Assembly: GCF_023703775.1 (NCBI RefSeq)
Contig: NZ_CP098514.1
Location: 1,302,001 to 1,366,000, forward strand
DNA from: Haloplanus sp. GDY1
Lineage (GTDB): Archaea; Halobacteriota; Halobacteria; Halobacteriales; Haloferacaceae
Length of the DNA stretch: 64,000 bases
Direction of reading: 5' to 3'
Shown: in pieces, positions 1-64,000 of the stretch
Layout of the letters: every line of letters begins with the position of its first letter
Position numbering within the stretch: position 1 is the stretch's first letter
The notes under the pieces: model-generated
Seen by the model: only the letters and a program-made list of their open reading frames with translations
Told to the model about the DNA's origin: nothing
The model's database searches: none
Position numbers and translations under genes: made by a program

Positions 1-2
1 GG

Positions 3-362
3 GGAGTGTCCAAACACCTGCTCGACCGTTCCACGGGCGACGAGATGCTCTCACCGCAGTATGCCGCCCCCGAACAGTTCTCCGAGGAGTACGGGCCGAC
101 CGACGACGCGACCGACATCTACCAGCTGGGGGCCGTGTTCTACGAGCTGTTCACCGGACGACCGCCGTTCGAAGGCGCCCCGGTGAGGGCGATGCATCAG
201 GTGTTGAACGAGTCACCCACGCCGCCGAGCGAGGTCGATTCCGTCCCCGAGGCGCTCGACGGAATACTGCTGACCGCGCTGGCAAAGGAGAAAGACGACC
301 GGTACGACGACGTGATCTACCTCCGCGACGCTCTCCGAGAGCTATTCGAGGGCCGAGAATAG
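3..362 (+). CDS. Serine/threonine protein kinase, C-terminal part (5' end outside window)
   Basis: The reading frame is open from the left edge, so this is the C-terminal end of a longer gene. The visible 120 residues are the C-lobe of a eukaryotic-type (Hanks) kinase: an APE activation-segment end within YAAPEQF, then the helix-F aspartate in the TDIYQLGAVFYELFTG stretch (DxxxxG), then the closing helices with a DDRYDD segment like the usual conserved Arg region. The catalytic loop and ATP site lie upstream and cannot be checked. No transmembrane segment follows the kinase domain, so any sensor part must be N-terminal. The GTG at position 6 is internal and is not the true start. Confidence 0.85.
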   Translation, partial: GVSKHLLDRSTGDEMLSPQYAAPEQFSEEYGPTDDATDIYQLGAVFYELFTGRPPFEGAPVRAMHQVLNESPTPPSEVDSVPEALDGILLTALAKEKDDRYDDVIYLRDALRELFEGRE

Positions 363-837
363 CCCGTCGTCGTAGCGGCCGTCGTATTCGACGACCGAAG
401 GTTCCCGCCCCACCAGCCGACGACGAACTGGGGCCGGGATGGGCGATAGCCCCCGGCCACGGGATAAACGGATTATACGATTAAGCTACAGAACAATGCG
501 GTTACGGGCCCCCTATTCGGGTATGGCACGGCGAAACCGTACCGACGACCGCAGCAATGCTACCGAATCGAAATTCTACCTCCCAGCCGGCGTCGCCCCG
601 CCGTTCGAGGCCAGTCGGGTCGCGGCCATCTGGGCGACGCTGTTCGACCGTCGCGTCTGAACCGTGCAAGATCGAACCGGAGTCCCGGAGTCGACCCACA
701 CGACTCACCGACTCAGTTAAGCCACCACACCGCCATTGCTACGATCCCGGTAGCAGACGTCGCAAGATGGTCACTGCGCGTCGCGTGGCCGTCCGATCGC
801 AGGGCTCGACACGCCGAAATCACCACCCGACAGAACA
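363..837. other. Intergenic stretch between kinase and HTH regulator
   Basis: About 475 bp without a convincing gene. One small open frame (ATG at 523 to TGA at 660, 45 codons, rich in Arg and Asn) could be a microprotein but has no recognised family. AT-richer words near 470-490 (GGATTATACGATTAAG) are a possible TATA region. The bases before 838 probably hold the promoter of the HTH-10 gene. I see no RNA gene or repeat here. Confidence 0.4.
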
Positions 838-1497
838 ATGGCGGATATCAAAGCGGTCGTCCGAGTCGAACACCCCGACATAGTCCTCACGAAGACGGTC
901 GCGCACGACCGGAGTTCGACCGTCGAGTCGGTGTCGGAGGCAGGAACCGACCCGACGTCGGGGAAGTTCTTCTATCACATCGCGTCGGCCGATCTCGACC
1001 GGTTCGAGGACGGGTTGCGCAACGACGACACCGTCGGCGAATTCGAGCGCGTCACCGAAACCGGAGACGAGACGGCGATCTACACCTTCGAGTATACGGA
1101 CGAAGCGAAGGTCGTCTCACCGGTGATTTCGGCCGCGAACGGCGTCACCCTCGACATGGAGAACGACGGGAGCGCCTGGATGTTGACAGTGTGGATGCCC
1201 GACCGAACGGACCTGGTCCACCTCTGGGACTATGCACAACGGAACGACATCGGGATCGAACTGCTGCGGGTGAACGAATACGCGAGTCTGGGGAAGACGG
1301 AGGCTGGGTTGACCGATAGCCAGCGAGAGGCACTCCTCGTCGCATTCGACGCGGGGTATTTCGAGGAACCGCGAAGCGCAACCCTGAGCGACGTCGCCGC
1401 CGAACTGGACATCTCTCAACCTGCGGCCAGTGGTCTCCTTCGACGTGGAATCAGGCGACTCGTCGCATCGTCCCTCCTGGATCCCGAGCGGGAGTGA
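838..1497 (+). CDS. Bacterio-opsin-activator type HTH-10 transcriptional regulator
   Basis: 219 residues. The N-terminal 150 residues form the alpha/beta sensor-like region common to haloarchaeal Bat-like regulators (starts MADIKAVVRVEHPDIVLTKT). The C-terminal 60 residues are a classic HTH-10 module: LTDSQREALLVAFDAGYFEEPR, then a helix-turn-helix around DVAAELDISQPAASGLLRRG. It lacks PAS or GAF domains, so it belongs to the short one-domain-plus-HTH class. The target is unknown; such proteins act as cytoplasmic DNA-binding activators. The next feature downstream is the first copy of the hairpin repeat, only 33 bp after the stop, so the gene marks the left border of the toxin-antitoxin array. 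Confidence 0.85.
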   Translation: MADIKAVVRVEHPDIVLTKTVAHDRSSTVESVSEAGTDPTSGKFFYHIASADLDRFEDGLRNDDTVGEFERVTETGDETAIYTFEYTDEAKVVSPVISAANGVTLDMENDGSAWMLTVWMPDRTDLVHLWDYAQRNDIGIELLRVNEYASLGKTEAGLTDSQREALLVAFDAGYFEEPRSATLSDVAAELDISQPAASGLLRRGIRRLVASSLLDPERE

Positions 1498-1530
1498 TCG
1501 ACGGTCGTGGCCGCGATAGACGTCCCGGAG

Positions 1531-1588
1531 TGTGCGCCCGGAACACTACCGGGCGAGAACCTCCCGATAGACTCGGGTGGGCTGAAAG
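1531..1588 (+). repeat. Hairpin repeat copy R1 bordering the doc unit
   Basis: First of four same-orientation copies. Perfect 7-bp stem: CGCCCGG (1535-1541), loop AACACTA, CCGGGCG (1549-1555). A second hairpin follows: CCTCCCGA (1560-1567) with TCGGGTGG (1573-1580), then CTGAAAG. The first 28 bp match copy R2 exactly; the second stem differs in sequence from R2/R3 but keeps the fold. It lies 3' of the minus-strand doc gene. Confidence 0.8.
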
Positions 1589-1626
1589 CCGAACGTCCGT
1601 GGGCCGGACCTCGACGGACGAGGGAG

Positions 1627-2187
1627 TTACTCGGTTTCGAGAGCGTCGTAGATCTCGCGGTGTTCGTCCCTGTCAGCCCGGGCGACCCGCGAGACGAGTT
1701 CCCCACGAACGTCCGCCATCACGTCGTCGGGAGGGGTGTCGGCCGGTCGATCCAGTCCGTCCGCAACCAGGTCGTCCCGCCACCGTTCGACGACGGCCGC
1801 CAAATCGACCGCCGTCGTCCGTGTCCGGAGATAGTGGCCCTCGTCGACCGTCGTCTCGTCCGTTCCGAACCGCTTCAGTATCCCTCTGATCTCGTCGTCG
1901 TAGTCGAACCGATACCCGTTGAGCAGGTAGAACACGGCCGTCGCGTTGAGTGCGGTGCGCTTGTTGCCGTCCACGAACGGATGATTGGCGACGAGGAGTC
2001 GAAGCGACTGGAACGCCGTCTCGTGAATCGTCTCGGGACCCGACCCGAAGCTCCGTCCGCCGACGTACTCGAGTGCGAATTCGACATCGCCACGGCTCCG
2101 GACTCCCGGACTGGTGTCGGAATACTCCGAGACGATGTCCTCGTGGATGTCGAGAACGTCCCCGACCGACGGATACCAGACGGTCAT
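1627..2187 (-). CDS. Fic/Doc-family protein (death-on-curing toxin type)
   Basis: 186 residues with the Fic signature HPFVDGNKRTA at 69-79; His69 is the expected catalytic base and the DGNKR loop binds nucleotide phosphates. Doc-type Fic proteins modify a target (classically phosphorylation of EF-Tu by phage P1 Doc); the substrate here is unknown. The family core is about 125 residues, so this protein has a C-terminal extension of about 60 residues after EGHYLRTRT. No plausible antitoxin is seen on the same strand: the open frame 2184-2408 that overlaps the start by 4 nt is Arg/Ser/Pro-rich and looks non-coding. The unit sits alone between hairpin repeats R1 and R2. Confidence 0.85.
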   Translation of the reverse strand: MTVWYPSVGDVLDIHEDIVSEYSDTSPGVRSRGDVEFALEYVGGRSFGSGPETIHETAFQSLRLLVANHPFVDGNKRTALNATAVFYLLNGYRFDYDDEIRGILKRFGTDETTVDEGHYLRTRTTAVDLAAVVERWRDDLVADGLDRPADTPPDDVMADVRGELVSRVARADRDEHREIYDALETE

Positions 2188-2594
2188 CGCCGGAGTCTCG
2201 TGCTGGACGGACCTGTTCTTTTCTCTCTACGACGGTCCGAAGCCCGGCGGTACGCCGCCGGTCGCCGTGAACAGACCGGGGGGTATCGAGAGGACGACAG
2301 AACCGGTCGAGAATCTACCCGCAGATCCGGTGGACGTAGATACCGCGTCCGTCGGCCGATCGGTCCGAAGGATCCGGTAGATCGTGGATTCACTCGCGCA
2401 GCGTACAAGATCGATGTGCGCCCGGAACACTACCGGGCGAGAATCTACTAGTAGGCGCAGTGAAAGTGGAATATAATATTCGGGGTCGAAACGCGCTAAG
2501 GCGTCGGTTGTCTCCTTTTCCGCTCGGGTCGGATTTCGACCGATTGCGCGACGGCGCCAAAGAAGTATAAACGAAGACGGCCCTATATCGTAGC
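2188..2594. other. Gene-free stretch between doc and the first DUF433 gene
   Basis: About 400 bp between divergent genes. It holds hairpin repeat R2 (2415-2468) and, near 2564-2572, the TATA-like AGTATAAAC placed about 25 bp before the DUF433 start, consistent with a leaderless transcript. The left half (2188-2414) must contain the doc promoter. No antitoxin-like open frame was found on either strand. Confidence 0.5.
2415..2468 (+). repeat. Hairpin repeat copy R2
   Basis: Same 28-bp core as R1 (perfect 7-bp stem 2419-2425 / 2433-2439 around AACACTA). It is followed by the 10-bp perfect palindrome CTACTAGTAG (2445-2454) and GCGCAGTGAAAGTG. It matches R3 over about 54 bp with a few substitutions. 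It separates the doc unit from the first DUF433/DUF5615 unit, 884 bp after R1. Confidence 0.85.
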
Positions 2595-2870
2595 ATGACG
2601 ATTACCCGCGACGAGGATATTCTCGGAGGAGAGCCGCGTATCGATGGGACCAGAGTCGGGGTTCGTCACGTTGCTGCGCGGGTGATAGACTCCGGTCAGT
2701 CGCCGGCGTACGTCGCTGACCAACTCGATGTCTCGCTCGCAGCGGTGTACGAGGCACTCTCGTACTACTATGACCACATCAAGGAGATGCGTGAACTCGA
2801 ACAGAAAAACGAAGATGCGTTCGATCGGGTTCGAGAGTCCTCGCTGAAGCCGAAAGAGACTATCCAGTGA
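2595..2870 (+). CDS. DUF433 family protein (VapB-like antitoxin)
   Basis: 91 residues. The N-terminal half matches DUF433: DEDILGGEPRIDGTRVGVRHVAARV, then SPAYVADQLDVSLAAVYEALSYYYDH, an HTH-like DNA-binding fold found in antitoxins. A charged tail after residue 65 (MRELEQKNEDAFDRV) would contact the toxin. It overlaps by 4 nt (GTGA) with the following DUF5615 frame, the usual antitoxin-then-toxin order. Unlike its partner, this gene is intact. A TATA-like AGTATAAAC lies about 25 bp upstream of the ATG. Confidence 0.8.
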   Translation: MTITRDEDILGGEPRIDGTRVGVRHVAARVIDSGQSPAYVADQLDVSLAAVYEALSYYYDHIKEMRELEQKNEDAFDRVRESSLKPKETIQ

Positions 2871-3236
2871 CGGGTGCCCGGATTCTCCTAGACGAACACG
2901 TTGGCCGCATCTTTGAGCGGTTACTCCGTGAGCGAGGATACGATGTGGTTCAGGCCAAAGACGAGTTCGGAGAGTAGACCGATGACGTCGAACTACTTCG
3001 GTGGTGTGACAGCGAAGGGGGTAGTCTTGGTCACGAACAACGCCAAGGATTTCGAACCGCTCCACCGGACCACAGAACACGCCGGAATGCTGTTGTACTA
3101 CGATCAGAAGCTTCCCGATAGTGATCCCGAGGGGCTTGCCCGGACAGTAGACGAGGTGTTCAATCAGTACGGCTCGCGGGATATCGAGAACGAACTCGTT
3201 GATCTCGACGAGTGGTATGACTGGCTCCACGAGTGA
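2867..3236 (+). pseudogene. DUF5615 PIN-like toxin, inactivated by stop and frameshift
   Basis: Starts at GTG 2867 inside the DUF433 stop. The frame reads VTGARILLDEHVGRIFERLL and so on, then hits TAG at 2975-2977 (codon 37), just before TDDVELLRWCDSEG. A run of five G (3017-3021) then shifts the frame by +1. The rest, VVLVTNNAKDFEPLHRTTEHAG to the stop at 3234-3236, is in the other frame. Removing one G restores the typical DUF5615 text. Conserved acidic positions (DEH, TDD, NNAKDF) are still recognisable, so decay is recent. DUF5615 proteins are PIN-like (Mut7-C type) putative RNases paired with DUF433. Confidence 0.85.
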
Positions 3237-3251
3237 CTGAGCGAGTGAAAG

Positions 3252-3305
3252 TGTACGCCCGGAACACTACCGGCCGAGTTTCTACTAGTAGGCTCGGTGG
3301 AAGTG
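3252..3305 (+). repeat. Hairpin repeat copy R3
   Basis: TGTACGCCCGG core with loop AACACTA (3263-3269); the right arm CCGGCCG (3270-3276) has one mismatch, giving 6 of 7 pairs. The palindrome CTACTAGTAG is at 3282-3291, followed by GCTCGGTGGAAGTG. It starts 16 bp after the end of the broken toxin and 837 bp after R2, in the same orientation. A leaderless-type start for the next antitoxin lies 55 bp on. Confidence 0.85.
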
Positions 3306-3360
3306 ATCTGGGTACGAACCCGGCCGGACGTTCAAGTATGGTGGCGCCGTAGCTTACAGT

Positions 3361-3642
3361 ATGAGCCAGGTGACGAGACGTATCGTGCAGGAACTCCACG
3401 ACGAGCCACACCTCGAAGGGCGGCGGATTACTGTTCAGTTCATCAAAGAACAAGTCGAGGAGCGTGGACTCGATCCGAGAACGGTCGCAGATCGCCATGA
3501 GCTCGACGTGGCTGATGTCTACCGGGCACTCACCTATTACCACGATCACCCCGGGGAGATGCGGGCGATCGAACGCCAGCGTCAATCCGTGACCGACGAA
3601 CACGACCACCTGACGACCGACCCCGACGACGTTCGAGACTAA
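3361..3642 (+). CDS. DUF433 family protein (VapB-like antitoxin), second copy
   Basis: 93 residues, DUF433-like: HLEGRRITVQFIKEQVEERGLDP, then TVADRHELDVADVYRALTYYHDHPGEMRAIE. It differs strongly from the first DUF433 protein in its N-terminal third, so the two units are not a recent duplication. Its TAA overlaps the ATG of the toxin gene (TAATG), indicating translational coupling. TATA-like AAGTATGG lies about 26 bp before the ATG. Likely role: neutralises the DUF5615 partner and autoregulates the operon. Confidence 0.8.
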   Translation: MSQVTRRIVQELHDEPHLEGRRITVQFIKEQVEERGLDPRTVADRHELDVADVYRALTYYHDHPGEMRAIERQRQSVTDEHDHLTTDPDDVRD

Positions 3643-3983
3643 TGGGGTATCGCATTCTAGCTGACGAAAACGTCGAACAGGCGACGATCAACTATCTGCA
3701 GAAACTCGATCACGATGTCGAGTGGATCGGCGATGTCGAGGAACTCGGCCTCGGTGCTGACGACGAATCGATCGCTGCCTACGGACGCGAAACGACCCGT
3801 CTCATTCTCACACAGGATGACGACTTCTTCACCCAGATGGATGTCGAAGATACTGCTGGGATTCTCTTTCAGAAAGATCAGACGCTTTCGGCCCGAGAAG
3901 TAGGGGACATCGTACACGAACTCTCCGGGTATATCGATCAGTCTGACGTGACGCTCGAATACGTGAGCCGAAGCTGGCTGTAA
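3642..3983 (+). CDS. DUF5615 PIN-like family toxin
   Basis: 113 residues, intact. PIN-like (Mut7-C) layout with acidic clusters typical of the family: LADENVEQ near residue 7, GADDESIAAYGRE near 38, and ILTQDDDFF near 55-63; these carboxylates are the presumed metal ligands of a ribonuclease site. The C-terminal region (DIVHELSGYIDQSDV) matches the family helix. The start ATG overlaps the stop of the DUF433 antitoxin. This is the only complete two-gene toxin-antitoxin pair in the array. Confidence 0.82.
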   Translation: MGYRILADENVEQATINYLQKLDHDVEWIGDVEELGLGADDESIAAYGRETTRLILTQDDDFFTQMDVEDTAGILFQKDQTLSAREVGDIVHELSGYIDQSDVTLEYVSRSWL

Positions 3984-4024
3984 TTCGCTGATTCTCCACG
4001 CTAAGGACAACACTCGGACCGAAA

Positions 4025-4053
4025 TGTACGCCCGGAACACTAACGTCCGGCCT
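4025..4053 (+). repeat. Hairpin repeat copy R4, degenerate
   Basis: TGTACGCCCGGAACACTA is identical to R3 over 18 bp. The right arm is lost (ACGTCCGG instead of CCGGGCG) and no CTACTAGTAG palindrome follows. It begins 42 bp after the stop of the intact toxin and 773 bp after R3. It looks like the right boundary of the array. The next 200 bp up to the flavoprotein gene are GC-rich and hold no gene that I can support. Confidence 0.7.
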
Positions 4054-4250
4054 CATCCCTGGCAGCGTGCCGTGTCGGCCGGCTAACCCTCGTGCCGGGC
4101 GGCCGTCGGATGCGTGGGACGGCGCCACGTGTAGCGTGCCCGGGTTCGCCGCGCGGTCATCGCGCCCTGATGGGCGTGCTCGGGCGGGGACTGAAGGCAC
4201 GCACGGCGGGGTACGCCCCCCAGGCGGTAACGTCTTGCGGACCGGTCGGG

Positions 4251-5621
4251 TCAGTAGACGTAGTCGGACTCGGGGACGTTGACGTACCCGCCTCGGAGTC
4301 GCCGTTTCCGCCAGCGGTATCCCACGAGGAGTTTGATCGCGTCCCACCCGGCCGCGAACTTGCGCTCGAACAGCCGGTAGCCCGACTCCTCGGCGAGCAT
4401 CTTGCGTGCGGTGCGGAAGACCCGGTCCCAGTCGTCGGGGCCGTACGCCGCGGTCATGTCGGCCATCGTCACGTTCCGGAGAATCTCGTCCTCGATGGCG
4501 TCCTTCCAGGCGTCGTTGTAGCCGGAGAGGTCGCCCGAGCCGGCCAGTTCGCCCGCGATGCTCCCGGTGCGGACGGCCACGTGGTCGCCCCCCTCGTGGA
4601 ACGCGGAGGTGGTGCCCATCGCGCCGCCGACGACCGCGATGCCGGCGTCGACGGGGGAGTCGACGGGTCTGGTCGAGGAGATGGGATACGTCTCGGTGCC
4701 CGCGGACTTGCCCCGGTCCTCGACCAGCGGGAAGTCCTCGGGGACGTCGTACTCGTCGCCGTACTCGTGTTCGAGGAGGCGACGGAGGTACTCGCTCCCC
4801 CCCGGAACCGACTCGTCGTCCGGCCGGACGAGGGCGTACGACGCCGGATCCGTCACGTCGTCCAGGTCGAGGCCGATGGGCATGGTGAGGCCGATCCGGG
4901 CCACGTCGTCGTCGTTGGGGAAGATCCACGGATAGGCGGTGTGACCGGGGATGTACCCCCACCAGAACGTGATGGCTCCGCGGAGGTCCTCCGCGACGGC
5001 CGGCGGCAGCTTTCGGTGTTCCTGATACGCGATGTGGTTGGCCGTCGTCGTCCCGAGGCGGTCGGTCACCGGGTAGGGCAGGTAGCGGTCCAGCACGCGG
5101 TTGGTGACGGTTCGCTGTGGGCCGTCCGCGAGGATCACGACGTCGGCGGTCACCGCGTCGCCGTCGGCCAGCCGGAGCGTGTGCCGCGGGTCGGCGTCGA
5201 GCGTCGTCTCCACGTCCCGCACGGAGACGCCGACGCGGTAGTCGGCGCCCGCCGTCTCGGCGCGCTCCCGAAGCCAGTCGTCGAACCGGGCGCGGTGGAA
5301 GGTGTAGCCGAAGTTGTCGTACGAGGAGTCGATGCCGGTGCTTCGGAGGGTACAGGACTCCGACGGGCCGACGAACTCCGCGCGGTCGAGTTCCGACAGC
5401 AGGACGCCGTCGGGGAACTCGTCGGGGTGGATGCCCATGATGTCGACCCAGTAGTCGAGGATGCCGGCGGCGTCCGTCGAGTCCGGGCCGAGGCCTGTCC
5501 GATCCTCGCGGGGGACCCCCTTCTCGAGGACGAGCGCGGACGCACCGGTCGCCGCCGCCGCGCGCGCTGCCGCCGACCCGGCGGGGCCGCCGCCGACGAC
5601 GGCTACGTCGACGTGTTCCAT
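4251..5621 (-). CDS. Geranylgeranyl reductase family FAD-dependent oxidoreductase
   Basis: 456 residues. The N-terminal FAD site is VAVVGGGPAGSAAARAAA (residues 7-24, GxGxxG), followed by the ribose-binding glutamate in LVLEKG. Family landmarks include a second FAD contact near GIAVVGGAMGTTSAFHEGGDH and the large substrate region between. Members saturate the isoprenoid chains of archaeal lipids (digeranylgeranylglycerophospholipid reductase), or related isoprenoids of quinones. This one is longer than the roughly 400-residue lipid enzyme, so a paralogue acting on another polyprenyl substrate is possible. It is transcribed away from the 2-hydroxyacid dehydrogenase; the 121-bp gap holds both promoters. 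Confidence 0.75.
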   Translation of the reverse strand: MEHVDVAVVGGGPAGSAAARAAAATGASALVLEKGVPREDRTGLGPDSTDAAGILDYWVDIMGIHPDEFPDGVLLSELDRAEFVGPSESCTLRSTGIDSSYDNFGYTFHRARFDDWLRERAETAGADYRVGVSVRDVETTLDADPRHTLRLADGDAVTADVVILADGPQRTVTNRVLDRYLPYPVTDRLGTTTANHIAYQEHRKLPPAVAEDLRGAITFWWGYIPGHTAYPWIFPNDDDVARIGLTMPIGLDLDDVTDPASYALVRPDDESVPGGSEYLRRLLEHEYGDEYDVPEDFPLVEDRGKSAGTETYPISSTRPVDSPVDAGIAVVGGAMGTTSAFHEGGDHVAVRTGSIAGELAGSGDLSGYNDAWKDAIEDEILRNVTMADMTAAYGPDDWDRVFRTARKMLAEESGYRLFERKFAAGWDAIKLLVGYRWRKRRLRGGYVNVPESDYVY

Positions 5622-5742
5622 ACCCTACGTCCTGGCGGGCGACTGTATTAATGGCCCGGAACGCGACGCGGCCCGGCGGCCGGGGCCCCGTCCCGCGGTC
5701 GTCCCCCGAGGGACTATAACGGAGGCGGGAGCAACCCCCTCC

Positions 5743-6693
5743 ATGACCGATCCGGACGTCGTCGTCCTGCGGCAGAAAGTTCACGGCATGGCCCCCGAAG
5801 CGTACGGCGCGAAACTCCGCGACCGACTCCCCGACCACGAGGTGGCCGTCGCGACCACGCCCGACGAGGAGCGGGACCTGCTTCGCCGGACTCGGGTGGC
5901 GACCGGCATCAGCTTCGACCCCGAGTGGCTGGAGGTGGCCGAGAACCTCGACCTCTTCGCCTGCGCCTTCGCCGGCACGGGACACCTCGACGTGGACGCG
6001 CTGGAGGCCGCCGGAGTCGCCGTCACCAACGCGGCCGGCGTCCACGGCCCAAACATCTCGGAGTACGTCGTCGGCGCCCTGGTCGGCCACGAACGCCGGT
6101 TCAGGCTCGCCCGGGAGCGACAGGAGCGCGCCCACTGGGAGGCCTACCCCGTCGGCGAACTCCACGGGAGTACGGCCGCCGTCGTCGGCCTGGGCGCCAT
6201 CGGCTCCGCCCTCGTGGAGCGACTCCACCCCTTCGGCGTCGAGACGATCGGCGTCCGCTACACCCCCGAGAAGGGCGGCCCGACCGACGAAGTGGTCGGC
6301 TTCGACGAGGTACACTCCGCCCTCGCCCGCGCGGACTACGTGATCCTCGCCTGCCCGCTCACCGACACCACTCGCGGCCTGATCGACGCCGACGCCCTGG
6401 CGTCGATGCGCGCGGACGCCCTGCTCGTGAACGTCGCCCGCGGCCCCGTCGTCGACACCGACGCGCTGGTGACGGTGCTGCGGGACGGGGACATCCGCGG
6501 GGCGACCCTCGACGTGACCGACCCCGAACCGCTGCCCGCGGACCACCCGCTCTGGTCGTTCGACGACGTCCAGATAACCCCGCACAACGCCGGCAACACG
6601 CCGAAGTACTACGACCGCCTCGCCGACATCCTCGTGGAGAACCTGCGGCGGATCGAGGAGGGAATCGACGAACTGGAGAACCAGGTCGTCTAG
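5743..6693 (+). CDS. D-2-hydroxyacid dehydrogenase
   Basis: 316 residues. NAD(P)-binding motif VVGLGAIGSALVERL (GxGxxG) near residue 146; catalytic Arg in NVARGPVVD; Glu in DPEPLPADHPLW; His in ITPHNAGNTP. This is the full triad of the D-isomer-specific family, which reduces 2-oxoacids to D-2-hydroxyacids in the cytoplasm. The ATG at 5743 is chosen because the frame upstream is Arg/Pro-rich and lacks family similarity. It converges with the FAH-family gene, overlapping by 4 bp at the 3' ends. The substrate cannot be told from sequence. Confidence 0.88.
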   Translation: MTDPDVVVLRQKVHGMAPEAYGAKLRDRLPDHEVAVATTPDEERDLLRRTRVATGISFDPEWLEVAENLDLFACAFAGTGHLDVDALEAAGVAVTNAAGVHGPNISEYVVGALVGHERRFRLARERQERAHWEAYPVGELHGSTAAVVGLGAIGSALVERLHPFGVETIGVRYTPEKGGPTDEVVGFDEVHSALARADYVILACPLTDTTRGLIDADALASMRADALLVNVARGPVVDTDALVTVLRDGDIRGATLDVTDPEPLPADHPLWSFDDVQITPHNAGNTPKYYDRLADILVENLRRIEEGIDELENQVV

Positions 6694-7412
6694 CGCTCCG
6701 GCGGCGCCACGTCGTTCCGAAGCGTCCCCACGCCCTCGTAGGTGATCTCGACCGTGTCGCCGGGGTCGACGGTGCCGGGGTTGGCCGGACTGCCGAACGC
6801 GATCACGTCGCCGGGGCGGAAGGTGAACCGCTCCGAGAGGAAAGAGACGATTTCGTAGGGGTCGAACAGCATGAGTTCCGTGTTGGCCTCCTGCCGGCGC
6901 TCGCCGCTCACGTCGGTGTGCATGTCGATCCCGTGGGGGTCGAGGTCCGTCTCGATCCACGGCCCCAGCGGGCCGGATCCGTCGAAGGCCTTGCGGGCCG
7001 TCCGCCCGGGCTGATCGAGGGCGTCGACGTCGTTCATGATGGTGTAGCCCCGGACGACCTCGGGGACCTCCTCGGGGTCAAGGCGGTGACACCGCTCGTC
7101 GATCACGGCACAGAGTTCGCCGGCGTAGGTGACCTCCTCGGAGAACGTCGGGTAGGGGATCGGCTCCCCGTGAGCGACGACGGAGGCCGGCGGCTTGATG
7201 AAGAAGGCCGGCTGATCGGGCACGTCGTACTCCATCTGGTCGAGCGTCTCGGCGAAGTTCCGGCCGACGCAGTAGAGCGCCGAGGGATCGCAGGGGGCGG
7301 CGAGTGCGCCGTCCTCGCCGACGACGAACCGTCCCGCGTCCGTCTCGACGGCACCGTCCCGGTACTCGCCGGTGTACACCTCGCCATCGACCGCGATGCG
7401 TGCGAGTTTCAT
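6690..7412 (-). CDS. Fumarylacetoacetate hydrolase (FAH) family protein
   Basis: 240 residues from the ATG at 7412 (MKLARIAVDGEVYTG); an upstream start at 7478 would add a basic non-family leader. Family features: YCVGRNFAETLDQM, FFIKPPASV, an EVTYAGELCAVID metal-binding segment, GPLGPWI, and TFRPGDVIAFGSPANPG. FAH-type enzymes use a divalent metal to cleave or decarboxylate 2-oxo acids such as acylpyruvates and fumarylpyruvate. Next to a 2-hydroxyacid dehydrogenase it may share a 2-oxoacid pathway, but the pair is convergent, not an operon. Confidence 0.85.
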   Translation of the reverse strand: MKLARIAVDGEVYTGEYRDGAVETDAGRFVVGEDGALAAPCDPSALYCVGRNFAETLDQMEYDVPDQPAFFIKPPASVVAHGEPIPYPTFSEEVTYAGELCAVIDERCHRLDPEEVPEVVRGYTIMNDVDALDQPGRTARKAFDGSGPLGPWIETDLDPHGIDMHTDVSGERRQEANTELMLFDPYEIVSFLSERFTFRPGDVIAFGSPANPGTVDPGDTVEITYEGVGTLRNDVAPPER

Positions 7413-7556
7413 ACGCCCCCGTCCCGGCCGACCGACAAACCGCTTGTGGAACGGCGGCGAAACGGTTTTGTATGACAAACGGTAACGATGGACGTACCCC
7501 TACCCGCGGCCCCCGATCCACGCCAGTTTTTACCCGTCGGCCGGAACCGGGAGGTA

Positions 7557-9266
7557 ATGGACTCCGAACTTCGCGACCGCGTCGAACGAGCCGCGCGGAC
7601 GCACGCGCTCCTCAACGCGGTGAAGTACGACAGCGACGCCGACGTGGGTGCGGTCATGGGGCCGCTGATGGGCGAGAACCCCGACTTCCGCGACCACGCC
7701 GACGAGATTCCGGGCGTCGTCGGGAGCGTCGTCGCCGAGGTGAACGACCTCTCGCCCGCGGAGCGGCGGGCGGAACTCGAGGAACTCGCACCCGAGGAAC
7801 TGGCCGCAATCGAGAGCGAGGACGAAGGCGAGGACCACCCCCTCCCCGACCTGCCGAACGTCGACGACGGCGTGGTCATGCGCGCCGCGCCGAACCCCAA
7901 CGGCCCGTGGCACCTCGGCCACGCCCGGATGCCCGCCGTCATCGGGACGTACAAGGAGCGCTACGACGGCCGATTCGTCTGCCGGTTCGACGACACCGAT
8001 CCCGAGACCAAGCGCCCCGACCTCGACGCCTACGACGCCATCCTCGACGCCATCGAGTACCTCGGCTTCGAACCCGACGAGGTGTTGCGGGCCAGCGACC
8101 GCCTGGAGACCTACTACGACCACGCCCGCGAACTGATCGACCGGGGCGGCGCGTACACCTGCTCCTGCCCGCAGGGGGAGTTCTCCGACCTGAAGAACGC
8201 TGGCGAGGCCTGCCCGCACCGGGAGAAAGAGGCCGAGCAGACGAAACGAGAGTTCGAGGCGATGGTCGACGGGAACTACTCGGCGGGCGAGATGACCCTC
8301 CGGGTCCGCACCGACATCACCCACAAGAACCCCGCGTTGCGCGACTGGGTGGCCTTCCGGATGATCGACCGCCCGCATCCCCGGCCCGAGGCGGCCGAGT
8401 ACCGCTGCTGGCCCATGCTCGATTTCCAGTCCGGCGTCGACGACCACCTCACCGGCGTCACGCACATCATCCGCGGCATCGACCTGCAGGACTCCGCGAA
8501 GCGCCAGCGGTTCGTCTACGACTACTTCGACTGGGAGTACCCCGAAGTGGTCCACTGGGGGCACGTCCAGGTCGACGAGTACGACGTGACCCTCTCCACC
8601 TCGACGATCAAGGAACTGATCGACGCGGGGGAACTCGACGGCTGGGACGACCCCCGGGCGCCCACCCTCGCCAGCCTCCGGCGTCGGGGGATCCGCGGCC
8701 AGGCCATCGTCGACGCGATGATCGAACTCGGCACCTCGACGAGCAACGTCGAACTGTCGATGAGCGCCGTCTACGCGAACAACCGCGACCTGATCGACGA
8801 CGACGCGAACCGCTATTTCTTCGTCCGGGACGGGGTCGAGGTGACCGTCGAGGGCGGCCCGGACGCCGGCCACCCGCCGGTCCACCCCGAACACGAGGAG
8901 CGGGGGCGCCGGGACGTGCCGATGTCGGGCGCCGTGCTCGTCGAACCCGCGGATCTCCCGGCTCCGGGCGACCGCGTCTGGCTGAAGGGCTACGGCTGCG
9001 TCCGCCGCGTCGACGACCGGTTCGAGTACGTCGGCGACGACATCGCCGCCGTCCGCGAGGAGGACGTGCCGGTGGTCCACTGGGCGCCCGCCGAAGAGGG
9101 CGTCCCCCTGCGCCTGCGGACGATGGACGGCGACGTGACGGGGGTCGCCGAACCCGCCATCGCGGACGCCGCCGTCGACGACGTCGTGCAGTTCGAGCGT
9201 GTGGGCTTCGCCCGCGTCGACGACCACGCCGACGACGGGACGGTCGCGTACTTCGCCCACGAGTAA
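7557..9266 (+). CDS. gltX: Glutamate--tRNA ligase (archaeal type)
   Basis: 569 residues from ATG 7557, which follows GAGGT. Class I synthetase: the HIGH-like motif HLGH is at residues 119-122 (PNGPWHLGH), and the KMSKS-like loop is DVTLSTSTIKEL. Between them lie FDDTDPETKRPDLDAYDAI and the GVDDHLTGVTHIIRGIDL region. The C-terminal beta-barrel is of the archaeal/eukaryotic GluRS/GlnRS type. In archaea this enzyme is non-discriminating, charging both tRNA-Glu and tRNA-Gln, and GatDE completes Gln-tRNA. An acidic linker (EEDEGEDHP-like) after residue 80 fits a halophile. The next gene starts 40 bp downstream. Confidence 0.95.
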   Translation: MDSELRDRVERAARTHALLNAVKYDSDADVGAVMGPLMGENPDFRDHADEIPGVVGSVVAEVNDLSPAERRAELEELAPEELAAIESEDEGEDHPLPDLPNVDDGVVMRAAPNPNGPWHLGHARMPAVIGTYKERYDGRFVCRFDDTDPETKRPDLDAYDAILDAIEYLGFEPDEVLRASDRLETYYDHARELIDRGGAYTCSCPQGEFSDLKNAGEACPHREKEAEQTKREFEAMVDGNYSAGEMTLRVRTDITHKNPALRDWVAFRMIDRPHPRPEAAEYRCWPMLDFQSGVDDHLTGVTHIIRGIDLQDSAKRQRFVYDYFDWEYPEVVHWGHVQVDEYDVTLSTSTIKELIDAGELDGWDDPRAPTLASLRRRGIRGQAIVDAMIELGTSTSNVELSMSAVYANNRDLIDDDANRYFFVRDGVEVTVEGGPDAGHPPVHPEHEERGRRDVPMSGAVLVEPADLPAPGDRVWLKGYGCVRRVDDRFEYVGDDIAAVREEDVPVVHWAPAEEGVPLRLRTMDGDVTGVAEPAIADAAVDDVVQFERVGFARVDDHADDGTVAYFAHE

Positions 9267-9305
9267 CGGGCGAACGTTTATTTTTGCCGTCACCAACGGG
9301 GCCGT

Positions 9306-10616
9306 ATGGCACACCCACCCGCGCAGGCCCGTGCGGACGCGATCCCGCACTGGTACGGCGACGACGACGTACTGACGCTCGTCGACGGCGACGGCGTCAC
9401 CGTCTACGACGACGAGGGCGACGCGTATCTCGACTTCATCTCACAGCTCTACTGTGTCAACGCGGGCCACGGCGAGGACCGGATCGTCGACGCCATCACG
9501 GAACAGGCGTCGAAGCTCTCCTACGTCGCCTCGTCGAAGGGAAACGACGCGCGGTCGGCGCTCGCCGCCCGGATCGCCGACGTCGCGCCCGGCGACCTCG
9601 GCGACGTCTACTTCTCGGTCTCCGGGAGCGAGGCCAACGAGTCCGCCGTCCAGTTCGCGCGGGAGTTCACCGGCGGGCGGAAGGTGCTCACGCGCTACCG
9701 GTCGTACCACGGCGCGACCTACGGCGCGGCCTCGCTGACGGGCGATCCGGAGACGCGGAACGCGATGGGGCGGCAGGCCGAGACGACCGGCGCGGCGAAG
9801 TTCCTGCCGCCGCTGACTCACCACTCGCCGTTCGACGGTGACACGCCCGAGGAGGTCGCCCGACAGGCCGCCGATCACCTGGAGTACGTGATCCACAACG
9901 AGGGGCCGGACTCCGTGGCGGCGGTCCTGATGGAACCCGTCGGCGGGACCAGCGGCGCGTATCCGGCACCGGCGGACTACTGGCAGCGCGTGCGCGACGT
10001 GTGTGACGAGTACGGCGTCCTCCTGATCGCGGACGAGGTGATCACCGGCTTCGGCCGGTGTGGCGAGTGGTTCGGCATCGAGACCGAGGACGTGGTGCCG
10101 GATCTCCTCACCTTCGCCAAGGGGGCGACGAGCGCGTACGTCCCGCTCGCGGGCGTGATCACGAGCCCCGAACTCTCCGCTCACCTCCACGATTCGGGGA
10201 TCGACGTGGGCCAGACCTTCGCCGGCCACCCGCTCGCGTGTGCCGCGGGCGTGGCGGCCATGGACGTCTACGCGGACGGCCTGATCGAGAACGCGCGGGC
10301 CCGGAGCGCCCACCTCGAATCGCGCCTGCGGGACCTCGACGCCCACGACGCCGTCGGCGACGTGCGCGGCCGCGGCCTGCTGTGGGCCGTCGAGTTCACC
10401 GATCCCGAGACGGGCGATCCCTTCCATCACCCATGGATCGAGTCGGGGGACAACCCCGTCGACGACGTGATCGACGAGGCCGAACGGCGGGGCGTCCTCG
10501 TCGGTGGCGGCCGGCCGCGCACCCAGGTCGTCGTCGCGCCGCCGCTCCCGGTGACCGACGCGGAGATCGACACGGCGGTCGACGCACTCGACGAGGCCAT
10601 CGCGGCGGTCTTCTAG
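9306..10616 (+). CDS. Class III (omega-type) PLP-dependent aminotransferase
   Basis: 436 residues. The PLP lysine is Lys272 in LLTFAKGATSAY; the cofactor Asp is in LLIADEVITGFGR; the phosphate-binding SGSEANESAVQFAR lies near residue 105. FISQLYCVNAGHG and YRSYHGATYGAAS are typical of the beta-alanine/omega-amino acid:pyruvate aminotransferase branch. It transfers an omega- or alpha-amino group to a 2-oxoacid; the exact substrate is not deducible. It follows gltX by 40 bp on the same strand with TTTATTTTTGCC just before the start, which could be its own TATA box. Confidence 0.88.
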   Translation: MAHPPAQARADAIPHWYGDDDVLTLVDGDGVTVYDDEGDAYLDFISQLYCVNAGHGEDRIVDAITEQASKLSYVASSKGNDARSALAARIADVAPGDLGDVYFSVSGSEANESAVQFAREFTGGRKVLTRYRSYHGATYGAASLTGDPETRNAMGRQAETTGAAKFLPPLTHHSPFDGDTPEEVARQAADHLEYVIHNEGPDSVAAVLMEPVGGTSGAYPAPADYWQRVRDVCDEYGVLLIADEVITGFGRCGEWFGIETEDVVPDLLTFAKGATSAYVPLAGVITSPELSAHLHDSGIDVGQTFAGHPLACAAGVAAMDVYADGLIENARARSAHLESRLRDLDAHDAVGDVRGRGLLWAVEFTDPETGDPFHHPWIESGDNPVDDVIDEAERRGVLVGGGRPRTQVVVAPPLPVTDAEIDTAVDALDEAIAAVF

Positions 10617-11038
10617 CCGGGCGTCGCAGGGAGGTCCCAGCGGCGACCCGAAGCCCCGTCGGCGTTGGAGGATCGCGACGTCGACGCACTCGGCGAACTT
10701 GACGGCTACTGGATCTGCTCGCACTCGGGCCGAGCCGACGGTCTCGACGAGTGTCACGTCGTCAATCTGACGGGGATCACGTCAGGGAGAACGGGAAGAA
10801 CGTCTTCTCACGTGGTACGAGCCGAGGGAGTACGACGGGAGGAGAGCCGGCACACTCCTCGACCTGGTCACCCACGCCGGAGCCCGGCGTGAACCGCCTC
10901 GGGGTCAAGCCCCGAGGCACTCGCCTCGTCTCTTCTGTAGAAGACTGGAACCGGGCAGAGCAGCCGCTCGCGTTCACGTTTCGGTAGTGAAGCGCGTTCG
11001 AGAGGCCGTAAAACCCCCCGAAACACTTATTTTCAGAG
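10617..11038. other. Intergenic stretch with probable mobile-element debris
   Basis: About 420 bp without an intact gene. The 5' half has short frames (for example 10665-10892, reading ELDGYWICSHSGRADGLDE) with no recognised family. Around 10890-10960 there are two hairpins in a row, described separately. The final 60 bp before 11039 are the 3' flank of the tRNA-Trp gene and contain an AT-rich stretch (ACACTTATTTTCAG) that could end its transcript. Confidence 0.4.
10896..10918. repeat. Perfect 9-bp stem hairpin, possible IS200/IS605 end remnant
   Basis: GCCTCGGGG (10896-10904), loop TCAAG, CCCCGAGGC (10910-10918). The context GTGAACC before and ACTCGCCTCG after resembles, from memory, the sub-terminal hairpin of haloarchaeal IS200/IS605-type elements. 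A second small hairpin, TCTTC-TGTA-GAAGA, follows at about 10931-10944. No transposase or TnpB fragment is recognisable beside it, so it may be an element scar or a terminator-like structure. Confidence 0.4.
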
Positions 11039-11215
11039 TGGGGTTGGAGGGATTTGAACCCCCGATCGACTGATATCTCCGGTTGCGCCTCGGTACTCCA
11101 GAGGGTCGTCGTCGCGCGGCGATGATCAGTCGCGCGCTCGGTATATCAGTCTGGAGTGTCGTCACCGGGCGTGGCCTCTGGAGTCAGTCGCCATGCCGGG
11201 CTTGGCCACAACCCC
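11039..11215 (-). tRNA. trnW: tRNA-Trp (CCA) with 103-nt intron
   Basis: Exon 1 is 11178-11215 and exon 2 is 11039-11074. Acceptor stem GGGGTTG/CAACCCC, D arm GCCA...TGGC, anticodon stem ACTGA/TCAGT, loop CTCCAGA with anticodon CCA, T arm with TTCAAAT loop, discriminator A. The intron (11075-11177) sits after position 37, the canonical archaeal site, and is 103 nt. Its segment complementary to 11095-11104 pairs perfectly with ACTCCAGAGG across the exon 1/intron border, consistent with the bulge-helix-bulge splice fold. A TATA-like TTTACC on the minus strand (near 11243) precedes the 5' end by about 30 bp. CCA is not encoded. Confidence 0.95.
11075..11177 (-). ncRNA. Box C/D guide RNA embedded in the tRNA-Trp intron
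   Basis: Haloarchaeal tRNA-Trp introns are known box C/D guides for 2'-O-methylation of C34 and U39 of their own pre-tRNA. Here a box C-like GTGACGA lies near the 5' end of the intron. The guide CCTCTGGAGT (complement of 11095-11104) is followed after one nt by a box D-like CCGA. By the box D +5 rule the methylated base would be C34. A second stretch, CGACTGAT, is complementary to the region around U39. Confidence 0.8.
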
Positions 11216-11255
11216 TCGCTACTCCGTTACCCGAAGGACGGTAAAGGGATTTCGG

Positions 11256-11477
11256 TTATCGGTCGTCGGCCGCCCAGTCGCAGTCCTGACATTTGTAGCC
11301 GGTGATCAACTCGGTGACCGACGGCATGTAGGAGACGGCGAGGACGTCGCCGCCGCAGTCCGGACACTGCCGGTCGGCGTCCTCGATGCCGTCGGCCTCC
11401 ATCGGCGGTTCGCCCTCGATCAGTTCGGCCAGGCGCTCGGGGGTGACCATGCGCCCCTGGACGACGCGGTTGGACAT
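11256..11477 (-). CDS. Small zinc-ribbon protein (DUF5795-like)
   Basis: 73 residues, with two CxxC pairs: CPDCGGDVLAV near residue 38 and YKCQDCDWAADD near the C-terminus, forming a probable zinc ribbon. The N-terminal half (VVQGRMVTPERLAELIEGEPP) is helical. It resembles a haloarchaeal conserved family (DUF5795, name from memory). It is transcribed toward the tRNA-Trp gene on the same strand, ending 40 bp before the tRNA 5' end, where the tRNA has its own TATA-like element. Function unknown; small zinc proteins of this kind are common in haloarchaea. Confidence 0.8.
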   Translation of the reverse strand: MSNRVVQGRMVTPERLAELIEGEPPMEADGIEDADRQCPDCGGDVLAVSYMPSVTELITGYKCQDCDWAADDR

Positions 11478-11676
11478 ACATCGTCCGAGAGCGCGAAGAC
11501 AGGTAAGCCCTGCGTAGGCCCTCCGACCGGTGCCGACGGACGGGTCGGCCGCCGCGGGGAGGCGGGGGACCGACGACCGGTAACTTTTGGTACTATGGAG
11601 TGGTACGGATCGGTACGGACCACCCCAACATGCACGTGGGAGTAGCCGGTAAACACAGCCGCGAGGTGTGGAACCC

Positions 11677-11838
11677 GTGACCGCACCGTACAGTTACGAC
11701 GGGATGCTCGATCTGGGACCGGAGGAGGGATCCACCTACGTCTGTTCCAGATGCGAGTCCACGTTCGACGACGATCACTACCTCTGTCCGGTCTGTGGGA
11801 CGCTCACGCTGGAGCGACGCTCCCGGTCGGAGTCCTGA
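11677..11838 (+). CDS. Zinc-finger microprotein with two CxxC knuckles
   Basis: 53 residues from GTG 11677, or 56 if the in-frame GTG at 11668 is used. It has two zinc knuckles of rubredoxin-like spacing: TYVCSRCESTF and HYLCPVCGTLTLERR (CxxC-13-CxxC), ending in an Arg/Ser tail. The sequence is compact, acidic in the linker and clearly coding, and it resembles the haloarchaeal DUF7129-type or CPxCG-related mini zinc proteins. It is too short for usual gene finding. The promoter may be the AT-richer ATGGAGTGGTACGGATCGG region before 11640. Function unknown; protein or nucleic-acid contact is likely. Confidence 0.7.
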   Translation: MTAPYSYDGMLDLGPEEGSTYVCSRCESTFDDDHYLCPVCGTLTLERRSRSES

Positions 11839-11941
11839 CGGCGAGTCGCCGGGAGCGATCCCCGCGGACCGGTCCCGTGCGGGAGAACTGATTTGAGGGA
11901 GCCTCCGAAAGGTACCGTAACCGTCCCGGAGAGACGTTCCA

Positions 11942-12517
11942 ATGACCTCGTCACCACCCTGCGTCCTCGTCGTCGAAGACGAGACCGAACTGGCCGAACT
12001 GTTCGCCGAGTGGCTCTCGGAGGACTACGACGTTCGCGTCGCGACGAGCGGCGAGGCAGCCCTCGAACGGGTCGACGAGGACGTCGACGTGGTGTTGCTC
12101 GACCGGCTGATGCCCGGCATCTCCGGCGACGAGGTGCTCGAACGGATCCGCGACCGAGGCCTCTCGGTGCGGGTCGCCATGGTGACGGCCGTCGAACCCG
12201 ACTTCGACGTCCTCGAACTGGGCTTCGACGACTACGTCGTCAAGCCGCTCTTCCGGGAGGACATCCGCCGACTCGTCCGTGGCCTCCTCGAACGCGACGA
12301 GTACGACCGCACCCTCTCGGATCTGTTCGCCGCCGCCTCGAAACTGGCCGCCCTCGACTCCCACAAGACCGAGGAGGAACTCGCCGAGAGCGAGGAGTAC
12401 GACCGACTCAGAGCCGAGTTCGAGCGGGCGCGCGACCGGATCGACGAACTGGAGTCGGAGATGACCGAGGAGGACTTCGAGGCCGTGTTCTACGACTTCG
12501 ACCGGGTCGATCTGTGA
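11942..12517 (+). CDS. Response regulator with HalX C-terminal domain
   Basis: 191 residues. Receiver domain 1-125: acidic pair Glu12/Asp13 in VVEDE, phosphoacceptor Asp54 in VVLLDRLMPG, switch Thr82 in MVTAVEP, and Lys101 in DDYVVKPLF. The C-terminal 65 residues match the HalX domain (LAALDSHKTEEELAESEEYDRLRAEFERAR), a coiled coil of unknown output found only in haloarchaea. There is no DNA-binding domain, so output is probably by protein contact. No histidine kinase is adjacent; the kinase fragment at the left edge of the window is of the Ser/Thr type and unrelated. Confidence 0.93.
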   Translation: MTSSPPCVLVVEDETELAELFAEWLSEDYDVRVATSGEAALERVDEDVDVVLLDRLMPGISGDEVLERIRDRGLSVRVAMVTAVEPDFDVLELGFDDYVVKPLFREDIRRLVRGLLERDEYDRTLSDLFAAASKLAALDSHKTEEELAESEEYDRLRAEFERARDRIDELESEMTEEDFEAVFYDFDRVDL

Positions 12518-12732
12518 GGGGCGTCGCCACAGCCGCGTCGTCTAACGGATTCGGGACGCGTTTCGAGGATCGTACCAATCGACATTTGCCTCGCGCCGTT
12601 GACAGTCCGGTGTATGGTACGACCCGAATTCGGAGTGTCGACGCCCCCGTCGATGCGAGTAACCAACACGCGAGCGACAGAGACAGCGCGCCCACCGACC
12701 CGTGGGGAGTCCGCCGGACCGGGGGCGGTGCG

Positions 12733-13152
12733 ATGAGCGTGAGCAACACGACCGCGAGCGGTGGAGGGTCGCTCGTGGACCTGCCGGAGAACCCCGTCGG
12801 CTACGTCGCCATCCTCCTCGCGGCGGTGACGGGCGTCATCCACCTCGTGTTGGCGCCGCGAGTGATCGGATTCAGTCAGACCCTCGCCATCCTCTTCGCG
12901 CTCAACGGCCTCGGCTTCGCGGGCGGCATCGTCGTCTACCTGACGCGATACTGGCGCCGTGAACTGTACCTGGTCGCCGCCGGGTACGCCCTCGTCACCT
13001 TCCTCGCCTTCTTTTTCTTCGGCGGGTTCGAGGGGTTCGTCTCCGCGTTCTACATGGGCGGCGAACTCAACGTGATGGCCGTCGTCGCCAAGGCGGCCGA
13101 GGTGCTGTTCGCGGTGGCGACCCTGTATCTGTACACGAGTTCCGAGCCCTGA
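12733..13152 (+). CDS. Small four-helix membrane protein (DUF7475-like)
   Basis: 139 residues, starting at ATG 12733 (MSVSNTTASGGG). Four predicted transmembrane helices: VGYVAILLAAVTGVIHLVLA, TLAILFALNGLGFAGGIVVY, LYLVAAGYALVTFLAFFFFG, and VMAVVAKAAEVLFAVATLYLY. The pattern matches a haloarchaeal conserved membrane family (DUF7475, name from memory). No catalytic motif is visible. The 215 bp before it, after the response regulator, contain no gene. Role unknown. Confidence 0.75.
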   Translation: MSVSNTTASGGGSLVDLPENPVGYVAILLAAVTGVIHLVLAPRVIGFSQTLAILFALNGLGFAGGIVVYLTRYWRRELYLVAAGYALVTFLAFFFFGGFEGFVSAFYMGGELNVMAVVAKAAEVLFAVATLYLYTSSEP

Positions 13153-13173
13153 TCGGATCGCCGTCGCCCGGAC

Positions 13174-14568
13174 TCAGGCGTCCGGGCCGTCGAACACCTT
13201 GCCGGGGTTCATGATCCCGGCCGGATCCAGCGCCTTCTTGACCGACCGCATCGCGTCGACCGCGGCCTCTCCGTGTTCGGCCACGAGGTAGTCCTGCTTG
13301 CCGAGGCCGATGCCGTGTTCGCCCGTCGAGGTCCCGCCGAGTTCGATGGCGCGCTCGACGATCTTTCGGGACACCTCCTTCCCGTGGGCCACGTCCTCGG
13401 GGTCGTCGGGGTCGACCATCACCGCGTAGTGGAGGTTGCCGTCGCCGGCGTGGCCGAAACAGGGGATGGGAAAGCCCTCCTGCTCCCCGAGTTCCTTCGC
13501 GTAGCGGATGATGCCCGGATACTCGCTGATGGGAACGGTCACGTCGCCGGGGGTCAGCGGCGAGCGGTCGTCCTCGTACGGTTCGAGCGCCTCGGCCAGT
13601 TCCCGTCGCGCCGCCCAGAGTTCGTCCATCCCGCGGTCGTTCTCGGCCACCTCGAACTCGGTCACGCCGTGGGCGTCGAACACCGTGCGGCAGAACTCGA
13701 TTTCGTCCTCGATGCCGTGGTCGGCGTGGAACTCGACGAACACCATCGGCACGTCGGGGAGGTCGGTGTCGAGGTGGGCGTTCGACATCGCGGCGCTCAG
13801 GCGGTCGATGAGTTCGATCTTCGCCACGTCGACGCCGGAGCGGACGGCGTCGAACACCGCCTCCGCCGCGTCGTCGAGCGTCTCGAAGTGCGCGCGGCCG
13901 CCACGGATCTGCTGGGGGCGCCCGGCCAACTTGATCGTCACGCGCGTGATGACGCCCAGCGTCCCCTCGCTGCCGACGATCAGGTCGCCGAGGTCGTAGC
14001 CGCTCGACGTCTTGACCGCCCTGCTCCCCGTCGTGATGACCTCGCCGGTCGGGAGGACGACCTCCATCCCGAGCACCCAGTCGCTCACCTCGCCGTATTT
14101 CACCGTCTTCATGCCGCTGGCGTCGTTGGCGAGCATCCCGCCGATGGTCGAGATGGCGCCCGAGGAGGGGAGCGCCGGCAGAAAGAGGCCGTGTTTCGCC
14201 ACCGCCTCGTTGACGTCGTCGCCGAGGATGCCCGGCTGGACGTCGACCTGCAGGTCGTCCGGGCGCACGTCGAGGACGGCGTCCATCCGGGTCATGTCGA
14301 GGGTGATGCCGCCCTGGATGGGGACGGCGTTGCCCTCCAGACTCGTGCCCGCGGCGTAGGGCGTGACGGGGACGCCGTGGTCGGTCGCCGCCCGGAGGAC
14401 CGACGCGACGTCCTCGGTGGACTCGGGCCAGACCACCACGTCGGGGCGGACGCCCTCCTCGCGGGGCGTCCCCCAGTCGTGGGAGCGCTGTTCGCGGTCG
14501 GCGTCCCCGACGGAGACCTGATCGGCCGCGAGGCCGAGGTCGTCGAGGAAGGTGGTGTCGTGGTGCAT
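13174..14568 (-). CDS. FAD-binding oxidase, GlcD / D-lactate dehydrogenase type
   Basis: 464 residues. N-terminal PCMH-type FAD domain: VTPYAAGTSLEGNA and IGGMLANDASGMKTVKYG, with VGSEGTLGVIT. The C-terminal FAD-oxidase domain ends with CFGHAGDGNLHY and GEHGIGLGKQDYL, diagnostic for glycolate oxidase GlcD and D-lactate dehydrogenase. It oxidises a D-2-hydroxyacid to the 2-oxoacid, passing electrons to an iron-sulphur partner or quinone. No GlcE/GlcF-like gene is next to it. A D-2-hydroxyacid dehydrogenase lies 7 kb away. The start ATG at 14568 gives MHHDTTFLDDLG. Confidence 0.9.
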   Translation of the reverse strand: MHHDTTFLDDLGLAADQVSVGDADREQRSHDWGTPREEGVRPDVVVWPESTEDVASVLRAATDHGVPVTPYAAGTSLEGNAVPIQGGITLDMTRMDAVLDVRPDDLQVDVQPGILGDDVNEAVAKHGLFLPALPSSGAISTIGGMLANDASGMKTVKYGEVSDWVLGMEVVLPTGEVITTGSRAVKTSSGYDLGDLIVGSEGTLGVITRVTIKLAGRPQQIRGGRAHFETLDDAAEAVFDAVRSGVDVAKIELIDRLSAAMSNAHLDTDLPDVPMVFVEFHADHGIEDEIEFCRTVFDAHGVTEFEVAENDRGMDELWAARRELAEALEPYEDDRSPLTPGDVTVPISEYPGIIRYAKELGEQEGFPIPCFGHAGDGNLHYAVMVDPDDPEDVAHGKEVSRKIVERAIELGGTSTGEHGIGLGKQDYLVAEHGEAAVDAMRSVKKALDPAGIMNPGKVFDGPDA

Positions 14569-14786
14569 GTCCTGCCCCTACTCGGGCCGAACCAAAGGAC
14601 TTGTCGTCCCGAGCGACCTTCAAAATATCACGTATGAGAATTGAATGAAGCGTTTATGTCTCTCACCGGGGTAGGAGGGGATATGATCGACGGGGACGGG
14701 CACTCGGTGGCGGAGGCGACGGGGAGCCGGGGGGCCCGCCTCGCAGGGCGTCGTGATCCCGACTGCCACGGGAGGGATGCCGGGGG

Positions 14787-16931
14787 ATGCGGCCGCCGTT
14801 GACCCGCCTCGACGACCGGGGCGTCTCCGAGGTCGTCGGCTACGTACTGCTCATCGGGGTGGTCACCGTCGGTATCGTCTCGATACTGTTGCTCGGTGGG
14901 TCGCTGGTCGACGACATCAAAGGCGATATCGACGACCAGAGCACGGACGTCTCGCTCGGGAGCGCCAACGAACGCCTCTCGGCACTCTCGGGGACGCGTG
15001 TGAACTCGACGCGGTTCGAACTCCGGGGAAAGAACCCGACCGACGTTCGGGTCAGGTCGAACGCGTCGAGTGGCCACATCCAACTGTCGGTCAACGGCGG
15101 CCGGTGTACTGCGACGCTCCCGCTGTCGACTATCGAGTACGACCGTGAGGGTGCCCGAGGCTCCGTCGGGCTGCAGGCCGGCGGCCAGTTCACGCGCAGC
15201 GCGGACGGCGAGTCGAGCGCCGTGGTCGAACCGCCGTCGTTCACGGCCGACAACGGGACGCTGGACATCACGACGTACGACGTGACCGGCCACATCGACG
15301 ACCGAACGGTTCGGTTCACGAAGAACACCAACCTGTCCGAGACGCGGAGCCGCACGGTCGGAGAACGGCTCACGCACGGCCATCCGTCGTGTAACCGTCC
15401 GGACAACGTGACCGTCACCGTCGAGTCCCGGTATTACGGGGCGTGGGCGGACCACCTAGCCGACGAGACGGGACGGCCGGTGACCACGGACCCAGCCAAC
15501 GGCACGGCGCGCGTGTATCTGAACCAGTCCTGGCTGCCGTCGCGGGCGAACGACGCCACGAACCACGTCGTCAATCTGAGCGACGCCTCGATGGCGTCAG
15601 TCACGTCGAACGGCGCACCGACGAGCGCCCCGTCGTACACCTACAGCACCACGACGGACACCCTCCAGGTCGACAAGGGCGTCGGGAACAACTACACCGC
15701 CGTCGCCCTACCGCTCGGCAACGGGACGCAGTCGAGTTCCATCCGCGAGGTCGACGGCGACACCGTCTACAGACGCCCCATCGACGTCGTGTTCGTCATC
15801 GACGAGTCGGGGTCGATGGCGGGCGACAAGGCCGACGCCACGAAAGACGCCGCCAGGAACTTCGTCGGCGCGATCAACGCATCGAGCGACCGCGTCGCGT
15901 TCGTCGGATTCAACGACTCCTCCACGTACCACCGCATCGAGGGAGAGAACGACTTTTTCACCAACGATACGGCACACGCCAACGCGACCATCGACACCTA
16001 CGTCGCCGACGGTGGCACCGCGATCAACACCGGACTCGACAAGGCGAACACGGTCCACGACTTCCGCGCCCGCGCCGGTGCGCAGAAGGTGGTGATCCTG
16101 CTCTCGGACGGGGAGAACAGCGACGACTCCGACGACGACCGGACGCTCGATCAGTCCGAGCGGGCCGCCGAGAACAACGTCACCGTCTTCACCATCGGCT
16201 TCGGCAACCCCGACGAGGAGCTGTTGCGCGACGTGGCGAACGACACCGGCGGCACCTATCGGTTCGCCGACAATGCGACCGAGCTCAACGACGTCTTCCA
16301 GAACATCCTGTCGAACATCACGAGCGTGAGCGCCATCGTCCACCGGCCGACCACGGCGCAGTTATCCATCGGCGGGCGACGGATCGAGCCCGCACTCGGC
16401 TACTCGAACCCGGACATCAACCGGATCAACGGCTCGTACGACATCAACGACCCGCGGTACCGTGGTGGCTTCGAGTTCTCCGCTTCGGCGTCCGACGGGA
16501 ATCTCATCAACGTCACCGCCGTCTCGTACGACTGCGAACCCGACGCCTACGAACTGACCGACGTGTTCGTCACCAACGAGACGACGAACCAGCCGTACCG
16601 ACGGGTCCGGTGTACCGACGTGGACAACTCGTCCAGGCAGGTGGTGAGCCCCGACGAGGCACAGGTCTTCCTCGACGGGGCGAACGTCAGCGAACTGCCC
16701 GATGACGACGAGGCGTGGTACCAGGCCGACCTGGTCAACGACACGCTGGCGCCGTACATTTCCGACGGCGAACTCGAACTCGAAAGCAACGAGGCGGTGA
16801 TCGTCTTCGAGTACACCGCGGACGGCGAGACCAGTCGGATCGTCCTGCTCTATCAGATCGGGCTGGACGAATCAGGGTCAGTCACCGAGATCTTCGACGT
16901 CCGGGAGGTCCACGCGAGCGTCGGCGACTGA
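14787..16931 (+). CDS. vWA-domain protein with archaeal pilin-like N-terminus
   Basis: 714 residues. Residues 9-45 (DDRGVSEVVGYVLLIGVVTVGIVSILLLGGSLVDD) are a pilin/flagellin-like anchor: a short basic leader, a conserved SEVVGYVLL motif, and one TM helix. A von Willebrand factor A domain spans about 330-520 with the complete MIDAS DESGS at Asp339, Ser341 and Ser343, followed by GGTAINTGL and LSDGENSDDSD. Many Asn-X-Ser/Thr sites suggest a glycosylated surface protein. vWA-bearing pseudopilins occur in Tad systems (TadG), and this gene converges with the Tad-like operon at 16956-26182, ending 25 bp away. Likely a surface adhesin or tip subunit. Confidence 0.85.
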   Translation: MRPPLTRLDDRGVSEVVGYVLLIGVVTVGIVSILLLGGSLVDDIKGDIDDQSTDVSLGSANERLSALSGTRVNSTRFELRGKNPTDVRVRSNASSGHIQLSVNGGRCTATLPLSTIEYDREGARGSVGLQAGGQFTRSADGESSAVVEPPSFTADNGTLDITTYDVTGHIDDRTVRFTKNTNLSETRSRTVGERLTHGHPSCNRPDNVTVTVESRYYGAWADHLADETGRPVTTDPANGTARVYLNQSWLPSRANDATNHVVNLSDASMASVTSNGAPTSAPSYTYSTTTDTLQVDKGVGNNYTAVALPLGNGTQSSSIREVDGDTVYRRPIDVVFVIDESGSMAGDKADATKDAARNFVGAINASSDRVAFVGFNDSSTYHRIEGENDFFTNDTAHANATIDTYVADGGTAINTGLDKANTVHDFRARAGAQKVVILLSDGENSDDSDDDRTLDQSERAAENNVTVFTIGFGNPDEELLRDVANDTGGTYRFADNATELNDVFQNILSNITSVSAIVHRPTTAQLSIGGRRIEPALGYSNPDINRINGSYDINDPRYRGGFEFSASASDGNLINVTAVSYDCEPDAYELTDVFVTNETTNQPYRRVRCTDVDNSSRQVVSPDEAQVFLDGANVSELPDDDEAWYQADLVNDTLAPYISDGELELESNEAVIVFEYTADGETSRIVLLYQIGLDESGSVTEIFDVREVHASVGD

Positions 16932-16955
16932 TCCGGGACGGGTCCGTGTGGGGGC

Positions 16956-17747
16956 TCAGGTAAGCAGGGCGATCTCGACGCGAACCAGCCGGACCGAGAC
17001 GCGGTTGGCGGGACAGGTGGCCGTCCCCCCGCCGGTCGCGGTGAACCCTCGGGCCGTCAGCGCCTCCATCCACGCCGCCTGCCACGGCCCCGAGACGGTC
17101 ACGGAGACGTTCGTCGCGGTCGGGGAGGGGCGCGTCGTCGGGTAGTCGAGACGGGAGACGTTCGTCGGCGGCGCGGAGCGAATCCGGCGTGCCTCGACGG
17201 TCACCGGGCCGCCGCTGGCCCCGCTCCCGTCGTCGGGGACCAACTGCACCACGGTGACGACGGCGACGTCGCTCGCGGGCACACACCGGATCGTCGACGG
17301 TCCGGAGACGAGCACCGCCGGTTGGCGGTCGCTCCCGCGGGCCAGGACGCCCGATCCGTACGACATGTTCCGCCCCTCGTACGCGTAGGTGAGCGCCCGG
17401 GGGCGATACGTCTCCTCGAACACCGTCCCGGTGGCGTTGGCGACGGTCACGTCCACGGCCGTCTCGTCGACGACCGTGATCCGGCCGCCGCCGAGTTCTA
17501 TCGAGTCACGGTACGCCGGGCGGCTGCCGGCCGCTATCTCGTCTATCTCGCCGCCGACGGCCCGGAGCGCCCCCGTCGAGAGCTCCGCCTGTTGGCTCGT
17601 CTGCACGTCGCGAAGCGACCCGAGACCGACGGTGGTGACGAGCCCCACCGAGGTGACGATGAGCGAGAACACGAGCACGAACGCGACCGTGTTACTGACC
17701 GCGCGGGCGGCCGGCGACCCGTCCGGAGAGCGACCACCGGGCGTCAT
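16956..17747 (-). CDS. Pseudopilin-like secreted protein (DUF7289-like)
   Basis: 263 residues from the ATG at 17747, which overlaps the upstream stop as ATGA; an in-frame ATG at 17753 would add two residues. One N-terminal TM segment after RAVSNTVAFVLVFSLIVTSVGLVTTVG, preceded by a basic leader, as in archaeal pseudopilins. The remainder is beta-rich with several N-glycosylation sites (NMSYG, NVSR, NVSV) and a Cys pair. It is the last gene of the ATPase/TadC operon. Probably a minor subunit of the surface structure. Confidence 0.75.
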   Translation of the reverse strand: MTPGGRSPDGSPAARAVSNTVAFVLVFSLIVTSVGLVTTVGLGSLRDVQTSQQAELSTGALRAVGGEIDEIAAGSRPAYRDSIELGGGRITVVDETAVDVTVANATGTVFEETYRPRALTYAYEGRNMSYGSGVLARGSDRQPAVLVSGPSTIRCVPASDVAVVTVVQLVPDDGSGASGGPVTVEARRIRSAPPTNVSRLDYPTTRPSPTATNVSVTVSGPWQAAWMEALTARGFTATGGGTATCPANRVSVRLVRVEIALLT

Positions 17748-19333
17748 GGCCACCAGGACACCCCGACTGTCGTCGACACCGAGTTGCCGTTCTCGTCCGT
17801 GACGATCACGCGCACCTCGTCGGCGTCCCCCTCCTCGTCGTCGTAGCCGATCAGGAACTCGCGGTCCAGATCGCCCCCGGACACGTCGTTCGTCTCGGTG
17901 TAGAACGTCGTGCCGTCGTCGTCGACGACCTCGAACTCCACCGTATCGAGGTCGCCGTCGGGGTCGGACAGTTCCAGATCCATGGCGGTGTCGGCGCCGA
18001 AGATCAGTTCGATGAACGTCGTCGGCTCGGCCGACTCGATGACCGGCGGATCGCCCCCGCCGCCCACGTCCCCACCGTCGTCGCCCGCGTTGATGTCGAA
18101 CTCGGAGACGTAGTTTCGCTTCGTCCCCTCGATCTGGTACCGGAAGGCGACCGAGACGTTCTGGTCGGTCATGTCGAACTGATCGCCGCCGCCGTCCCGG
18201 AACTTACCCATCTCGACCGTCGCCGACTCGTCGTCCGACAGCGTGACGTCGTCGTCGAGGTCGGCGATGCTGCCGTCCTCCGCGATCCGCAGCCTCCCCC
18301 ACGTGTCGTAGTGGCCGGTGTTGCCCGCTTCGTTGGTTATCTCGATCTCACGGCCGGAGGTTTCCAGTTCCTCGATGGCGGCGTCCTCGGGATCGATGAG
18401 AACGTCGGTGATCGTGACGTCCTCGTCCGCGAAGTTGTTCCTGACGTCGAACCGGACGGTCGCCCGCGTGCTGTCCCCGTCCGCGTCGTCGGTGTCGACC
18501 ACCTGCTTGTTCCCGTCGAAGACGAGTCCGGACACCCGGAGGGATCGCGTGACCGAGTCGTTGGTTCCGGCGGCGTCCTCGACGGAGAGTTCGACCGACT
18601 TCCGTCCGGGGTTCGCGTACGTGTGCGTGACCGTCTCCGCGACCGTCGCGTTGCCCGTCGTCTCGTAGGATCCGTCCCCGTCGAAATCCCACTTGTAGGT
18701 GAGGTTCCCGGCACCGCTCCCGCCCACGTCGGCGGTGAACGTGATCGTCTCGTTCATCGCGGGGGGGGACGGGCGGTAGTCGAATCCGGGAACGACGAGC
18801 GACTGCTGGCTCCCGAGGACCGCGCCGCCGGTCGAGAAGCCCGGGTCGACCCCGTCAGCGATGCCCACGTCCGGGGCCACGGACACGTCCGCGTCCGCGC
18901 TCGGCGGCGGGTCGCTCCCCGCCGCGGCGGTGATCGTAACCGATCGCGGTCGGGACCGCTCGACGTCGATTGCACTCCGGTTCCGGACCGGAACGGTGAC
19001 CGTCAGATCGAGCGACGGGTCGGGGGCGGTGAGTTCCAGACAGGTGGCGTTCCCCCCGCAGTCGACCACGTCGACGTAGTACGCCGCGTCGAGGACGGTC
19101 GCCGGAACCTCGATCCGACGCGACACCGTTCCGCCGCTGTCGCTCGCGGCGTCGAGCGCCGCGATGCTGGCCGCGAGTCGTTCGCCGACGATCTCCAGTT
19201 CCTCGCGGACGGTCCGCTCGCGCCGGTCGTCGACGAACCCGGAGGCCGAGATCAGGAGGCCGCTCACCAGGATCGTCGTGATGCCGATGGCGAGGACGTA
19301 GGTGAGAGCGGGTGCCGTCGCACGGTCGGACAC
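17744..19333 (-). CDS. Pseudopilin-like protein with PKD domain
   Basis: 529 residues. N-terminal TM helix (APALTYVLAIGITTILVSGLLISASGFVDD) with a short leader, as in TadE/TadG-like proteins. A PKD domain is visible at about 200-275 (YKWDFDGDGSYETT, VTHTYANPGRKSVELSVEDA). Later acidic repeats resemble calcium-binding Ig-like modules (DPDGDLDTVEFEV, DENGNSVSTTVGV), ending VSWWP. Exported and probably surface-exposed. It lies 3 nt after the preceding gene and overlaps the next by 4, so it is part of one operon. Adhesion or stalk function is likely but not proven. Confidence 0.8.
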   Translation of the reverse strand: MSDRATAPALTYVLAIGITTILVSGLLISASGFVDDRRERTVREELEIVGERLAASIAALDAASDSGGTVSRRIEVPATVLDAAYYVDVVDCGGNATCLELTAPDPSLDLTVTVPVRNRSAIDVERSRPRSVTITAAAGSDPPPSADADVSVAPDVGIADGVDPGFSTGGAVLGSQQSLVVPGFDYRPSPPAMNETITFTADVGGSGAGNLTYKWDFDGDGSYETTGNATVAETVTHTYANPGRKSVELSVEDAAGTNDSVTRSLRVSGLVFDGNKQVVDTDDADGDSTRATVRFDVRNNFADEDVTITDVLIDPEDAAIEELETSGREIEITNEAGNTGHYDTWGRLRIAEDGSIADLDDDVTLSDDESATVEMGKFRDGGGDQFDMTDQNVSVAFRYQIEGTKRNYVSEFDINAGDDGGDVGGGGDPPVIESAEPTTFIELIFGADTAMDLELSDPDGDLDTVEFEVVDDDGTTFYTETNDVSGGDLDREFLIGYDDEEGDADEVRVIVTDENGNSVSTTVGVSWWP

Positions 19334-19336
19334 GGG

Positions 19337-20290
19337 TCACACCCCCTCGTAGACGGTCACGTTCTGCGTGTTGGTGTAGGAGAGTTCCCCCGAGTCGTAT
19401 CGCGTGGTGAGCGTCACGTTCCACGCGGCGTACGTGTTACACGGCTGCGGATCGGAACCGGTCGGCGGACAGGCGCCGAGACCGTTCGCCCGGTTCGCCT
19501 CGCGGGTGTCGGTGACGACGCTGAACTTCCCGGCGGCGTTGTCCGCGTTCTCGAACTCGACCGTGTACGGGCCGTCGAGGTCCTCGATGGCCGGTTCGAC
19601 GCTGCAGGTTGACGTGAACGACTCCCCCGATGTGAGGTCGATAACCGACCGGTTCCCCCGGGGGTTACAGGTCCCGCCCTGGCCGAAGATCTCCGTCTCG
19701 GACGTGACCTCGACGGTGAGCACCGACTGCCCCGTCGTGTTCCGCGTGAACGTGTAGGTGGTGTCGGCCCCCGTCGCGTTCTCGATCCGGACGACGAACG
19801 GGTCCCCCTCCGACATCGCCGTCACGTTGAGGTTGAGGACGAACCAGCCGACGTCGGCCGGATCCTCGACCGGCCGCCAGGTCGTGGCGTTGGCGTCGTC
19901 GGTCAGCAGGCCGTCGTCGTAGAGGGTGGTCCGGGTGCCGACCCGGGTCGCGCCGTCGTAGCGTACGTCCACCATCGACCCGGTCCCGCCGGCGTAGGTT
20001 TCGGCCAGCAGCCGGCTGTAGTTGGTCGTCTCCCGGGCCACGCTGTCGTTGAGTGCCCCGCGACTCGCGTAGTACGGTTCGGCGTGGTTCACCCGGACCG
20101 CGATGGCCCTGACGTTCCGGCGGGCCTCCCTGTTGAACTCCGTCGCGTCGGCTCCCTGATCCCCGACCGAGCCGGTCGTCGCCGGGCGTGCCGAAAGCTG
20201 CGCGGTGTACACCGCCGCCAGTCCGAGGAAGATGAAGGCGATGGCGACGGCCCCGATCAGCATGATCTGGCCGCGGTCACGCTTCACCAT
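19337..20290 (-). CDS. Pseudopilin-like protein (DUF7261-like)
   Basis: 317 residues. It starts MVKRDRGQIMLIGAVAIAF, the RGQ-plus-hydrophobic-helix signature seen in TadE/TadG/TadF-like pseudopilins, then one TM helix to about residue 30. The ectodomain holds several Asn-X-Thr sites and four Cys (TCNPRG, TCSVEP, ACPPTG, PCNTY) that may form disulfides. It overlaps the preceding gene by 7 nt. The family name DUF7261 is from memory. Expected to be a minor subunit assembled by the ATPase/TadC pair encoded upstream. Confidence 0.75.
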   Translation of the reverse strand: MVKRDRGQIMLIGAVAIAFIFLGLAAVYTAQLSARPATTGSVGDQGADATEFNREARRNVRAIAVRVNHAEPYYASRGALNDSVARETTNYSRLLAETYAGGTGSMVDVRYDGATRVGTRTTLYDDGLLTDDANATTWRPVEDPADVGWFVLNLNVTAMSEGDPFVVRIENATGADTTYTFTRNTTGQSVLTVEVTSETEIFGQGGTCNPRGNRSVIDLTSGESFTSTCSVEPAIEDLDGPYTVEFENADNAAGKFSVVTDTREANRANGLGACPPTGSDPQPCNTYAAWNVTLTTRYDSGELSYTNTQNVTVYEGV

Positions 20291-20901
20291 ACGGTTACAC
20301 GCACCTCCACGACGTTGTAGACGGGGCCGTCGACCACGTCCGGGATCGGGTAGAAGCTGGCGCCGTCGACGTCCGGGTCGGCGTCGTACTGATCGAGTCG
20401 GCGCGGGCCGGCGCCCGGGGACGTGAGCGTCATATCGTCGTAGAGCGTGACGGCGTGTCTGGCGGTCACGGCGTCCGGGCCCGGCGTTCCCTGGTAGAGC
20501 AGCGGCTCCGCCCGTGCCGACGCGTTCCCCGGGCGGTGGTAGACGAGGACGACGTTGTACGTCAGTCCCCGGGCGCTGAACGTCCGCTCGAACGCGCCGC
20601 CGAACAGCGCGCCCGGCAGCGACTGGTTGCCGTATCCAACCTCTCGGTCCTGTGCCCCGTCGAACGTCCGTCTGAGCGGGTCCCAGTACCGCACGGCGTG
20701 TGTCAGGTCACGACCGTCGGCGCTCGCCTGCGTCCGGAGGATGTCCTCGGCCTGGGTCCGAAGCGAATCGTCCTGGTTGGCGGTGCCCGCGTCCGGCGGG
20801 ACGACGACGGTCTGGAGCGCCAGCACGACCGAGGTCAACACGACCGCCGCCGCGACGAACCCCTCGAGCGTGAACGCCTGTCCACGAGATATCCCCGCCA
20901 C
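20284..20901 (-). CDS. Pseudopilin-like protein (DUF7288-like)
   Basis: 205 residues if it starts at GTG 20901 (VAGISRGQAFTLEGFVAAAVVL), 1 nt after the previous stop; the longer frame to 21021 has a non-coding-like basic leader. The motif SRGQAFTLEGFVAA resembles a pseudopilin processing region with Glu five residues into the helix, as in type IV pilins. One TM helix, then an ectodomain with repeated Asp and Asn. It is the fourth gene of the operon. Confidence 0.72.
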   Translation of the reverse strand: MAGISRGQAFTLEGFVAAAVVLTSVVLALQTVVVPPDAGTANQDDSLRTQAEDILRTQASADGRDLTHAVRYWDPLRRTFDGAQDREVGYGNQSLPGALFGGAFERTFSARGLTYNVVLVYHRPGNASARAEPLLYQGTPGPDAVTARHAVTLYDDMTLTSPGAGPRRLDQYDADPDVDGASFYPIPDVVDGPVYNVVEVRVTVW

Positions 20902-20902
20902 G

Positions 20903-21364
20903 TTACCACACCCGTACCACGAGTCGGTAGCGCGTGCCGCCCAGTCGGACGATCCGCGTCGTCGTCGCGCCGACCTGTTCGGCGTACGCGTCGCCGGCGG
21001 CGGCGGTGATCGTCGGTCCACCGGCGTCGAGGTCGACGGTGAGTCCTTGGAGCGTTTCGAGAGTGACGTTCGCGCTCATCGTCGTCGGGAGGCTGTAGTT
21101 CGCTCGAATGGCCGTGCTGTCGTCGTGTCCGACGAAAAAGCGACGGGTCCGCGTCCGGTTCAACTGGTTGGCGCCGTCCTCGGCGGTGACGTTCGTGAAG
21201 ATCGACGCGACCAGTCGGTCGGCCGCGTAGGACTGCTGTTCGATCTCGGCGTCGCTCGACGCGAGCGTCGAGGGCAGGTACGCGAACACGAACAGGGTCG
21301 CGAGGAGGAAGATGCTCACGCCGACGGCGAAGTCCTGCTGGGTCTGGGCGCGGTCGCGGCTCAT
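20903..21364 (-). CDS. Pseudopilin-like protein (DUF7287-like)
   Basis: 153 residues from ATG 21364, which overlaps the upstream TadC-like stop by 4 nt. N-terminal SRDRAQTQQDFAVGVSIFLLATLFVFAYL: basic leader, QQDFAVG helix start and one TM helix. The ectodomain has two N-glycosylation motifs (NVTAED, NVTLET). It lies directly after the platform protein, where Tad and type IV pilus operons place minor pilins. Confidence 0.75.
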   Translation of the reverse strand: MSRDRAQTQQDFAVGVSIFLLATLFVFAYLPSTLASSDAEIEQQSYAADRLVASIFTNVTAEDGANQLNRTRTRRFFVGHDDSTAIRANYSLPTTMSANVTLETLQGLTVDLDAGGPTITAAAGDAYAEQVGATTTRIVRLGGTRYRLVVRVW

Positions 21365-23397
21365 CCTACCACCAGCCACACCGCAAGCGCGATGGTCTGG
21401 AGGATCACCACGAACTTGATGCCGGCCATCAGCTTCGCCGTCCGGATGTAGCCGCTGATGATCCCCGAGAGGATGGCCTGCAGGGTCACGGCGTGGAAGA
21501 ACAGCAGCGACAGGAGCTGCGTGTCGATGCCGCCGCCGAACTGAGCGGGGCCGCCCCCGCCACCGCCGCTTCCCGAGGCCTGTTCGGTCAGCCCGGCCAT
21601 CACGTCGAGGAACTGCGTCTTCAGGATGGCCATCACGCCGAGCAGGGTGAGGTAGGTCATCAGGATGATCGCCACCTGCATCCGGGTGCGGGAGCGACGC
21701 TCGCGCTCGATGTCGTCCTGGTTCTCGCTGGCCTGAGCGGCCGTCGTCAGCACCTGCGTGATCTGGCTGGAGGCCTCCTGTGCCTTGCTGATGAGCTTCA
21801 CCGTCCGCGCCAGCCGCGGAATGTGGTACTTGTTGTTGAACTCCACCAGCGCGTTGCGCAGGCTCATCCCGTAGTTCACCTTGGCGTAGATGACGTCGAA
21901 CTCGTCGGCGAGCTTTCCGGAGGACGTCTCGGCGACGGTGTTCACCGACTCCAGCAGCGTCTGTCCGGTGTCGTTCGCGCTCGACAGTTTCCGCAGGTTG
22001 TCCGAGAGTTTGCCGGTGATCGCCGCCCGGGAACGGACGTTCCACTCGTGGAAGGCGCCGAGCGGAACGAGGAGCAGGTAGAGGGGGACGTACACCCAGA
22101 CGAAGGTGCCCCAGACGGGCGCCGCGACCATGCCGTCCCACGTCGTCGGCGCCGCGCCGCTCGCGCCGGCGACGACCAGCAACACGAGCGCCGCGGGGAC
22201 GGTCAGCGCGAGCGTGTAGGTCGGGTTGTCGCGGAAGAAGTGATGCGGGTTGGCCAGCAGTTGCTTGGTGCGGAAGGTTCCCTCGCGGGACTTGATGCGG
22301 TCGAAGACCCCGAACTCGCCGACGAACCCCTCGACGATGCCGAGGTGACGGAGGCCGCCCCGCTCCGCGTCGGCGACGGGGTCCGCCACCCCGCCCGACG
22401 GTTCGAGGTAGCCGTCGCCGGGTTCGTCCTGTTTCACCGTCGAGACCAACACGAGGAACATCACGCCGGTGATGGGGATGAGCGCGTACACCGTCGCGTA
22501 CAGCATGAACTCCTGAGCCTCGCCGAGCATGCTCATGATGACGAGGATGATGATCAACAGGAGGGGAAACAGCGAGAGGGTCATGTACATCTCGCCGAAC
22601 AGTTCGAGTGTGTCGAGCGTGACCTCCTGTTGCTGTTTGGCGGTCCGCATGTGCTTGTCCTTCTTGTCGGAGAGGAACGCCTGCATGTTCCCGCCGGAGT
22701 TGACGATGGAGAGCATGTCGGTCAGGAACTGCGAGAGGTCGTCGCTCGGCGTCTCGGCGGCCTGTTCCTGGATGGCGTTCCGGTAGTCGGTGCCGAAGTA
22801 CTCCGTCTCCTGGACGATGCTCTGGAACTCGCGGGCCACCTCGCCGTAGGTGTCCTCGGCGCGGGCCATCGCCTCCAGGATCTCCAACTGGTTGAGCCCG
22901 CCGACCGAGAGGGCGTACATGAACGAGATGGAGTCAGAGAGCAGCATGTTGATCTCCCGCTCCCGCCCCGAGGCCCGCGAGTAGGGGACGGCGACGAGGA
23001 CGCCGAACCCCGAGACGAAGCCGACCGACCCGGAGACGAGGCCGGTGAGCGCGATGGCCGCGGGGATCTTGATCCGTTCGATGAAGGCGACGACCGCCTC
23101 GTTGGGGATGTGTGCCCCCGTCGAGAACGTCTCCGCCGAGAACACGCCGAGGGCGAAGAGGCTGTACCCGAGGAACGTCCCCAGGACCCACAACACGAGG
23201 CCGAGAAGGGCGCCGACGGCGAGGGCGCGGGAGAGGTAGAGTTCGACCGTCGTCGCCATCCGCGCCTGCGCCAGTTTCGTCTCGACGTCGTCGACGAAGT
23301 CGCCGTCCTCGTCGAACAGCCAGCGAAAGAGGGGGTAGAACAGGTCTCCGAGGCTGTCGACGCTCCGATCCAGTCCGGCGCCGGCGTCGAGGCTCAC
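21361..23397 (-). CDS. Type II/IV secretion system F (TadC/FlaJ-like) membrane protein
   Basis: 678 residues with two T2SSF repeats. The first lies around ASGREREINMLLSDSISFMYALSVGG and the second around VRSRAAITGKLSDNLRKLSSANDTG. Six to eight TM helices include VELYLSRALAVGALLGLVLWVLGTF, FPLLLIIILVIMSML, and VQAILSGIISGYIR-like C-terminal segments. A Gly-rich linker (GSGGGGGGPAQFGGG) precedes the last helices. It is the platform that couples the ATPase to subunit insertion. The start lies 1 nt after the ATPase stop. Confidence 0.9.
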   Translation of the reverse strand: MSLDAGAGLDRSVDSLGDLFYPLFRWLFDEDGDFVDDVETKLAQARMATTVELYLSRALAVGALLGLVLWVLGTFLGYSLFALGVFSAETFSTGAHIPNEAVVAFIERIKIPAAIALTGLVSGSVGFVSGFGVLVAVPYSRASGREREINMLLSDSISFMYALSVGGLNQLEILEAMARAEDTYGEVAREFQSIVQETEYFGTDYRNAIQEQAAETPSDDLSQFLTDMLSIVNSGGNMQAFLSDKKDKHMRTAKQQQEVTLDTLELFGEMYMTLSLFPLLLIIILVIMSMLGEAQEFMLYATVYALIPITGVMFLVLVSTVKQDEPGDGYLEPSGGVADPVADAERGGLRHLGIVEGFVGEFGVFDRIKSREGTFRTKQLLANPHHFFRDNPTYTLALTVPAALVLLVVAGASGAAPTTWDGMVAAPVWGTFVWVYVPLYLLLVPLGAFHEWNVRSRAAITGKLSDNLRKLSSANDTGQTLLESVNTVAETSSGKLADEFDVIYAKVNYGMSLRNALVEFNNKYHIPRLARTVKLISKAQEASSQITQVLTTAAQASENQDDIERERRSRTRMQVAIILMTYLTLLGVMAILKTQFLDVMAGLTEQASGSGGGGGGPAQFGGGIDTQLLSLLFFHAVTLQAILSGIISGYIRTAKLMAGIKFVVILQTIALAVWLVVG

Positions 23398-23398
23398 G

Positions 23399-26182
23399 TC
23401 AGTCCTCCTCGCCCCCGCCCTCGGCGTCGGTCACGTCGCCGAAGCCCCACTCGTCGATGTCGGCCTCGGCGTCCGCATCCGGTGCGTCGTCGCCGGGGGG
23501 CGCTCCGGCGCTCCCGCTCTCACCGGCGTCCGGGGACGACTCATCGGCGCCCCCGGACGCCCCGTCGGCGTCGCCAGATGAATCCAGCGAGACGCCGTCA
23601 ACGTCGGCGTCGTCGGCGGACTCCCCCCACTCGTCGTCGAGCGAGCCGCCCCCGTCGTCGAAGGAGATGCCGAACTCGTCGTCCGCGAACGGGTCGTCCC
23701 CGTCGGGGGCGGCGTCGTCGGTGCCCGTCGTCCGGTCGTCGTCGCCCGCGGCGTCGGCGTCGGACTCCGCGGCCGGGGGTCCCCCGGGCTCGGACCGGGG
23801 CGTCACGTCCGCGGCCGCGTCCATCCCCGCCAGCGCGGCGTCGATGCCCGCCACGTCCTCGCCGCGGTACGCCTCGAACAGTTCGGACTCGGCCCGGTCG
23901 AGGATGTCCGCACACAGGTCCAGGGCCGCCTCGTTCGGGTCGGGACGGGGCACCATCGCCTCCTTCTCCGGGTCGATGTCGATCAGGACCGACTCCATCT
24001 CCCGAAGGTCCTCGAGGCTGCGTTCGAGGCGTCCCTCGGCCATGAGCGCGAGGATGGTCTCCTCGTCGTTGATGAACGCCTGCACCGTGGCGGCGACCTG
24101 CGTGTAAGTGTTGAGGCCGTTCTCGATGAGGTACGCGAGGACGACCTGTCGCTTGAACAGTTCCTCCTCCAGAGTGGCCCGGGTCCACCCGCGGTCGAAG
24201 CGGATCTCCTCCAGGGTGTTGGAGTCGCTCATCCGGAGGAACTCGTCGGTCTCGGCCTGCCACTGGTAGACGTCCTGAACGTTGATCTCGTCGTTCTCGG
24301 CGTCGTAGAAGTTGATCTCGGTGAGGTTCTTGTTCCGGCGAACCTTCCGCCCTCCGACCCTGGTCTGGGTCTGGATGGAGACCAGATCGAGGGCCGTGAA
24401 CATGGTCTTCGAGACGTTGATCGGCTCGGTGGTGAAGCGCTTCAGCACCTCGCCCACGGAGTCGGCGTGGAAGGTCGTCAGCGTGGTGTGCCCGGTCGAC
24501 ATGACCTGAAAGAGGGTGCGCCCCTCCTCGCCGCGGATCTCGCCCATGACGATGTACTCGGGGCGCTGGCGGAGCGCGGCCTCCAGCAGGTCGAACTCGT
24601 CGACCTCGCCCTGTTCGTCGTCGGAGAACGAGGGCCTGGTGACCGAGGCCACCCAGTTGCGCTGGGGGAGTTCCACCTCGCGGGTGTCCTCGATGGAGAC
24701 GATCTTCGAGTTCGAGGGGATGAAAAGCGAGACGGCGTTCAGGCTGGTCGTCTTCCCCGACGCCGTGCCGCCGGCGAAGATGAGTGACTTGTTGTTCTCG
24801 ATGGCCAGCCAGAGGTACGCCATCTCCTCCAGCGAGAACGTCTTCCAGTTGATGAGGTCGACGGGCGTGAAGGGGACGTCCTTGAACTGGCGGATGGTGT
24901 AGTTGGTGCCGTGGTCCGAGACCTCCTCCCCAAGGGTCAGTTGCGCCCGGGAGCCGTCGGGGAGCGTGGCGTCGACCTGGGGACGGCGCTTGCTGATGCC
25001 CTTGCCCGACCGCTGGGCGAGTTTGACGACGAAGTCGTCGAGTTCGTCGTCGTCGTGGTAGACGTTGGAGATGATCTGCTCGTAGTCGCTGTGGTAGACG
25101 AAGACGGGCGAGTGGTAGCCGTCACACGAGATGTCCTCGACGTTGATGTCGTGTTTGATGGCGTCGATGCGCTCGTAGCCGATGAAGTCCCGCTTGAGGT
25201 AGTAGAGCAGCTTCTCGACCTGGTACTCCGAGAGGTTCTCGGGGTCCTCCTCGACGACGGCGGGTTCGGGCCGGGCCGCGAGCCCGGCGAGTTCCTCGTC
25301 GGCCTCGCTCTCGGGCTGCCAGCCGAGCCTGGAGAGGAGTCGGCCGGCGGTGCCGTCCGCGTCCTCGACGCCGAGCTGGGTGGCGATGGTATCGAGCAGG
25401 CCGGACCCCGAGGTGCGGGCGTAGAGGTCGTACCGTTCGAGGAGGGCGTACGTCTCGTCGCGGATCACCCGCTCGCGTTCCTCGAGGCCGCCGGCGACCC
25501 CCACGTCGGCGTACTTGATCGCGTTCTGAAGCTTGGCCGTCAGGAAGTCGACCAGGTCGTCCTCGATCGGCGTCGTGTGGGGCTGGACGACGTAGTACTT
25601 CCGCTCGTTTTCCTTCAGCGAGCGGAAGATGACGACGAAGGCGTACGGTTTGTTCACCCAGTAGCGGTCCACCTCGACGAAGTGCGTCTTCTTCTCCAGG
25701 GGGACGGTCTTCTCCAAGTCGTAGCGGTTGGCGACAGTCGTCGTGCCGAACTCGGTGGTGAAGAAGGCGTCCTCGTCGAGTTCGTCGTCGACCGAGACGG
25801 TCCGCTCCTCGATCACGTCGGCGAGTTCGGCGGCGCGGTCGGCGGCCCCCGACAGCACGTGCTCCGTCCGGTCGGGGTCGAACCCGAGCGTGTCGGTGGG
25901 ATCGAAGGGGATCGGCTCCCCGTCCTCGTCGGTCGGCGGGGTCCCGTCCGCGTCGTAGTAGAACTCCTCCTTGTAGTCCGCCCACGACCAGAGGTCCTTG
26001 ACGACCGGCGTCCCGTCCGCCCGTGCCCGCGAAATCGCCCCGTCGAGCCGCGTCGCCGCGGTGGCGCCCGCGGCGAGCAGTTCGGGCAGCGTCGCGGATC
26101 CGAGTTCCCCGCGACCCGGGCCGACTGGCGCCGCGCCGTCGAGCCCCCCCGACTCGGAGCCCTCGGCGTCGTCGATAGCCAT
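23399..26182 (-). CDS. Type II/IV secretion system ATPase (TadA/GspE-like) with acidic tail
   Basis: 927 residues from ATG 26182 (MAIDDAEGSES). Walker A AGGTASGKTTSLNA near residue 475; Asp box EDTREVELPQRNW; Walker B ALRQRPEYIVMGEIRGEE; His box FQVMSTGHTTLTTFHAD. A large N-terminal region of about 400 residues precedes the core. The last 150 residues are extremely acidic and Gly/Ser-rich (DDPFADDEFGISFDDGG), unusual for the family. The hexameric ATPase drives subunit extraction and assembly through the TadC-like protein. It is the first gene of the operon; the promoter lies in 26183-26318, which has an AT-rich TTCCCGAATATAAAC. Confidence 0.92.
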   Translation of the reverse strand: MAIDDAEGSESGGLDGAAPVGPGRGELGSATLPELLAAGATAATRLDGAISRARADGTPVVKDLWSWADYKEEFYYDADGTPPTDEDGEPIPFDPTDTLGFDPDRTEHVLSGAADRAAELADVIEERTVSVDDELDEDAFFTTEFGTTTVANRYDLEKTVPLEKKTHFVEVDRYWVNKPYAFVVIFRSLKENERKYYVVQPHTTPIEDDLVDFLTAKLQNAIKYADVGVAGGLEERERVIRDETYALLERYDLYARTSGSGLLDTIATQLGVEDADGTAGRLLSRLGWQPESEADEELAGLAARPEPAVVEEDPENLSEYQVEKLLYYLKRDFIGYERIDAIKHDINVEDISCDGYHSPVFVYHSDYEQIISNVYHDDDELDDFVVKLAQRSGKGISKRRPQVDATLPDGSRAQLTLGEEVSDHGTNYTIRQFKDVPFTPVDLINWKTFSLEEMAYLWLAIENNKSLIFAGGTASGKTTSLNAVSLFIPSNSKIVSIEDTREVELPQRNWVASVTRPSFSDDEQGEVDEFDLLEAALRQRPEYIVMGEIRGEEGRTLFQVMSTGHTTLTTFHADSVGEVLKRFTTEPINVSKTMFTALDLVSIQTQTRVGGRKVRRNKNLTEINFYDAENDEINVQDVYQWQAETDEFLRMSDSNTLEEIRFDRGWTRATLEEELFKRQVVLAYLIENGLNTYTQVAATVQAFINDEETILALMAEGRLERSLEDLREMESVLIDIDPEKEAMVPRPDPNEAALDLCADILDRAESELFEAYRGEDVAGIDAALAGMDAAADVTPRSEPGGPPAAESDADAAGDDDRTTGTDDAAPDGDDPFADDEFGISFDDGGGSLDDEWGESADDADVDGVSLDSSGDADGASGGADESSPDAGESGSAGAPPGDDAPDADAEADIDEWGFGDVTDAEGGGEED

Positions 26183-26318
26183 TGACCACTTCAGGGTGTT
26201 CCCGAATATAAACTCTGGTGGCCGATCTAGGCGTCTGATAATCGGAGCGTATCCGGATCTCACCCGACCTCGAATGTTTTTTGAAGGGGCCTCACTAAGC
26301 GGACTCCACGACCGAACC

Positions 26319-26837
26319 ATGACAGTCAGTCGCAGGAAATTTGTTGCAGCCGCTGCCGGACTCGTTGGCTCGCTCGCGGGGTGTGCAGGTGGTTCCGGCG
26401 GCGGCGGAGGCGGAGGCGGGGGCGGCGATGGAGAGGAGACGCCGACGTCGACGGCCACGGCCACGCCGGAGCCGACGGCCACGGCGACGCCGACCCCCTC
26501 CGGGCCGCCGGAGGACGCGCCGGTCCAGAGCGTCACCGTCGAGAACAAGACGTTCATCCCGATGGTGGCGGACGTCGAACCGGGCACCGTCGTCGAGTGG
26601 TCCTACGAGGGTATCGGCTCCCACAGCGTCACGTCCACGCAGTTCCACGAGGACATCGCCGAGGAGTGGAGCTTCGACCAGGACCTCAGCAGCGAACCGG
26701 TCAGCCACTACTTCCCCGAACCGGGCGTCTACGAGTACAAGTGCTCGTACGACTTCGGTCACATCGGCGGCTGTGCGGCCGTCGTCGTCGGTGAGCAGGA
26801 CTACGACCAGGAGATGCTCCCCTGCGAACCGCAGTAA
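26319..26837 (+). CDS. Halocyanin-like blue-copper lipoprotein, atypical ligand set
   Basis: 172 residues. Twin-arginine signal SRRKFVAAAAG and lipobox LAGC (Cys22), then a Gly10 run and a Thr/Pro linker to residue 65. The cupredoxin domain has His102 (GSHSV), Cys142 (YKCSYD) and His148 (FGHIGG), but the usual axial Met is replaced by Cys152 (HIGGC), and the Cys-His spacing is longer than in standard halocyanin. Exported by Tat and lipid-anchored on the outer face of the membrane; probably an electron carrier or copper binder. Divergent from the secretion ATPase, with 136 bp between the two starts. Confidence 0.8.
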   Translation: MTVSRRKFVAAAAGLVGSLAGCAGGSGGGGGGGGGGDGEETPTSTATATPEPTATATPTPSGPPEDAPVQSVTVENKTFIPMVADVEPGTVVEWSYEGIGSHSVTSTQFHEDIAEEWSFDQDLSSEPVSHYFPEPGVYEYKCSYDFGHIGGCAAVVVGEQDYDQEMLPCEPQ

Positions 26838-26925
26838 CCGGCCCCGACCCGCCTCCGGGGACCGCACGTCACCGAGCGTACATTTATGTCCCGACCGGCC
26901 GTCCGTTCCGACGAGTGTCAACGCT

Positions 26926-28590
26926 ATGAACGGAACGGACGCCATCGCGAACGTGACGCGGCGAGCGGAGGGGCCGGCAGTGAGCGAACTGAACGTCGCG
27001 GCGGGGACCGCTCTGGCGGACCTGCTCCGGTCGACGCTCGGGCCCAACGGGCGGGACAAGATGATGGTCGACGACGGGACGGTCGTCCTGACGAACGACG
27101 GGGCGAGCATCGTCGACCGGATGGAGATAGCGTCGCCGGCGGCGAAACTCGTCGCCGACGTCGCCCGCGCCCAGAGCGGCGAACTCGGTGACGGGTCGAC
27201 GTCGGCCATCGTCCTCGCGGGCGCGCTGCTGGAGGAAGCCGAATCGCTCCTCGAGGACGGCCTCCACCCGACGACGGTCGTCGGGGGGTACCACGAGGCG
27301 GCGCGGCGGATCCACGGGACGCTCGACGGGATGGCCGTCGACGGCGACGACGGGTCGCTCCGGGACGTCGTGTCGACGGCCATCACCGGCCGCTGGGACG
27401 ACGAGCGGACGGCGTTTCTGGCCGACCTCGCCGTCCGCGCGTACCGCGCCGCCCGCGGGCCGGACGGCGACGTCCACCTGGAGAACGTGACCATCCACGG
27501 CGTCGCCGGCGGGGAGACGACCGACTCGGAACTGCTCGACGGCCTCGTCATCGACACCGACGCCTCGTCGACCAGCCTCTCGGACGTGCCGGCACCGGTT
27601 CCGCGCCGCGTCCGCGACGCGCGGGTCGCCGTCGTCGACGACCAACTCACCGTCCAGTCGCCCGAGTCGGTCTCGCGGTACTCGCTCGAATCCGCCGACG
27701 ACCTGCGGCGCGCACGGGACCACGAGGAGGCGGAGTATCGGCGGTACGTCGAGACGCTGGCCGCCCACGACGTCGACGTCCTGTTCTGTCAGAAGTCGGT
27801 CGACGACCGGTTGCGGACGCAGCTGGCCCGGGCTGGGATCCTCGTCTTCGAGCGCACCCGACAGGACGAGGTCCACAAACTCGAACGCGCGACCGGTGCC
27901 CGGGCGGTCATGCGCCTCGACGCCCTCGACCGCAGTGCCGTCGGCCGCGCGGACGGCGTCGAACGCGTCGAACTCGGCGGCGGGTCGTTCGTCGTCGTCC
28001 GCGAGGCGTCGTCCGAACAGGTGTCGGTGCTGCTCCGCGCGGGGACGCCCCACGTCGTCGACGAGACGGAGCGCATCCTGACCGACGCCATCGCCCTGCT
28101 GGAGACGCTCGCGGTCCGTCCCGGCCTCGTCCCCGGCGGCGGTGCGACGGAGGTGGCACTCGCCCGTGACCTCCGCGAACACGGCCGAGGGGTCGCCGGG
28201 CGGGAGTCCCTCGCCGTCGACGCCGTCGCCGACGCCCTCGAAACGATCCCCGTCGCGCTCGCCCGAAACGCCGGACTCGACCCCGTCGACACCCTGCTCG
28301 AACTGCGGCGGCGACACGCCGCGGGCGACGTGCGGGTCGGCATCGACGGCGACGCGGGCGAACTCGTCGACGCCGTCGACCGGGGCGTCGTCGAACCGGC
28401 CCACCTCAAAGAGCGGGTCGTCGCCAACGCGACGGACGCCGCCTCGCTCGTCCTCCGCATCGACGGGATCATCGAGACGGCGGGGTCCGCCGACGCGGAC
28501 GGGCACGGCGGCCACGACCACGATCACGACCACGGCGGCGCCGCCTTCCGGAGCGACCCCGGGGGCTACCCCTGGGCCATCGGTCACTGA
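26926..28590 (+). CDS. Thermosome-like group II chaperonin paralogue with His-rich tail
   Basis: 554 residues, the normal thermosome length. Conserved: TLGPNGRDKMMVDD, TNDGASIVDRM, GELGDGSTS (Asp89; usual text is GDGTT), and RAGTPHVVDETERILTDA containing the catalytic Asp. It is divergent from the main thermosome subunits in the middle (substrate lid) domain. The C-terminal tail GHGGHDHDHDHGG carries six His; a Gly-Met or acidic tail is usual. It may be a third, minor subunit of the hetero-oligomeric ring or a stress chaperonin. Its own promoter (CATTTATG near 26881) precedes the start; the gene follows the halocyanin by 88 bp. Confidence 0.85.
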   Translation: MNGTDAIANVTRRAEGPAVSELNVAAGTALADLLRSTLGPNGRDKMMVDDGTVVLTNDGASIVDRMEIASPAAKLVADVARAQSGELGDGSTSAIVLAGALLEEAESLLEDGLHPTTVVGGYHEAARRIHGTLDGMAVDGDDGSLRDVVSTAITGRWDDERTAFLADLAVRAYRAARGPDGDVHLENVTIHGVAGGETTDSELLDGLVIDTDASSTSLSDVPAPVPRRVRDARVAVVDDQLTVQSPESVSRYSLESADDLRRARDHEEAEYRRYVETLAAHDVDVLFCQKSVDDRLRTQLARAGILVFERTRQDEVHKLERATGARAVMRLDALDRSAVGRADGVERVELGGGSFVVVREASSEQVSVLLRAGTPHVVDETERILTDAIALLETLAVRPGLVPGGGATEVALARDLREHGRGVAGRESLAVDAVADALETIPVALARNAGLDPVDTLLELRRRHAAGDVRVGIDGDAGELVDAVDRGVVEPAHLKERVVANATDAASLVLRIDGIIETAGSADADGHGGHDHDHDHGGAAFRSDPGGYPWAIGH

Positions 28591-28594
28591 CGCG

Positions 28595-29851
28595 TCAGGA
28601 GGGGCGCGCGGCCGTCCCCTTCGACCCGCTCTCCACGTCGCCCAGGTCGTCCGGATCGATGGTGAAGTCGAAGGCCTCCTGCGGGAGCGAGACGGTGACG
28701 CAGGTGTTCGGCAGGTCGACGATGCCGGCGATGCGGCTCTCGACCGGGATGGTGCTGAGGGCGATGTACGCCTGTTCCCCGGTGTACCCGAAGTTCTTCA
28801 GGTAGTCGATGGCGTCGAGGCAGGCCCGCCGCATCCCGACGTTGGCGTTCTTGTAATGTTGGGTGCCGTCCTCGGCGACGGAGTAGCCCTCGAAGGTGAT
28901 GTAGTCGGTGAACTGCGGTTCGACGTTGCCGGGCTTGAAGATGGCGTGATCGAGGCCGAACCGCTCCATGCCGCCCTCGATGACGTCCACCCGGAAGTCG
29001 ATCCAGCCGGCCATCTCGATGGCGCCACAGAAGGTGATTTCGCCGTCCCCCTGCGAGAAGTGGAGGTCGCCGGTGATGAAGTTCGCCCCCTCGACGAACA
29101 CCGGGAGGTAGACCCGGGAGCCGCGACTGAGGTTCTTGATGTCGCAGTTGCCCGCGTTCTCCCGCGGCGGGATGGTGCGGGCGGCCTCCCGGCTCGCCGC
29201 CTCCAGTTCCTCGCCGTCCATCGACCCCAGCATGGTGTCCTCGGGTTCGGGCGGCAGCGCCAGCGGCGGTTCGTCCTCGCGGGTCTCGTGGTTGACCGCC
29301 GTCTCGACGGTCGGCCCGTCCTCGATGAGCTTCCGCTCGCGCTCGTTCCACTCCGCCAGGAGTTCGTGCGACGGCGCGGTGCCGAGGATGCCCGGATGCG
29401 TGAGGCCGGCGAAGTCGACGCCCGGCACGTGTCGGGAGCGCGTGTACACCCCGTCCAGGTCCCAGATGGCCTTGCGCGCGTTCGGGAAGTGGTCGGTGAG
29501 GAACCCGCCGCCGTTGTCCAGTTCGAAGATGCCGGTGAACCCCCACTCGTGGTCGGGGAAGGCGCCGATGTCGAGGATGTCGACGACGAGGACGTCGCCC
29601 GGTTCGGCGCCCTCGACTTCGATGGGGCCGCTCAGGTGGTGGTTCGGCGCCAGTTTCATGTCGCGGATGTCGTTGGCGCTGTCGTCGTTGACGACCTGAC
29701 CGCCGGTCCAGTCGAGGCACTCGACCCGGAACTTCTCGCCGGGTTCGACGCTCGCGGCGGGCGGCGTGTCCGGATGCCACCGGTTGACGATGGGGTCCGG
29801 CTGTTCGTCGGGCGGCGCGTCGGTGTCTACCTCGAAGACGGTCTCTGGCAT
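28595..29851 (-). CDS. fmdA: Acetamidase/formamidase family protein, copy 1
   Basis: 418 residues, an FmdA_AmdA family member. Landmarks: RWHPDTPPAASVEPGEKFRVECLDWTGGQ at the N-terminus, EPGDVLVVDILDIG, HPGILGTAPS, ENAGNCDIKNLSRGSRVYLPV, and GDLHFSQGDGEITFCGAIE (the acidic/His segment of the zinc-dependent amidase site). It hydrolyses short amides to ammonium and the acid. A close paralogue lies at 32183. The promoter region has an AT-rich TTTATAAAAATAATTA about 50 bp upstream and the word shared with other nitrogen genes 12 bp before the start. Confidence 0.85.
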   Translation of the reverse strand: MPETVFEVDTDAPPDEQPDPIVNRWHPDTPPAASVEPGEKFRVECLDWTGGQVVNDDSANDIRDMKLAPNHHLSGPIEVEGAEPGDVLVVDILDIGAFPDHEWGFTGIFELDNGGGFLTDHFPNARKAIWDLDGVYTRSRHVPGVDFAGLTHPGILGTAPSHELLAEWNERERKLIEDGPTVETAVNHETREDEPPLALPPEPEDTMLGSMDGEELEAASREAARTIPPRENAGNCDIKNLSRGSRVYLPVFVEGANFITGDLHFSQGDGEITFCGAIEMAGWIDFRVDVIEGGMERFGLDHAIFKPGNVEPQFTDYITFEGYSVAEDGTQHYKNANVGMRRACLDAIDYLKNFGYTGEQAYIALSTIPVESRIAGIVDLPNTCVTVSLPQEAFDFTIDPDDLGDVESGSKGTAARPS

Positions 29852-29862
29852 GGTCCGTCACG

Positions 29863-29875
29863 CCTATTGTTATCA
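29863..29875 (-). promoter_or_regulatory. Putative nitrogen-gene motif upstream of fmdA copy 1
   Basis: TGATAACAATAGG read on the gene strand, ending 11 bp before the ATG. Related words occur upstream of fmdA copy 2 (TTGTTACAATAGG, 32118-32130) and of the cytosine permease (TATCAACAATACC, 42748-42760), all in the same orientation as the gene. The shared core is WACAATASS-like. A regulator site is inferred only from this recurrence. Confidence 0.35.
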
Positions 29876-29981
29876 CACCAACATAATTATTTTTATAAAT
29901 TGGCTCTACTGTCAGTTCTCGTCGGCGTCGGCCGATGCGGGGAGAACTTTAAGTCTCGCCGACACGTCTGTGGGGAGGCCC

Positions 29982-30584
29982 ATGACCGACGCGAGGGAGC
30001 CGACCGTCGACGAGCGGATCGACCTCTACGTGACGATCCGGTCGCTGTTCCGGGACCGCCCCTTCGAGGCGACGGCGCTCGGTCGCCGCCTCGTCGAGCG
30101 CGGCGAACACGAGTACGTCTCGGCGACGGGTGAGCCGGCGGCGTCGCTGTCGTGGCTGGTCGAGGCCGGCGTCGTGACGGCGGATGCGGACGGCTACCGC
30201 GTCGCCGCCGACCCCGACGAGGCCGCCGAGAAACTGGCGACTGCGGGGGGCGTCGACGTCGACGCGGTCCGCCGGCGACTCCTCTCGGCGCTCGCGGCGG
30301 ACGAGGGAGCGCCGCGGACGCTCTCACGGGAAGGGGGCACCTACGGCGTCGTCCGGATCGACCCGTCGGACTCCGTCGGGGCGGCCGTCGAGCGGGCGCT
30401 GGCCGCCGTCGACGCCGACCACCGGGGCGCCGTGCTGACCACGCCGGGGACGAACGCCGACCTGGCACAGCGGGTGGCCGACCGCCTCGCCGCGGATCAC
30501 TCGTGGTCGAAGGCGGGGTCGACCGTCGTCGAGGGCGAGACGCCCGACGCGGAACTGGTCTTCCGGCTGTATCTGGACGCCTAG
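29982..30584 (+). CDS. Conserved haloarchaeal hypothetical protein
   Basis: 200 residues, starting ATG 29982 (MTDAREPTVDERIDLY). I do not recognise the family. The first 80 residues look like a winged-helix (TIRSLFRDRPFEATALGRRLVERG, SLSWLVEAGVVTADADGYRV), followed by a middle linker and a C-terminal half containing GGTYGVVRIDPSDSVGAAVERAL and a mixed alpha/beta region. Acidic, soluble, no TM. TATA-like CTTTAAG lies about 30 bp before the start. It is convergent with the crcB pair, overlapping by 4 bp. A regulatory role is only a guess. Confidence 0.7.
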   Translation: MTDAREPTVDERIDLYVTIRSLFRDRPFEATALGRRLVERGEHEYVSATGEPAASLSWLVEAGVVTADADGYRVAADPDEAAEKLATAGGVDVDAVRRRLLSALAADEGAPRTLSREGGTYGVVRIDPSDSVGAAVERALAAVDADHRGAVLTTPGTNADLAQRVADRLAADHSWSKAGSTVVEGETPDAELVFRLYLDA

Positions 30585-30943
30585 AGGGTCGACAGCGCGA
30601 AGGCTAGCCCGATGCCCGCCAGCGCGCCGAGGAAGTTCGCGGCGGCGTACCACCCGGCCACGAGACGGTCCCCCGTCTCCCAGAGGCGGACGGTGTCGAC
30701 CGAGAAGGAGGAGAAGGTGGTGTAGGAGCCGCAGGCGCCGGTGCCGACCAGGTGGAGCACGTCCGCGCCGGCGCCGAGGAAGGTGACGAGCGCGAGGACA
30801 AAGGAGCCGACGACGTTCACGGTGAAGGTGCCGTAGGGGAACCGGCGGTCGGCCGCGAGGCCGTCGACGTAGCGGTTGGTGGCGTACCGCAGGACCGCGC
30901 CGACGGCCGCGCCGGCACCGACCAGATAGGCGGGGTCGACCAC
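30581..30943 (-). CDS. crcB: Fluoride efflux transporter CrcB, second subunit
   Basis: 120 residues from the GTG at 30943, which uses the last G of the preceding TAG. Four TM helices. Fluc/CrcB landmarks: GAVLRYATNRY near the N-terminus, TFTVNVVGSFVLA, and the channel motif GACGSYTTFSSFS. The product exports fluoride as a dual-topology or heterodimeric channel. It is coupled with the other crcB, so the two halves probably form a heterodimer of fixed opposite topology. Confidence 0.9.
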   Translation of the reverse strand: MVDPAYLVGAGAAVGAVLRYATNRYVDGLAADRRFPYGTFTVNVVGSFVLALVTFLGAGADVLHLVGTGACGSYTTFSSFSVDTVRLWETGDRLVAGWYAAANFLGALAGIGLAFALSTL

Positions 30944-31332
30944 TACACGACCCCCTCCAGCAGTCGCGCGAGTCTGCGGCCGACGAGGACCGCACCGAAG
31001 CCACAGACGTAGGTAGCGGCGACGTAGCCGACGGCCGTGAGCGTCGGCGACTGGACGGCCTCCAAGGCGAAGGTGCTGTAGGTGGTAAACGAGGAGAGGA
31101 AGCCGGTGGCGGCGACGAACCCCGTCTCCTCGGCCAGCAGGCCGACGAGTTCCGCCTCGTAGACCAGAAAGCCGAGGGCGAGACAGCCGAGGACGTTCGC
31201 CGCGAAGGTGCCCCCGAGCCCGGGAATCGCGAGCGAGAAGACGTACCGGAGGTTCGCGCCGGCGAAGCCACCGACGGCGACGAGAAAGACGATTTCGAGC
31301 GTCCGCAGCCGTTCCGCCGTCGTTCGAGTCAT
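30943..31332 (-). CDS. crcB: Fluoride efflux transporter CrcB, first subunit
   Basis: 129 residues from ATG 31332 (MTRTTAERLRTLE); an in-frame ATG further upstream adds a basic extension without family similarity. Landmarks: GGFAGANLRYVFS, TFAANVLGCLALG, GFLSSFTTYSTFALE, and four TM helices. The stop TAG shares its G with the GTG of the second crcB, a 1-nt overlap that implies translational coupling. Fluoride detoxification at the membrane. No fluoride riboswitch was seen upstream. Confidence 0.9.
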   Translation of the reverse strand: MTRTTAERLRTLEIVFLVAVGGFAGANLRYVFSLAIPGLGGTFAANVLGCLALGFLVYEAELVGLLAEETGFVAATGFLSSFTTYSTFALEAVQSPTLTAVGYVAATYVCGFGAVLVGRRLARLLEGVV

Positions 31333-31435
31333 GTTCGATGGCGTACCGGTTCGTCGTTCGCGTCGGGACGGCATTAATTTCCGCGTCGACGCTGCCTCCC
31401 AATTCGTGTTGAATTAACTGAAATTCTATCTAGTT

Positions 31436-31456
31436 AATTATAAGTAAATTATAAGT
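31436..31456. promoter_or_regulatory. AT-rich direct repeat in the crcB/amiS divergent promoter region
   Basis: AATTATAAGT occurs twice with an 11-bp period (31436-31445 and 31447-31456), one helical turn apart, inside an otherwise GC-rich region and flanked by GAATTAACTGAAATTC-like words at about 31411-31426. It lies 82 bp upstream of amiS and about 104 bp from crcB. It could be tandem regulator sites or TATA boxes. Confidence 0.4.
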
Positions 31457-31537
31457 CTCGGTTCGCCGTTGATTCACGTGTCATGTGGCCGACTAGCACG
31501 CGCCGAAGGAACGGACGAGAGGCGATCACGGAGAATC

Positions 31538-32062
31538 ATGCCACTGTATGAGATCCTCGGGATGGGACTGCTGTTCGTCGGCGGCGTCCTCTTCGTCAAC
31601 GGGATGTGGCTCCTGGGCTACGGGTCGAACAGGGACGTCGCGACGTTCAACCTCCTCACCGGATTGATAACGTTCCTGATAGTCCTCTGGTGGGGGTTCG
31701 GCGGCGACGCCTCGGACGGGACGCCGTTCAACGCCGCCGGCACCATGCTGTTTTCCTTCACGTACCTCTGGATCGCGGCGAACGCCTACCGCGGCATCGA
31801 GGACCAGCGATCCTTCGGGTGGTACTGCGCCTTCGTCGCGTTGACGGCGCTCCCGACGGCGTATCTGGTCTTCCTCACCGGGGACGTCGGCCTCACCGGT
31901 CTGTGGCTCCTGTGGGCGGTGCTCTGGGCCGCCTTCTTCGTCCTCCTCGGACTGGAGCGCGACGACCTCACCGATCCGGTCGGTGGCTTCACCGCCGTCA
32001 CCGGCGTCGTCACCGCCATCGGCGGCTATCTGATGGCTGCGGGCTTCTGGCCCTGGGCCTGA
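31538..32062 (+). CDS. AmiS/UreI family urea/amide channel
   Basis: 174 residues from ATG 31538 (MPLYEILGMGLLFVGG). Six predicted TM helices, including LLFVGGVLFVNGMWLLG, TFNLLTGLITFLIVLW, and LWLLWAVLWAAFFVLLG. It matches AmiS/UreI, channels that pass urea and short-chain amides. It sits between two FmdA-type amidases and directly precedes the second, with 120 bp between them, so it probably supplies the amidases with substrate. Confidence 0.85.
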   Translation: MPLYEILGMGLLFVGGVLFVNGMWLLGYGSNRDVATFNLLTGLITFLIVLWWGFGGDASDGTPFNAAGTMLFSFTYLWIAANAYRGIEDQRSFGWYCAFVALTALPTAYLVFLTGDVGLTGLWLLWAVLWAAFFVLLGLERDDLTDPVGGFTAVTGVVTAIGGYLMAAGFWPWA

Positions 32063-32117
32063 ACTCCGTTTTCCCCTCCCCTCTCCGAAATTGAATACAG
32101 TGACATGTCGGTCTGAT

Positions 32118-32130
32118 TTGTTACAATAGG
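32118..32130 (+). promoter_or_regulatory. Putative nitrogen-gene motif upstream of fmdA copy 2
   Basis: TTGTTACAATAGG, 52 bp before the start codon; shares ACAATAGG with the site upstream of fmdA copy 1. The following GGATTAAGTGTG could be the TATA region, placing this word just upstream of it, where activators of haloarchaeal promoters often bind. Confidence 0.35.
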
Positions 32131-32182
32131 ATTAAGTGTGTTTGAGTTACATTTGTTCGTGGGTTCAGGACCCCTGATACCA

Positions 32183-33454
32183 ATGCCCGAAGTAAAATTC
32201 GAAGTCGACGTGGACAGTCCGCCCGACGAACAACCCGGTGCCAACCCGTTCAACCGGTGGCACCCCGACATCCCCGCAGTGGTCGAAGTCGACGACGGTG
32301 ACACCGCGCGCCTCGAAGCCCTCGACTGGACCGGCGGTCAGATCACCGACAGCGACGACCCCAACGAGGTGCGCGACGTCGACCTGAATCAGGTGCACTA
32401 TCTGGCCGGCCCCGTACACGTCAACGGGGCCGAACCCGGCGACCTCCTGAAGGTCGAGTTCCTCGACATGGGGCCGCTCAACGGCCGCTCGGAGTTCGGC
32501 TTCACCGGCACCTTCTCCCAGCAGAACGGCGGGGGCTTCCTCACCGACCACTTCCCAACCGCCGCCAAGTCCATCTGGGACCTCGACGGCTACACGGTCT
32601 CCTCCCGACACGTCCCCGACGTACGCTACGAGGGGAAGATCCACCCCGGCCTCGCCGGCTGTGCCCCGAGCCAGGAACTCTTAGCGGAGTGGAACGAGCG
32701 CGAACAGGCGCTCATCGACAAGTTCGAGGAGGACCCCGAATCGATCCAGAACCACCCGACCGGCAGAGAGGAACCCGGCGTCGCCAACCCCCCGACCAGG
32801 GACGGCGCCCAGATGGGCGAGATGGACCCCGACGCGGCCGAGGAGGCCGCCGAGGAGGCCGCCCGCACGGTGCCGCCGCGCGAACACGGCGGCAACCACG
32901 ACATCAAGGACCTCTCCATCGGGTCGACGGTCTACTTCCCCGTCTACGTCGAGGGCGGCAAGTTCGGCATCGGCGACTTCCACGCCTCGCAGGGGGACGG
33001 CGAAATCACCTTCTGTGGCGCCATCGAGATGGCCGCCTACGTCGACCTGAAGTTCGAAGTCGTCAAGAACGGGATGGAGGACCACGGCGTCACCCACCCC
33101 ATCTTCGAACCGGGCCACCGCGGCCCGAACTTCGAGGACTACGTCACCTTCTGTGGCTACTCCGTCACCGAGGACGGCGAACAACACTACATCGACTCCC
33201 ACACCGCCTACCGGCGCGCGTGTCTCCAGGCCATCGACTACCTGAAGAAGTTCGGCTACACGGGCCAACAGGCCCTCCACATCCTCGGAACCGTCCCGGT
33301 CGAGGGCCGCCAGAGCGGCGTCGTCGACGTGCCGAACGCCTGCTCGACGCTCGCGCTCCCCACGGGGGCCTTCGAGTTCGACATCTCGCCGGGCAGTCTC
33401 GGCAACGCCGAGGACCGCGGCGACCTCCTCGTCACCGACGAACCGCTCGGCTGA
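32183..33454 (+). CDS. fmdA: Acetamidase/formamidase family protein, copy 2
   Basis: 423 residues from ATG 32183 (MPEVKFEVDVDSPP); the earlier in-frame start at 32138 lies inside the promoter. It aligns end to end with copy 1 and shares RWHPD, LDWTGGQ, GAEPGD, GGGFLTDHFP, HPGLAGCAPS, and QGDGEITFCGAIEMA. It differs by a 10-residue insertion after EWNERE and by a different C-terminus (LLVTDEPLG). Zinc-dependent hydrolysis of formamide or another short amide. It is in line with amiS, probably co-regulated. Confidence 0.87.
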   Translation: MPEVKFEVDVDSPPDEQPGANPFNRWHPDIPAVVEVDDGDTARLEALDWTGGQITDSDDPNEVRDVDLNQVHYLAGPVHVNGAEPGDLLKVEFLDMGPLNGRSEFGFTGTFSQQNGGGFLTDHFPTAAKSIWDLDGYTVSSRHVPDVRYEGKIHPGLAGCAPSQELLAEWNEREQALIDKFEEDPESIQNHPTGREEPGVANPPTRDGAQMGEMDPDAAEEAAEEAARTVPPREHGGNHDIKDLSIGSTVYFPVYVEGGKFGIGDFHASQGDGEITFCGAIEMAAYVDLKFEVVKNGMEDHGVTHPIFEPGHRGPNFEDYVTFCGYSVTEDGEQHYIDSHTAYRRACLQAIDYLKKFGYTGQQALHILGTVPVEGRQSGVVDVPNACSTLALPTGAFEFDISPGSLGNAEDRGDLLVTDEPLG

Positions 33455-33471
33455 TCCCGCCGCTCCCCCTG

Positions 33472-33753
33472 TTATCCGTCGTCGACCGCGTCGCGCACCG
33501 CCGCGGTGAGGGCGTGCACGTCGGACCCGTCGTCGGGGGCGCGGTCGTGGTACCGCGCCGCACCTTCGAGCGCGAGTCGAACCACGTCGTTCGTGTCCAG
33601 GATCGGCTCCCCCGCGCGGTCGTTCAGGTCGTCCCGAACGGCACTCAACACCTCCCGGGTGTGCGTCGAGAGCGTCACCGAGACGCTGACCGCGTGGGGA
33701 GTCTCCTCGTGGAACTGCCGGACCGTCCGGGCGGCGTCGTCACGGTCGTCCAT
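33472..33753 (-). CDS. Small conserved haloarchaeal protein, RHH-like
   Basis: 93 residues. The central part reads VSVSVTLSTHTREVLSAVRDDLN, a beta-strand then helix, followed by PILDTNDVVRLALEGAARYHDR, resembling a ribbon-helix-helix or DUF7386-like fold (name from memory). Acidic C-terminus. It is convergent with fmdA copy 2, with 17 bp between stops. Function unknown; if RHH, a DNA-binding dimer. Confidence 0.6.
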   Translation of the reverse strand: MDDRDDAARTVRQFHEETPHAVSVSVTLSTHTREVLSAVRDDLNDRAGEPILDTNDVVRLALEGAARYHDRAPDDGSDVHALTAAVRDAVDDG

Positions 33754-33905
33754 GTCCGCCCAGTCGCGCGGGATCGACTAATGTATTTCTGCGTAGGTGA
33801 CGGGAAAACGAGGGTGGGGACCGACGCGACCGAAGGCCGCGTCCTGCCGGGTGACCGGCGGGCGGGGTCGCGACGTCGGGGCGGGCCCGTCGTCGGCGGC
33901 AGTTC

Positions 33906-34205
33906 TCAGTTGCTCTTCTCGGTTTCGGCGCTCGTCTCGGTCGACTCCTCGGCCGACACGCCCGAGGATTCGGATCCGGTCGACACGCCCGACGACTCGG
34001 AGCCGGACGACTCGCTGCCCTCCTGCAGTTCCTCTTCGATCTCCTCGCGACCGCGCTTGAACTCACCCATCGCCTGACCGGTCGACCGGGCCAGCTTGGG
34101 AATCTTGTTCGCCCCGAACAGCAAGACGAGGACGAAGAGGACGATGAGTAGCTCCGGCCCGCCGGGCAACCCGGGAAACAGTGGAACGATTGAGTCGTAC
34201 ATCAC
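33906..34205 (-). CDS. tatA: Twin-arginine translocase subunit TatA
   Basis: 99 residues, with two adjacent ATG codons at the start. One N-terminal TM helix (PELLIVLFVLVLLFG), a hinge, then the amphipathic helix ANKIPKLARSTGQAMGEFKRGREE, which is the TatA/E signature. The tail is a low-complexity Ser/Glu repeat (SESSGVSTGSESSGVSAEE), as in haloarchaeal TatA. It forms the pore with TatC for folded proteins such as the Tat-type halocyanin in this window. TatC is not present here. Confidence 0.92.
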   Translation of the reverse strand: MMYDSIVPLFPGLPGGPELLIVLFVLVLLFGANKIPKLARSTGQAMGEFKRGREEIEEELQEGSESSGSESSGVSTGSESSGVSAEESTETSAETEKSN

Positions 34206-34352
34206 TACCTCTGGGTAGCCGATTCGCGATTATAGGCTTTTTGGACCGTCCACCCCCCGGGGGCGCCCCCCGATGCGATCCGAACCACCCGACTGCGGGC
34301 GATCAGCGACCGCAGTCGACAGTATAATGTCCGCCACCGCCGAACGGACGGT

Positions 34353-34829
34353 ATGGTCGACATCGGCGACGCGGCACCCGATTTTACCGTTCCGCTCGCG
34401 AACGGCGACGTGGAGTCGTTCACCCTCTCCGAACACCTGGACGAGGCACCCATCGTTCTCGCCTTCTTCCCCGCGGCGTTCACCAGCACCTGCACGACGG
34501 AGATGTGTACGTTCCGTGACCGTCTGGCCAACTTCGAGGACGTCGGCGCGACGGTGTACGGCATCAGCGTCGACCTCCCCTACACGCTCAACGAGTTCCG
34601 CCGGGAGAACGACCTGAACTTCGGCCTCCTCAGCGACGAGCGCCGCGAACTGATCGACGCCTACGGCGTCACGGACACGTTCTCGCCGGTCGACATGCGG
34701 GTCGCCCAGCGTGCGGTGTTCGTCGTCGACGGCGACGGGACGATTACCTACCGGTGGGTCGGCGACGACCCGAAGCAGGAACCCGACTACGAGGCGGTTC
34801 GCGAGGCGGCGGCCGACGCCTCGGCCTGA
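34353..34829 (+). CDS. Peroxiredoxin (BCP/AhpE type)
   Basis: 158 residues. Peroxidatic Cys47 in FPAAFTSTCTTEMC (PxxxTxxC) with Cys52 five residues on as candidate resolving Cys, as in bacterioferritin-comigratory proteins. VDLPYTLNEFRRENDLNFGLLSD and RAVFVVDGDGTITYRWVGDDP complete the thioredoxin-fold core. It reduces hydroperoxides in the cytoplasm. TATA-like AGTATAATG at 34321-34329 lies about 27 bp before the ATG at 34353, fitting a leaderless mRNA. It is divergent from tatA. Confidence 0.9.
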   Translation: MVDIGDAAPDFTVPLANGDVESFTLSEHLDEAPIVLAFFPAAFTSTCTTEMCTFRDRLANFEDVGATVYGISVDLPYTLNEFRRENDLNFGLLSDERRELIDAYGVTDTFSPVDMRVAQRAVFVVDGDGTITYRWVGDDPKQEPDYEAVREAAADASA

Positions 34830-34874
34830 GCCTCGGTCGGCGCGCTTTTTCCCTGCCGGGGTCAACGGGGTCGT

Positions 34875-35678
34875 ATGGACGACGACGACCCCGACGGCCG
34901 GAAGTACGACCCCGACGCCCCGCACGCCTACCCCGACGAGAAGCTGAACCGGATCCTCCCGGCCGTCGTCGAGGACCCCGAGGTGCGAACCTACCTCGAC
35001 GCCCAGAACGTCAACGCCGTCACGCGCAAGGGGTACAACGACCACGGCCCGAAACACATCGAGATCGTTCGGAACCGTGCCCTCCGCCTGTACGAACTCC
35101 TGAAGCGCGCCGGCGTGGCGTTCAACGGCGCGACGGATCAGGGGCTGAGCGAGGCCGACGAACCGGTCATCGTCGCCCTCGCGGCGACCCTCCACGACGT
35201 GGGTCACGTCGTCCACCGCGACCGACACGCCTACTACTCCATCCCGCTGGCCTCGGACCTGCTCGATCGACTCCTCCCCGAGTTCTACGACACGGAGGAG
35301 GCGGTGCGGGTGAAAGCCGAGACGCTGCACGCCATCCTCTGTCACCACACCGAGGAGGATCCGTTGACCCGCGAGGCGGGCGTCATCCGCGTCGCCGACG
35401 CCCTCGACATGGAGCGGGGGCGCTCGCGCATCCCCTACGAGAAGGGCGGGCGCGGCATCAACACCCTGTCGAGTCGGGCGATCCGGAACGTCACGCTGGA
35501 GGAGGGCGACGACGCGGCGGTGCTGGTCGAAATCGAGATGGTGAACGCCGCGGGCGTCTACCAGGTCGACAACCTGCTGAAGGCGAAACTCCGGGACTCG
35601 ACCCTGGAGGATCACGTCCGCATCGTCGCCATCAACACGAAAGAGGAGAGCGGGCTGGTCGAACGGATCGAACTCTAG
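34875..35678 (+). CDS. HD-domain phosphohydrolase
   Basis: 267 residues. HD-superfamily metal site: HGPKHIEIVRN near residue 57, HDVGHVVHR near residue 114, LHAILCHHTEEDP, and RVADALDMERGRSRIPYEKG. Acidic N-terminus (MDDDDPDGRKYDPDAP). Related to archaeal/YpgQ-like HD hydrolases acting on phosphate esters or nucleotides; the substrate is unknown. It starts 45 bp after the peroxiredoxin stop, with CGCTTTTTCCC between that may be a TATA or terminator. It converges with the MscS gene with 4 bp overlap. Confidence 0.85.
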   Translation: MDDDDPDGRKYDPDAPHAYPDEKLNRILPAVVEDPEVRTYLDAQNVNAVTRKGYNDHGPKHIEIVRNRALRLYELLKRAGVAFNGATDQGLSEADEPVIVALAATLHDVGHVVHRDRHAYYSIPLASDLLDRLLPEFYDTEEAVRVKAETLHAILCHHTEEDPLTREAGVIRVADALDMERGRSRIPYEKGGRGINTLSSRAIRNVTLEEGDDAAVLVEIEMVNAAGVYQVDNLLKAKLRDSTLEDHVRIVAINTKEESGLVERIEL

Positions 35679-36562
35679 TCGGAGACGACCGCCTCGTCGA
35701 CGCCGCCGAGTTCGAGCGAGCCACCGAGCGTGCGGTTCGGGTAGGGGATGTTGATGTCCGCCTCGTCGAAGCGCTCCTTGACGGCGGTGACGTACTCGCC
35801 GCGGGTCTTGACGAAGTCCGACCGGCTGGGGTCGTCGATCCAGACCCGCGAGGTGAGCACGACCGACGAGTCGCCGAGTTCGGTCAGCCGGACGGAGGGA
35901 GCGGGGTCGTCGAGGACGTCCGGGTGGGCGTTGGCTTCCTCGAGGATGATCTCGTTGGCCCGCTCGATGTCGTCGTCGTACCCGATGCCGAACGGTACCT
36001 GGAGGCGAAGCTGGCCCTTCGCGACGGGGTTCTTGATGACGCCGTCGGTGAGGTGGGAGTTGGGGACGGTCAGCAGTTCGTTGTCGAAGGTGCGCACCCG
36101 CGTGACGCGAAAGCTGATGTCCTCGACGATGCCCGAGTTGCCGTCCCACTCGATCCAGTCGCCGATCTTGAAGGGTTTGTCGGTGAAGATGAAGACGCCG
36201 GCGACGAAGTTGGCGATGACGTCCTGCATGGCGAAGCCGATGGCGAGCGTCGCGGCCGCCGCGACGGTCGCCAGCGACTGCAGGAAGTCGCCGTAGCCCG
36301 CGAACCCGAAGGCGACGGCGACCCCGACGAACACCACCAAAAGCAGCGTGAGCTTCCGGAGCGGCTTCCGGGCGTGTTTCTCCAGCCCCCGGGAGTCGAG
36401 CACCCGGTCCACCAGCGGGATGATCGCCGCCCGCCCGACCACGTAGACGACGGCGAGGACGACGACGAAGACGATGGCCGAGCCGATGGCGTCGGCGTAC
36501 GGCACGCCGCTCTCCGAGAGGAAGCGCGCGATGGCGCCGCTCTGGAGCGCCACGCCGGTCAT
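35675..36562 (-). CDS. MscS-family mechanosensitive ion channel
   Basis: 295 residues. Three TM segments: AIGSAIVFVVVLAVVYVVGRA, KLTLLLVVFVGVAVAFGFAGYG, and the pore helix LQSLATVAAAATLAIGFAMQDVIANFVAG. The beta domain follows: PFKIGDWIEWDGNSGIVEDISFRVTRVRTFDNELLTVPNS. It opens on membrane tension to release solutes after osmotic downshock. Translation probably couples with the YhbY gene upstream, whose stop overlaps its start by 4 nt. Confidence 0.93.
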   Translation of the reverse strand: MTGVALQSGAIARFLSESGVPYADAIGSAIVFVVVLAVVYVVGRAAIIPLVDRVLDSRGLEKHARKPLRKLTLLLVVFVGVAVAFGFAGYGDFLQSLATVAAAATLAIGFAMQDVIANFVAGVFIFTDKPFKIGDWIEWDGNSGIVEDISFRVTRVRTFDNELLTVPNSHLTDGVIKNPVAKGQLRLQVPFGIGYDDDIERANEIILEEANAHPDVLDDPAPSVRLTELGDSSVVLTSRVWIDDPSRSDFVKTRGEYVTAVKERFDEADINIPYPNRTLGGSLELGGVDEAVVSD

Positions 36563-36807
36563 CGGTGAAGCACGGCGGTGTTACCCCGCGTCTCGACGAC
36601 GGCCGCGTCCGTCCGGTCGGCGAGGGTCGCCGCCAGCGTCTCCACGTCGGTCCCCCCCTGTGCCGACCGCAGGAACTTCACCTTCACCAGCTCCTCATTT
36701 ATCAACTGATCGTCACATTCGTCGACCACGGGGTCGACGCCCCCCTTCCCGACCCAGACCGTCACGTCGAGGTCGTGGGCCCGTTTGCGCAGCGCTTGCG
36801 TATCCAT
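36559..36807 (-). CDS. YhbY/CRM-domain RNA-binding protein
   Basis: 82 residues from ATG 36807 (MDTQALRKRAHDLDVTV); the earlier ATG at 36822 adds MPVTG. CRM fold landmarks: VWVGKGGVDPVVDECDDQL (the GKxG-type loop), ELVKVKFLRSAQG, and VVETRGNTAVLHR (C-terminal GxxxxLYR-like motif). Binds rRNA precursors in bacteria; an archaeal role in ribosome or RNase P biology is likely given the RNase P gene directly upstream in the same operon. Confidence 0.9.
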   Translation of the reverse strand: MDTQALRKRAHDLDVTVWVGKGGVDPVVDECDDQLINEELVKVKFLRSAQGGTDVETLAATLADRTDAAVVETRGNTAVLHR

Positions 36808-36868
36808 ACCCGTCACTGGCACCGAATCGGTTTGAAAGTTTATATCAACGACAGGCCGTCACAGGGAG

Positions 36869-37144
36869 CTACTCGTAGGGGTAGCGGGCCGTCGCGCCGC
36901 AGTCACACCTGACGACCACGTGCCCCTCCTGCAACCGGACGCGCGCGTTCCGCCCGGGGCGGAGGTAGGCGTCACAGGCGTCGCAGGTGAACCGGCGGAC
37001 GGTTCGGGGGAGGGTGAGGCGGTTGCGCTCGGCGATGCGGCGGGCGCGGCGGACGTACTTCCGGGCCCGGTCGGGGTCGCCCGCGGCGACCGCCTCGTCC
37101 GCGAGCGCCACCAGTCGGTCGATCCGCTCCTCCGCGATGCCCAT
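36869..37144 (-). CDS. rnp4: Ribonuclease P protein component 4 (Rpp21)
   Basis: 91 residues. Archaeal RNP4: helical N-terminus ERIDRLVALADEAVAAGDPDRARKYVRRARRIAERNR, then a zinc ribbon with Cys54/Cys57 (FTCDACDAYL) and Cys80/Cys82 (RCDCGATARYPYE). Part of the protein-assisted RNase P that trims tRNA 5' ends. It is followed 61 bp on by yhbY and mscS on the same strand. Confidence 0.93.
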   Translation of the reverse strand: MGIAEERIDRLVALADEAVAAGDPDRARKYVRRARRIAERNRLTLPRTVRRFTCDACDAYLRPGRNARVRLQEGHVVVRCDCGATARYPYE

Positions 37145-37185
37145 ACCCGAACCCGGCCGGGAGGCAAGAAAGGCCTTCCGACAGC

Positions 37186-38304
37186 GTGAAGAGCGTCACC
37201 GCGCAATCGCCGCCCGTGCGGGTGTTGAACTACCTCGAACTGGAGAGCCGACTCGACCGGAGCGGGATCGGAACCGCCGCCGACCAGCAGCGCGCGGCGC
37301 TGGCGACGACCGACGTGTCGGTGCTCACCTCGCCGTGGACGGGCGGCTCGCCGCCACGGGCCGTCGGGTCGGCGCTCCGAGGGAACGGGGCCTTCCGCGA
37401 GTACGACGTCGCCCACTGCAACATGATCGGCCCCGGGACGGTCGCGGTGGCCAGACACGCCGAGCGGACGGGGACGCCGCTGGTCCTCCACGCCCACGTC
37501 ACCCGGGAGGACTTCGCCGAGAGCTTCCGGGGGTCGACCCACCTCGCCGGCCCCCTCGGCCGCTACCTCCGGTGGTTCTACTCGCAGGCCGACCTCGTCC
37601 TCTGCCCGAGCGAGTACACGAAGCGCATCCTCGAGTCCTACCCGGTCGAGGCGCCGATCCGGCCGATCACCAACGGCGTCGACACGGCGTCGCTCGCGGG
37701 GTTCGAGGCCCTCCGCGAGGAGTACCGCGACCGCTTCGACCTGGACGGCCTCGTCGCCTTCTCCGTCGGCAACGTCTTCGAGCGCAAGGGCCTCACCACG
37801 TTCTGTCGGCTGGCTCAGGAGACCGACTACGAGTTCGCGTGGTTCGGTCCCTACGACTCCGGGCCCCAGGCCTCGGAGGCGGTGCGTCGCTGGACGTCGA
37901 ACCCCCCCGAGAACGTCACCTTCACCGGCTGGGTGGACGACAAGCGCGGCGCCTTCGCGGCCGGCGACGTCTACCTGTTCCCCACGAAGGCGGAGAACCA
38001 GGGCATCGCCGTCCTCGAGGCGATGGCCTGTGGCAAGCCGGTCGTCCTGCGGGACATCCCCGTCTTCGAGGAGTTCTACACCCACGGCCACGACTGCCTG
38101 AAATGCGAGACGCGGGCCGAGTTTCGGGCGGCGCTGGACCGGCTGGCGAGCGATCCGGACCTGCGCGACCGACTCGGCGAGAACGCGACGGCGACGGCCG
38201 CCGAGCACTCGCTGGAGCGGGTGGGCGAGAGACTGGTCGACGCCTACCGGGCAGTGGGCGGCCGGCCGGACGCGGGGGCGGGCGACGAAGTCACAAGCGA
38301 TTAA
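37186..38304 (+). CDS. Family 4 glycosyltransferase
   Basis: 372 residues with GTG 37186 as start; a later GTG (MRVLNYLELES) would remove about 10 residues and fits the conserved first strand better. GT-B fold: VLHAHVTREDFAES, LVLCPSEYTKRILESYP, PIRPITNGVD (donor-site hinge), FSVGNVFERKGLTTF, and the GT4 E-x7-E motif NQGIAVLEAMACGKPVV. Retaining transfer from a nucleotide sugar, probably to a lipid or glycoconjugate. It precedes a second GT4 gene by 24 bp, so the two form an operon. Confidence 0.9.
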   Translation: MKSVTAQSPPVRVLNYLELESRLDRSGIGTAADQQRAALATTDVSVLTSPWTGGSPPRAVGSALRGNGAFREYDVAHCNMIGPGTVAVARHAERTGTPLVLHAHVTREDFAESFRGSTHLAGPLGRYLRWFYSQADLVLCPSEYTKRILESYPVEAPIRPITNGVDTASLAGFEALREEYRDRFDLDGLVAFSVGNVFERKGLTTFCRLAQETDYEFAWFGPYDSGPQASEAVRRWTSNPPENVTFTGWVDDKRGAFAAGDVYLFPTKAENQGIAVLEAMACGKPVVLRDIPVFEEFYTHGHDCLKCETRAEFRAALDRLASDPDLRDRLGENATATAAEHSLERVGERLVDAYRAVGGRPDAGAGDEVTSD

Positions 38305-38328
38305 CCCCTCCTCGCCGAATCGCCGCCA

Positions 38329-39432
38329 ATGCGTTCGGTCGCCGCCTTCACCGACACCTACCTGCCGACGGTCAACGGGGTCACGTACACCGTCCAGGCG
38401 TGGCGTGACTGCTGGACCGACCGCGGCGGCCGCATGGACGTGGTGTACCCGCGAACCGACGGCTACGCCGCCCGCGCCGGCGAGTACCCGGTTCGGAGCC
38501 TGCCGTTCCCCTTCTATCCCGGCTTCAGGCTGGGCGTGCCGGTGATCCCGCGCCGCGTCCGCGACGTCGACGTCGTCCACGCCCACACGCCCTTCGCCAT
38601 CGGCATCGCGGGCCTCCGACTCGCCCGCCGGCGCGACCGCCCGCTCGTCGCCTCGTATCACACCCCGACCGCGGAGTACGCCGACTACGTCGCCCCCGGC
38701 GAGGCGGTCGAGGCGCTGGTCGAGCGGGCGAGCAAGGGGTACGAGCGGTGGTTCTTCGACCGGGCGGACGCCGTCGTCGCGCCGAGCGAGGCGACGGCGA
38801 CCCACCTCACCGACGAGGTTGGCGTCTCGACGCCGGTGACCGTCGTCCCGAACGGCATCGACACCGAGCGCTTCCGCCCGGTCGACCCCGGCGACTTCCT
38901 GGCCCGTCACGGCCTCGACGACGCGGGGACGCTGCTCGGCTACACCGGGCGCCACGGCTACGAGAAGCGCCTGCGCGACGCCGTCGACGCCGCGGCGGCG
39001 CTCGACGTGACGCTCGTCTTCGGCGGGGACGGCCCGGCCCGCGAGGACCTCGAAACCCGGGCGGCCGAGCGCGGGGTCGACGCCCGCTTTCTCGGCTTCC
39101 TCGACCGCGAGGAGCTCCCCGCGTTCTACAGCGCCCTCGACGCCTTCGTCTTCCCGAGCCCCATCGAGACGCAGGGGCTCGTCGCCCTGGAGGCCAACGC
39201 CTGCGGGACGCCCGTCGTGGGCGCGAACGACGGCGCCCTCGCGGACACCGTCGTCGAGGGGGAGACGGGGTACCACTTCGAGACGGGCGACGTCGACGGG
39301 CTCCGGGCGTCGATACGGCGGACGCTCGCGGAGCGCGACGAACTCGGGGTGCGGTGTCTTGCCCGGCGTGACCGGCACGGCGTCGACCGGGCGGTCGACC
39401 GCCTGGCGGACGTGTACGACCGAGTGAGCTAG
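38329..39432 (+). CDS. Family 4 glycosyltransferase, glycolipid type
   Basis: 367 residues. FTDTYLPTVNGVTYTVQAW at the N-terminus is the text of the 1,2-diacylglycerol 3-glucosyltransferase group. Then VVHAHTPFAIG, VASYHTPTAEYADYV, VVAPSEATATHL, VVPNGIDTERF, GDGPAREDL, and FVFPSPIETQGLVALEANACGTPVV (E-x7-E). It likely adds a sugar to a membrane lipid at the cytoplasmic face. Together with the preceding gene it may build a diglycosyl head group of an archaeal glycolipid (inferred). Confidence 0.9.
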   Translation: MRSVAAFTDTYLPTVNGVTYTVQAWRDCWTDRGGRMDVVYPRTDGYAARAGEYPVRSLPFPFYPGFRLGVPVIPRRVRDVDVVHAHTPFAIGIAGLRLARRRDRPLVASYHTPTAEYADYVAPGEAVEALVERASKGYERWFFDRADAVVAPSEATATHLTDEVGVSTPVTVVPNGIDTERFRPVDPGDFLARHGLDDAGTLLGYTGRHGYEKRLRDAVDAAAALDVTLVFGGDGPAREDLETRAAERGVDARFLGFLDREELPAFYSALDAFVFPSPIETQGLVALEANACGTPVVGANDGALADTVVEGETGYHFETGDVDGLRASIRRTLAERDELGVRCLARRDRHGVDRAVDRLADVYDRVS

Positions 39433-39436
39433 AGCG

Positions 39437-39847
39437 TCAGTCGTCTTCGAGCGCCTGCGCGATCCGCTGGAGCTGTCGGGTCGCGTCGCGGACCTCGTCC
39501 CGGAGCTGTCGGACCTCGCGCACGAGTTCCTCGTTGCCGCCGGACTCCTCCTCGGCGCCGCGGCCGGGGCCGCCACCCATGCCGGGCGGGCCGCCACCCA
39601 TGCCGCCGCCCATGCCGCCGGGACCGCCGCCGCCCATCATGCCGCTCATCATCTGTGCGAAGGGGTTGCCGCCGGGGCCGCCCTCGCCGCCCATCATCTC
39701 CTCGGGGTCGGGGCGCTCGCCCTCCTCGCGCTCCTCGGCGCGCCGCTCGCGGATCTCCTCGACCCGCTCGCGGAAGGACTTCTCCTCGCCCTCCTCGCTT
39801 TCGCCACCCGCTGTCTCGGACTCGTCGGCGGTGTCGTCGTCTGCCAT
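39437..39847 (-). CDS. Gly/Met-rich low-complexity protein with flanking coiled coils
   Basis: 136 residues from ATG 39847 (MADDDTADESE). Very acidic N-terminus, a charged helix (RERVEEIRERRAEERE), then an unusual Gly/Met/Pro stretch at about 53-97 (MMGGEGGPGG, MMSGMMGGGGPGG, GGMGGG), then a C-terminal coiled coil (ELVREVRQLRDEVRDATRQLQRIAQALEDD). I do not recognise the family. The Gly-Met repeats recall chaperonin tails and prion-like linkers; self-association or chaperone binding can be imagined but is not shown. It is convergent with the glycosyltransferase. Confidence 0.7.
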   Translation of the reverse strand: MADDDTADESETAGGESEEGEEKSFRERVEEIRERRAEEREEGERPDPEEMMGGEGGPGGNPFAQMMSGMMGGGGPGGMGGGMGGGPPGMGGGPGRGAEEESGGNEELVREVRQLRDEVRDATRQLQRIAQALEDD

Positions 39848-39886
39848 GCCACGGGGTTCGAAACCCACGCCGAAAAGGGTTGCCGT

Positions 39887-40660
39887 CTATCCGAACGCGC
39901 CGAGACTCGACTGCAGGCGGCGGTCGGTGCCGTCGGGCGTCACCTCGTAGCCGACCAGGTCCCGCAGGTCGACCGCGTACGTGCTTCCGGCGTGATCCAG
40001 CACCAGCAGGCGGCCCTTGGTCCCGCGAACCCGGCCGGTGGCGACCGTCTCGGCGACCGGCCGCTCCGAGAGGTCGAGGCCGTAGTCGAACGCGAAGCGG
40101 TCGCGGGGGTCGAACCCCGACAGCAGGTCGTCCCACGCCGCCTCGTCGACCGACTGACCGAGCCCCGCGCGCTTGGTCGGCGCCCGCACCCGGTCCGGAA
40201 TCCCGGCGGCCAGTTCCGCCTCGATTTCGCGGGCGATCCGCCCGTTCGAGACGGTGCGGAGGTGGGCGCCACGGTCCGCCCCCTGTTCGCGGAGGCGGGT
40301 CTCCAGGCGCCACGCCTTCGTGACGCCAACCTTGAACGTGTCGGGGGCGAAGGCTGCCAGATAGACCGCGTGGTCGTCGAAACAGTCCATCTCGTCTTTG
40401 AGACAGGTGCCCGTACACCGGGCACAGACCCACGTCGAGGTGTGGGCCGGACAGTGGGGCGCGTCGGGGTCGTCACAGGAGCGGTGACCGTCGTCGGTGA
40501 CGACGCCCGCGCAGTGGCGGTCGTCGAGGCGGTAGGTCAGGTCCGTTCCGGGGTCGAGAGGGACGTACTCGACGGGGCGGGGCGGGGCGTCGTCGAGGGC
40601 GTCGTCCCCGTCGCTCACGAGGATGCCGCCGTCGGTCGCGTCGTAGCCGACGATCTGCAC
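39887..40660 (-). CDS. DUF2797 domain protein
   Basis: 257 residues from GTG 40660 (VQIVGYDATDGG). It contains a Cys/His-rich zinc-like patch CDDPDAPHCPAHTSTWVCARCTGTCL, then the core CFDDHAVYLAAFAPDTFKVGVTKAWRLETRLREQGA, typical of DUF2797, distantly like GIY-YIG nucleases. Role unknown; a nucleic-acid function is plausible. It lies on the strand opposite Trm56, with 140 bp between divergent starts. Confidence 0.85.
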   Translation of the reverse strand: MQIVGYDATDGGILVSDGDDALDDAPPRPVEYVPLDPGTDLTYRLDDRHCAGVVTDDGHRSCDDPDAPHCPAHTSTWVCARCTGTCLKDEMDCFDDHAVYLAAFAPDTFKVGVTKAWRLETRLREQGADRGAHLRTVSNGRIAREIEAELAAGIPDRVRAPTKRAGLGQSVDEAAWDDLLSGFDPRDRFAFDYGLDLSERPVAETVATGRVRGTKGRLLVLDHAGSTYAVDLRDLVGYEVTPDGTDRRLQSSLGAFG

Positions 40661-40800
40661 ACGACCCCTTCGGGGGCGGCGAGTAAAGGCGTGTCTCTCC
40701 GACGACGGCGACGGTACCGGCGACGGCACCGGCGACGGCGGGCGGTCCCCGGTGTGGCCGTTCCGAAAGCCGTTACCCCCTCGACCCCCTCCCGTCGGGT

Positions 40801-41340
40801 ATGCAGGACGCCCCCGAGGTGGTCGTGTTGCGACTGGGCCACCGGCCCGGCCGCGACGACCGCATGACGACACACGTGGCCCTGACGGCGCGGGCGCTCG
40901 GCGCCGACCGGGCGGTCCTCGTCGGCGACGCCTCGCAGGCAGGCGAGACGGTGGCCGACATCACCGACCGCTTCGGCGGCCCCTTCGACGTGACGGTGAC
41001 CGACTCCTACCGGCCGCTCCTCCGGGAGTGGGAGGGGACGGTCGTCCACCTGACGATGTACGGCGAACCCGTCGCGGACGTGATCGCGCCGATCCGGGAC
41101 CGCCATCGCGAAGCGCCACTGCTCGTCGTCGTCGGCGCCGGAAAGGTCGACTTCGAGGTGTACGACCGCGCCGACTGGAACGTGGGCGTGACGAACCAGC
41201 CCCACTCCGAGGTGGCGGCGCTGGCGGTGTTTCTCGACCGCCTGTTCGAGGGGCGGGAACTCGACCGCGAGTGGGAGGACGCCGAGCGGCGGGTGGTCCC
41301 GCAGGCGACGGGCAAGCGCGTCGAGGAGGTCGACGACTAG
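40801..41340 (+). CDS. trm56: tRNA (cytidine(56)-2'-O)-methyltransferase
   Basis: 179 residues, the normal aTrm56 length. SPOUT-fold landmarks: VVLRLGHRPGRDDRMTTHVALTARALGADRAVL at the N-terminus, LTMYGEPVADV, and the SAM-knot segment LLVVVGAGKVDFEVYDRADWNVGVTNQPHSEVAALAVFLDRL. It methylates C56 in the T loop of most archaeal tRNAs. It converges with the cytosine permease, overlapping by 4 bp at the stops. Confidence 0.94.
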   Translation: MQDAPEVVVLRLGHRPGRDDRMTTHVALTARALGADRAVLVGDASQAGETVADITDRFGGPFDVTVTDSYRPLLREWEGTVVHLTMYGEPVADVIAPIRDRHREAPLLVVVGAGKVDFEVYDRADWNVGVTNQPHSEVAALAVFLDRLFEGRELDREWEDAERRVVPQATGKRVEEVDD

Positions 41341-42731
41341 AGCCGTTCGGCCGCGGCGTCGACGTCGTGACCGGCGAGGACGCCCGTCTCCTCCAGCAGG
41401 TGGTACGCCGCCGTGTGGACGACGAAGGCGGCGACGAGGCCGTTCAGCGCCGCGCCGCCGGGGCCGGGCAACGGTGCCGGGGCGGGGACGCCGGGGACGA
41501 CCTGTCCGGCGGTGAGGACGGCGACGACGACGCCGACGGCGTAGGCGAGGACCGCGATCCAGCGGACCCCGGTGAAGTCGACGTCCTCCATCCGCGGCAC
41601 GCTCAGCCGCCAGCACAGCAGGAAGTCGGCGATGATGACGCCGCCGAGGGGCGGGACGTACTGCCCGAGCGTCGACAGCCAGGGGATGAGCAGGCTCTCG
41701 GCGCCGGCGAGTGCGAGCAGGATGCCGACCGTCCCGCCGACCAGCACGAAGGGGCGCTTGCGGTCGAACTCGAACGCCTCGCTGCCGGCGACGCCGAAGG
41801 CGTAGGCGGCGTTGTCGTTCGTCGTCCAGATGTTGAGAATCAGGGCGATCAGGCCGATGGCCGCGAGCCCCTGTGCCGCGAGCACCTCGTAGAGGTCGCC
41901 GGCGGGCGTCACGTCGTAGACGGCGCCGCCGACGGCCCCGGAGAGAAAGAGGAAGCCGTTGCCGATCAGGAAGGCGACGAGGCCGGCCCAGAAGCCGACG
42001 CGGGTCGAGGACGCGAACCGCGCCCAGTTGGGCGCCTGCGTCCCGCCGCTGATGAACGTGCCGACGACGATGGTGACCGCGGCGGCGAATCCCATCTCCC
42101 CGCTGCCGCTCCCGGCGAACAGGCCGGAGAGGCCGCCGGCGTCCCCAACCGCGATGAACACGGAGAGCAGGCCGACGACGACCAGGATCGGGACGGCGAT
42201 CAGGGAGAGTTTCTCCATGCCCTCGTAGCCGAAGTACGCCGTCGCGAGGTGGAGCACGCCCCAGAGGACGATGAGCGCGAGCGTGAACGTCGGCGAGTCG
42301 AGGCCGAAGAAGGTGGCCGTCGGGATGGCGACCATCGGGATGGTGACGCCGAACCAGCCGACCTGCGTGCCGCCGAGGAGGAGGTCGGCGAACTTCGCCC
42401 CCCACCGCCCGAAGCTGTACCGGGCGAGGAGGACGGTCGTCAGGCCGGCCTTGGCGGCGATGCCACACAGCGCCGCGACGTAGACGCCGAGGATGGCGTA
42501 GCCCACTGCGGTCGCCGTGAGCATGGGACCGAATCCCATCGCCGCCCCGACTTCGGCGCCGGACCACAGCGTCCCGGCGAAGAAGACGAAGCCGAGCAAC
42601 ACCGCGGAGATACTCACGAGGCCTTTGCGTTCGTCCCGAGGGACGTGATCGATGGGGTAGTCCGGATCGGGGAGGTCTTCGTCCCCGAACACGAACGTTC
42701 GCCACGCCGACGATTCGTCTTCCGTTGCCAT
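41337..42731 (-). CDS. codB: Cytosine permease, NCS1 family
   Basis: 464 residues from ATG 42731 (MATEDESSAW). Twelve TM helices. NCS1 landmarks: FAGTLWSGAEVGAAMGFGPM in TM1, VLLARYSFGRWGAKF, TQVGWFGVTIPM in TM3, and ISGGTQAPNWARFASS. A cation symporter for nucleobases, with cytosine predicted because the divergent neighbour is a cytosine deaminase. The 107-bp gap between the two starts contains AT-rich AGGTATTGTTGATAAAATTTGG, a shared promoter and possible control site. Confidence 0.88.
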   Translation of the reverse strand: MATEDESSAWRTFVFGDEDLPDPDYPIDHVPRDERKGLVSISAVLLGFVFFAGTLWSGAEVGAAMGFGPMLTATAVGYAILGVYVAALCGIAAKAGLTTVLLARYSFGRWGAKFADLLLGGTQVGWFGVTIPMVAIPTATFFGLDSPTFTLALIVLWGVLHLATAYFGYEGMEKLSLIAVPILVVVGLLSVFIAVGDAGGLSGLFAGSGSGEMGFAAAVTIVVGTFISGGTQAPNWARFASSTRVGFWAGLVAFLIGNGFLFLSGAVGGAVYDVTPAGDLYEVLAAQGLAAIGLIALILNIWTTNDNAAYAFGVAGSEAFEFDRKRPFVLVGGTVGILLALAGAESLLIPWLSTLGQYVPPLGGVIIADFLLCWRLSVPRMEDVDFTGVRWIAVLAYAVGVVVAVLTAGQVVPGVPAPAPLPGPGGAALNGLVAAFVVHTAAYHLLEETGVLAGHDVDAAAERL

Positions 42732-42747
42732 TACCCGTTGTCGCACA

Positions 42748-42760
42748 GGTATTGTTGATA
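42748..42760 (-). promoter_or_regulatory. Putative nitrogen-gene motif in the codB/codA promoter region
   Basis: TATCAACAATACC on the codB strand, ending 16 bp before its ATG. It shares AACAATA with the sites upstream of both fmdA copies. In the codA direction the same bases read GGTATTGTTGATAAAA, so it also overlaps a TATA-like element. Confidence 0.3.
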
Positions 42761-42838
42761 AAATTTGGCATTACGCGCACGTTCGTGCGAAACCGGGAGT
42801 GCGAAGGAATTTGTGTCGGCTCCCCCTCGGGGACGGGT

Positions 42839-44122
42839 ATGTCCGAGTACATCGTCACCCGCGGGCGGACGCTCGCCGGCGGCATCGTCGACGTCGAAAT
42901 CGAGGACGGGACGATCCGGCGTCTCGTCCCAGCGGGCGAGGGGGATCCGTCGTCGTTCCCGGCGGACCGCCGGTACGACGCCGACGGGCGGCTGGTGACG
43001 CCGCCGCTGATCGAACCCCACGTCCACCTCGACGCGACGGGGACCGCGGGCGACCCGACCTGGAACGAGAGCGGGACGCTCGCGGAGGGGATCGAGGTCT
43101 GGGCGGCGTACAAGGAGGACATCACCGTCGAGGACGTCCTCGACCGGGCGACCCGGACGGTCGAGTGGTACGCCGCCAACGGCGTCACCCGGATCCGGAC
43201 CCACGCCGACACGACGGAGCCGTCGCTGACGACCGTCGAGGCGCTCCTCGAACTCCGCGAGCGAGTGGCGGACGTCGTCGACCTGCAGGTCGTCGCCTTC
43301 CCGCAGGACGGCATCCTCACCGACGAGTCCCACGAGGACCTGCTCCGCGAGGCCGTCGAGATGGGCGTCGACGCCGTCGGCGCCATCCCCCACAACGAAC
43401 ACACCCGCGAGGACGGCGTCGAGAGCGTGCGGACGGTCTGTGACCTGGCCGAACGGTACGACCGGCCGCTCGACCTCCACATCGACGAGACGGACGACCC
43501 GGGGTCGCGGTTCACCGAGGTGCTGGCGAGCGAGGCACTCAAGCGGGGGATCGGCGACCGCACGACCGCGAGCCACGCCACGGCGATGCACTCCTACAAC
43601 AACGCGTACGCGGACAAGGTGATCTCGCTGCTCGCGGAGAGCGGGGTGGGCGTCGTGACGAACCCGCCGGACAACTCGGTGCTGCAGGGGAGCTACGACG
43701 ACTACCCGCGCCGGCGCGGACACACCCGGATCGACGAACTCCACGAGGCGGGCGTCACCGTCGGCCTCGGCCACGACTCCGTCCTCGACCCGTGGTATCA
43801 CTACGGGCAGGCCGACCCGCTCGACGCCGCCTTCGTCCTCCTCCACTACGCGCACATGGCGGGTCGCGACGACGTGTCCACCCTGTGGGAGATGCTGACC
43901 GCGGCCAACGCCGAAGTGTTCGGCGCGAGCGAGTACGGACTCCGGGAGGGTAACGAGGGGTCGCTCGTCGTGTACGACAGCCCCGACGGGTTCAACGCCC
44001 TGCGCACCCGCGCGCCCCGGACGCTCGTGCTCCGGGAGGGCGACGTCGTGGCGCGGACGGAGCCGTCGAGCGCGACGGTCCACCGCGCCGACGGGACGAG
44101 CGCGGTCGATTTCCACCGGTAG
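42839..44122 (+). CDS. codA: Cytosine deaminase (amidohydrolase family)
   Basis: 427 residues from ATG 42839 (MSEYIVTRGRTLAGG). Metal ligands of subtype III amidohydrolases: His61 and His63 in EPHVHLDAT, His in LHIDETDD, and Asp in LGHDSVLDPW, with GIGDRTTASHATAM containing the catalytic His. It deaminates cytosine to uracil and ammonium. It is divergent from codB, so uptake and deamination form one salvage unit that also yields nitrogen. Confidence 0.92.
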   Translation: MSEYIVTRGRTLAGGIVDVEIEDGTIRRLVPAGEGDPSSFPADRRYDADGRLVTPPLIEPHVHLDATGTAGDPTWNESGTLAEGIEVWAAYKEDITVEDVLDRATRTVEWYAANGVTRIRTHADTTEPSLTTVEALLELRERVADVVDLQVVAFPQDGILTDESHEDLLREAVEMGVDAVGAIPHNEHTREDGVESVRTVCDLAERYDRPLDLHIDETDDPGSRFTEVLASEALKRGIGDRTTASHATAMHSYNNAYADKVISLLAESGVGVVTNPPDNSVLQGSYDDYPRRRGHTRIDELHEAGVTVGLGHDSVLDPWYHYGQADPLDAAFVLLHYAHMAGRDDVSTLWEMLTAANAEVFGASEYGLREGNEGSLVVYDSPDGFNALRTRAPRTLVLREGDVVARTEPSSATVHRADGTSAVDFHR

Positions 44123-44175
44123 GTCGGGCACGGCGGGGCGGACACCGCTCGGCGTCCCCGTCGATCCACGGTCAC

Positions 44176-44493
44176 TCAGGTGACGGCCCAGGGAAGGTCC
44201 TCCTCGTGGCTTCGGAGGAGTTCGAGCAGCGCGTCGATCTCGTCGAACCGCGGCCCGCGGCCGACGCGCCCAGTCTCGCTCTCCCACTCGACGTACCCCA
44301 GGTCGTCGAGCACCGGGAGGTGGTGGTGGACCAGCGAGAGGCGGTCCCGGTCGGCCGTCCCGAGGTCGGCCAGGTCGAGCGTCTCGGTCGCCGAGAGCGT
44401 CGTCAGGACGTCGCGTCGACGGTCGTGTTCCAGCGCTCGCAGACAGTCGTCGAGCGAACTGGACTGGAATCGGCGCGACACGGGATCAGACAC
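44176..44493 (-). CDS. Small winged-HTH protein (DUF7344/ArsR-like)
   Basis: 105 residues. Winged-helix layout LDDCLRALEHDRRRDVLTTLSATETLDLADL, then LSLVHHHLPVLDDLGYVEWESETGRVGRG, the LHHHHLPxLxxxGxVxxD pattern of haloarchaeal ArsR-like/DUF7344 regulators. A C-terminal helix (FDEIDALLELLRSHEED) may mediate dimerisation. It lies between cytosine deaminase and the large HTH-10 protein; the 189 bp upstream of it hold no gene. Confidence 0.83.
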   Translation of the reverse strand: MSDPVSRRFQSSSLDDCLRALEHDRRRDVLTTLSATETLDLADLGTADRDRLSLVHHHLPVLDDLGYVEWESETGRVGRGPRFDEIDALLELLRSHEEDLPWAVT

Positions 44494-44682
44494 CTCCGGA
44501 GCTGGACCGGGAGAGGCCGGGTGCGGGCCGGCCGATCCGAGGGCCGCCGCTCCCCGATATCTGACCGTCCGCGGTGACCGACCGACGCGGTGTGGATCCC
44601 GGGATCCGACTGGCGTGTCGACACATCACTACCCGAATGACGAGGTGAGAACGGAATAAAGACGGTGCCCACATGTGGGGAT

Positions 44683-46173
44683 TCAATCCAGCAGGTGAGA
44701 ACACAGCGTGCGCTGTGCCAGCCGCAGATGTTCGCTGACGGTCCACCGAGAGAGGCCGAGTTCGTCGGCCAGTTCCGAGAGGTTACATTTCCGGTCCCGG
44801 TCGAAGTAGCCGTGGCGATAGGCGGCCTCCAGCATCTCGTACTGCCGGTCGGTCAACACGGACCGGACGCTCCCCGTGATCGGGTCGGTGGCGTCGGGGT
44901 CGGCGTCCCCCCACTCGACGGAGATCGTCGCGTTCGGATACCCCTCCTGGAGGGTCTCCCGAACGCTCCGGGCCGTCCCCGAGTCGGGGACGATCAGCGT
45001 CATCGTCGCCCCGTCGGTGGTCACCCGAAACGTGTGGAACCGGACGCCGAGTCGAACGAGTCGGCTCTCGGGGGTCTCGGTCCCCACGACGACGGCCGAC
45101 TGCCCCTCGGAGGGGACGCCGTAGGGTTCGACCCCGTCGCAGCGGGCCGCCGCCGTCTCCGGATCGCACCCGTCGTCGCCGCGCAGGTAGTACACCGTCT
45201 CCCCCGACCGCGGGACGACCGACACGACGTCGAGCGGACCCCCAACGGCGTCGGGGAGCGCCAGTAGCGGCAGGCCGTCGGGGACGGCGACGGTGAGCGT
45301 GGCGGCGGTGTCGGACGCGAGCGCCCACCGCCACATGGCGGCGCTCAACGCGTAGCCGACGGCGTCCGCGTAATCGACGAGGACCTCCTCGCGCCACGGG
45401 ACCAGGTACTCCGCGTCGGCGAGGTACACCGCGAGGACGCCGTGTTCGACGCCCTCGTGGGAGAGCGGCAGGGCGATGGCGGCCTGCAGACCGTGATCGG
45501 TCGCGACCGCCGCCCAGTCGCGGTTCCGCGACGCGATCGACGCCACGGAGACGGCCTCCTCCGACCGCAGCGCCCGAACGCCGGGGTCGGCCGTGGCGTC
45601 CAGGCCACCGACGGCGCGCAGGTCGTCGAGGTACTCGTCCGCGTAGGCCGACGCGCGCACGCTGGGGTCGCCGGCGTGGTCAGCCGTGCCGATCCACGCC
45701 ATCTCGTATCGGCGCCCCTCGACGATACGGTCACAGAACGCGCGTTCGAGGTCGCTGCGGACGGATTGGGATTCGAGCGCGTCGAACACGTCGTAGAGCG
45801 CCCGGTCGCGTTCGTCGTATCTGGTGACGTCGATGCCGGCCGTGACGACCTCCTGGGGGGTGTCCGCGGAGTCGGGGGGAAGCGGAGCGACGTACGTTCC
45901 CCGCCGGAACTCCTCGTCGGCGAACTCGACGGAGAACTCGACGTACCGACGGGTGCCGGTCTCGATCACCTCGTCGAAGGCGTCGAGGAGCGCCTCCGTC
46001 GCCTCCGGATTGAGCACCTCGTCGAGACGCTTCCCGACCAAGTCCTTCGGCGATTCGGTACTCTTGACCTGTAGACTCGTGTATACGCCGGTGTACGTCC
46101 CCGCGCCGTCGGTGGCGTGGGTCGTCACCAGGATCGGGAGCGATCCGAGGAGTCGGCGGTGACGTTCGGCCAT
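44683..46173 (-). CDS. PAS/GAF sensor with bacterio-opsin-activator HTH-10 domain
   Basis: 496 residues. The N-terminal 120 residues are PAS-like (MAERHRRLLGSLPIL, DLVGKRLDEVLNPEATEALLDAFDEV, GIDVTRYDERDRAL). Residues 130-280 are GAF-like (RRYEMAWIGTADHAG, AIALPLSHEGVEHGVLAVYL, WREEVLVDYADAVGYALSA). Next is the Bat-associated domain, then HTH-10 at the end (LTDRQYEMLEAAYRHGYFDRDRKCNLSELADELGLSRWTVSEHLRLAQ). A one-component sensor-regulator; the signal is unknown. The IS6 element is inserted 101 bp upstream of its start, possibly altering its control. Confidence 0.9.
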   Translation of the reverse strand: MAERHRRLLGSLPILVTTHATDGAGTYTGVYTSLQVKSTESPKDLVGKRLDEVLNPEATEALLDAFDEVIETGTRRYVEFSVEFADEEFRRGTYVAPLPPDSADTPQEVVTAGIDVTRYDERDRALYDVFDALESQSVRSDLERAFCDRIVEGRRYEMAWIGTADHAGDPSVRASAYADEYLDDLRAVGGLDATADPGVRALRSEEAVSVASIASRNRDWAAVATDHGLQAAIALPLSHEGVEHGVLAVYLADAEYLVPWREEVLVDYADAVGYALSAAMWRWALASDTAATLTVAVPDGLPLLALPDAVGGPLDVVSVVPRSGETVYYLRGDDGCDPETAAARCDGVEPYGVPSEGQSAVVVGTETPESRLVRLGVRFHTFRVTTDGATMTLIVPDSGTARSVRETLQEGYPNATISVEWGDADPDATDPITGSVRSVLTDRQYEMLEAAYRHGYFDRDRKCNLSELADELGLSRWTVSEHLRLAQRTLCSHLLD

Positions 46174-46274
46174 CGTGAGCGCCCGTTCCGTCGAAGCCGC
46201 CGGAGGCAGTAATGGATTGTCACTAGTTCCCAGGCGAACGCCGCGGCCGACAGCCGAGTCGCCGGCGTCGATCC

Positions 46275-46972
46275 GGTCGCGTTAAGTTAGCGTGAAGAGT
46301 GAGGCGTGCTGATTTCTAAGTTGTTCATGCCCGAAATCAGCCGCCTCAGCGATGGTAGCGACTGGATCGAATTAGATTTTGTGGAGCGTCAGCGGACACC
46401 CGAGTTCGCGATGCGGCTCGGTATTCAGATGCATGTGGCGGGATTATCACTTTCGAATACCATCTCGATTCTTGAAAGGTTGGGTGTCGAACGATCTCGA
46501 ACGGCCGTTCACAACTGGGTGCAGAAGGCCGATCTACAGCCCGAAGGCGGTGCGAGCCCGAATCACGTTGCACTCGACGAAACTGTGATTCGAATCAACG
46601 ATCAGCAATACTGGCTGTACGCCGCCATCGATCCTGAAACGAACACATTCCTTCATATCCGGCTCTTTAGCACGTATACGACCGGTCTAACCGAAATTTT
46701 CCTGAGCGAATTACGCGAGAAACACGATGTCGAAACCGCCGTGTTTCTCGTCGATGGCGCCAAACATCTCCAAACTGCTCTCAATCGACACGGCCTCGAT
46801 TGCAGATACGAACTCCATGGCAATCGGAATGCTGTCGAACGTATCTTTAGAGAAGTAAAACGACGAACCTCTTCGTTTTCAAATACGTTTAGCCACGTGG
46901 AGCCGACGACCGCAGAATCGTGGCTCCAAGCCCTCGCCGTCTGGTGGAATCGATGCCAAAGTTAACGCGACC
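46275..46972 (+). mobile_element. IS6-family insertion sequence, 698 bp, with 8-bp target duplication
   Basis: The left end GGTCGCGTTAAGTT and the inverted right end GGTCGCGTTAACTT match at 13 of 14 positions. Direct repeats GTCGATCC flank both sides (46267-46274 and 46973-46980), the 8-bp duplication typical of IS6. One intact transposase gene inside, lower in GC than the surroundings. The perfect target duplication points to a recent insertion. It lies in the divergent promoter region between the PAS/GAF regulator and the SPFH gene, whose own presumed promoter (CCCTTTTGCC near 46988) remains. Confidence 0.93.
46306..46965 (+). CDS. IS6-family transposase
   Basis: 219 residues from GTG 46306, or 212 from the ATG at 46327 (MPEISRLSDGSDW), which fits known haloarchaeal relatives. 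DDE residues: Asp in HVALDETVIR, Asp in VFLVDGAKHL, and Glu in NAVERIFREVKRRTSSF. N-terminal HTH LGIQMHVAGLSLSNTISILERLGVERSRTAVHNWVQKAD. Complete length for the family and no frameshift, so probably active. Confidence 0.95.
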   Translation: MLISKLFMPEISRLSDGSDWIELDFVERQRTPEFAMRLGIQMHVAGLSLSNTISILERLGVERSRTAVHNWVQKADLQPEGGASPNHVALDETVIRINDQQYWLYAAIDPETNTFLHIRLFSTYTTGLTEIFLSELREKHDVETAVFLVDGAKHLQTALNRHGLDCRYELHGNRNAVERIFREVKRRTSSFSNTFSHVEPTTAESWLQALAVWWNRCQS

Positions 46973-47019
46973 GTCGATCCCGTGCGAACCCTTTTGCCGG
47001 CCACACCCTAAGTCCCGCC

Positions 47020-48168
47020 ATGGCCCCCGTCGTACTGCAGTCGATTCCCGGAATCGGACCGCTTCTCGTCGGCGTGCTCGTCCTGTTGCTCGCCATCGTC
47101 ACCGTCTACCAGATGGTCGAGATCGTCGACGCGTACGAGAAGAAGGCGCTCACCGTGTTCGGGGAGTACCGCCGGCTGCTCGAACCGGGCATCACGTTCA
47201 TCCCGCCGTTCGTCTCGCGGACGTACGCCTTCGACATGCGGACCCAGACCCTCGACGTGCCGCGCCAGGAGGCCATCACCCGCGACAACTCGCCGGTGAC
47301 CGCCGACGCCGTCGTCTACATCAAGGTGATGGACGCGAAGAAGGCGTTCCTCGAAGTCGACGACTACAAGATGGCGGTGTCGAACCTCGCCCAGACGACG
47401 CTGCGAGCCGTCCTCGGCGACATGGAACTCGACGACACGCTGAACAAGCGCCAGGAGATCAACGCCCGCATCCGGAAGGAACTCGACGAACCGACCGACG
47501 AGTGGGGCGTCCGCGTCGAGAGCGTCGAGGTGCGGGAAGTGAACCCCTCGAAGGACGTCCAGCAGGCGATGGAGCAACAGACCTCCGCGGAGCGCCGCCG
47601 CCGGGCGATGATCCTCGAAGCCCAGGGCGAACGGCGGAGCGCCGTCGAGACGGCCCAGGGGGAAAAGCAGTCGAACATCATCCGCGCGCAGGGTGAGAAA
47701 CAGAGCCAGATCCTCGAAGCCCAGGGTGACGCCATCTCGACGGTGCTGCGGGCGAAGTCGGCGGAGTCGATGGGTGAGCGTGCGGTCATCGACAAGGGGA
47801 TGGAGACGCTCGAACGCATCGGTCAGGGCGAGTCCACCACCTTCGTCCTCCCGCAGGAACTCACGTCGCTGGTCGGCCGGTACGGCAAGCAGTTGACCGG
47901 GAGCGACGTGCAGGACTCGCAGGCGCTCGACTCGCTCGACTTCGACGAGGAGACCCGCGAACTGATCGGCCTCGACGACATCGAGGAGATCCTCGGCCAG
48001 ATCGACGAGGCCGCGGAGATGGACATCGAGGAACTCGAACAGGAGGCCGAGGCGATCAAATCGGGGGCGGGCACGGACATCAAAAGCGCCGACGAGGTCG
48101 TTCAGGACGCCGATCAGGGCGCGGAGTTCGCGGGCGAAGAGCCGGAGACGGAGTCGAACGCCGAGTGA
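47020..48168 (+). CDS. SPFH/band 7 (stomatin/prohibitin-like) protein
   Basis: 382 residues. N-terminal TM segment (GPLLVGVLVLLLAIVTVYQMVEI), SPFH domain about 35-200 (YEKKALTVFGEYRRLLEPGITFIPPF, DVPRQEAITRDNSPVTADAVVYIKV), then a long coiled coil with Ala/Gln/Gly repeats (RRAMILEAQGERRSAVETAQGEKQSNIIRAQGEKQ). An acidic C-terminal tail follows. Members form oligomeric membrane scaffolds and often partner with an NfeD protein or a protease; neither partner lies next to it here. Confidence 0.92.
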   Translation: MAPVVLQSIPGIGPLLVGVLVLLLAIVTVYQMVEIVDAYEKKALTVFGEYRRLLEPGITFIPPFVSRTYAFDMRTQTLDVPRQEAITRDNSPVTADAVVYIKVMDAKKAFLEVDDYKMAVSNLAQTTLRAVLGDMELDDTLNKRQEINARIRKELDEPTDEWGVRVESVEVREVNPSKDVQQAMEQQTSAERRRRAMILEAQGERRSAVETAQGEKQSNIIRAQGEKQSQILEAQGDAISTVLRAKSAESMGERAVIDKGMETLERIGQGESTTFVLPQELTSLVGRYGKQLTGSDVQDSQALDSLDFDEETRELIGLDDIEEILGQIDEAAEMDIEELEQEAEAIKSGAGTDIKSADEVVQDADQGAEFAGEEPETESNAE

Positions 48169-48332
48169 GACGGGACAGCGGTCGGCCGACCGCTCGGCCA
48201 CGGAGACGGCGCGTTTCGTGACCTGCCTCGATCCCCATCATATCAAATCGTGCCAACATTTCGGAAGACGCGGCCGTCGTTTCGAGGGGGTCCGAATCGG
48301 GGGGAACTCGGCTCTCGGGGGAGTTTGGTACT

Positions 48333-48348
48333 TTTTGGCACGCCTAAA
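48333..48348. promoter_or_regulatory. DtxR/Idr-like operator upstream of the dps cluster
   Basis: TTTTGG-CACG-CCTAAA, an imperfect palindrome (one mismatch) immediately before an AT-rich TATA region (AAAATATTAG) and 52 bp before dpsA. The same half-sites occur as TTTAGG-CATA-CCTAAA at 50313-50328. Such TTAGG/CCTAA palindromes are bound by DtxR-family iron regulators (SirR/Idr) in archaea, so iron-dependent repression of the Dps genes is inferred. Confidence 0.6.
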
Positions 48349-48399
48349 ATATTAGATTTCTGATAATGTTTATCTGCATGGAGCGTCAAGTGGGACGGG

Positions 48400-48945
48400 A
48401 TGAGCGCGAAAGAATCCATCCGTCGTGAGGCGGGCAGCGTCGAGGACAACGCCGTCCGCATCGATACCGGGAAGGCCGAACAGGTTATCGAGGCGCTGAA
48501 CACCGACCTCGCGGCCACGTACGTCCTCTACCACCAGCTGAAAAAGCACCACTGGACCGTCGAGGGCGCGGAGTTCGGACAGCTCCACGACTGGTTCGGC
48601 GACGCGGCCGAGGAGGCCGAGGAGAACGCCGACGAAATCGCGGAGCGGGTCCAAGCGCTCGGTGGGGTGCCGATCAGCGGGCCGAGTGCGCTCGACGATC
48701 ACTCCATCGTGGAGTTCGAGGGCGAGGACGTCTACGACGTGCGGACGGCGATGGAGAACGACATGGAGATGTACGGCGACATCATCGAGTCGGTGCGCGA
48801 TCACGTCTCGCTCGCCGAGGACCTCGGCGACTACGCGACGGGCGAACTGCTCCGGGAGACCCTCGAGGACCTCGAAGAGGGCGCCCACGAGGCCGAGCAC
48901 TTCCTCGAGGACGACACGCTCGTCTTGGCGGACGCGACCCACTGA
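48400..48945 (+). CDS. dpsA: DNA-protecting ferritin-like protein DpsA
   Basis: 181 residues, ferritin-like four-helix bundle. The Dps ferroxidase ligands are all present at canonical positions: His51 (KKHHWTVEG), His63 (QLHDWF), Asp78 and Glu82 (NADEIAER). It oxidises and stores iron, detoxifies peroxide and protects DNA. First of three tandem dps genes. The start has a Tyr-free acidic N-terminus typical of haloarchaeal DpsA. A DtxR-like operator precedes it, indicating iron control. Confidence 0.95.
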   Translation: MSAKESIRREAGSVEDNAVRIDTGKAEQVIEALNTDLAATYVLYHQLKKHHWTVEGAEFGQLHDWFGDAAEEAEENADEIAERVQALGGVPISGPSALDDHSIVEFEGEDVYDVRTAMENDMEMYGDIIESVRDHVSLAEDLGDYATGELLRETLEDLEEGAHEAEHFLEDDTLVLADATH

Positions 48946-48958
48946 GGGGGTAAGAACG

Positions 48959-49537
48959 ATGGCGAAGAGACAGATCGGGCTGGTCAGGGAGCCGGACAGC
49001 GGCGACCGACGCCAAGCGTGGGGAACGATCGAGGAGACCGAACTCCGAATCGACCCCGACGACGCCGAAGTGATCGTCGACGCACTCAGCGTCGACCACG
49101 CCGGATCGTTCAACCTGTTTTACCTCCTGCGGAAACACTACTGGACGGCGGCGGGAGCAGAACACGACGAGGTCGCCGACTTCCTCGAAGCGGCGTACAA
49201 GCGCGTGCGGAGGATCAACGACGGCCTCGCGAGACGAATCGTCGAACTCGGCGGCATCCCGCCGAACACGCCGCCGACGATTCAGGAGCGGGCCGAGGTC
49301 CGTCTCGAAGCCGAGGACCTCTACGACCTCCGAGCGTCGCTGGAGGGGGATCTCGAGGCCTACGCGACGCTGGTCGCGAGCATGCGCGAACACGTCCGCC
49401 TCGTCGAGGGACGCGGGGACGACGGAACTGGGGAGCTACTGCGGACCCACCTCGAAGCGCTCGAGGCGGACGCCCACGACGTGGAACAGTTTCTCGAAGA
49501 CGACACGCTCGTTCGAGCGGGGACGACCGAACGATGA
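48959..49537 (+). CDS. Dps-like ferritin-fold paralogue with degenerate ferroxidase site
   Basis: 192 residues from ATG 48959, 13 bp after dpsA. It aligns over its whole length with DpsA (RKHYWTAAGAEHDEVADFLEAAYKRVRRINDGLARRIVELGG, TGELLRTHLEALEADAHDVEQFLEDDTLV). Three of four iron ligands are changed: Tyr61 for His51, Ala73 for His63, and Arg92 for Glu82; only Asp88 remains. It has an extended basic/acidic N-terminus. It may have lost ferroxidase activity and serve structurally, for example as a mixed-shell subunit. It overlaps the third gene by 4 nt (ATGA). Confidence 0.88.
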   Translation: MAKRQIGLVREPDSGDRRQAWGTIEETELRIDPDDAEVIVDALSVDHAGSFNLFYLLRKHYWTAAGAEHDEVADFLEAAYKRVRRINDGLARRIVELGGIPPNTPPTIQERAEVRLEAEDLYDLRASLEGDLEAYATLVASMREHVRLVEGRGDDGTGELLRTHLEALEADAHDVEQFLEDDTLVRAGTTER

Positions 49538-50103
49538 CGAGTACGCCACATCTCCGGAAACCCGAGGCGGACCACGTCCGACGGGAGTGGGATACGGTCG
49601 AGGAGACCGAGCTGCGGATCGACCGAGCATCGGCGGCACTGATCGTCGAAGCGTTGAATTCCGAGCTCTCCGGGCTCTACATCCTGTTCAACCAAGTCCG
49701 CAAACACCACTGGCTCGTCGAGGGCGCCGAATCGGACGACATCAGAACCTTCCTCCAAGAGGCCGCGGGCCGGCTGACCGACGTGACCGACGACATCGCG
49801 ATCCGCGTCGACGCACTCGGCGGCGTGCCCGTCTGTGGCCCGATGGGAATCCGACAGCACGCACCCCTCTACATCGAAGCCCCGCACCACTACGACATCC
49901 GCTCCTCGCTCGACCGCGATCTCGACGGCTACGCGGCGCTCGCGGTGCAGATGCGTGAGCACATCGAACTGGTCGAGCGGGTGGGTGACGCCGCGACGGG
50001 GGAACTACTGCGCGAACACCTCAAGACGCTCGAATCGGACGCACACGTACTCGAGAGATATCTCGCCGACGATACGCTGGTCAAGCGTCGTTCGTCCGAC
50101 TGA
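49534..50103 (+). CDS. Dps-like ferritin-fold paralogue, second degenerate copy
   Basis: 189 residues from ATG 49534, overlapping the previous stop (ATGA). Same fold: RKHHWLVEGAESDDIRTFLQEAAGRL, DALGGVPVCGPMGIRQHAPLYIEAPHHYDIRSSL. Of the ferroxidase ligands, His59 and Asp86 remain; His63 is replaced by Arg71 and Glu82 by Ile90. Its N-terminus (HLRKPEADHVRREWDTVEETELRID) shares ETELRID with the second copy, so these two arose from a common duplicate. It has three His more in the middle loop. Last gene of the dps operon. Confidence 0.88.
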   Translation: MTSTPHLRKPEADHVRREWDTVEETELRIDRASAALIVEALNSELSGLYILFNQVRKHHWLVEGAESDDIRTFLQEAAGRLTDVTDDIAIRVDALGGVPVCGPMGIRQHAPLYIEAPHHYDIRSSLDRDLDGYAALAVQMREHIELVERVGDAATGELLREHLKTLESDAHVLERYLADDTLVKRRSSD

Positions 50104-50122
50104 TCGAACGCGACGAAGGGAC

Positions 50123-50302
50123 CTACTCGAGGAGCGGGACCGTCGTATCGGTCGCGATCCAGCCATCGGTGTTTCCGGGTTCGGTCAGAACAGTCCGGTC
50201 CGAGGTGACCTCGTGGAGGTTCAGTCCGGGGGTGTCGTCGGCTGGACCGTCCGCCGACGGTTCGACACTCGTGGCATCGGATGGCTGGCTGCGGGGCGAC
50301 AT
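50123..50302 (-). CDS. 59-aa haloarchaeal microprotein (DUF7331-like)
   Basis: Reads MSPRSQPSDATSVEPSADG to the end TDGWIATDTTVPLLE. Low-complexity acidic N-terminus, then the C-terminal block VTSDRTVLTEPGNTDGWIATDTTVPL, a pattern I know from small haloarchaeal proteins (DUF7331 type, name from memory). Codon use is normal and the stop lies 19 bp from the end of the convergent third dps gene. The start is 10 bp from the palindromic operator at 50313-50328, which lies between its TATA-like TTTTTAAT and start codon, so it should be repressible by the same factor. Role unknown. Confidence 0.7.
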   Translation of the reverse strand: MSPRSQPSDATSVEPSADGPADDTPGLNLHEVTSDRTVLTEPGNTDGWIATDTTVPLLE

Positions 50303-50312
50303 ACCGACTCGA

Positions 50313-50328
50313 TTTAGGCATACCTAAA
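50313..50328. promoter_or_regulatory. DtxR/Idr-like palindromic operator in divergent promoter
   Basis: TTTAGG-CATA-CCTAAA with perfect 6-bp arms, between the start of the 59-aa protein (10 bp away, minus strand) and the HTH regulator (ATG 66 bp away, plus strand). AT-rich bases on its right (AATTAAAAAG) supply a TATA on either strand. It matches the half-sites upstream of dpsA, so an iron-sensing regulator may control all three units. Confidence 0.65.
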
Positions 50329-50394
50329 TTAAAAAGATTTGGGACGCGTTTGGCGACACGCTTTTGCCGAGGCGACACGACGGTACAGGTGGAA

Positions 50395-51018
50395 ATGCCG
50401 GACGGGGACCGGGGGGTCGACACCGACAAGCGGGCTACGCTGCGACGCTTCGCCGCGCTGGGAGCGGCGACGCCGCTCGCCGGCCTGAGTGCCGGGGAGG
50501 CACGGGCGAAGACGGGGAGTACCGACGCCCGCGACGCCATCCTCGGCTACGTGAGCACGACGCCCGGTGCCCACTTCTCGAAGCTCCGCGACGACCTGAA
50601 ACTCGGCACGGGGGAGACCCAACACCACCTCCGTCGACTGCTGGACGACGGCGCCATCGTCTCCCGTCGCGACGGCGACTACCGCCGTTTCTTCCTCGCG
50701 GATCGCTTCTCGACGTTCGAACAGGTGGCGCTGGGCTACTTGCGCCGCGAGACGCCCCGCGGAATGGTGTTGACGCTCCTTCGTCACCCCGACGCGACGG
50801 GCAGCGAGATAGCGAGCGCCCTCGACGTGTCGCGGGCGACGGTGAGCACGTACGCCTCACAGCTCGACGACGCGGGGCTGCTGGACCGGACGGACGGCTA
50901 CGCCGTCGCCCGCCCGGAGACCGTCATCACGCTCGTGGTCCGCTACGCCGACTCCTTCGACGCCGAGACGCGAGCGTTCGCGGCCGACGCCGACTCCCTC
51001 GTCGCCTACGACCCCTGA
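50395..51018 (+). CDS. Regulator with two winged-HTH domains and a Tat-like N-terminus
   Basis: 207 residues from ATG 50395; an upstream frame to 50281 runs through the operator and is rejected. Two wHTH units: DAILGYVSTTPGAHFSKLRDDLKLGTGETQHHLRRLLDDGAIVSRRDG, then GMVLTLLRHPDATGSEIASALDVSRATVSTYASQLDDAGLLDRTDG, the tandem pattern of haloarchaeal MarR/ArsR-like proteins. The start KRATLRRFAALGAATPLAGLSAG looks like a twin-arginine or membrane-anchor segment, odd for a DNA-binding protein. It is divergent from the 59-aa protein across the DtxR-like operator. Target unknown. Confidence 0.8.
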   Translation: MPDGDRGVDTDKRATLRRFAALGAATPLAGLSAGEARAKTGSTDARDAILGYVSTTPGAHFSKLRDDLKLGTGETQHHLRRLLDDGAIVSRRDGDYRRFFLADRFSTFEQVALGYLRRETPRGMVLTLLRHPDATGSEIASALDVSRATVSTYASQLDDAGLLDRTDGYAVARPETVITLVVRYADSFDAETRAFAADADSLVAYDP

Positions 51019-51251
51019 ACGTCGACTTTCCAGGTCGTCCCCGAGGAGTAGCCCCACTTCTCGACGCTCACGTCGAAGTCGCCGGTTCGGATGGCGGTCA
51101 TGTTCGCCCCCACCTCCTTCGCGGTCATGCCGAGTTCCGACGCGATGAGCCGCGATTTGAAGTACGTCTTGCTGGCGGCTCGTTCGCGGAGGTACGCGAG
51201 GATGCGGCGCTGTTTGTCGGTGAGGTCGTTGCCCGCGGCACTCGTGCTCAT
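51006..51251 (-). CDS. Small helical protein (DUF7123-like)
   Basis: 81 residues from ATG 51251 (MSTSAAGNDLTDKQRR); the frame extends to 51305 but the leader is not conserved-looking. Wing-less HTH-like text LTDKQRRILAYLRERAASKTYFKSRLIASELGMTAKEVGANMTAIRTGDFDVSVEKWGYSSGTTWKVDV, a haloarchaeal family (DUF7123, name from memory). A DNA-binding HTH is likely. It converges with the regulator gene, overlapping by 13 bp. Confidence 0.8.
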   Translation of the reverse strand: MSTSAAGNDLTDKQRRILAYLRERAASKTYFKSRLIASELGMTAKEVGANMTAIRTGDFDVSVEKWGYSSGTTWKVDVQGS

Positions 51252-51460
51252 ATCACGGTGGAGGGACGACGCGGTAATAGGGGGTTTGGTACGCGCGGTT
51301 AACACCGCTCCGTCCGTCGATTAGCGCCGCAATACGGGAGTCGACCCGTCCCGAGAGCGGGCGGTGAGGTACGGTTACCTAACAGCCGTCCGGCGTCGTA
51401 GATACCGCCCGTACCCGCCGGAAACGAAGATTCTTATTGGCGTCCCGGGTATGCGGTGGT

Positions 51461-52813
51461 ATGGGTCTGTTCGATAGACTGCGCGGTGAGGACCATCCGC
51501 GCGTCGCGTTCGTCGGCATCGACGGGGTGCCCTATAGCCTCCTCGAGAACCACCCCGAGGAGTTCCCCAACTTCGCGGCGCTCGCCGAGGAGGGGAGCGC
51601 GGGCGCCATCGACAGCATCGTGCCGCCGGAGTCGAGCGCCTGCTGGCCGGCGCTCACCACCGGCGTCAATCCCGGCGAGACGGGAGTCTACGGGTTTCAG
51701 GACCGCGAGGCGGGCTCTTACGACACGTACGTGCCGATGGGACAGGACGTCCAGGCGCCACGCATCTGGGACCGACTGGAGGAGGCCGACCGCACGGCGA
51801 CGGTGATGAACGTCCCCGTGACCTTCCCGCCACAGCGGAACGTCCAGCGGATGGTGTCGGGGTTCCTCTCGCCCGGCGTCGACAAGGCAGCCCACCCCGA
51901 CGAACTCCGCGACTATCTGCAGTCTATCGACTACGCCATCGACGTGAACGCCAAACTCGGGCACAAAGACGACAAAAGCGAGTTCGTCGAGGACGCCCAC
52001 GACACCCTCGACACCCGGTTCGAGGCGTTCACGCACTACCTCGAACGGGACGACTGGGACCTGTTTTTCGGCGTCTTCATGACCACCGACCGGGTCAACC
52101 ACTTCCTGTTCAAGGACTACGAACGCGACGGCGAGAACAAAGAGGCCTTCATGGAGTTTTACCGGAAGGTCGACGACTACATCGGGCGGATTCGCGAGAC
52201 CCTCGCCGACGACGTGACCCTCGTCGTCGCCAGCGACCACGGCTTCACGTCGCTCGACTACGAAGTCCACTGCAACGCGTGGCTCCAGGAGGAGGGCTGG
52301 CTCTCCTTCGAGGACGACGACCACGACGACCTGACCGACATCGCGGAGGAGTCACGCGCCTACTCGCTGATCCCCGGCCGCTTCTACATCAACCTCGAGG
52401 GGCGCGAACCCCGGGGGTCGGTGCCCGAAGACGAGTACGAGGCGGTTCGCGACGAACTGAAGGCGGCGCTCGAAGGGCTGGAGGGTCCGGACGGGAACCC
52501 GGTGTGTGCCCGCGTCGTCGAGAAGGAGGACGCCTTCCGGGGCGAACACGACGACATCGCGCCGGACCTCGTCGCCATCCCGAACCACGGCTTCGACCTC
52601 AAATCCGGCTTCAAGGGTCACGACGAGGTGTTCGACGTCGGACCCCGGAACGGGATGCACAGCTTCGACAACGCGACGCTGTTCGTCGACGACCCCGCGG
52701 CGTCCATCGCGGACGCGGATCTGTTCGACATCGCGCCGACAGTCCTCGACCTGATGGACGTCGAGTACGGCCGCACCGACTTCGACGGCGGCAGCCTCGT
52801 CACGTCGAAGTAG
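51461..52813 (+). CDS. Alkaline-phosphatase superfamily hydrolase (phosphodiesterase type)
   Basis: 450 residues from ATG 51461 (MGLFDRLRGEDHPRVAF). Nucleotide-pyrophosphatase/phosphodiesterase landmarks: metal Asp in FVGIDGVPYSLL, nucleophile Ser/Thr region PPESSACWPALTTGVNPGETGVYGF, metal ligands in MTTDRVNHFLF and VVASDHGFTSLDYEVHCNAWL, and a final His in GRNGMHSFDNA-like context (GPRNGMHSFDNATLF). Metal-dependent cleavage of a phospho-ester, substrate unknown. Related haloarchaeal genes often lie near surface glycan functions; nothing in this neighbourhood shows that. TATA-like TTCTTATTGG precedes the ATG by about 28 bp. Confidence 0.85.
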   Translation: MGLFDRLRGEDHPRVAFVGIDGVPYSLLENHPEEFPNFAALAEEGSAGAIDSIVPPESSACWPALTTGVNPGETGVYGFQDREAGSYDTYVPMGQDVQAPRIWDRLEEADRTATVMNVPVTFPPQRNVQRMVSGFLSPGVDKAAHPDELRDYLQSIDYAIDVNAKLGHKDDKSEFVEDAHDTLDTRFEAFTHYLERDDWDLFFGVFMTTDRVNHFLFKDYERDGENKEAFMEFYRKVDDYIGRIRETLADDVTLVVASDHGFTSLDYEVHCNAWLQEEGWLSFEDDDHDDLTDIAEESRAYSLIPGRFYINLEGREPRGSVPEDEYEAVRDELKAALEGLEGPDGNPVCARVVEKEDAFRGEHDDIAPDLVAIPNHGFDLKSGFKGHDEVFDVGPRNGMHSFDNATLFVDDPAASIADADLFDIAPTVLDLMDVEYGRTDFDGGSLVTSK

Positions 52814-52874
52814 CCGCCGACCGTCGACGATCCGTCGAGCGGGGGTCGTCGCGCCGGGGTCGCCTCGGCCCCGC

Positions 52875-53006
52875 GTCGCCTCCGCACCGCCTCCGCACCG
52901 CCTCCACACCGCCTCCGCGTCGCCTCCGCACCGCCTCCACACCGCCTCCGCGTCGCCTCCGCGTCGCCTCCGCGTCGCCTCCGCGTCGCCTCCGCACCGC
53001 CTCCGC
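52875..53006. repeat. 11-bp minisatellite, 12 units, abutting the cetZ stop codon
   Basis: Twelve full head-to-tail units of RYCGCCTCCRC, with a thirteenth partial unit running into the cetZ stop at 53013. Units vary only between GT and AC at the first two bases and G or A at the tenth. The order of variants shows patches (four consecutive GT units), as left by slippage. It occupies most of the 199-bp gap between two convergent genes. No spacers, so it is not a CRISPR array. Confidence 0.9.
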
Positions 53007-53012
53007 ACCGCC

Positions 53013-54095
53013 TCAGAGCAGGCCGTCGATCCGTTCCTCTTCGAACGCCGACGCGGCGCTTTGCTCCTCGTTCGCCTCCTCCTCGCGGGCGGCCTGCCGG
53101 GCGCGTTCGAGGAAGCCGTCGAGGCGATCGGAGTCCGCCACGCCGCCGAGCAAGACGAGGGCGGCGAGTCGGTCGTCGGCCATCGGGAAGTCGCCGCCGC
53201 GGACCTCCATGGTGTCGAGTTCGGTCTCCAGCCACGAGCGGGCGCGCTCGACGCCCTTCCGGGAGATGGCCTCGGGGCGGCCGGCGACGACCAGCAGTCC
53301 GCGCTCGGCGCTCGTCGTGTCCGGGAGGCTCAGGCCGGACCTGATCGCCCGACGGGTGGTGCTCGTGACGACGTTGACGTTCGCGCCCGCGTCGCCCGAC
53401 GCCTCCGCGGCGGCGTAGCCGAGGGTCGCGACACCGACGCCGCGGAGCGTGTTTATCACCTCGGAGCTGTCGACGACGGACTCGCCGACGCCGTCGACGG
53501 CCTCCCCGGCCGCGAGGAGGAGGCCGACCCGGCGGGCGATGCGCTCGTTGATCGCCTCGTAGCCGGATTCGAGGCTCTCGCCCGACGACCGCCAGGCGTC
53601 GTTGTCGACCAGCAGCGTGGCGTCGGCCTCGCGGGTCAGCGTCTTCAGCGACCGCCCGGCGTTCACCTGGTAGAGCGAGCCCTCGTCGCGGCCGGGGAGG
53701 ATGCCGAGACCGTAGACGGGGACGTCGTAGACCCGCTTGAGTTCCTTGACGAGGTAGGGTGCGCCGCCGCTCCCGGTGCCGCCACCGAGGCCCGCGACGA
53801 CGAAGATGGCCTCGGCGTGGGCGGTCACCCGGCCGTCGATGGCACCCAGTACCTCCTGGATGTCCTCCTGCATCACCTCCGTGCCGAGTTCGTTGTCGCC
53901 GCCGACGCCGTGGCCGTTCACCCGCGAGCCACCGATGAGGACCGTATCGAGGGGGAGGGACTGGAGGTCGGAGCGCGCGCTGTTGACCGCGAGCGATCCG
54001 ATGATCGCACCGAACCCGTTCCGCGCGTCGAAATCGGACAGGGCGTCGACGACCTTGCCGCCGGCCTGTCCGACACCAATCAGGACGGACTTCAT
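53013..54095 (-). CDS. cetZ: Tubulin/FtsZ-superfamily protein CetZ
   Basis: 360 residues from ATG 54095 (MKSVLIGVGQAGGKVVDALSDF). Tubulin GTP-binding signature GLGGGTGSGGAP at 103-113 and an N-terminal GQAGGK. The T7 region is represented by ESVVDSSEVINTLRGVGV, a divergent text with the acidic residue. C-terminal tail EEERIDGLL. CetZ proteins control haloarchaeal cell shape and motility; the assignment to a CetZ subgroup is not possible here. It is transcribed divergently from the second pilus-like operon, with 115 bp between starts. Confidence 0.92.
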   Translation of the reverse strand: MKSVLIGVGQAGGKVVDALSDFDARNGFGAIIGSLAVNSARSDLQSLPLDTVLIGGSRVNGHGVGGDNELGTEVMQEDIQEVLGAIDGRVTAHAEAIFVVAGLGGGTGSGGAPYLVKELKRVYDVPVYGLGILPGRDEGSLYQVNAGRSLKTLTREADATLLVDNDAWRSSGESLESGYEAINERIARRVGLLLAAGEAVDGVGESVVDSSEVINTLRGVGVATLGYAAAEASGDAGANVNVVTSTTRRAIRSGLSLPDTTSAERGLLVVAGRPEAISRKGVERARSWLETELDTMEVRGGDFPMADDRLAALVLLGGVADSDRLDGFLERARQAAREEEANEEQSAASAFEEERIDGLL

Positions 54096-54210
54096 ACGTC
54101 CGACGTGTGTCATGCGTCCTCTTGAAGTCTCCGACGAGCGGCGGCGAGAACCGTCGTCGCGCGGCGCCCGGGCCGAGACTTTAGGGGCGATGCCGCGGCC
54201 ACCGCGTGCC

Positions 54211-54870
54211 ATGGACGACGCCCTCGACGAACGCGTCGACGCACTCGAACGCGCACTGACCGACGGTCACGCCGCCGACGGCCTCCCCGAGGCCGCCCGA
54301 ACGGCGTCCCGGGTGGACGAACTCGAGGCGACCGTCGAGGAGTTGGACGACCGACTGGCGGAACTGGAGGCCGCGGTGCAGGCCCTCCGCGGGTTCGCAG
54401 GCGGCGTCGACGCCGTCGACGAGGCGGTGGAGCGGCGGGCGAACGCCGCCATCGCCCGCGTCGAACGCCTCGAAGCCGAGGTTCGGGAAGGGGAGCGAGG
54501 ACGCCCCCGAAACCCCGACGAGACGCCGACCCGGCCGGGCGAACGCGACACCGACGGCCGGATCGCGCCCGGGAAGCGCGCGACCCGCCGCGGCGACTCC
54601 GACCCCGATCCCACGCGTCCCGACGGCGACCGGCCGTCGCCGAACCCCGACTCCGGGACGGCCGACGGTCGGCACGCCGGGGAACGGGCGGAGGCCCCGT
54701 CGGCCGCGAACGGGGCGCGAGGCGGGGCCGACGACCCGGGGAGGGCCACGCTCGCGGCGGCCGCCGCCGACACGGCGCGGGCCGAACTGGCGGCCGAGGG
54801 ATCGACCCCGGAGCCCGACGACGGGACGTCGGAGGCCACGCTGGCCGAGCGGATCCGTCGGTTGCTGTGA
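54211..54870 (+). CDS. Coiled-coil protein of the second pilus operon (DUF7310-like)
   Basis: 219 residues from ATG 54211; an ATG at 54190 is less likely because CTTTAGG near 54179 is a TATA-like element about 30 bp before the chosen start. Two parts: an N-terminal coiled coil (ERVDALERALTDG, VDELEATVEELDDRLAELEAAVQAL) with a helical hairpin, then a long disordered acidic/Arg/Pro linker, then EATLAERIRRLL. No TM. Its stop overlaps the next start by 4 nt (GTGA). Name DUF7310 from memory; possible cytoplasmic adaptor for the ATPase. Confidence 0.75.
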   Translation: MDDALDERVDALERALTDGHAADGLPEAARTASRVDELEATVEELDDRLAELEAAVQALRGFAGGVDAVDEAVERRANAAIARVERLEAEVREGERGRPRNPDETPTRPGERDTDGRIAPGKRATRRGDSDPDPTRPDGDRPSPNPDSGTADGRHAGERAEAPSAANGARGGADDPGRATLAAAAADTARAELAAEGSTPEPDDGTSEATLAERIRRLL

Positions 54871-55301
54871 TCCGCGTCGTCCTCTCGGTCCTGCTGGCGG
54901 TGGCGCTGCTCGCCGTCGCCGTTCCGGGCGTCGACGAGGGACGACGGGCGCGAACGGCGACGGAACTCGGTGGGGTCACGGACCGAGTCGAACGCGCCGT
55001 CCGCTCGCTGCTGGCGCGGGAGGACCCCACCCGACCGGGCGTGACGGGCGCGCGACGGATCGTCCGCTATCGCCTCCCGTCCCGATCCTGGGTGGCCGCG
55101 GGCGCGACCCTGCGGATCGACGGCGACCGGGACCGCATCGGCTACCGGATCGGCGATCGGCCCCCACGGTGGCGGCCGCTCCCCGGGGTCGACCTCCGGA
55201 CCCCCTCGGGACCCGTCGTCGTCGAGCGCCCGGGGCGACACCGGCTCGTCGTCTCGCTCGTCCGCGATGACGGCGTCGGGGTCGTCGTCTCCCGGGGCTG
55301 A
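54867..55301 (+). CDS. Single-TM protein (DUF7311-like)
   Basis: 144 residues, GTG start overlapping the previous stop. An N-terminal TM helix (IRVVLSVLLAVALLAVAVPGVDEGRRART) is followed by a beta-rich exterior (RRIVRYRLPSRSWVAAGATLRIDG, GRHRLVVSLVRDDGVGVVVSRG). It looks like a small pseudopilin or a pilus-biogenesis accessory. It belongs to the compact operon with the ATPase that starts 34 bp later. Family name from memory. Confidence 0.75.
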   Translation: MIRVVLSVLLAVALLAVAVPGVDEGRRARTATELGGVTDRVERAVRSLLAREDPTRPGVTGARRIVRYRLPSRSWVAAGATLRIDGDRDRIGYRIGDRPPRWRPLPGVDLRTPSGPVVVERPGRHRLVVSLVRDDGVGVVVSRG

Positions 55302-55334
55302 GGTTCAAGGGTGATCGGGGGGCCAAGCCGCCGC

Positions 55335-57242
55335 ATGCGCGTACTGGACCGACTGCGGAACGAGGGGGACGGCGACGGAACCGCTTGCCGCTGCGAGCCG
55401 ACGGTGCGGTCGCCGCCCGGGAGCGACCCCGAGGGCGGCGCCACGCTCGCGGTCGACGCCGACGACTGCCCCGAGGACGGCGAGCTGGCGACGAGTCCCG
55501 ACTGTCGGGAGACGGTGATCGACGCGCTCGCCGACCGGGCGGTCGACGCCGTCCACGTCACGACCGACGGCCGCGAGCGCGTCTACGACGACGGCGCGGT
55601 GGCGCTGCTGGTCGCGGCTGGGCGGTTCGCCGCCCGCGTCGCCGTCCACGACGAGACGCTGGCCGAGCGGGCGCGACGCGACCCGCTGGGCGCCGCGCGC
55701 GCCGCGACCGGCCGCGCCGGACCGGTGTCGAGGCTGGCCGCCGACACGGGACTGGCCGCCGGCGCCGACCGGGTCGACGGCTACGAGGCGGCGCTCGGGG
55801 CGACCGTCGGGCCGGCGGTTGCCGACGCGCGACTGACGGCGAGTCCGCCGCCCGACGCGTCGCTCGTGGGGCGGCGTGACCTCGATACGGGCGCGACGGT
55901 GCGGCGATACCGCACGGCTCGCGGCGGCCACTACCACCTCGACCCGCCGGGGTGGCGACTGGACGCGGCCGAACTGGCGACGCTGGCCGACGCCCGCGAC
56001 CGACTGGCGGCCGGGGCGGGAGCGGGCGACGACCGGGCGGTCGCCCGTGCCGTCCGGGCCGTGGACGCCCGGGACGAAACGGTGTCGAAGGCGGCGGTGG
56101 AGCGCGTCCTCAGACGGCACACCCGCGGCCACGGGCTGCTGGAGGACCTGTTCGCCGACCCGCGGGTGTCGGAGGTACTGGTCACCGCGCCGGTGGCCGA
56201 CAACCCGGTTCGCGTATCCGTCGACGGAACGCGACTGCCGACGAACGTCCACCTGACCCGGAGCGGGGCCGCGGCGCTGGCCTCCCGGTTCCGGCGGGAG
56301 AGCGGGCGCGCCTTCTCGCGGGCGTCCCCGACGATAGACGCCACGACGGAGGCCGAGGGCGAGCGCGTCCGCGTCGCCGGCGTGACCGACCCGGCGAGCG
56401 ACGGCTACGGGTTCGCCTTCCGGACGGGTGGGCGGGACGTGTGGACGCTTCCGGCGCTCGTCGCCAACGGGACGCTCCCGGCCGACGCCGCGGCCCTCTG
56501 TTCGGTCGCCGTCGAGCGCGCCGGCGCGGGGTTGGTCGCCGGGCCGCGCGGCGCCGGGAAGACGACGCTCCTCTCGGCGCTCCTCTGGGAGTTGCCGCCG
56601 TCGACCCGGACCGTCGTCGTCGAGGACACGCCCGAACTCCCGGCAGCGAGGCTCTGCGACGCCGGCCGGGACGTGCAGCCGATCCGCGTCGAGGCCGACG
56701 ACGGACCGGCGCTCTCCGCGGCGGAGGCGCTGCGGACCGCGCTCCGCCTCGGCGAGGGGGCGCTGGTCGTCGGCGAGGTTCGGGGCGAGGAGGCCGCGAC
56801 GCTCTACGAGGCGATGCGGGTCGGGGCGGCCAGCAGCGCCGTCCTGGGAACCATCCACGGCGACGGCGCCGACGCTGCCTTCGAGCGGGTGGTGACCGAC
56901 CTCGGCGTGCCCGCGTCGTCGTTCGCGGCGACCGACTTCCTCGTGACCCTCGCCGCCGGCGAGCGCCGACACGTGGCGAGCATCGAGGAGGTTCGCGACG
57001 CCGAGTCGGAGGTCGCCTTCGAGTCGCTGTTCGAACCCGGAGCCGACGGCACCGAACCGACCGGCGTCGTCGACCGGGGGAACAGCCGCCTCGTCGCGTC
57101 GCTCGCTCGGCCGGACGAGTCCTACGCGGACGTGCTGGACCTGCTCGACGGGCGCGCAGCGCTCCTGTCGGACCTCGCGGAGACCGACCGCACCGACCCG
57201 GAGGCGGTCGATGCGGCCCACCGCGAACGGGTGGCGAAATGA
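55335..57242 (+). CDS. Type II/IV secretion system ATPase, second system
   Basis: 635 residues from ATG 55335 (MRVLDRLRNEGDGDG). N-terminal half degenerate, with a CxC pair early (TACRCEP) and Cys at DDCPEDG and PDCRET, perhaps zinc binding. ATPase core: DPRVSEVLVTAP, Walker A AGPRGAGKTTLLSALL near 402-417, EDTPELPAARLCDAG, Walker B-like RLGEGALVVGEVRGEEAATLYEAM, and His box VLGTIHGDGADAAFERV. Shorter than the 927-residue ATPase of the first locus and without its acidic tail. Overlaps the TadC-like gene by 4 nt. Confidence 0.9.
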   Translation: MRVLDRLRNEGDGDGTACRCEPTVRSPPGSDPEGGATLAVDADDCPEDGELATSPDCRETVIDALADRAVDAVHVTTDGRERVYDDGAVALLVAAGRFAARVAVHDETLAERARRDPLGAARAATGRAGPVSRLAADTGLAAGADRVDGYEAALGATVGPAVADARLTASPPPDASLVGRRDLDTGATVRRYRTARGGHYHLDPPGWRLDAAELATLADARDRLAAGAGAGDDRAVARAVRAVDARDETVSKAAVERVLRRHTRGHGLLEDLFADPRVSEVLVTAPVADNPVRVSVDGTRLPTNVHLTRSGAAALASRFRRESGRAFSRASPTIDATTEAEGERVRVAGVTDPASDGYGFAFRTGGRDVWTLPALVANGTLPADAAALCSVAVERAGAGLVAGPRGAGKTTLLSALLWELPPSTRTVVVEDTPELPAARLCDAGRDVQPIRVEADDGPALSAAEALRTALRLGEGALVVGEVRGEEAATLYEAMRVGAASSAVLGTIHGDGADAAFERVVTDLGVPASSFAATDFLVTLAAGERRHVASIEEVRDAESEVAFESLFEPGADGTEPTGVVDRGNSRLVASLARPDESYADVLDLLDGRAALLSDLAETDRTDPEAVDAAHRERVAK

Positions 57243-58966
57243 GCGACCCGTCGTCGCTCCTCCGGACTCTCGCCGCGGCGTGGCCGTGGTCGACGACGGC
57301 GGATCCGGCCCTCGACGGGGCGCTCGCGTATCTCGGCCTCCCGACCGACGCCGCGACGGTGGACGGCGCGGCGCGGGTCGTCGGGACGCTGCTCGGTGCC
57401 GCCGCCGTGGCCCTCGGCGCGGCGGTGAGCGTCGCGACCACGCCTCGGTGGGGCGCCGTCGTCGCGACCGCCGGGGCGGCGCTCGGGGCGGGACTGCCAC
57501 TCGCCGCGAACCGCCTCCCGCGACTGGCGGCGCGACTGGCCCGCACGCGGGCGCTCGGATCGGCCGCGGCGCTGGTCGGACGGGCCGCGATGTGTTTGCG
57601 CATCGATCCGACGGTCGAGCGGGCGGCTGCCTTCGCCGCCCGAACGGGGAACGGCGCGCTCGCCCGGAGCCTCGACGAGCACGTGGGCCGTGCGGAGGGA
57701 ACGCCCCGGAGCGGGTTCGAGCGCTTCGCCGACGAGTGGAGCGAGGGGTTCCCGGCGCTCTCCCGCGCCGCCTCGCGGCTGGAGGCCGCGGCGGCGGCGC
57801 CCGCCGACGAGCGCGACCGGCACCTCGACCGCGCCGTCGCGGCGGCTCTGGAGGGCGCCCGGGACGAACTGGCGGCCTTCACGAGCGAGATCAGAGGCCC
57901 CGTCACGGGGCTGTACGCATTCGGCGTCCTCCTGCCGCTGGCGCTGGTCGGCGTCCTTCCGGCGGCGCGAGCGACGGGCGTGCGTGTCTCCCTCCCGCTC
58001 GTCGTCGGCCTCTACGACGTCGCGCTCCCCGTCGTGGTCGTCGGTGCGGGGACGTGGCTGCTCGCCCGCCGGCCGGTCGCCTTCCCGCCGCCGCGAATCG
58101 GGGCTGATCACCCGGACACCCCGAACCGTCGACTGGGCGGGGTCGCCGCCGGCGTTGGCGCCGGTGCCGTCGGGGCCGTCGTCGCTGCGAGAGCGGTGGC
58201 GCCGTGGGCGACGCCGGTCGCCGCCCTCGGCCTCGGGACCGGCACGGCGCTCGTGGTCCACTTCCGTTCGGCCAAGCGGGTCCGGGAGCGAGTGCGCGCG
58301 ACCGAGGAGGGCCTCCACGACGCCCTGTATCTGGTCGGGCGGCGGGTCGCGGCCGGCGAAGCCGTGGAGGTGGCCATCGCGGAGGCGGCCGGGCGGGTCG
58401 ACGGCGCGACGGGTGACCTCCTCGACGAGGCCGCGGGCCGGCAGCGACGCCTCGGGCTCCCGGTGAGGGAGGCGTTCCGGGGCGAGGCGGGACCGCTGTC
58501 GACCCTGCCGAGTCGTCGGGTCGAGGGGATGGCGACCCTCCTCGGCCTCGCGGCGACGGAGGGTCGACCGGCGGGCGACGCACTCGTGGCGACGGCGGAA
58601 CACGTCGAGGAACTCCGGCGCGTCGAGCGCGAGGCGCGTCGGGAACTGTCGCGGGTGACCGACACGCTCACCAACACCGCGGCCGTCTTCGGCCCGCTGG
58701 TCGGGGGTGCGACGGTCGCGCTCTCTGATCGCGTCGCCGGGACGGGAGCGAGCGCCGGCTTCGGCGCCGGCCCGCTCCCGACGGCCGCTCTCGGCGTCGC
58801 GGTCGGTGCCTACGTCCTGTGGCTCGCGGCCGCGCTGACGGTTCTCTCGACGGGGTTGACGCGCGGACTCGACCGGACGCTCGTCGGCTATCGCGTCGGC
58901 GCGGCGCTGTGTCTCGCGACCGTCGCGTACTGCTCGGCGTACGTCGGCGCCGGCCTGTTCCTGTGA
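57239..58966 (+). CDS. TadC/GspF-like membrane protein, second system
   Basis: 575 residues from ATG 57239 overlapping the ATPase stop. Two T2SSF-like halves: one around GRAAMCLRIDPTVERAAAFAARTGNGALARSL, the second around RSAKRVRERVRATEEGLHDALYLVGRRVAAGEAVEVAI. Six or more TM helices (VGTLLGAAAVALGAAVSVA, LYAFGVLLPLALVGVLP, PLVVGLYDVALPVVVVGAGTWLL, VAVGAYVLWLAAALTVLS). Very Ala/Arg-rich. The platform partner of the second ATPase. Confidence 0.88.
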   Translation: MSDPSSLLRTLAAAWPWSTTADPALDGALAYLGLPTDAATVDGAARVVGTLLGAAAVALGAAVSVATTPRWGAVVATAGAALGAGLPLAANRLPRLAARLARTRALGSAAALVGRAAMCLRIDPTVERAAAFAARTGNGALARSLDEHVGRAEGTPRSGFERFADEWSEGFPALSRAASRLEAAAAAPADERDRHLDRAVAAALEGARDELAAFTSEIRGPVTGLYAFGVLLPLALVGVLPAARATGVRVSLPLVVGLYDVALPVVVVGAGTWLLARRPVAFPPPRIGADHPDTPNRRLGGVAAGVGAGAVGAVVAARAVAPWATPVAALGLGTGTALVVHFRSAKRVRERVRATEEGLHDALYLVGRRVAAGEAVEVAIAEAAGRVDGATGDLLDEAAGRQRRLGLPVREAFRGEAGPLSTLPSRRVEGMATLLGLAATEGRPAGDALVATAEHVEELRRVEREARRELSRVTDTLTNTAAVFGPLVGGATVALSDRVAGTGASAGFGAGPLPTAALGVAVGAYVLWLAAALTVLSTGLTRGLDRTLVGYRVGAALCLATVAYCSAYVGAGLFL

Positions 58967-59000
58967 GGATTCAAGTGCGGTGACGAGGTCACCCCGACCC

Positions 59001-59468
59001 ATGTTCGACGTTCCCGTCGACGCCTGGTACGCCTGGCTCGGCCTGTCGCTCGCGAGTGTCGCGCTGTTCGGCGTCGGGGTGACGCTCCCGACGTCGCCGC
59101 CGCCGGCCGCCGCGGACGCGGCGGACACGGTCGACCGAGCGGCCGGAGCCGCCGCACCCGTGACCGCGGAACACCCGCTGGACGCACGGGAGGTCCGGAT
59201 CGAGCCGACCCGTCTCGGCCTCCGAAACGACGCCGGCACCACGCACGCGACGTTCGCGTTCGGGCCGGTGACGCCGGCCGCCAGGAGGCCGGGGCTGACC
59301 GCCGTGCTCCGCGGCGCGCCGCCATCCTCGCGGTTCGACTCGGCCGGGGCGCTCTGTGCGGCCGCCTCGACGGCACGCGACCGCCCCGCTCGATGGCGGA
59401 AGGTCGACGGCCCGCTGATCGTCCGCCGCGTCGTCTGGGAGGGGTGCGATGTCACGCTCGTCGCGTAG
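59001..59468 (+). CDS. Pseudopilin-like protein (DUF7283-like)
   Basis: 155 residues from ATG 59001 (MFDVPVDAWYAWLGLSLASVALFGVGVTLP). One N-terminal TM helix with a short leader. The exterior is compact, with two Cys (GALCAAAS, VWEGCDVTLVA) that may pair. Its end overlaps the next gene by 20 bp. Probable minor subunit of the second system. Family name from memory. Confidence 0.75.
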   Translation: MFDVPVDAWYAWLGLSLASVALFGVGVTLPTSPPPAAADAADTVDRAAGAAAPVTAEHPLDAREVRIEPTRLGLRNDAGTTHATFAFGPVTPAARRPGLTAVLRGAPPSSRFDSAGALCAAASTARDRPARWRKVDGPLIVRRVVWEGCDVTLVA

Positions 59469-59841
59469 GGGGCAGGTCGAACCGCTGGCCGCACTCGTGG
59501 TGCTCCTGGCGGTGACCGGAGCCGTGACGACGTACGCTGCGGCGCTCGATGGCGTCGGTCGAGAGGCCGACAGGGACCTCGCGACGCCGACACTCGACCG
59601 CGTCGCGTCGGCGCTCGGAACCGGCGGCGTCGCCGATCCGAACCGGACGCGACGCGCCCACCGTGCCGGACCGTCGGGGTACCGCCTGAACGTCACCGTC
59701 GCCGCGGCGGGTCGGCGGTGGACGGCGGGACCGGCCCCGCCACGGGACGGGCGAGCCGACGCGGCGAGTCGGTCGATCGGCGTCCGCCTGGAGCCGGGAC
59801 GGGTCCGTCCCGGTCGCCTCCGGGTGGAGGTGTGGACGTGA
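59449..59841 (+). CDS. Pseudopilin-like protein (DUF7285-like)
   Basis: 130 residues. Start MSRSSRRGQVEPLAALVVLLAVTGAVTTYAAALDGVG: a basic leader, then RGQVEPLAALV, the TadE/TadG-like signature with Glu near the helix start, and one TM helix. Short exterior with an N-glycosylation site (NRTRR, NVTVAA). The ATG lies inside the end of the preceding gene and the stop overlaps the next start by 4 nt. Confidence 0.78.
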   Translation: MSRSSRRGQVEPLAALVVLLAVTGAVTTYAAALDGVGREADRDLATPTLDRVASALGTGGVADPNRTRRAHRAGPSGYRLNVTVAAAGRRWTAGPAPPRDGRADAASRSIGVRLEPGRVRPGRLRVEVWT

Positions 59842-60689
59842 CGAGTACCGTCCTCGACGGGGTACTCTGTCTGCTCCTGATCAGCGCCGCGGTGGTGACG
59901 GTGTCGACGGCGACGCCGCGGGAGCCGACGGGCGAGGGACGCGCCCCCGACGTGGCCTCGACGCTGGCGACGACGACGGCGACGGTGAACTACACGCTCA
60001 CGCCACGCTCCGGGGCGACGAGCGTCGAGGTGCCGACCCGGGCGAGCGCACTCGACCGAACCGCCCACGGGACGCTGGCGGAACTCCTGGCGCGGGCCGC
60101 GGTCGGCCGCCTCGCCGTCGACGGGCGGCGGCTGTCACACGCCCGCGACGGTCTCACTCGGTCGGTCGTCCGTGCGGTCGGGGGGGCGATCCGCACCAAC
60201 CACACGCGGATCACCGCGGTCTGGCGGCCGTCCCCCGACGCCTCGGTGCGCGGACGAGTCGTCGTCGGCGGGCGGCCGCCGCCGGACGTGCCGGTCCACG
60301 CCGCGACGATCACGGCGTCGAGCGGGCTCCCGAACGAGCGGAGTGCGGCCCGGGCCGCCGCAGACGAGCGGGGAATCGAGGGGGTCGCCGACGCCGTCGC
60401 GGGGGGCGTCGTCGACGGCCTGTTCCCGCCGACGCGGACGCGCGTCGCCGCCGGCGGACGGGACGGGGCGGTGTTGCGCCACCGCTATCGCCTCGCCGAG
60501 CGCCGGTTCGGCGTCGAGGAACACGCCAGCCTGACGGACGACGGCGTCGACGCCGCCAACGAGCGGCTGGCAGCCGCGCTCTCGGATCGGATCGAACGGG
60601 ACCTTCGCGAGGCGGACGTCCCGCCGCGTGCGGCGGCCGAGGGGGTCCGCGTCGGTCGGGTTCGGATCGTCGTGAGGACGTGGCCGTGA
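59838..60689 (+). CDS. Pseudopilin-like protein (DUF7284-like)
   Basis: 283 residues from the GTG at 59838, overlapping the previous TGA (GTGA). N-terminal TM helix (STVLDGVLCLLLISAAVVTVSTA). The exterior contains NYTLTPRSG, NHTRITAVW, and SSGLPNERSAARAAADERG, then a long helical part. Like the others, a single TM with most residues outside. The family name is from memory. Confidence 0.75.
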   Translation: MTSTVLDGVLCLLLISAAVVTVSTATPREPTGEGRAPDVASTLATTTATVNYTLTPRSGATSVEVPTRASALDRTAHGTLAELLARAAVGRLAVDGRRLSHARDGLTRSVVRAVGGAIRTNHTRITAVWRPSPDASVRGRVVVGGRPPPDVPVHAATITASSGLPNERSAARAAADERGIEGVADAVAGGVVDGLFPPTRTRVAAGGRDGAVLRHRYRLAERRFGVEEHASLTDDGVDAANERLAAALSDRIERDLREADVPPRAAAEGVRVGRVRIVVRTWP

Positions 60690-63600
60690 CCCGCCTCGCC
60701 GAGGACCGTCGCGGGCGCGTTCCCTTCGCCCTGCTCGGCGTCCTCCTGCTGGTCGGCGCCTCGACGTACGCGGCGACGGTGACCACGCAGGGACCGAGTC
60801 GGATCGACAGGGACGCCGCGGTGGCGATGGAGCGGGCGTCGGCGGGGACGACCGCCGCCCTGCGTTCGGCCGTCGGCGAGGCGGCACGCGCGGCCGCGGC
60901 CGAGCCGGTGACGGCGCCGGCGGAGACGCCGTTCGGACGCCTGTTGAGCGACGACCGTCCGTTCCGGGACGCCCTGCGACTCCGGATCTACCTCACCCTC
61001 CGCGAGCGGTTGCGGGCGACGCGCTACCGGCGCGGATCCGTCCGTGCCGTCGCTGCCCTCCCCGGGGCGACGACGCCGTCCGAACTCCGGCGGGCGATGG
61101 ATCGGGTGCGCGTGGCGGGCGTCGAGAACGGAACGGCGCTTCGGGTGACGGTTCGGAACCTGACGGTGACGGTCCGCGACGGGGAGCGGATCGTCGCCCG
61201 CGAACACCGGACCCGGACGGTGACCGTCTCGACGCCCGTACTCGCGCTTCACGACCGCGCGACGGCGTTCGAACGGCGGCTGAACCGGAGCCCGCTGGAG
61301 GGTTCGGGGCTGGGTCGGCGGCTGACCGCACGGCTCTATCCGGTCGCGTGGGCACGGGGGTACGCTCAGTACGGAGGTGCACCCATCGCCAACGTCGTCG
61401 CGAACCGGCACGTCGAGACGACGACCAACGGCGCCCTCCTCGAAACCCAACGGGCGGTCTTCGGGCGGAGCGACCCGGAAGGTCGAGAGGCGATGCGACG
61501 GGCGGCCCTCGAACTCGGGGTCGAAGACCTGACCGCGGCGACGCCGATCGGATCGGATCGGGCGACGCGCGTCGTTCCGCGACCGAACGCTCGGGTCGAT
61601 CCGTCCTCGGCCCTCCCGACCCGCCGTGGAACGTCGGCGCCGTCTCCGAACCACCGCATCGACGTCGACGTGGCCCCGCTCGCCGGCCGCTCCCTGACCG
61701 GTCTCCGAACGACGTCCATCCGGTCGAACCGGTCGCTCGACGGCGTCACCCGGGCCGCCTATCGGGTCGAGGCGAGGTTGCTGACGCGGAGCCGGCGGAC
61801 GTATCACGAACCCCGTCCGGAGCCCGATCCGCCGGGTGACGGGTGGGAACTGGCCAACACGACGGTAACGACCGACGACGAGGTCGAAGCGACCGTCGCC
61901 GAGCCGCCGACGCCCGCGGCGAACGAGCGCCGATTCGACTCGTTCAGTCGACTCGTCGTCCTCGACCACCGGGTCCGCTGGACGTGGCAGCGCGGGAACG
62001 ACACCCGGGTGTCGAGCGGGGGCTGGCGGGAGCGGTACCGGGTCGGCGTGACGCTCGTTGGGGAGTACGCCCCGGACGGGCCGGCACCGGATCGGCCGAC
62101 CGGACCACTGTTCGAACGGGGCGGGGCGCTCGGCGGGCCGAACCTCGCCGGCGTACCCGAGAAGGCGGTGACGACACTCGTCGATAGGCAGGGCGGCCGC
62201 GACGCGGTGGCGGCGGCCGTCGCCGCCGACGCCCTCGAAGTGACCGAGCGCCCCGTCTACGGTGACCGGCCGTCGGACCTCCGGTCGTGGACCGACCGCG
62301 ACCTGCGGGGGCTCCGGAACCGGCTGTCGAACGTCACCGTCGGCGTCCGGGCGGGAGCCGTGGCGACGTACACCACGAACCCGCCGGGACGGCTGGCGGC
62401 CACCCTCCGCCAGCGGCGCGGGGCGCTGATCGACCCGCCGGGTCGCTATCGGGGTGCCGCGGATCGTGCCCGCGTCGCCGCTCGGGCGGCGCTGGTCGAC
62501 GAGACGATCCGCCGGCTGGACCGCCGTGCGGCGAGACACGCGGAGACCAGGCGGGCGTTCGACGAGGTGCTCGGCCGAGTCGGAATCGACTCCCCGCGAG
62601 CCCTGCGGCGAACTCTCGAAACGAGGACGACGCCGGTGCCGACCCAGCGGGCGGGGATCGACGGGACGCCGCCTGGCGGGAACGTGAGCCCCGTACCGGA
62701 CGGCTCGCCCGCCTACCTCACGGTGACCTCGGTGAGTCACGAGCGGGCACGCGGCGTGCCGCCGGATCGGCCGTACCGCCCGCTGTCCGCGAAGAACGTC
62801 AACCTGTTCACCGCCCCGTACGGCGACGCCGCCGACGCCGTGTCGGGGGCGGCGAGCGACGGATCGTCGGCGGTCCGACTCCGGACGGCCGCGCGGACCC
62901 TCGTCGCGTCCGACGGGGTGAACGGCTCGGTCGACGGGCGGGCGAGCCTCGGGAACGCGGTTTCGACGTCGCTCGACGGCCTGCGTGAGCGCGCACGGGA
63001 CGTCGTCGCGGACGAGACGCGGCTCACGCGGACGGCGGCCGAAGCGGCCGTCGCGGAGGGCTTCGCCAGGTGGGAGGATCCCGGACGACGGGGACTCGCC
63101 GCCGCCAACGGCTCGCTGGCGAGGGCGATAGCCGTCGCGGCCGACCGCCGGGCCGAGGGTCGGGACCCCGACCGGAGGGACCGACTGGAGACACGACTGG
63201 CGGCCGCCTTCGCCGAGGACCTCCGCTCCCCCTCGACGTCGGTCGCACAGGAGCGGGTCGAATCGGTGGTGGAGCGGGTGCGGGGACGCGTCCTGGGCCG
63301 GGCGAGCGACGTGGCGACGAAGCGGCTCTACCGGAAGCGGCTGAACGAGACGGTCGGCGCGGTCCCCGCGGGACTGCCGGTGGCGCCCGTCCCCGGGTAC
63401 TGGTACGCGACGGTGAACGTCTGGGACGTGGAGGTGCGTGGGGCCTACGCCCGGTTCACCCTCCGGACGGACCGGGGTGCGCCGGCCCCTGGAGGGGCGA
63501 CCCGGTACGTCCGCGACGGGTCGGTCGTCCGGCTGGACGTGGACGGCGACGGCAGCCGGGAGCGTCTCGGCCGCGACGAGCGGGTCGACTTCGAGACGGG

Positions 63601-63739
63601 AACGGTCGTCGCCGTGGCGGTGCCGCCGTATCGGACCGGCGTCGGCGACGTGGACGGCAACGCGGACGAACGCTCGGGCACCTGGCCGGAGCCGAAGTGT
63701 ACGTCCTGGGAGGCGAGCGCCTGTCCCCGGTCGGAGTGA
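60686..63739 (+). CDS. Very large pseudopilin-like surface protein (DUF7286-like)
   Basis: 1017 residues from GTG 60686 (overlap GTGA); an in-frame GTG at 60680 adds two residues. N-terminal TM helix DRRGRVPFALLGVLLLVGASTYAATV with a pilin-like RGRVPFALLGV leader. The rest is predicted extracellular: Arg/Ala-rich helical stretches and many Asn-X-Thr sites (NLTVTVRDG, NVTVGVRAG, NETVGAV). It ends after an acidic loop (GDVDGNADERSGTWPEPKCTSWEASACPRSE) with two Cys. By far the biggest subunit of the second system; perhaps its adhesive or tip component. Confidence 0.8.
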   Translation: MTRLAEDRRGRVPFALLGVLLLVGASTYAATVTTQGPSRIDRDAAVAMERASAGTTAALRSAVGEAARAAAAEPVTAPAETPFGRLLSDDRPFRDALRLRIYLTLRERLRATRYRRGSVRAVAALPGATTPSELRRAMDRVRVAGVENGTALRVTVRNLTVTVRDGERIVAREHRTRTVTVSTPVLALHDRATAFERRLNRSPLEGSGLGRRLTARLYPVAWARGYAQYGGAPIANVVANRHVETTTNGALLETQRAVFGRSDPEGREAMRRAALELGVEDLTAATPIGSDRATRVVPRPNARVDPSSALPTRRGTSAPSPNHRIDVDVAPLAGRSLTGLRTTSIRSNRSLDGVTRAAYRVEARLLTRSRRTYHEPRPEPDPPGDGWELANTTVTTDDEVEATVAEPPTPAANERRFDSFSRLVVLDHRVRWTWQRGNDTRVSSGGWRERYRVGVTLVGEYAPDGPAPDRPTGPLFERGGALGGPNLAGVPEKAVTTLVDRQGGRDAVAAAVAADALEVTERPVYGDRPSDLRSWTDRDLRGLRNRLSNVTVGVRAGAVATYTTNPPGRLAATLRQRRGALIDPPGRYRGAADRARVAARAALVDETIRRLDRRAARHAETRRAFDEVLGRVGIDSPRALRRTLETRTTPVPTQRAGIDGTPPGGNVSPVPDGSPAYLTVTSVSHERARGVPPDRPYRPLSAKNVNLFTAPYGDAADAVSGAASDGSSAVRLRTAARTLVASDGVNGSVDGRASLGNAVSTSLDGLRERARDVVADETRLTRTAAEAAVAEGFARWEDPGRRGLAAANGSLARAIAVAADRRAEGRDPDRRDRLETRLAAAFAEDLRSPSTSVAQERVESVVERVRGRVLGRASDVATKRLYRKRLNETVGAVPAGLPVAPVPGYWYATVNVWDVEVRGAYARFTLRTDRGAPAPGGATRYVRDGSVVRLDVDGDGSRERLGRDERVDFETGTVVAVAVPPYRTGVGDVDGNADERSGTWPEPKCTSWEASACPRSE

Positions 63740-63771
63740 AGCCTTTTGTCGGCGCGCCTCTCAGCAAACGT

Positions 63772-64000
63772 ATGCTCCACGAAGCGGTCGACGAACCGGA
63801 AGCGCTGTCCCCCCGACAGCTCCGCGACGCCTACGACGCCGAACTCCGCGCGGTGATCGACGCCCAGGGGATCGAGACGGTCGCCACGGACGCCGACGTC
63901 CCGACCGAGACGGTCGCCGCCCTCGCCAGCGGCGACTCGCCGACGGTGACGCTCTCGGAGGCGGCGGCCATCCTCGCGACCGATTTCGACGGTCGGGAGG
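63772..64000 (+). CDS. Small haloarchaeal protein (DUF5791-like), 3' end outside window
   Basis: 76 codons are visible and the frame is open at the right edge. MLHEAVDEPEALSPRQLRDAYDAELRAVIDAQGIETVATDADVPTETVAALASGDSPTVTLSEAAAILATD matches, from memory, a conserved haloarchaeal family (DUF5791) with a short HTH-like region. It starts 32 bp after the large pseudopilin gene, preceded by GCCTTTTGTCGG, which may be its own TATA, so it need not be part of that operon. Confidence 0.75.
   Translation, partial: MLHEAVDEPEALSPRQLRDAYDAELRAVIDAQGIETVATDADVPTETVAALASGDSPTVTLSEAAAILATDFDGRE

What the first reader, a model, noticed from the sequence alone, without database searches (positions are those of the whole stretch)
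48400..50103. Three tandem Dps genes, two with lost ferroxidase ligands
DpsA keeps His51, His63, Asp78 and Glu82. The second copy has Tyr61, Ala73, Asp88, Arg92; the third His59, Arg71, Asp86, Ile90. The fold and C-terminal text (TGELLR, FLEDDTLV) are kept. Two catalytically impaired paralogues held in one operon suggest mixed dodecamers with a new role, such as DNA packing or modified iron entry.
Basis: partly seen in the sequence, partly recalled or inferred. Interest (0 to 1): 0.65.

Follow-up and report, generated by a model that had tools for sequence, protein, structure and literature searches.

The report
Paired Dps proteins without iron site
Some salt-loving archaea carry, beside the normal iron-storing Dps gene, two extra Dps-like genes that always occur together, are sometimes fused into one protein, and have consistently lost the iron-oxidising site, which suggests a two-part protein assembly with a job other than iron oxidation.

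Summary
Three tandem haloarchaeal Dps genes lie at 48400-50103 (A; B 48959-49537; C 49534-50103, ATGA overlap with B). A keeps His51/His63/Asp78/Glu82. B and C lack the site.

The loss is not a local accident. In 391 haloarchaeal genomes, B and C orthologues occur in the same 40 genomes (20 genera, 5 families) and are adjacent in every one. They are fused into one protein in two Halogranum species. B and C are each single clades (100% support) and sisters to each other. dN/dS is like that of A (medians 0.27 and 0.30 against 0.33). Canonical DpsA is next to BC in 25 of 40 genomes; the other 15 all carry it elsewhere.

Ligands: position 64 is never His in B (0/47) or C (0/48), Asp79 is kept (46/47, 48/48), and position 52 is mostly Tyr. 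The window's C-His59 and B-Arg92 are minority states. Nineteen control Dps from genomes without BC all keep the site.

An iron-box-like palindrome precedes most A-first operons.

Best reading: B and C form an obligate hetero-oligomer without a ferroxidase site, under putative iron control. Partnership is well supported; dodecamer, co-assembly with A, and function are inferred. DNA packing has no support.

The parts
48333..48348 (.). Palindrome TTTTGGCACGCCTAAA, putative DtxR/Idr-type iron box upstream of A
   Evidence: 1 mismatch to TTTAGGCNNGCCTAAA; only two sites with 2 or fewer mismatches in the 64-kb window, both flanking this operon; 16 places genome-wide for the related pattern with up to 1 mismatch, 0 for the reversed control pattern
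48370..48376 (+). Possible TATA element (around TGTTTATC) about 30 nt before the A start codon
   Evidence: read from the sequence; inference, not tested
48400..48945 (+). A: canonical DpsA, 181 aa, ferroxidase ligands H51 H63 D78 E82 intact
48959..49537 (+). B: DpsA paralogue, 192 aa, ferroxidase site lost (Y61 A73 D88 R92)
   Evidence: AlphaFold2 pLDDT 82, pTM 0.77, best Foldseek match 1MOJ
49534..50103 (+). C: DpsA paralogue, 189 aa, ferroxidase site lost (H59 R71 D86 I90); start overlaps the B stop (ATGA)
50123..50302 (-). Small DUF7331-like gene (59 aa), convergent with C; a frequent neighbour of dps genes, perhaps not part of the BC unit
   Evidence: 24.2 bits, below the 27-bit cut-off; convergent copy next to 12 of 47 BC operons and 15 of 17 other dpsA loci
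50313..50328 (.). Second palindrome TTTAGGCATACCTAAA, upstream of the DUF7331-like gene and of the winged-helix gene that follows

Best explanation
A is an ordinary DpsA mini-ferritin. B and C are an old pair of DpsA paralogues that arose by one divergence from DpsA followed by a tandem duplication. They function as an obligate pair: B and C subunits join, most likely across the Dps two-fold interface where the ferroxidase site normally sits, into a Dps-like hetero-oligomer with no ferroxidase site. The metal bridge of that interface is replaced by Tyr52-Asp79' contacts and by charges that suit a heterodimer (Lys/Arg72 of B facing Asp72 of C). Iron oxidation is left to canonical DpsA, encoded in the same operon or elsewhere. 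Where A heads the operon, a palindromic iron box probably couples the three genes to iron supply. Shown: conserved pairing, fusion, single origin of each, purifying selection, loss of ligands, presence of the palindrome. Inferred: heterodimer geometry, cage formation, iron control. Unknown: whether B:C also enters DpsA shells, and the cargo or function.
For: B and C in the same 40 of 391 genomes, always adjacent. B-C fused in one ORF in Halogranum amylolyticum and H. rubrum, with different linkers. B and C each one clade (100/98 and 100/99) and together apart from all 46 canonical rows, which include 1MOJ (100/100). dN/dS medians A 0.333, B 0.272, C 0.300. Ligand columns: position 64 His in A 29/29, B 0/47, C 0/48; Asp79 in B 46/47 and C 48/48; Glu75 in A 29/29, but Arg in B 46/47 and Thr/Ser/Ala in C 48/48. 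Nineteen of 19 control Dps from genomes without BC keep H52, H64, D79 and E83. Position 72 charges opposite for B:C in 32 of 47 pairs, like-charged in 4; like-charged for B:B in 38 and for C:C in 45 of 47. Box at 3 or fewer mismatches in 24 of 28 A-first and 6 of 19 B-first upstream regions; Markov-shuffled mean 0.24 of 47, maximum 2. One box lies upstream of a DtxR-family gene.
Against: No direct interaction or expression data. The fusion model has pTM 0.47, so the arrangement of its two halves is undetermined. Position-72 complementarity is imperfect (4 of 47 like-charged, 11 neutral) and rests on a two-fold geometry inferred from the ferroxidase site, not on coordinates. Co-occurrence and operon linkage would also follow from joint transfer without physical contact. 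B keeps Glu at position 83 in 9 of 47. Thirteen of 19 B-first operons lack the box. B is frameshifted in Halarchaeum rubridurum.
Confidence: 0.55

Rival explanations
1. B and C are inert subunits that mix into canonical DpsA shells, as L chains dilute H chains in animal ferritin, and tune the number of active sites or the mineral core.
For: A is co-encoded in 25 of 40 genomes and present elsewhere in the other 15; same fold; precedents are heteropolymeric ferritins (PMC7762939, passages) and Magnetospirillum Bfr1/Bfr2, where the heteropolymer, not the single subunits, is active (PMC6529640, abstract and passages).
Against: A is not always linked, while B and C always are; acidic positions of A are removed or reversed in charge in B and C (72 in B, 75 in both, 154 in most of C, and His168), which is more than dilution needs.
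Confidence: 0.25
2. B and C are DNA-binding or DNA-packing Dps proteins freed from iron work.
For: Dgeo_0257 of Deinococcus geothermalis lacks the conserved ferroxidase residues and binds DNA (PMC9820295, abstract and section 2.1). B and C have longer N-terminal tails (mean 27 and 26 residues against 19) and are less acidic overall than A.
Against: N-tails are still net acidic on average (about -1.1 and -1.3).
Confidence: 0.08
3. B and C are decaying or selfish duplicates without a role.
For: Patchy distribution (1 of 8 genomes of the window's own genus), position 64 of C drifting, one frameshifted B.
Against: Purifying selection, strict pairing, many newly fixed residues, retention across 5 families.
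Confidence: 0.05
4. B:C bind a new ligand (another metal, haem or a small molecule) through residues fixed only in B or C, such as His106 in B and the C motif around positions 94-104. Compatible with the best explanation; it names a function for the pair.
For: Positions 43, 46, 78, 95, 97, 98, 100, 106, 121 and 128 are fixed differently from A in B, in C or in both.
Against: No known motif recognised; no structure of the pair.
Confidence: 0.2

Closest known systems
DpsA of Halobacterium salinarum (PDB 1MOJ and others)
   Same: Fold and sequence family of all three genes; A keeps its ferroxidase residues; best match for each.
   Different: B and C lack the ferroxidase histidines, Glu75 and His168, and come as a pair.
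Magnetospirillum gryphiswaldense bacterioferritin Bfr1/Bfr2
   Same: Adjacent paralogous ferritins, one with the ferroxidase site mutated, forming a hetero-oligomer (PMC6529640, abstract and passages).
   Different: 24-mer bacterioferritin with haem; only one of its two subunits lost the site, whereas here both B and C did.
Animal H/L ferritin
   Same: Catalytic and non-catalytic isostructural chains (PMC7762939, passages).
   Different: Different subfamily; here there are two different non-catalytic chains, always together.
Dgeo_0257 of Deinococcus geothermalis
   Same: A putative Dps without ferroxidase residues beside a canonical Dps in the same genome (PMC9820295, abstract and section 2.1).
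   Different: Only 11.5% identical to its canonical Dps, not a paired tandem duplicate.

Membership tests
Dps mini-ferritin (haloarchaeal DpsA) | Ferritin-like four-helix bundle with a short helix between helices B and C | tested here: met
   B: AlphaFold2 helices 33-66, 70-96, 105-111, 124-151, 155-180, Foldseek 1MOJ TM 0.82/0.88. C only by sequence and as half of the low-confidence fusion model.
Dps mini-ferritin (haloarchaeal DpsA) | Passes the curated DpsA model NF041388 (170 bits) | tested here: met
   A 292.1, B 181.3, C 197.5 bits. Passing it does not require the ferroxidase residues.
Dps mini-ferritin (haloarchaeal DpsA) | Intersubunit ferroxidase site (His, His, Asp, Glu) | tested here: not met
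   Met by A; not met by B and C: His64 in 0/47 and 0/48. So B and C are Dps-fold relatives, not functional ferroxidase Dps.
Dps mini-ferritin (haloarchaeal DpsA) | Dodecamer of tetrahedral symmetry | not testable with these tools
   Needs native mass spectrometry or cryo-EM.
Dps mini-ferritin (haloarchaeal DpsA) | Three-fold nucleation glutamate E154 | tested here: inconclusive
   Acidic in A 26/29, B 37/47, C 18/48; role of E154 from PMC12532284, passages.
DtxR/Idr iron regulon | Palindromic operator at the promoter, bound by the regulator in an iron-dependent way | tested here: inconclusive
   Palindrome found and enriched; one site precedes a DtxR-family gene. Binding and iron response not tested; the assignment of this consensus to Idr/DtxR is recalled.
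Hetero-oligomeric ferritin | Two different subunits in one particle | not testable with these tools
   Indirect only: 40/40 co-occurrence, two fusions.

The most novel reading that the evidence does not exclude
B and C build a naturally hetero-oligomeric Dps-type nanocage with no ferroxidase site, in which the old metal site has become a heterodimer lock and the shell has been turned to a cargo or task other than iron oxidation, under iron control beside the normal iron-storing Dps.
Probability: 0.3. Interest if true: 0.8.

Novelty: new variant of a known kind. Interest (0 to 1): 0.6.

Why it matters
Dps proteins are described as homo-dodecamers (for example in the PMC9103930 abstract, search listing), and standard annotation would name B and C 'DpsA' although they lack its catalytic site (a Halarchaeum plasmid record bears that name over a C-type match). 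If B and C co-assemble, this is a natural system for asking how a ferritin-type shell evolves from one subunit to two, and what a ferroxidase-free mini-ferritin is kept for. The fused Halogranum proteins are a ready-made test of the interface. It also warns against counting Dps copies as iron-storage capacity.

Tried and rejected
Pseudogene drift: rejected on dN/dS and fixed residues. DNA packing: no basic tails. Conserved functional neighbourhood: none seen across genera (a crude ORF picker that let shadow ORFs through; of use only for genus-level patterns); only the small DUF7331-like gene recurs, and it is linked to dps genes in general. AlphaFold2 on the natural fusion, to see the B:C arrangement: pTM 0.47, inconclusive; the first alignment for it put B and C rows on the same half and was not used. 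Literature: six searches on Dps, seen as listings and abstract starts, gave no paper on a heteromeric Dps or on paired ferroxidase-less haloarchaeal Dps; most subscription papers are not held. Two papers were looked up and not held, so the original 1MOJ iron-site paper and the archaeal DtxR regulon paper were not read.

Rows dropped before counts: Halarchaeum rubridurum B (frameshifted), L069 and L070 (partial), identical sequences collapsed. A n=29 includes one solo copy, L002. Internal stops flagged in four C rows lie at the C-terminal end, past the natural stop, as judged from the L040 ORF; the other three were not inspected singly. The E-value borders between B and C are close (4.8e-53 against 1.2e-52), so class was set by best match and tree, not by E-value. 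The box consensus was drawn by eye from the window and its relatives, so the window's own match is not independent.

Full report
What is there. The window holds three collinear genes of the haloarchaeal DpsA family: A (48400-48945), B (48959-49537) and C (49534-50103, overlapping the B stop by ATGA). All match PF00210, pass the NCBI DpsA model NF041388 and have Halobacterium salinarum DpsA (1MOJ) as best solved relative.

Distribution. A search of 391 genomes of the class (the window's own included) with B and with C, classified by best match, gave orthologues of both in the same 40 genomes: 12 in family f1, 5 in f2, 5 in f3, 16 in f4 and 2 in f8; 20 genera (counted by hand). C follows B in all 40. 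Within the window's own genus, 1 of 8 genomes has the pair. A is adjacent in 25 of 40; the other 15 genomes were searched with A and all 15 have a DpsA elsewhere. A scan of named contigs gave 26 loci, among them Natronorubrum, Halopenitus, Natronococcus, Haloterrigena, Natrinema, Haloarcula, Halogranum, Halorubellus, Halegenticoccus, Halarchaeum and Halorubrum; many are the same genomes as. In Halogranum amylolyticum and H. rubrum, B and C form one open frame with different linkers. In Halarchaeum rubridurum B is split by a frameshift, which may be decay or a sequencing error.

Evolution. In a tree of 141 rows, B (47 rows) and C (48 rows) are each one side of a branch (100/98 and 100/99); together they are separated from all 46 canonical rows with 100/100 (midpoint root, so polarity is inference). 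Pairwise dN/dS (Nei-Gojobori, pairs with dS 0.1-1.5) has medians 0.333 for A (406 pairs), 0.272 for B (1040) and 0.300 for C (1082), maxima 0.61, 0.71 and 0.75. These genes are under purifying selection.

The site. On 29 A, 47 B and 48 C distinct rows (1MOJ numbering): position 52 is His in 29/29 A, Tyr in 42/47 B, Tyr in 36/48 C. Position 64 is His in 29/29 A, Ala in 42/47 B, and mixed but never His in C. Position 79 is Asp in 29/29, 46/47 and 48/48. The 17 solo DpsA and 19 Dps from genomes without BC, chosen among the strongest matches to B or C (20 stretches fetched, the twentieth, L141, left out because its place was not that of a match), all keep H52, H64, D79 and E83. Only these 36 were examined; other multi-Dps genomes were not.

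Heterodimer hint. In Dps the ferroxidase site is shared across the dimer interface (PMC6675082, passages). If residue 64 lies near 79' and 83', helix position 72 lies near the two-fold axis. There B is Lys/Arg and C is Asp: opposite charge in 32 of 47 pairs, neutral in 11, like in 4; a B:B contact would be like-charged in 38 and C:C in 45 of 47. This is inference from numbering, not from coordinates. B alone is modelled as a Dps subunit (pLDDT 82, pTM 0.77; 1MOJ best in the PDB). The fusion model (pTM 0.47) shows helical bundles in both halves but not their arrangement.

Regulation. The palindrome TTTAGGCNNGCCTAAA, with 3 or fewer mismatches, lies within 220 nt upstream of 24 of 28 A-first and 6 of 19 B-first operons; Markov-shuffled upstreams gave a mean of 0.24 and a maximum of 2 of 47. 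In the window the only two sites with 2 or fewer mismatches flank this operon. In the whole genome the related pattern with up to one mismatch has 16 places and no match to the reversed control. Neighbours of these sites include a DtxR-family gene, an ABC solute-binding protein, an HbpS-like gene and DUF7331-like genes, but also genes with no evident iron link, such as a release factor and polyphosphate kinase. No such site was seen directly upstream of the solo dpsA (L002). That the palindrome is an Idr/DtxR box is recalled, not shown. A review states that H. salinarum DpsA is lowered in iron deficiency (PMC3600143, passages). The box lies upstream of the possible TATA element, which would suit activation; inference.

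Reading. The strict pairing, the fusions and the shared loss make a B-C partnership likely; the closest published behaviour is Magnetospirillum Bfr1/Bfr2 (PMC6529640, abstract and passages). Whether the product is a dodecamer, whether A joins it and what it does are open. DNA packing is not favoured: tails are net acidic. The pair passes sequence tests for the Dps family but fails the catalytic one, so B and C should not be filed as functional DpsA.

Noticed in passing
50123-50302 (-); also L092-L107: A small DUF7331-like gene lies convergent to dps genes: 15 of 17 solo dpsA loci and 12 of 47 BC operons. Fifteen genomes examined hold 2-6 copies each. In the window genome three of the five copies have an iron-box-like palindrome just upstream.
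   Followed up: partly
L052:5001-6188, L065:5001-6242: Natural B-C fusion proteins in Halogranum amylolyticum and H. rubrum.
   Followed up: yes
upstream regions of L017, L023, L024, L028: In some Haloarcula-type operons without A, box and TATA-like element remain about 106-111 nt before B, in some with a very short ORF between, as if A had been deleted.
   Followed up: no
49534-50103 (C) and 48959-49537 (B), 1MOJ positions 91-104: C carries a fixed loop motif (GPMGIRQHAP, often preceded by Cys) and B a fixed GGIPPNTPPTIQ; neither is in A. Function unknown.
   Followed up: no
50281-51018 (+): Winged-helix regulator related to HVO_0163 (PF24266) follows the operon, with the second palindrome near its start.
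   Followed up: no
46306-46965 (+): IS240/IS6-type transposase gene near the operon.
   Followed up: no
53013-54212 (-): CetZ tubulin-like gene.
   Followed up: no

Follow-up and report, generated by a model that had tools for sequence, protein, structure and literature searches.

The eight genes on the + strand at 54211-63739 of the 64,000-nt stretch of DNA analysed here (the window) probably encode a haloarchaeal type IV pilus system of subclade 4F, orthologous to the pilB2/pilC2 regulon that lies beside cetZ2 in Haloferax volcanii and building a filament or pseudopilus. The operon is real and well conserved; both Pfam and published computational surveys already list it. An initial annotation had described it as a second, little-characterised pilus-like operon that is neither an archaellum, a characterised adhesion pilus nor a bacterial Tad system, and this description holds. 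Its further claim, that the machine could not be placed, does not, since the gene content, the Cys module of the ATPase, the coiled-coil protein and the CetZ neighbour match those of 4F and pilB2-pilC2-cetZ2 (PMC4858521, PMC9856176). A literature search found no experiment or phenotype for the PilB2 system, and searches for DUF7286, DUF7310, DUF7283 and arCOG07564 returned nothing on it beyond PMC4858521.

The window covers 1302001-1366000 of the main contig of a haloarchaeal genome (G000) whose nearest named relative is Haloplanus. ORF calling in the window recovered all eight genes in a tightly packed array, which mostly overlap by 4 nt, as first described. Such overlaps are present at four of the seven junctions (54867/54870, 57239/57242, 59838/59841 and 60686/60689), with a 20-nt overlap between the DUF7283 and DUF7285 genes (59449/59468) and short gaps of 9 nt (55301/55311) and 13 nt (58966/58980) at the other two. 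The Pfam order is DUF7310, DUF7311, T2SSE, platform, DUF7283, DUF7285, DUF7284 and DUF7286, with a direct match for seven of the eight genes and recognition of the platform through its orthologues only. The first gene (54211..54870; PF23991, 5.2e-26) encodes a cytoplasmic coiled-coil protein with no TM segment by hydropathy, which probably corresponds to arCOG07564, the coiled-coil component described for 4F systems of Halobacteria. It is followed by DUF7311 (54867..55301; PF23993, 5.6e-40), a small protein with a single N-terminal TM segment at residues 4-22, and by the PilB2-type secretion ATPase (55311..57242; T2SSE, PF00437, 2.6e-18), which has an N-terminal CxC-x24-C-x11-C module and again no TM segment by hydropathy. 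The fourth gene (57239..58966) encodes PilC2, a TadC-like multi-TM membrane platform with six strong TM segments, in which T2SSF is recognised in 13 of 23 orthologues (best 3.4e-07). The remaining four genes form a cassette encoding proteins with one N-terminal TM segment each: DUF7283 (58980..59468; PF23954, 3.7e-53), DUF7285 (59449..59841; PF23956, 1.8e-36), DUF7284 (59838..60689; PF23955, 2.3e-84) and DUF7286 (60686..63739; PF23957, 1153 bits). Pfam, orthologues and hydropathy thus bear out the original assignment of a coiled coil, a small one-TM protein, an ATPase, a multi-TM platform and four proteins with single N-terminal TM segments.

The same gene order recurs across dozens of genomes, with proteins that are 34-78% identical, so the arrangement is not due to chance. 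The fine structure of the junctions is also shared: the platform gene overlaps the ATPase gene by 4 nt in 40 of 65 loci, and in 60 of 73 loci the DUF7283 and DUF7285 genes share 20 or 23 nt, in contrast to the usual 4-nt overlaps. Conservation of this longer overlap suggests translational coupling of the two genes or a constraint on the coding of both ends.

All four cassette proteins had been regarded as pseudopilin-like, with RGQVEPL and RGRVPF as candidate prepilin leaders, and a census of orthologues with a FlaFind-like class III pattern upholds part of this view. The DUF7285 leader, RG|QVEP, is a canonical archaeal class III leader and is recognised in 73 of 77 orthologues; the other three proteins, however, lack one. 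In DUF7286 the motif R[AG]R[VI]PFAL is strongly conserved ahead of the TM segment and is class-III-like, but it fails the pattern in every orthologue (0/76) because of an Arg at +1. DUF7283 and DUF7284, the latter a leaderless pilin-like protein with a TSTVLD start, are positive in a minority of orthologues, mostly through matches inside the TM segment. A fair description of the cassette, judged from these N-termini, is one likely prepilin (DUF7285) and three pilin-like proteins with unusual starts; with three of the four pilin candidates lacking a canonical class III leader, a classical pilus made of the cassette proteins is not established. Pfam finds no PilA-type major pilin (PF07790) among the operon proteins; five PilA-type genes and a single prepilin peptidase gene (PF01478) lie elsewhere in the genome.

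The ATPase carries the Walker-type motifs GPRGAGKTT and GEVRGEE of a T2SSE-family protein, and the N-terminal Cys residues that had been noted as lacking in the window's first pilus system are real. They are C26, C28, C53 and C65, which are invariant in an alignment of 47 sequences, and the CxC..C..C motif was not found in the ATPase of the other pilus system. Among haloarchaeal orthologues, 66 of 67 have CxC-x15/24-C-x11-C, a few with other spacings, and the single exception (L058) may be a start-codon error; methanogen-type orthologues have C-x16/20-C-x2-C-x10-C in 10 of 11 cases. An N-terminal Cys-rich domain is frequent in 4F ATPases, and disulphides have been suggested for it (Makarova, PMC4858521). 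The module is probably a metal site instead, since the ATPase is a cytoplasmic protein and the number of conserved Cys residues stays at exactly four while their spacing shifts.

The ATPase has the same fold as archaellum FlaI and archaeal GspE, with FlaI (4ii7) as its best structural match. In a tree of the conserved core of 36 ATPases, cropped around Walker A and built without crenarchaeal clade 4 sequences, the haloarchaeal PilB2-type ATPases form one clade (100/100) that joins the methanogen-type orthologues (100/100) and lies outside both the Sulfolobus acidocaldarius FlaI group and the other haloarchaeal PilB groups, the labels of these groups being inferred. A phylogeny of the ATPase was among the checks that the initial annotation had proposed. 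S. acidocaldarius FlaI itself groups with other haloarchaeal ATPases (97/89) and not with the PilB2 type. The join of the PilB2-type clade to bacterial CpaF is not used, as two long branches meet there, with a risk of artefact. The window's other pilus system has its ATPase at 24359-25000 on the - strand (G000:C1:1326359-1327000), and this one falls in a separate haloarchaeal group, apart from both PilB2 and FlaI.

The archaellum can be rejected as the identity of the operon by this tree and by gene content: it shares a homologous ATPase fold, but the PilB2-type ATPase is outside the FlaI group and Pfam detects neither archaellins nor arl accessory proteins among the operon's products. The comparison with the PilB3/PilC3 adhesion pilus (clade 2) is similar, in that the engine is the same, a secretion ATPase and a platform, but the two ATPases fall in distant groups (labels inferred) and the PilB3 locus encodes no pilins (PMC4858521).

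The largest product of the operon, DUF7286, was correctly given as 1017 aa, there being 1017 codons from the GTG at 60686. It had been said to have no known domain, which is not the case: PF23957 (DUF7286) covers it end to end with 1153 bits, the family being one without known function. The window and Haloferax proteins are about 40% identical. An AlphaFold2 model built with 47 sequences (mean pLDDT 80) comprises, besides the TM helix and a long helix, an alpha/beta domain, very long strands that form a sheet at 360-461, a long helical part and a C-terminal beta domain, and the C-terminal half of the protein is its best conserved part in methanogen-type genomes. Foldseek of the model against the PDB gave no match at E<0.001, the best (SecB, E 0.097) having a TM-score of about 0.06, which is chance, and a profile search of PDB sequences gave one chance hit only. 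DUF7286 is a candidate tip or adhesin subunit.

Of 392 Halobacteria genomes, 300 carry DUF7286, and so do two named controls, H. volcanii and Methanosarcina acetivorans. A scan of named genomes gave 79 loci, of which almost all the full-length ones have the same gene order, including two Haloferax loci (L030 and L035) whose order is identical to that of the window. Four loci (L022, L031, L049 and L079) retain the DUF7283-7286 cassette and the downstream genes, with the motor genes absent from the locus or moved; in these the cassette and the motor behave as separate modules. The association between the two was examined in a sample of 120 genomes of the phylum, with a 4F-type ATPase called at >200 bits. 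ATPase and DUF7286 occur together in 26 genomes, DUF7286 alone in one, the ATPase alone in none, and neither in 93 (Fisher p ~2e-25, uncorrected for shared ancestry); the lone DUF7286-only genome (G012) contains a C-terminal fragment.

Eleven of the 26 genomes lie outside the Halobacteria and are called methanogen-type because M. acetivorans is a positive control and because subclade 4F has been reported in methanogens (PMC4858521). Co-occurrence in these does not depend on linkage: in three that were inspected the ATPase and DUF7286 genes are separated by 0.5 Mb (G402), 1.5 Mb (G448) and about 20 kb (G411). The cassette order is kept in the methanogen-type locus L174, where DUF7285 (3.9e-05), DUF7284 (3.2e-13) and DUF7286 (7.3e-67) are contiguous; ahead of them lie genes for two one-TM proteins and a divergent gene whose product looks like a coiled coil. 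The N-terminal motifs RG-[QV]-[VT]-EP, ST-x-[VL]-D and R[AG]R[VI]PF are common to the methanogen-type and haloarchaeal cassettes. In a methanogen-type motor locus (L177) the ATPase gene comes before genes for a platform-like protein and a one-TM protein that resembles a pilin. Two methanogen-type genomes encode, after the cassette, a secreted-looking protein of ~180-200 aa with the shared motifs N[CG]QEATV and then VGEPFT (L174:10379-10987 and L176:10030-10563), which is a possible extra component; the L174 copy (10379-10987) has no match in Pfam.

The gene divergent from the operon encodes a tubulin-like cytoskeletal GTPase (53013..54095, - strand; CetZ_C 9.6e-63, Tubulin 9.5e-29). Its best PDB match is 4b45 (485.6 bits, against 329.3 bits for 4b46), and since 4B45 is CetZ2 and 4B46 CetZ1 (PMC9856176), the neighbour is CetZ2. 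The ORF extends to 54212, but homology to the solved CetZ begins only at residue 40, so the start is placed at about 54095; this leaves a divergent intergenic region of ~115 bp between cetZ2 and the DUF7310 gene. A type I phosphodiesterase gene lies upstream, and downstream, mostly beyond the window, are a DUF5791-like gene and genes for an NAD epimerase, a DHH protein, an aldo-keto reductase and a glycosyltransferase (names assigned from the sequences by eye). The gene set described around cetZ2 comprises a predicted phosphodiesterase, the hypothetical arCOG04674, the epimerase arCOG03095, an exopolyphosphatase-related protein and a glycosyltransferase (PMC9856176), and it is matched by the flanking genes just named, the aldo-keto reductase aside, with the DUF5791-like gene presumably corresponding to arCOG04674. 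Between the phosphodiesterase gene and cetZ2 there is a GC-rich tandem repeat (window 52859-53014) with 4.2 copies of a 33-bp unit and an 11-bp sub-unit.

A CetZ gene is divergent from and adjacent to the operon in 45 of 63 testable loci. However, it is missing in the other ~29%, with Haloarcula relatives as the main exception, so the adjacency is not obligatory.

Two described systems come closest to the operon. Subclade 4F as defined by Makarova, Koonin and Albers (2016, PMC4858521) has, like the window operon, an ATPase with a Cys-rich N-terminal domain, a platform and several pilin-like proteins; also shared are a coiled-coil protein, described as unique, in the halobacterial locus, an FtsZ-family gene in its context in Halobacteria, and occurrence in methanogens. 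No difference separates the two, the 4F label, as against 4C, resting on these features and on the papers and not on the tree. H. volcanii PilB2 was placed in 4C by Legerme (2019, PMC6491452), but the features that Makarova gives for 4F are those seen in the window operon. The second system, H. volcanii pilB2/pilC2-cetZ2 (Brown and Duggin 2023, PMC9856176), shares with the window the phosphodiesterase, cetZ2, the pilus operon, the epimerase and the glycosyltransferase. The pil-2 locus of Halobacterium salinarum (OE1347R; PMC4292770) is a possible further orthologue.

The most likely mode of action would have the PilB2 ATPase and the PilC2 platform work together in the membrane as an ATP-driven assembly motor, which polymerises a filament or a short pseudopilus. 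The DUF7283-DUF7285-DUF7284-DUF7286 cassette would provide minor pilins or a tip complex, the analogy being with sets of pseudopilins in which one is large, and the large DUF7286 would be located at or near the tip. The major pilin may be encoded elsewhere and supplied in trans, and DUF7310, DUF7311 and CetZ2, on the cytoplasmic and membrane side, may position or regulate the machine.

Alternatively, the structure could be an ordinary adhesion pilus, set apart from the PilB3 system by no more than its minor pilins and regulation, the adjacency of CetZ2 being irrelevant to function. We regard this as a credible reading, with chances somewhat below even. Adhesion is supported by PilB1-C1 as well as by PilB3-C3, with partial cross-complementation between them (PMC6491452), and Makarova proposed the same architecture for clade 2, 4C and 4F systems (PMC4858521). 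The occurrence of the operon without a CetZ neighbour in Haloarcula and others points in the same direction, as does the reported occurrence of cetZ2 regions without the pilus operon (PMC9856176). On the other hand, a very large distance in the tree separates this ATPase clade from other haloarchaeal ATPases, and a conserved cassette of its own sets the operon apart from the PilB3 locus, with its lack of pilin genes.

The cassette, as a set of several minor pilins of which one is very large, resembles the GspH-I-J-K layout. The system might make a secretion pseudopilus, working as a short piston in the manner of type II secretion to export or display proteins; it would end in the DUF7286 complex and would not extend into a long filament. 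The lack of a PilA-type major pilin in the operon would fit such a structure. So would observations in H. volcanii, where delta-pilB3 cells have been used as cells bearing only archaella (PMC13286277), with no PilB2-dependent filament evident; this suggests that any PilB2 filament is absent, short or unexpressed under the conditions of that study. The missing filament may, however, simply reflect a lack of expression. A secretion role also needs identified substrates, of which none is known, and the one-TM pilin-like protein beside the platform at the methanogen-type motor locus counts against it. We consider a secretion pseudopilus unlikely.

The idea that CetZ proteins may scaffold type IV systems has been put forward, and a tubulin homologue adjacent to type IV pilus loci is also reported for the Thermococcales (PMC9856176). 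In addition, deletion of cetZ2 in H. volcanii alters cell length in early biofilm (PMC10606840). A more speculative proposal, to which we attach a low probability, is that the PilB2 system is a cytoskeleton-coupled surface machine, in which CetZ2 and DUF7310 would place or gate a pseudopilus capped by DUF7286 and the ATPase would be switched by a metal or redox signal through the four-Cys module.

That haloarchaea acquired a Tad (tight adherence) locus of bacterial type is highly improbable, and this identity was rejected on scores, tree and gene content. In its favour one could cite a TadA-family model as the best NCBIfam match of the ATPase (TIGR03819, 1.5e-36) and the presence of CpaF/TadA among its closest solved structures. 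However, that match reaches 126 bits against a cut-off of 373, the structure is closer to archaeal FlaI and GspE, neither Pfam nor NCBIfam detects TadZ, a secretin or a Flp pilin family in the operon proteins, and close ATPase orthologues were found only in archaea among the genomes searched.

The subclade 4F, PilB2-type system that we prefer as the identity of the operon is found in most haloarchaea, including the genetically tractable H. volcanii. As far as the literature consulted shows, the present analysis adds the near-universal four-Cys module, the near-perfect co-occurrence of motor and DUF7286 even when they are unlinked, the leader census, the conservation of the cassette order between haloarchaeal and methanogen-type genomes and a DUF7286 without a fold match in the PDB, a subunit of ~1000 aa. 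The results amount to a concrete parts list, and the recurrence of a tubulin homologue beside haloarchaeal type IV pilus loci raises a question that these loci make testable.

Two other features of the window may be recorded. At 11039-11215 on the - strand there is a tRNA gene (Rfam, 46.4 bits; missed by ARAGORN) with an insert of ~107 nt that is probably an intron. Upstream of the operon region, a transposase-like ORF at 46306-46965 coincides with a dip in GC content (0.61).
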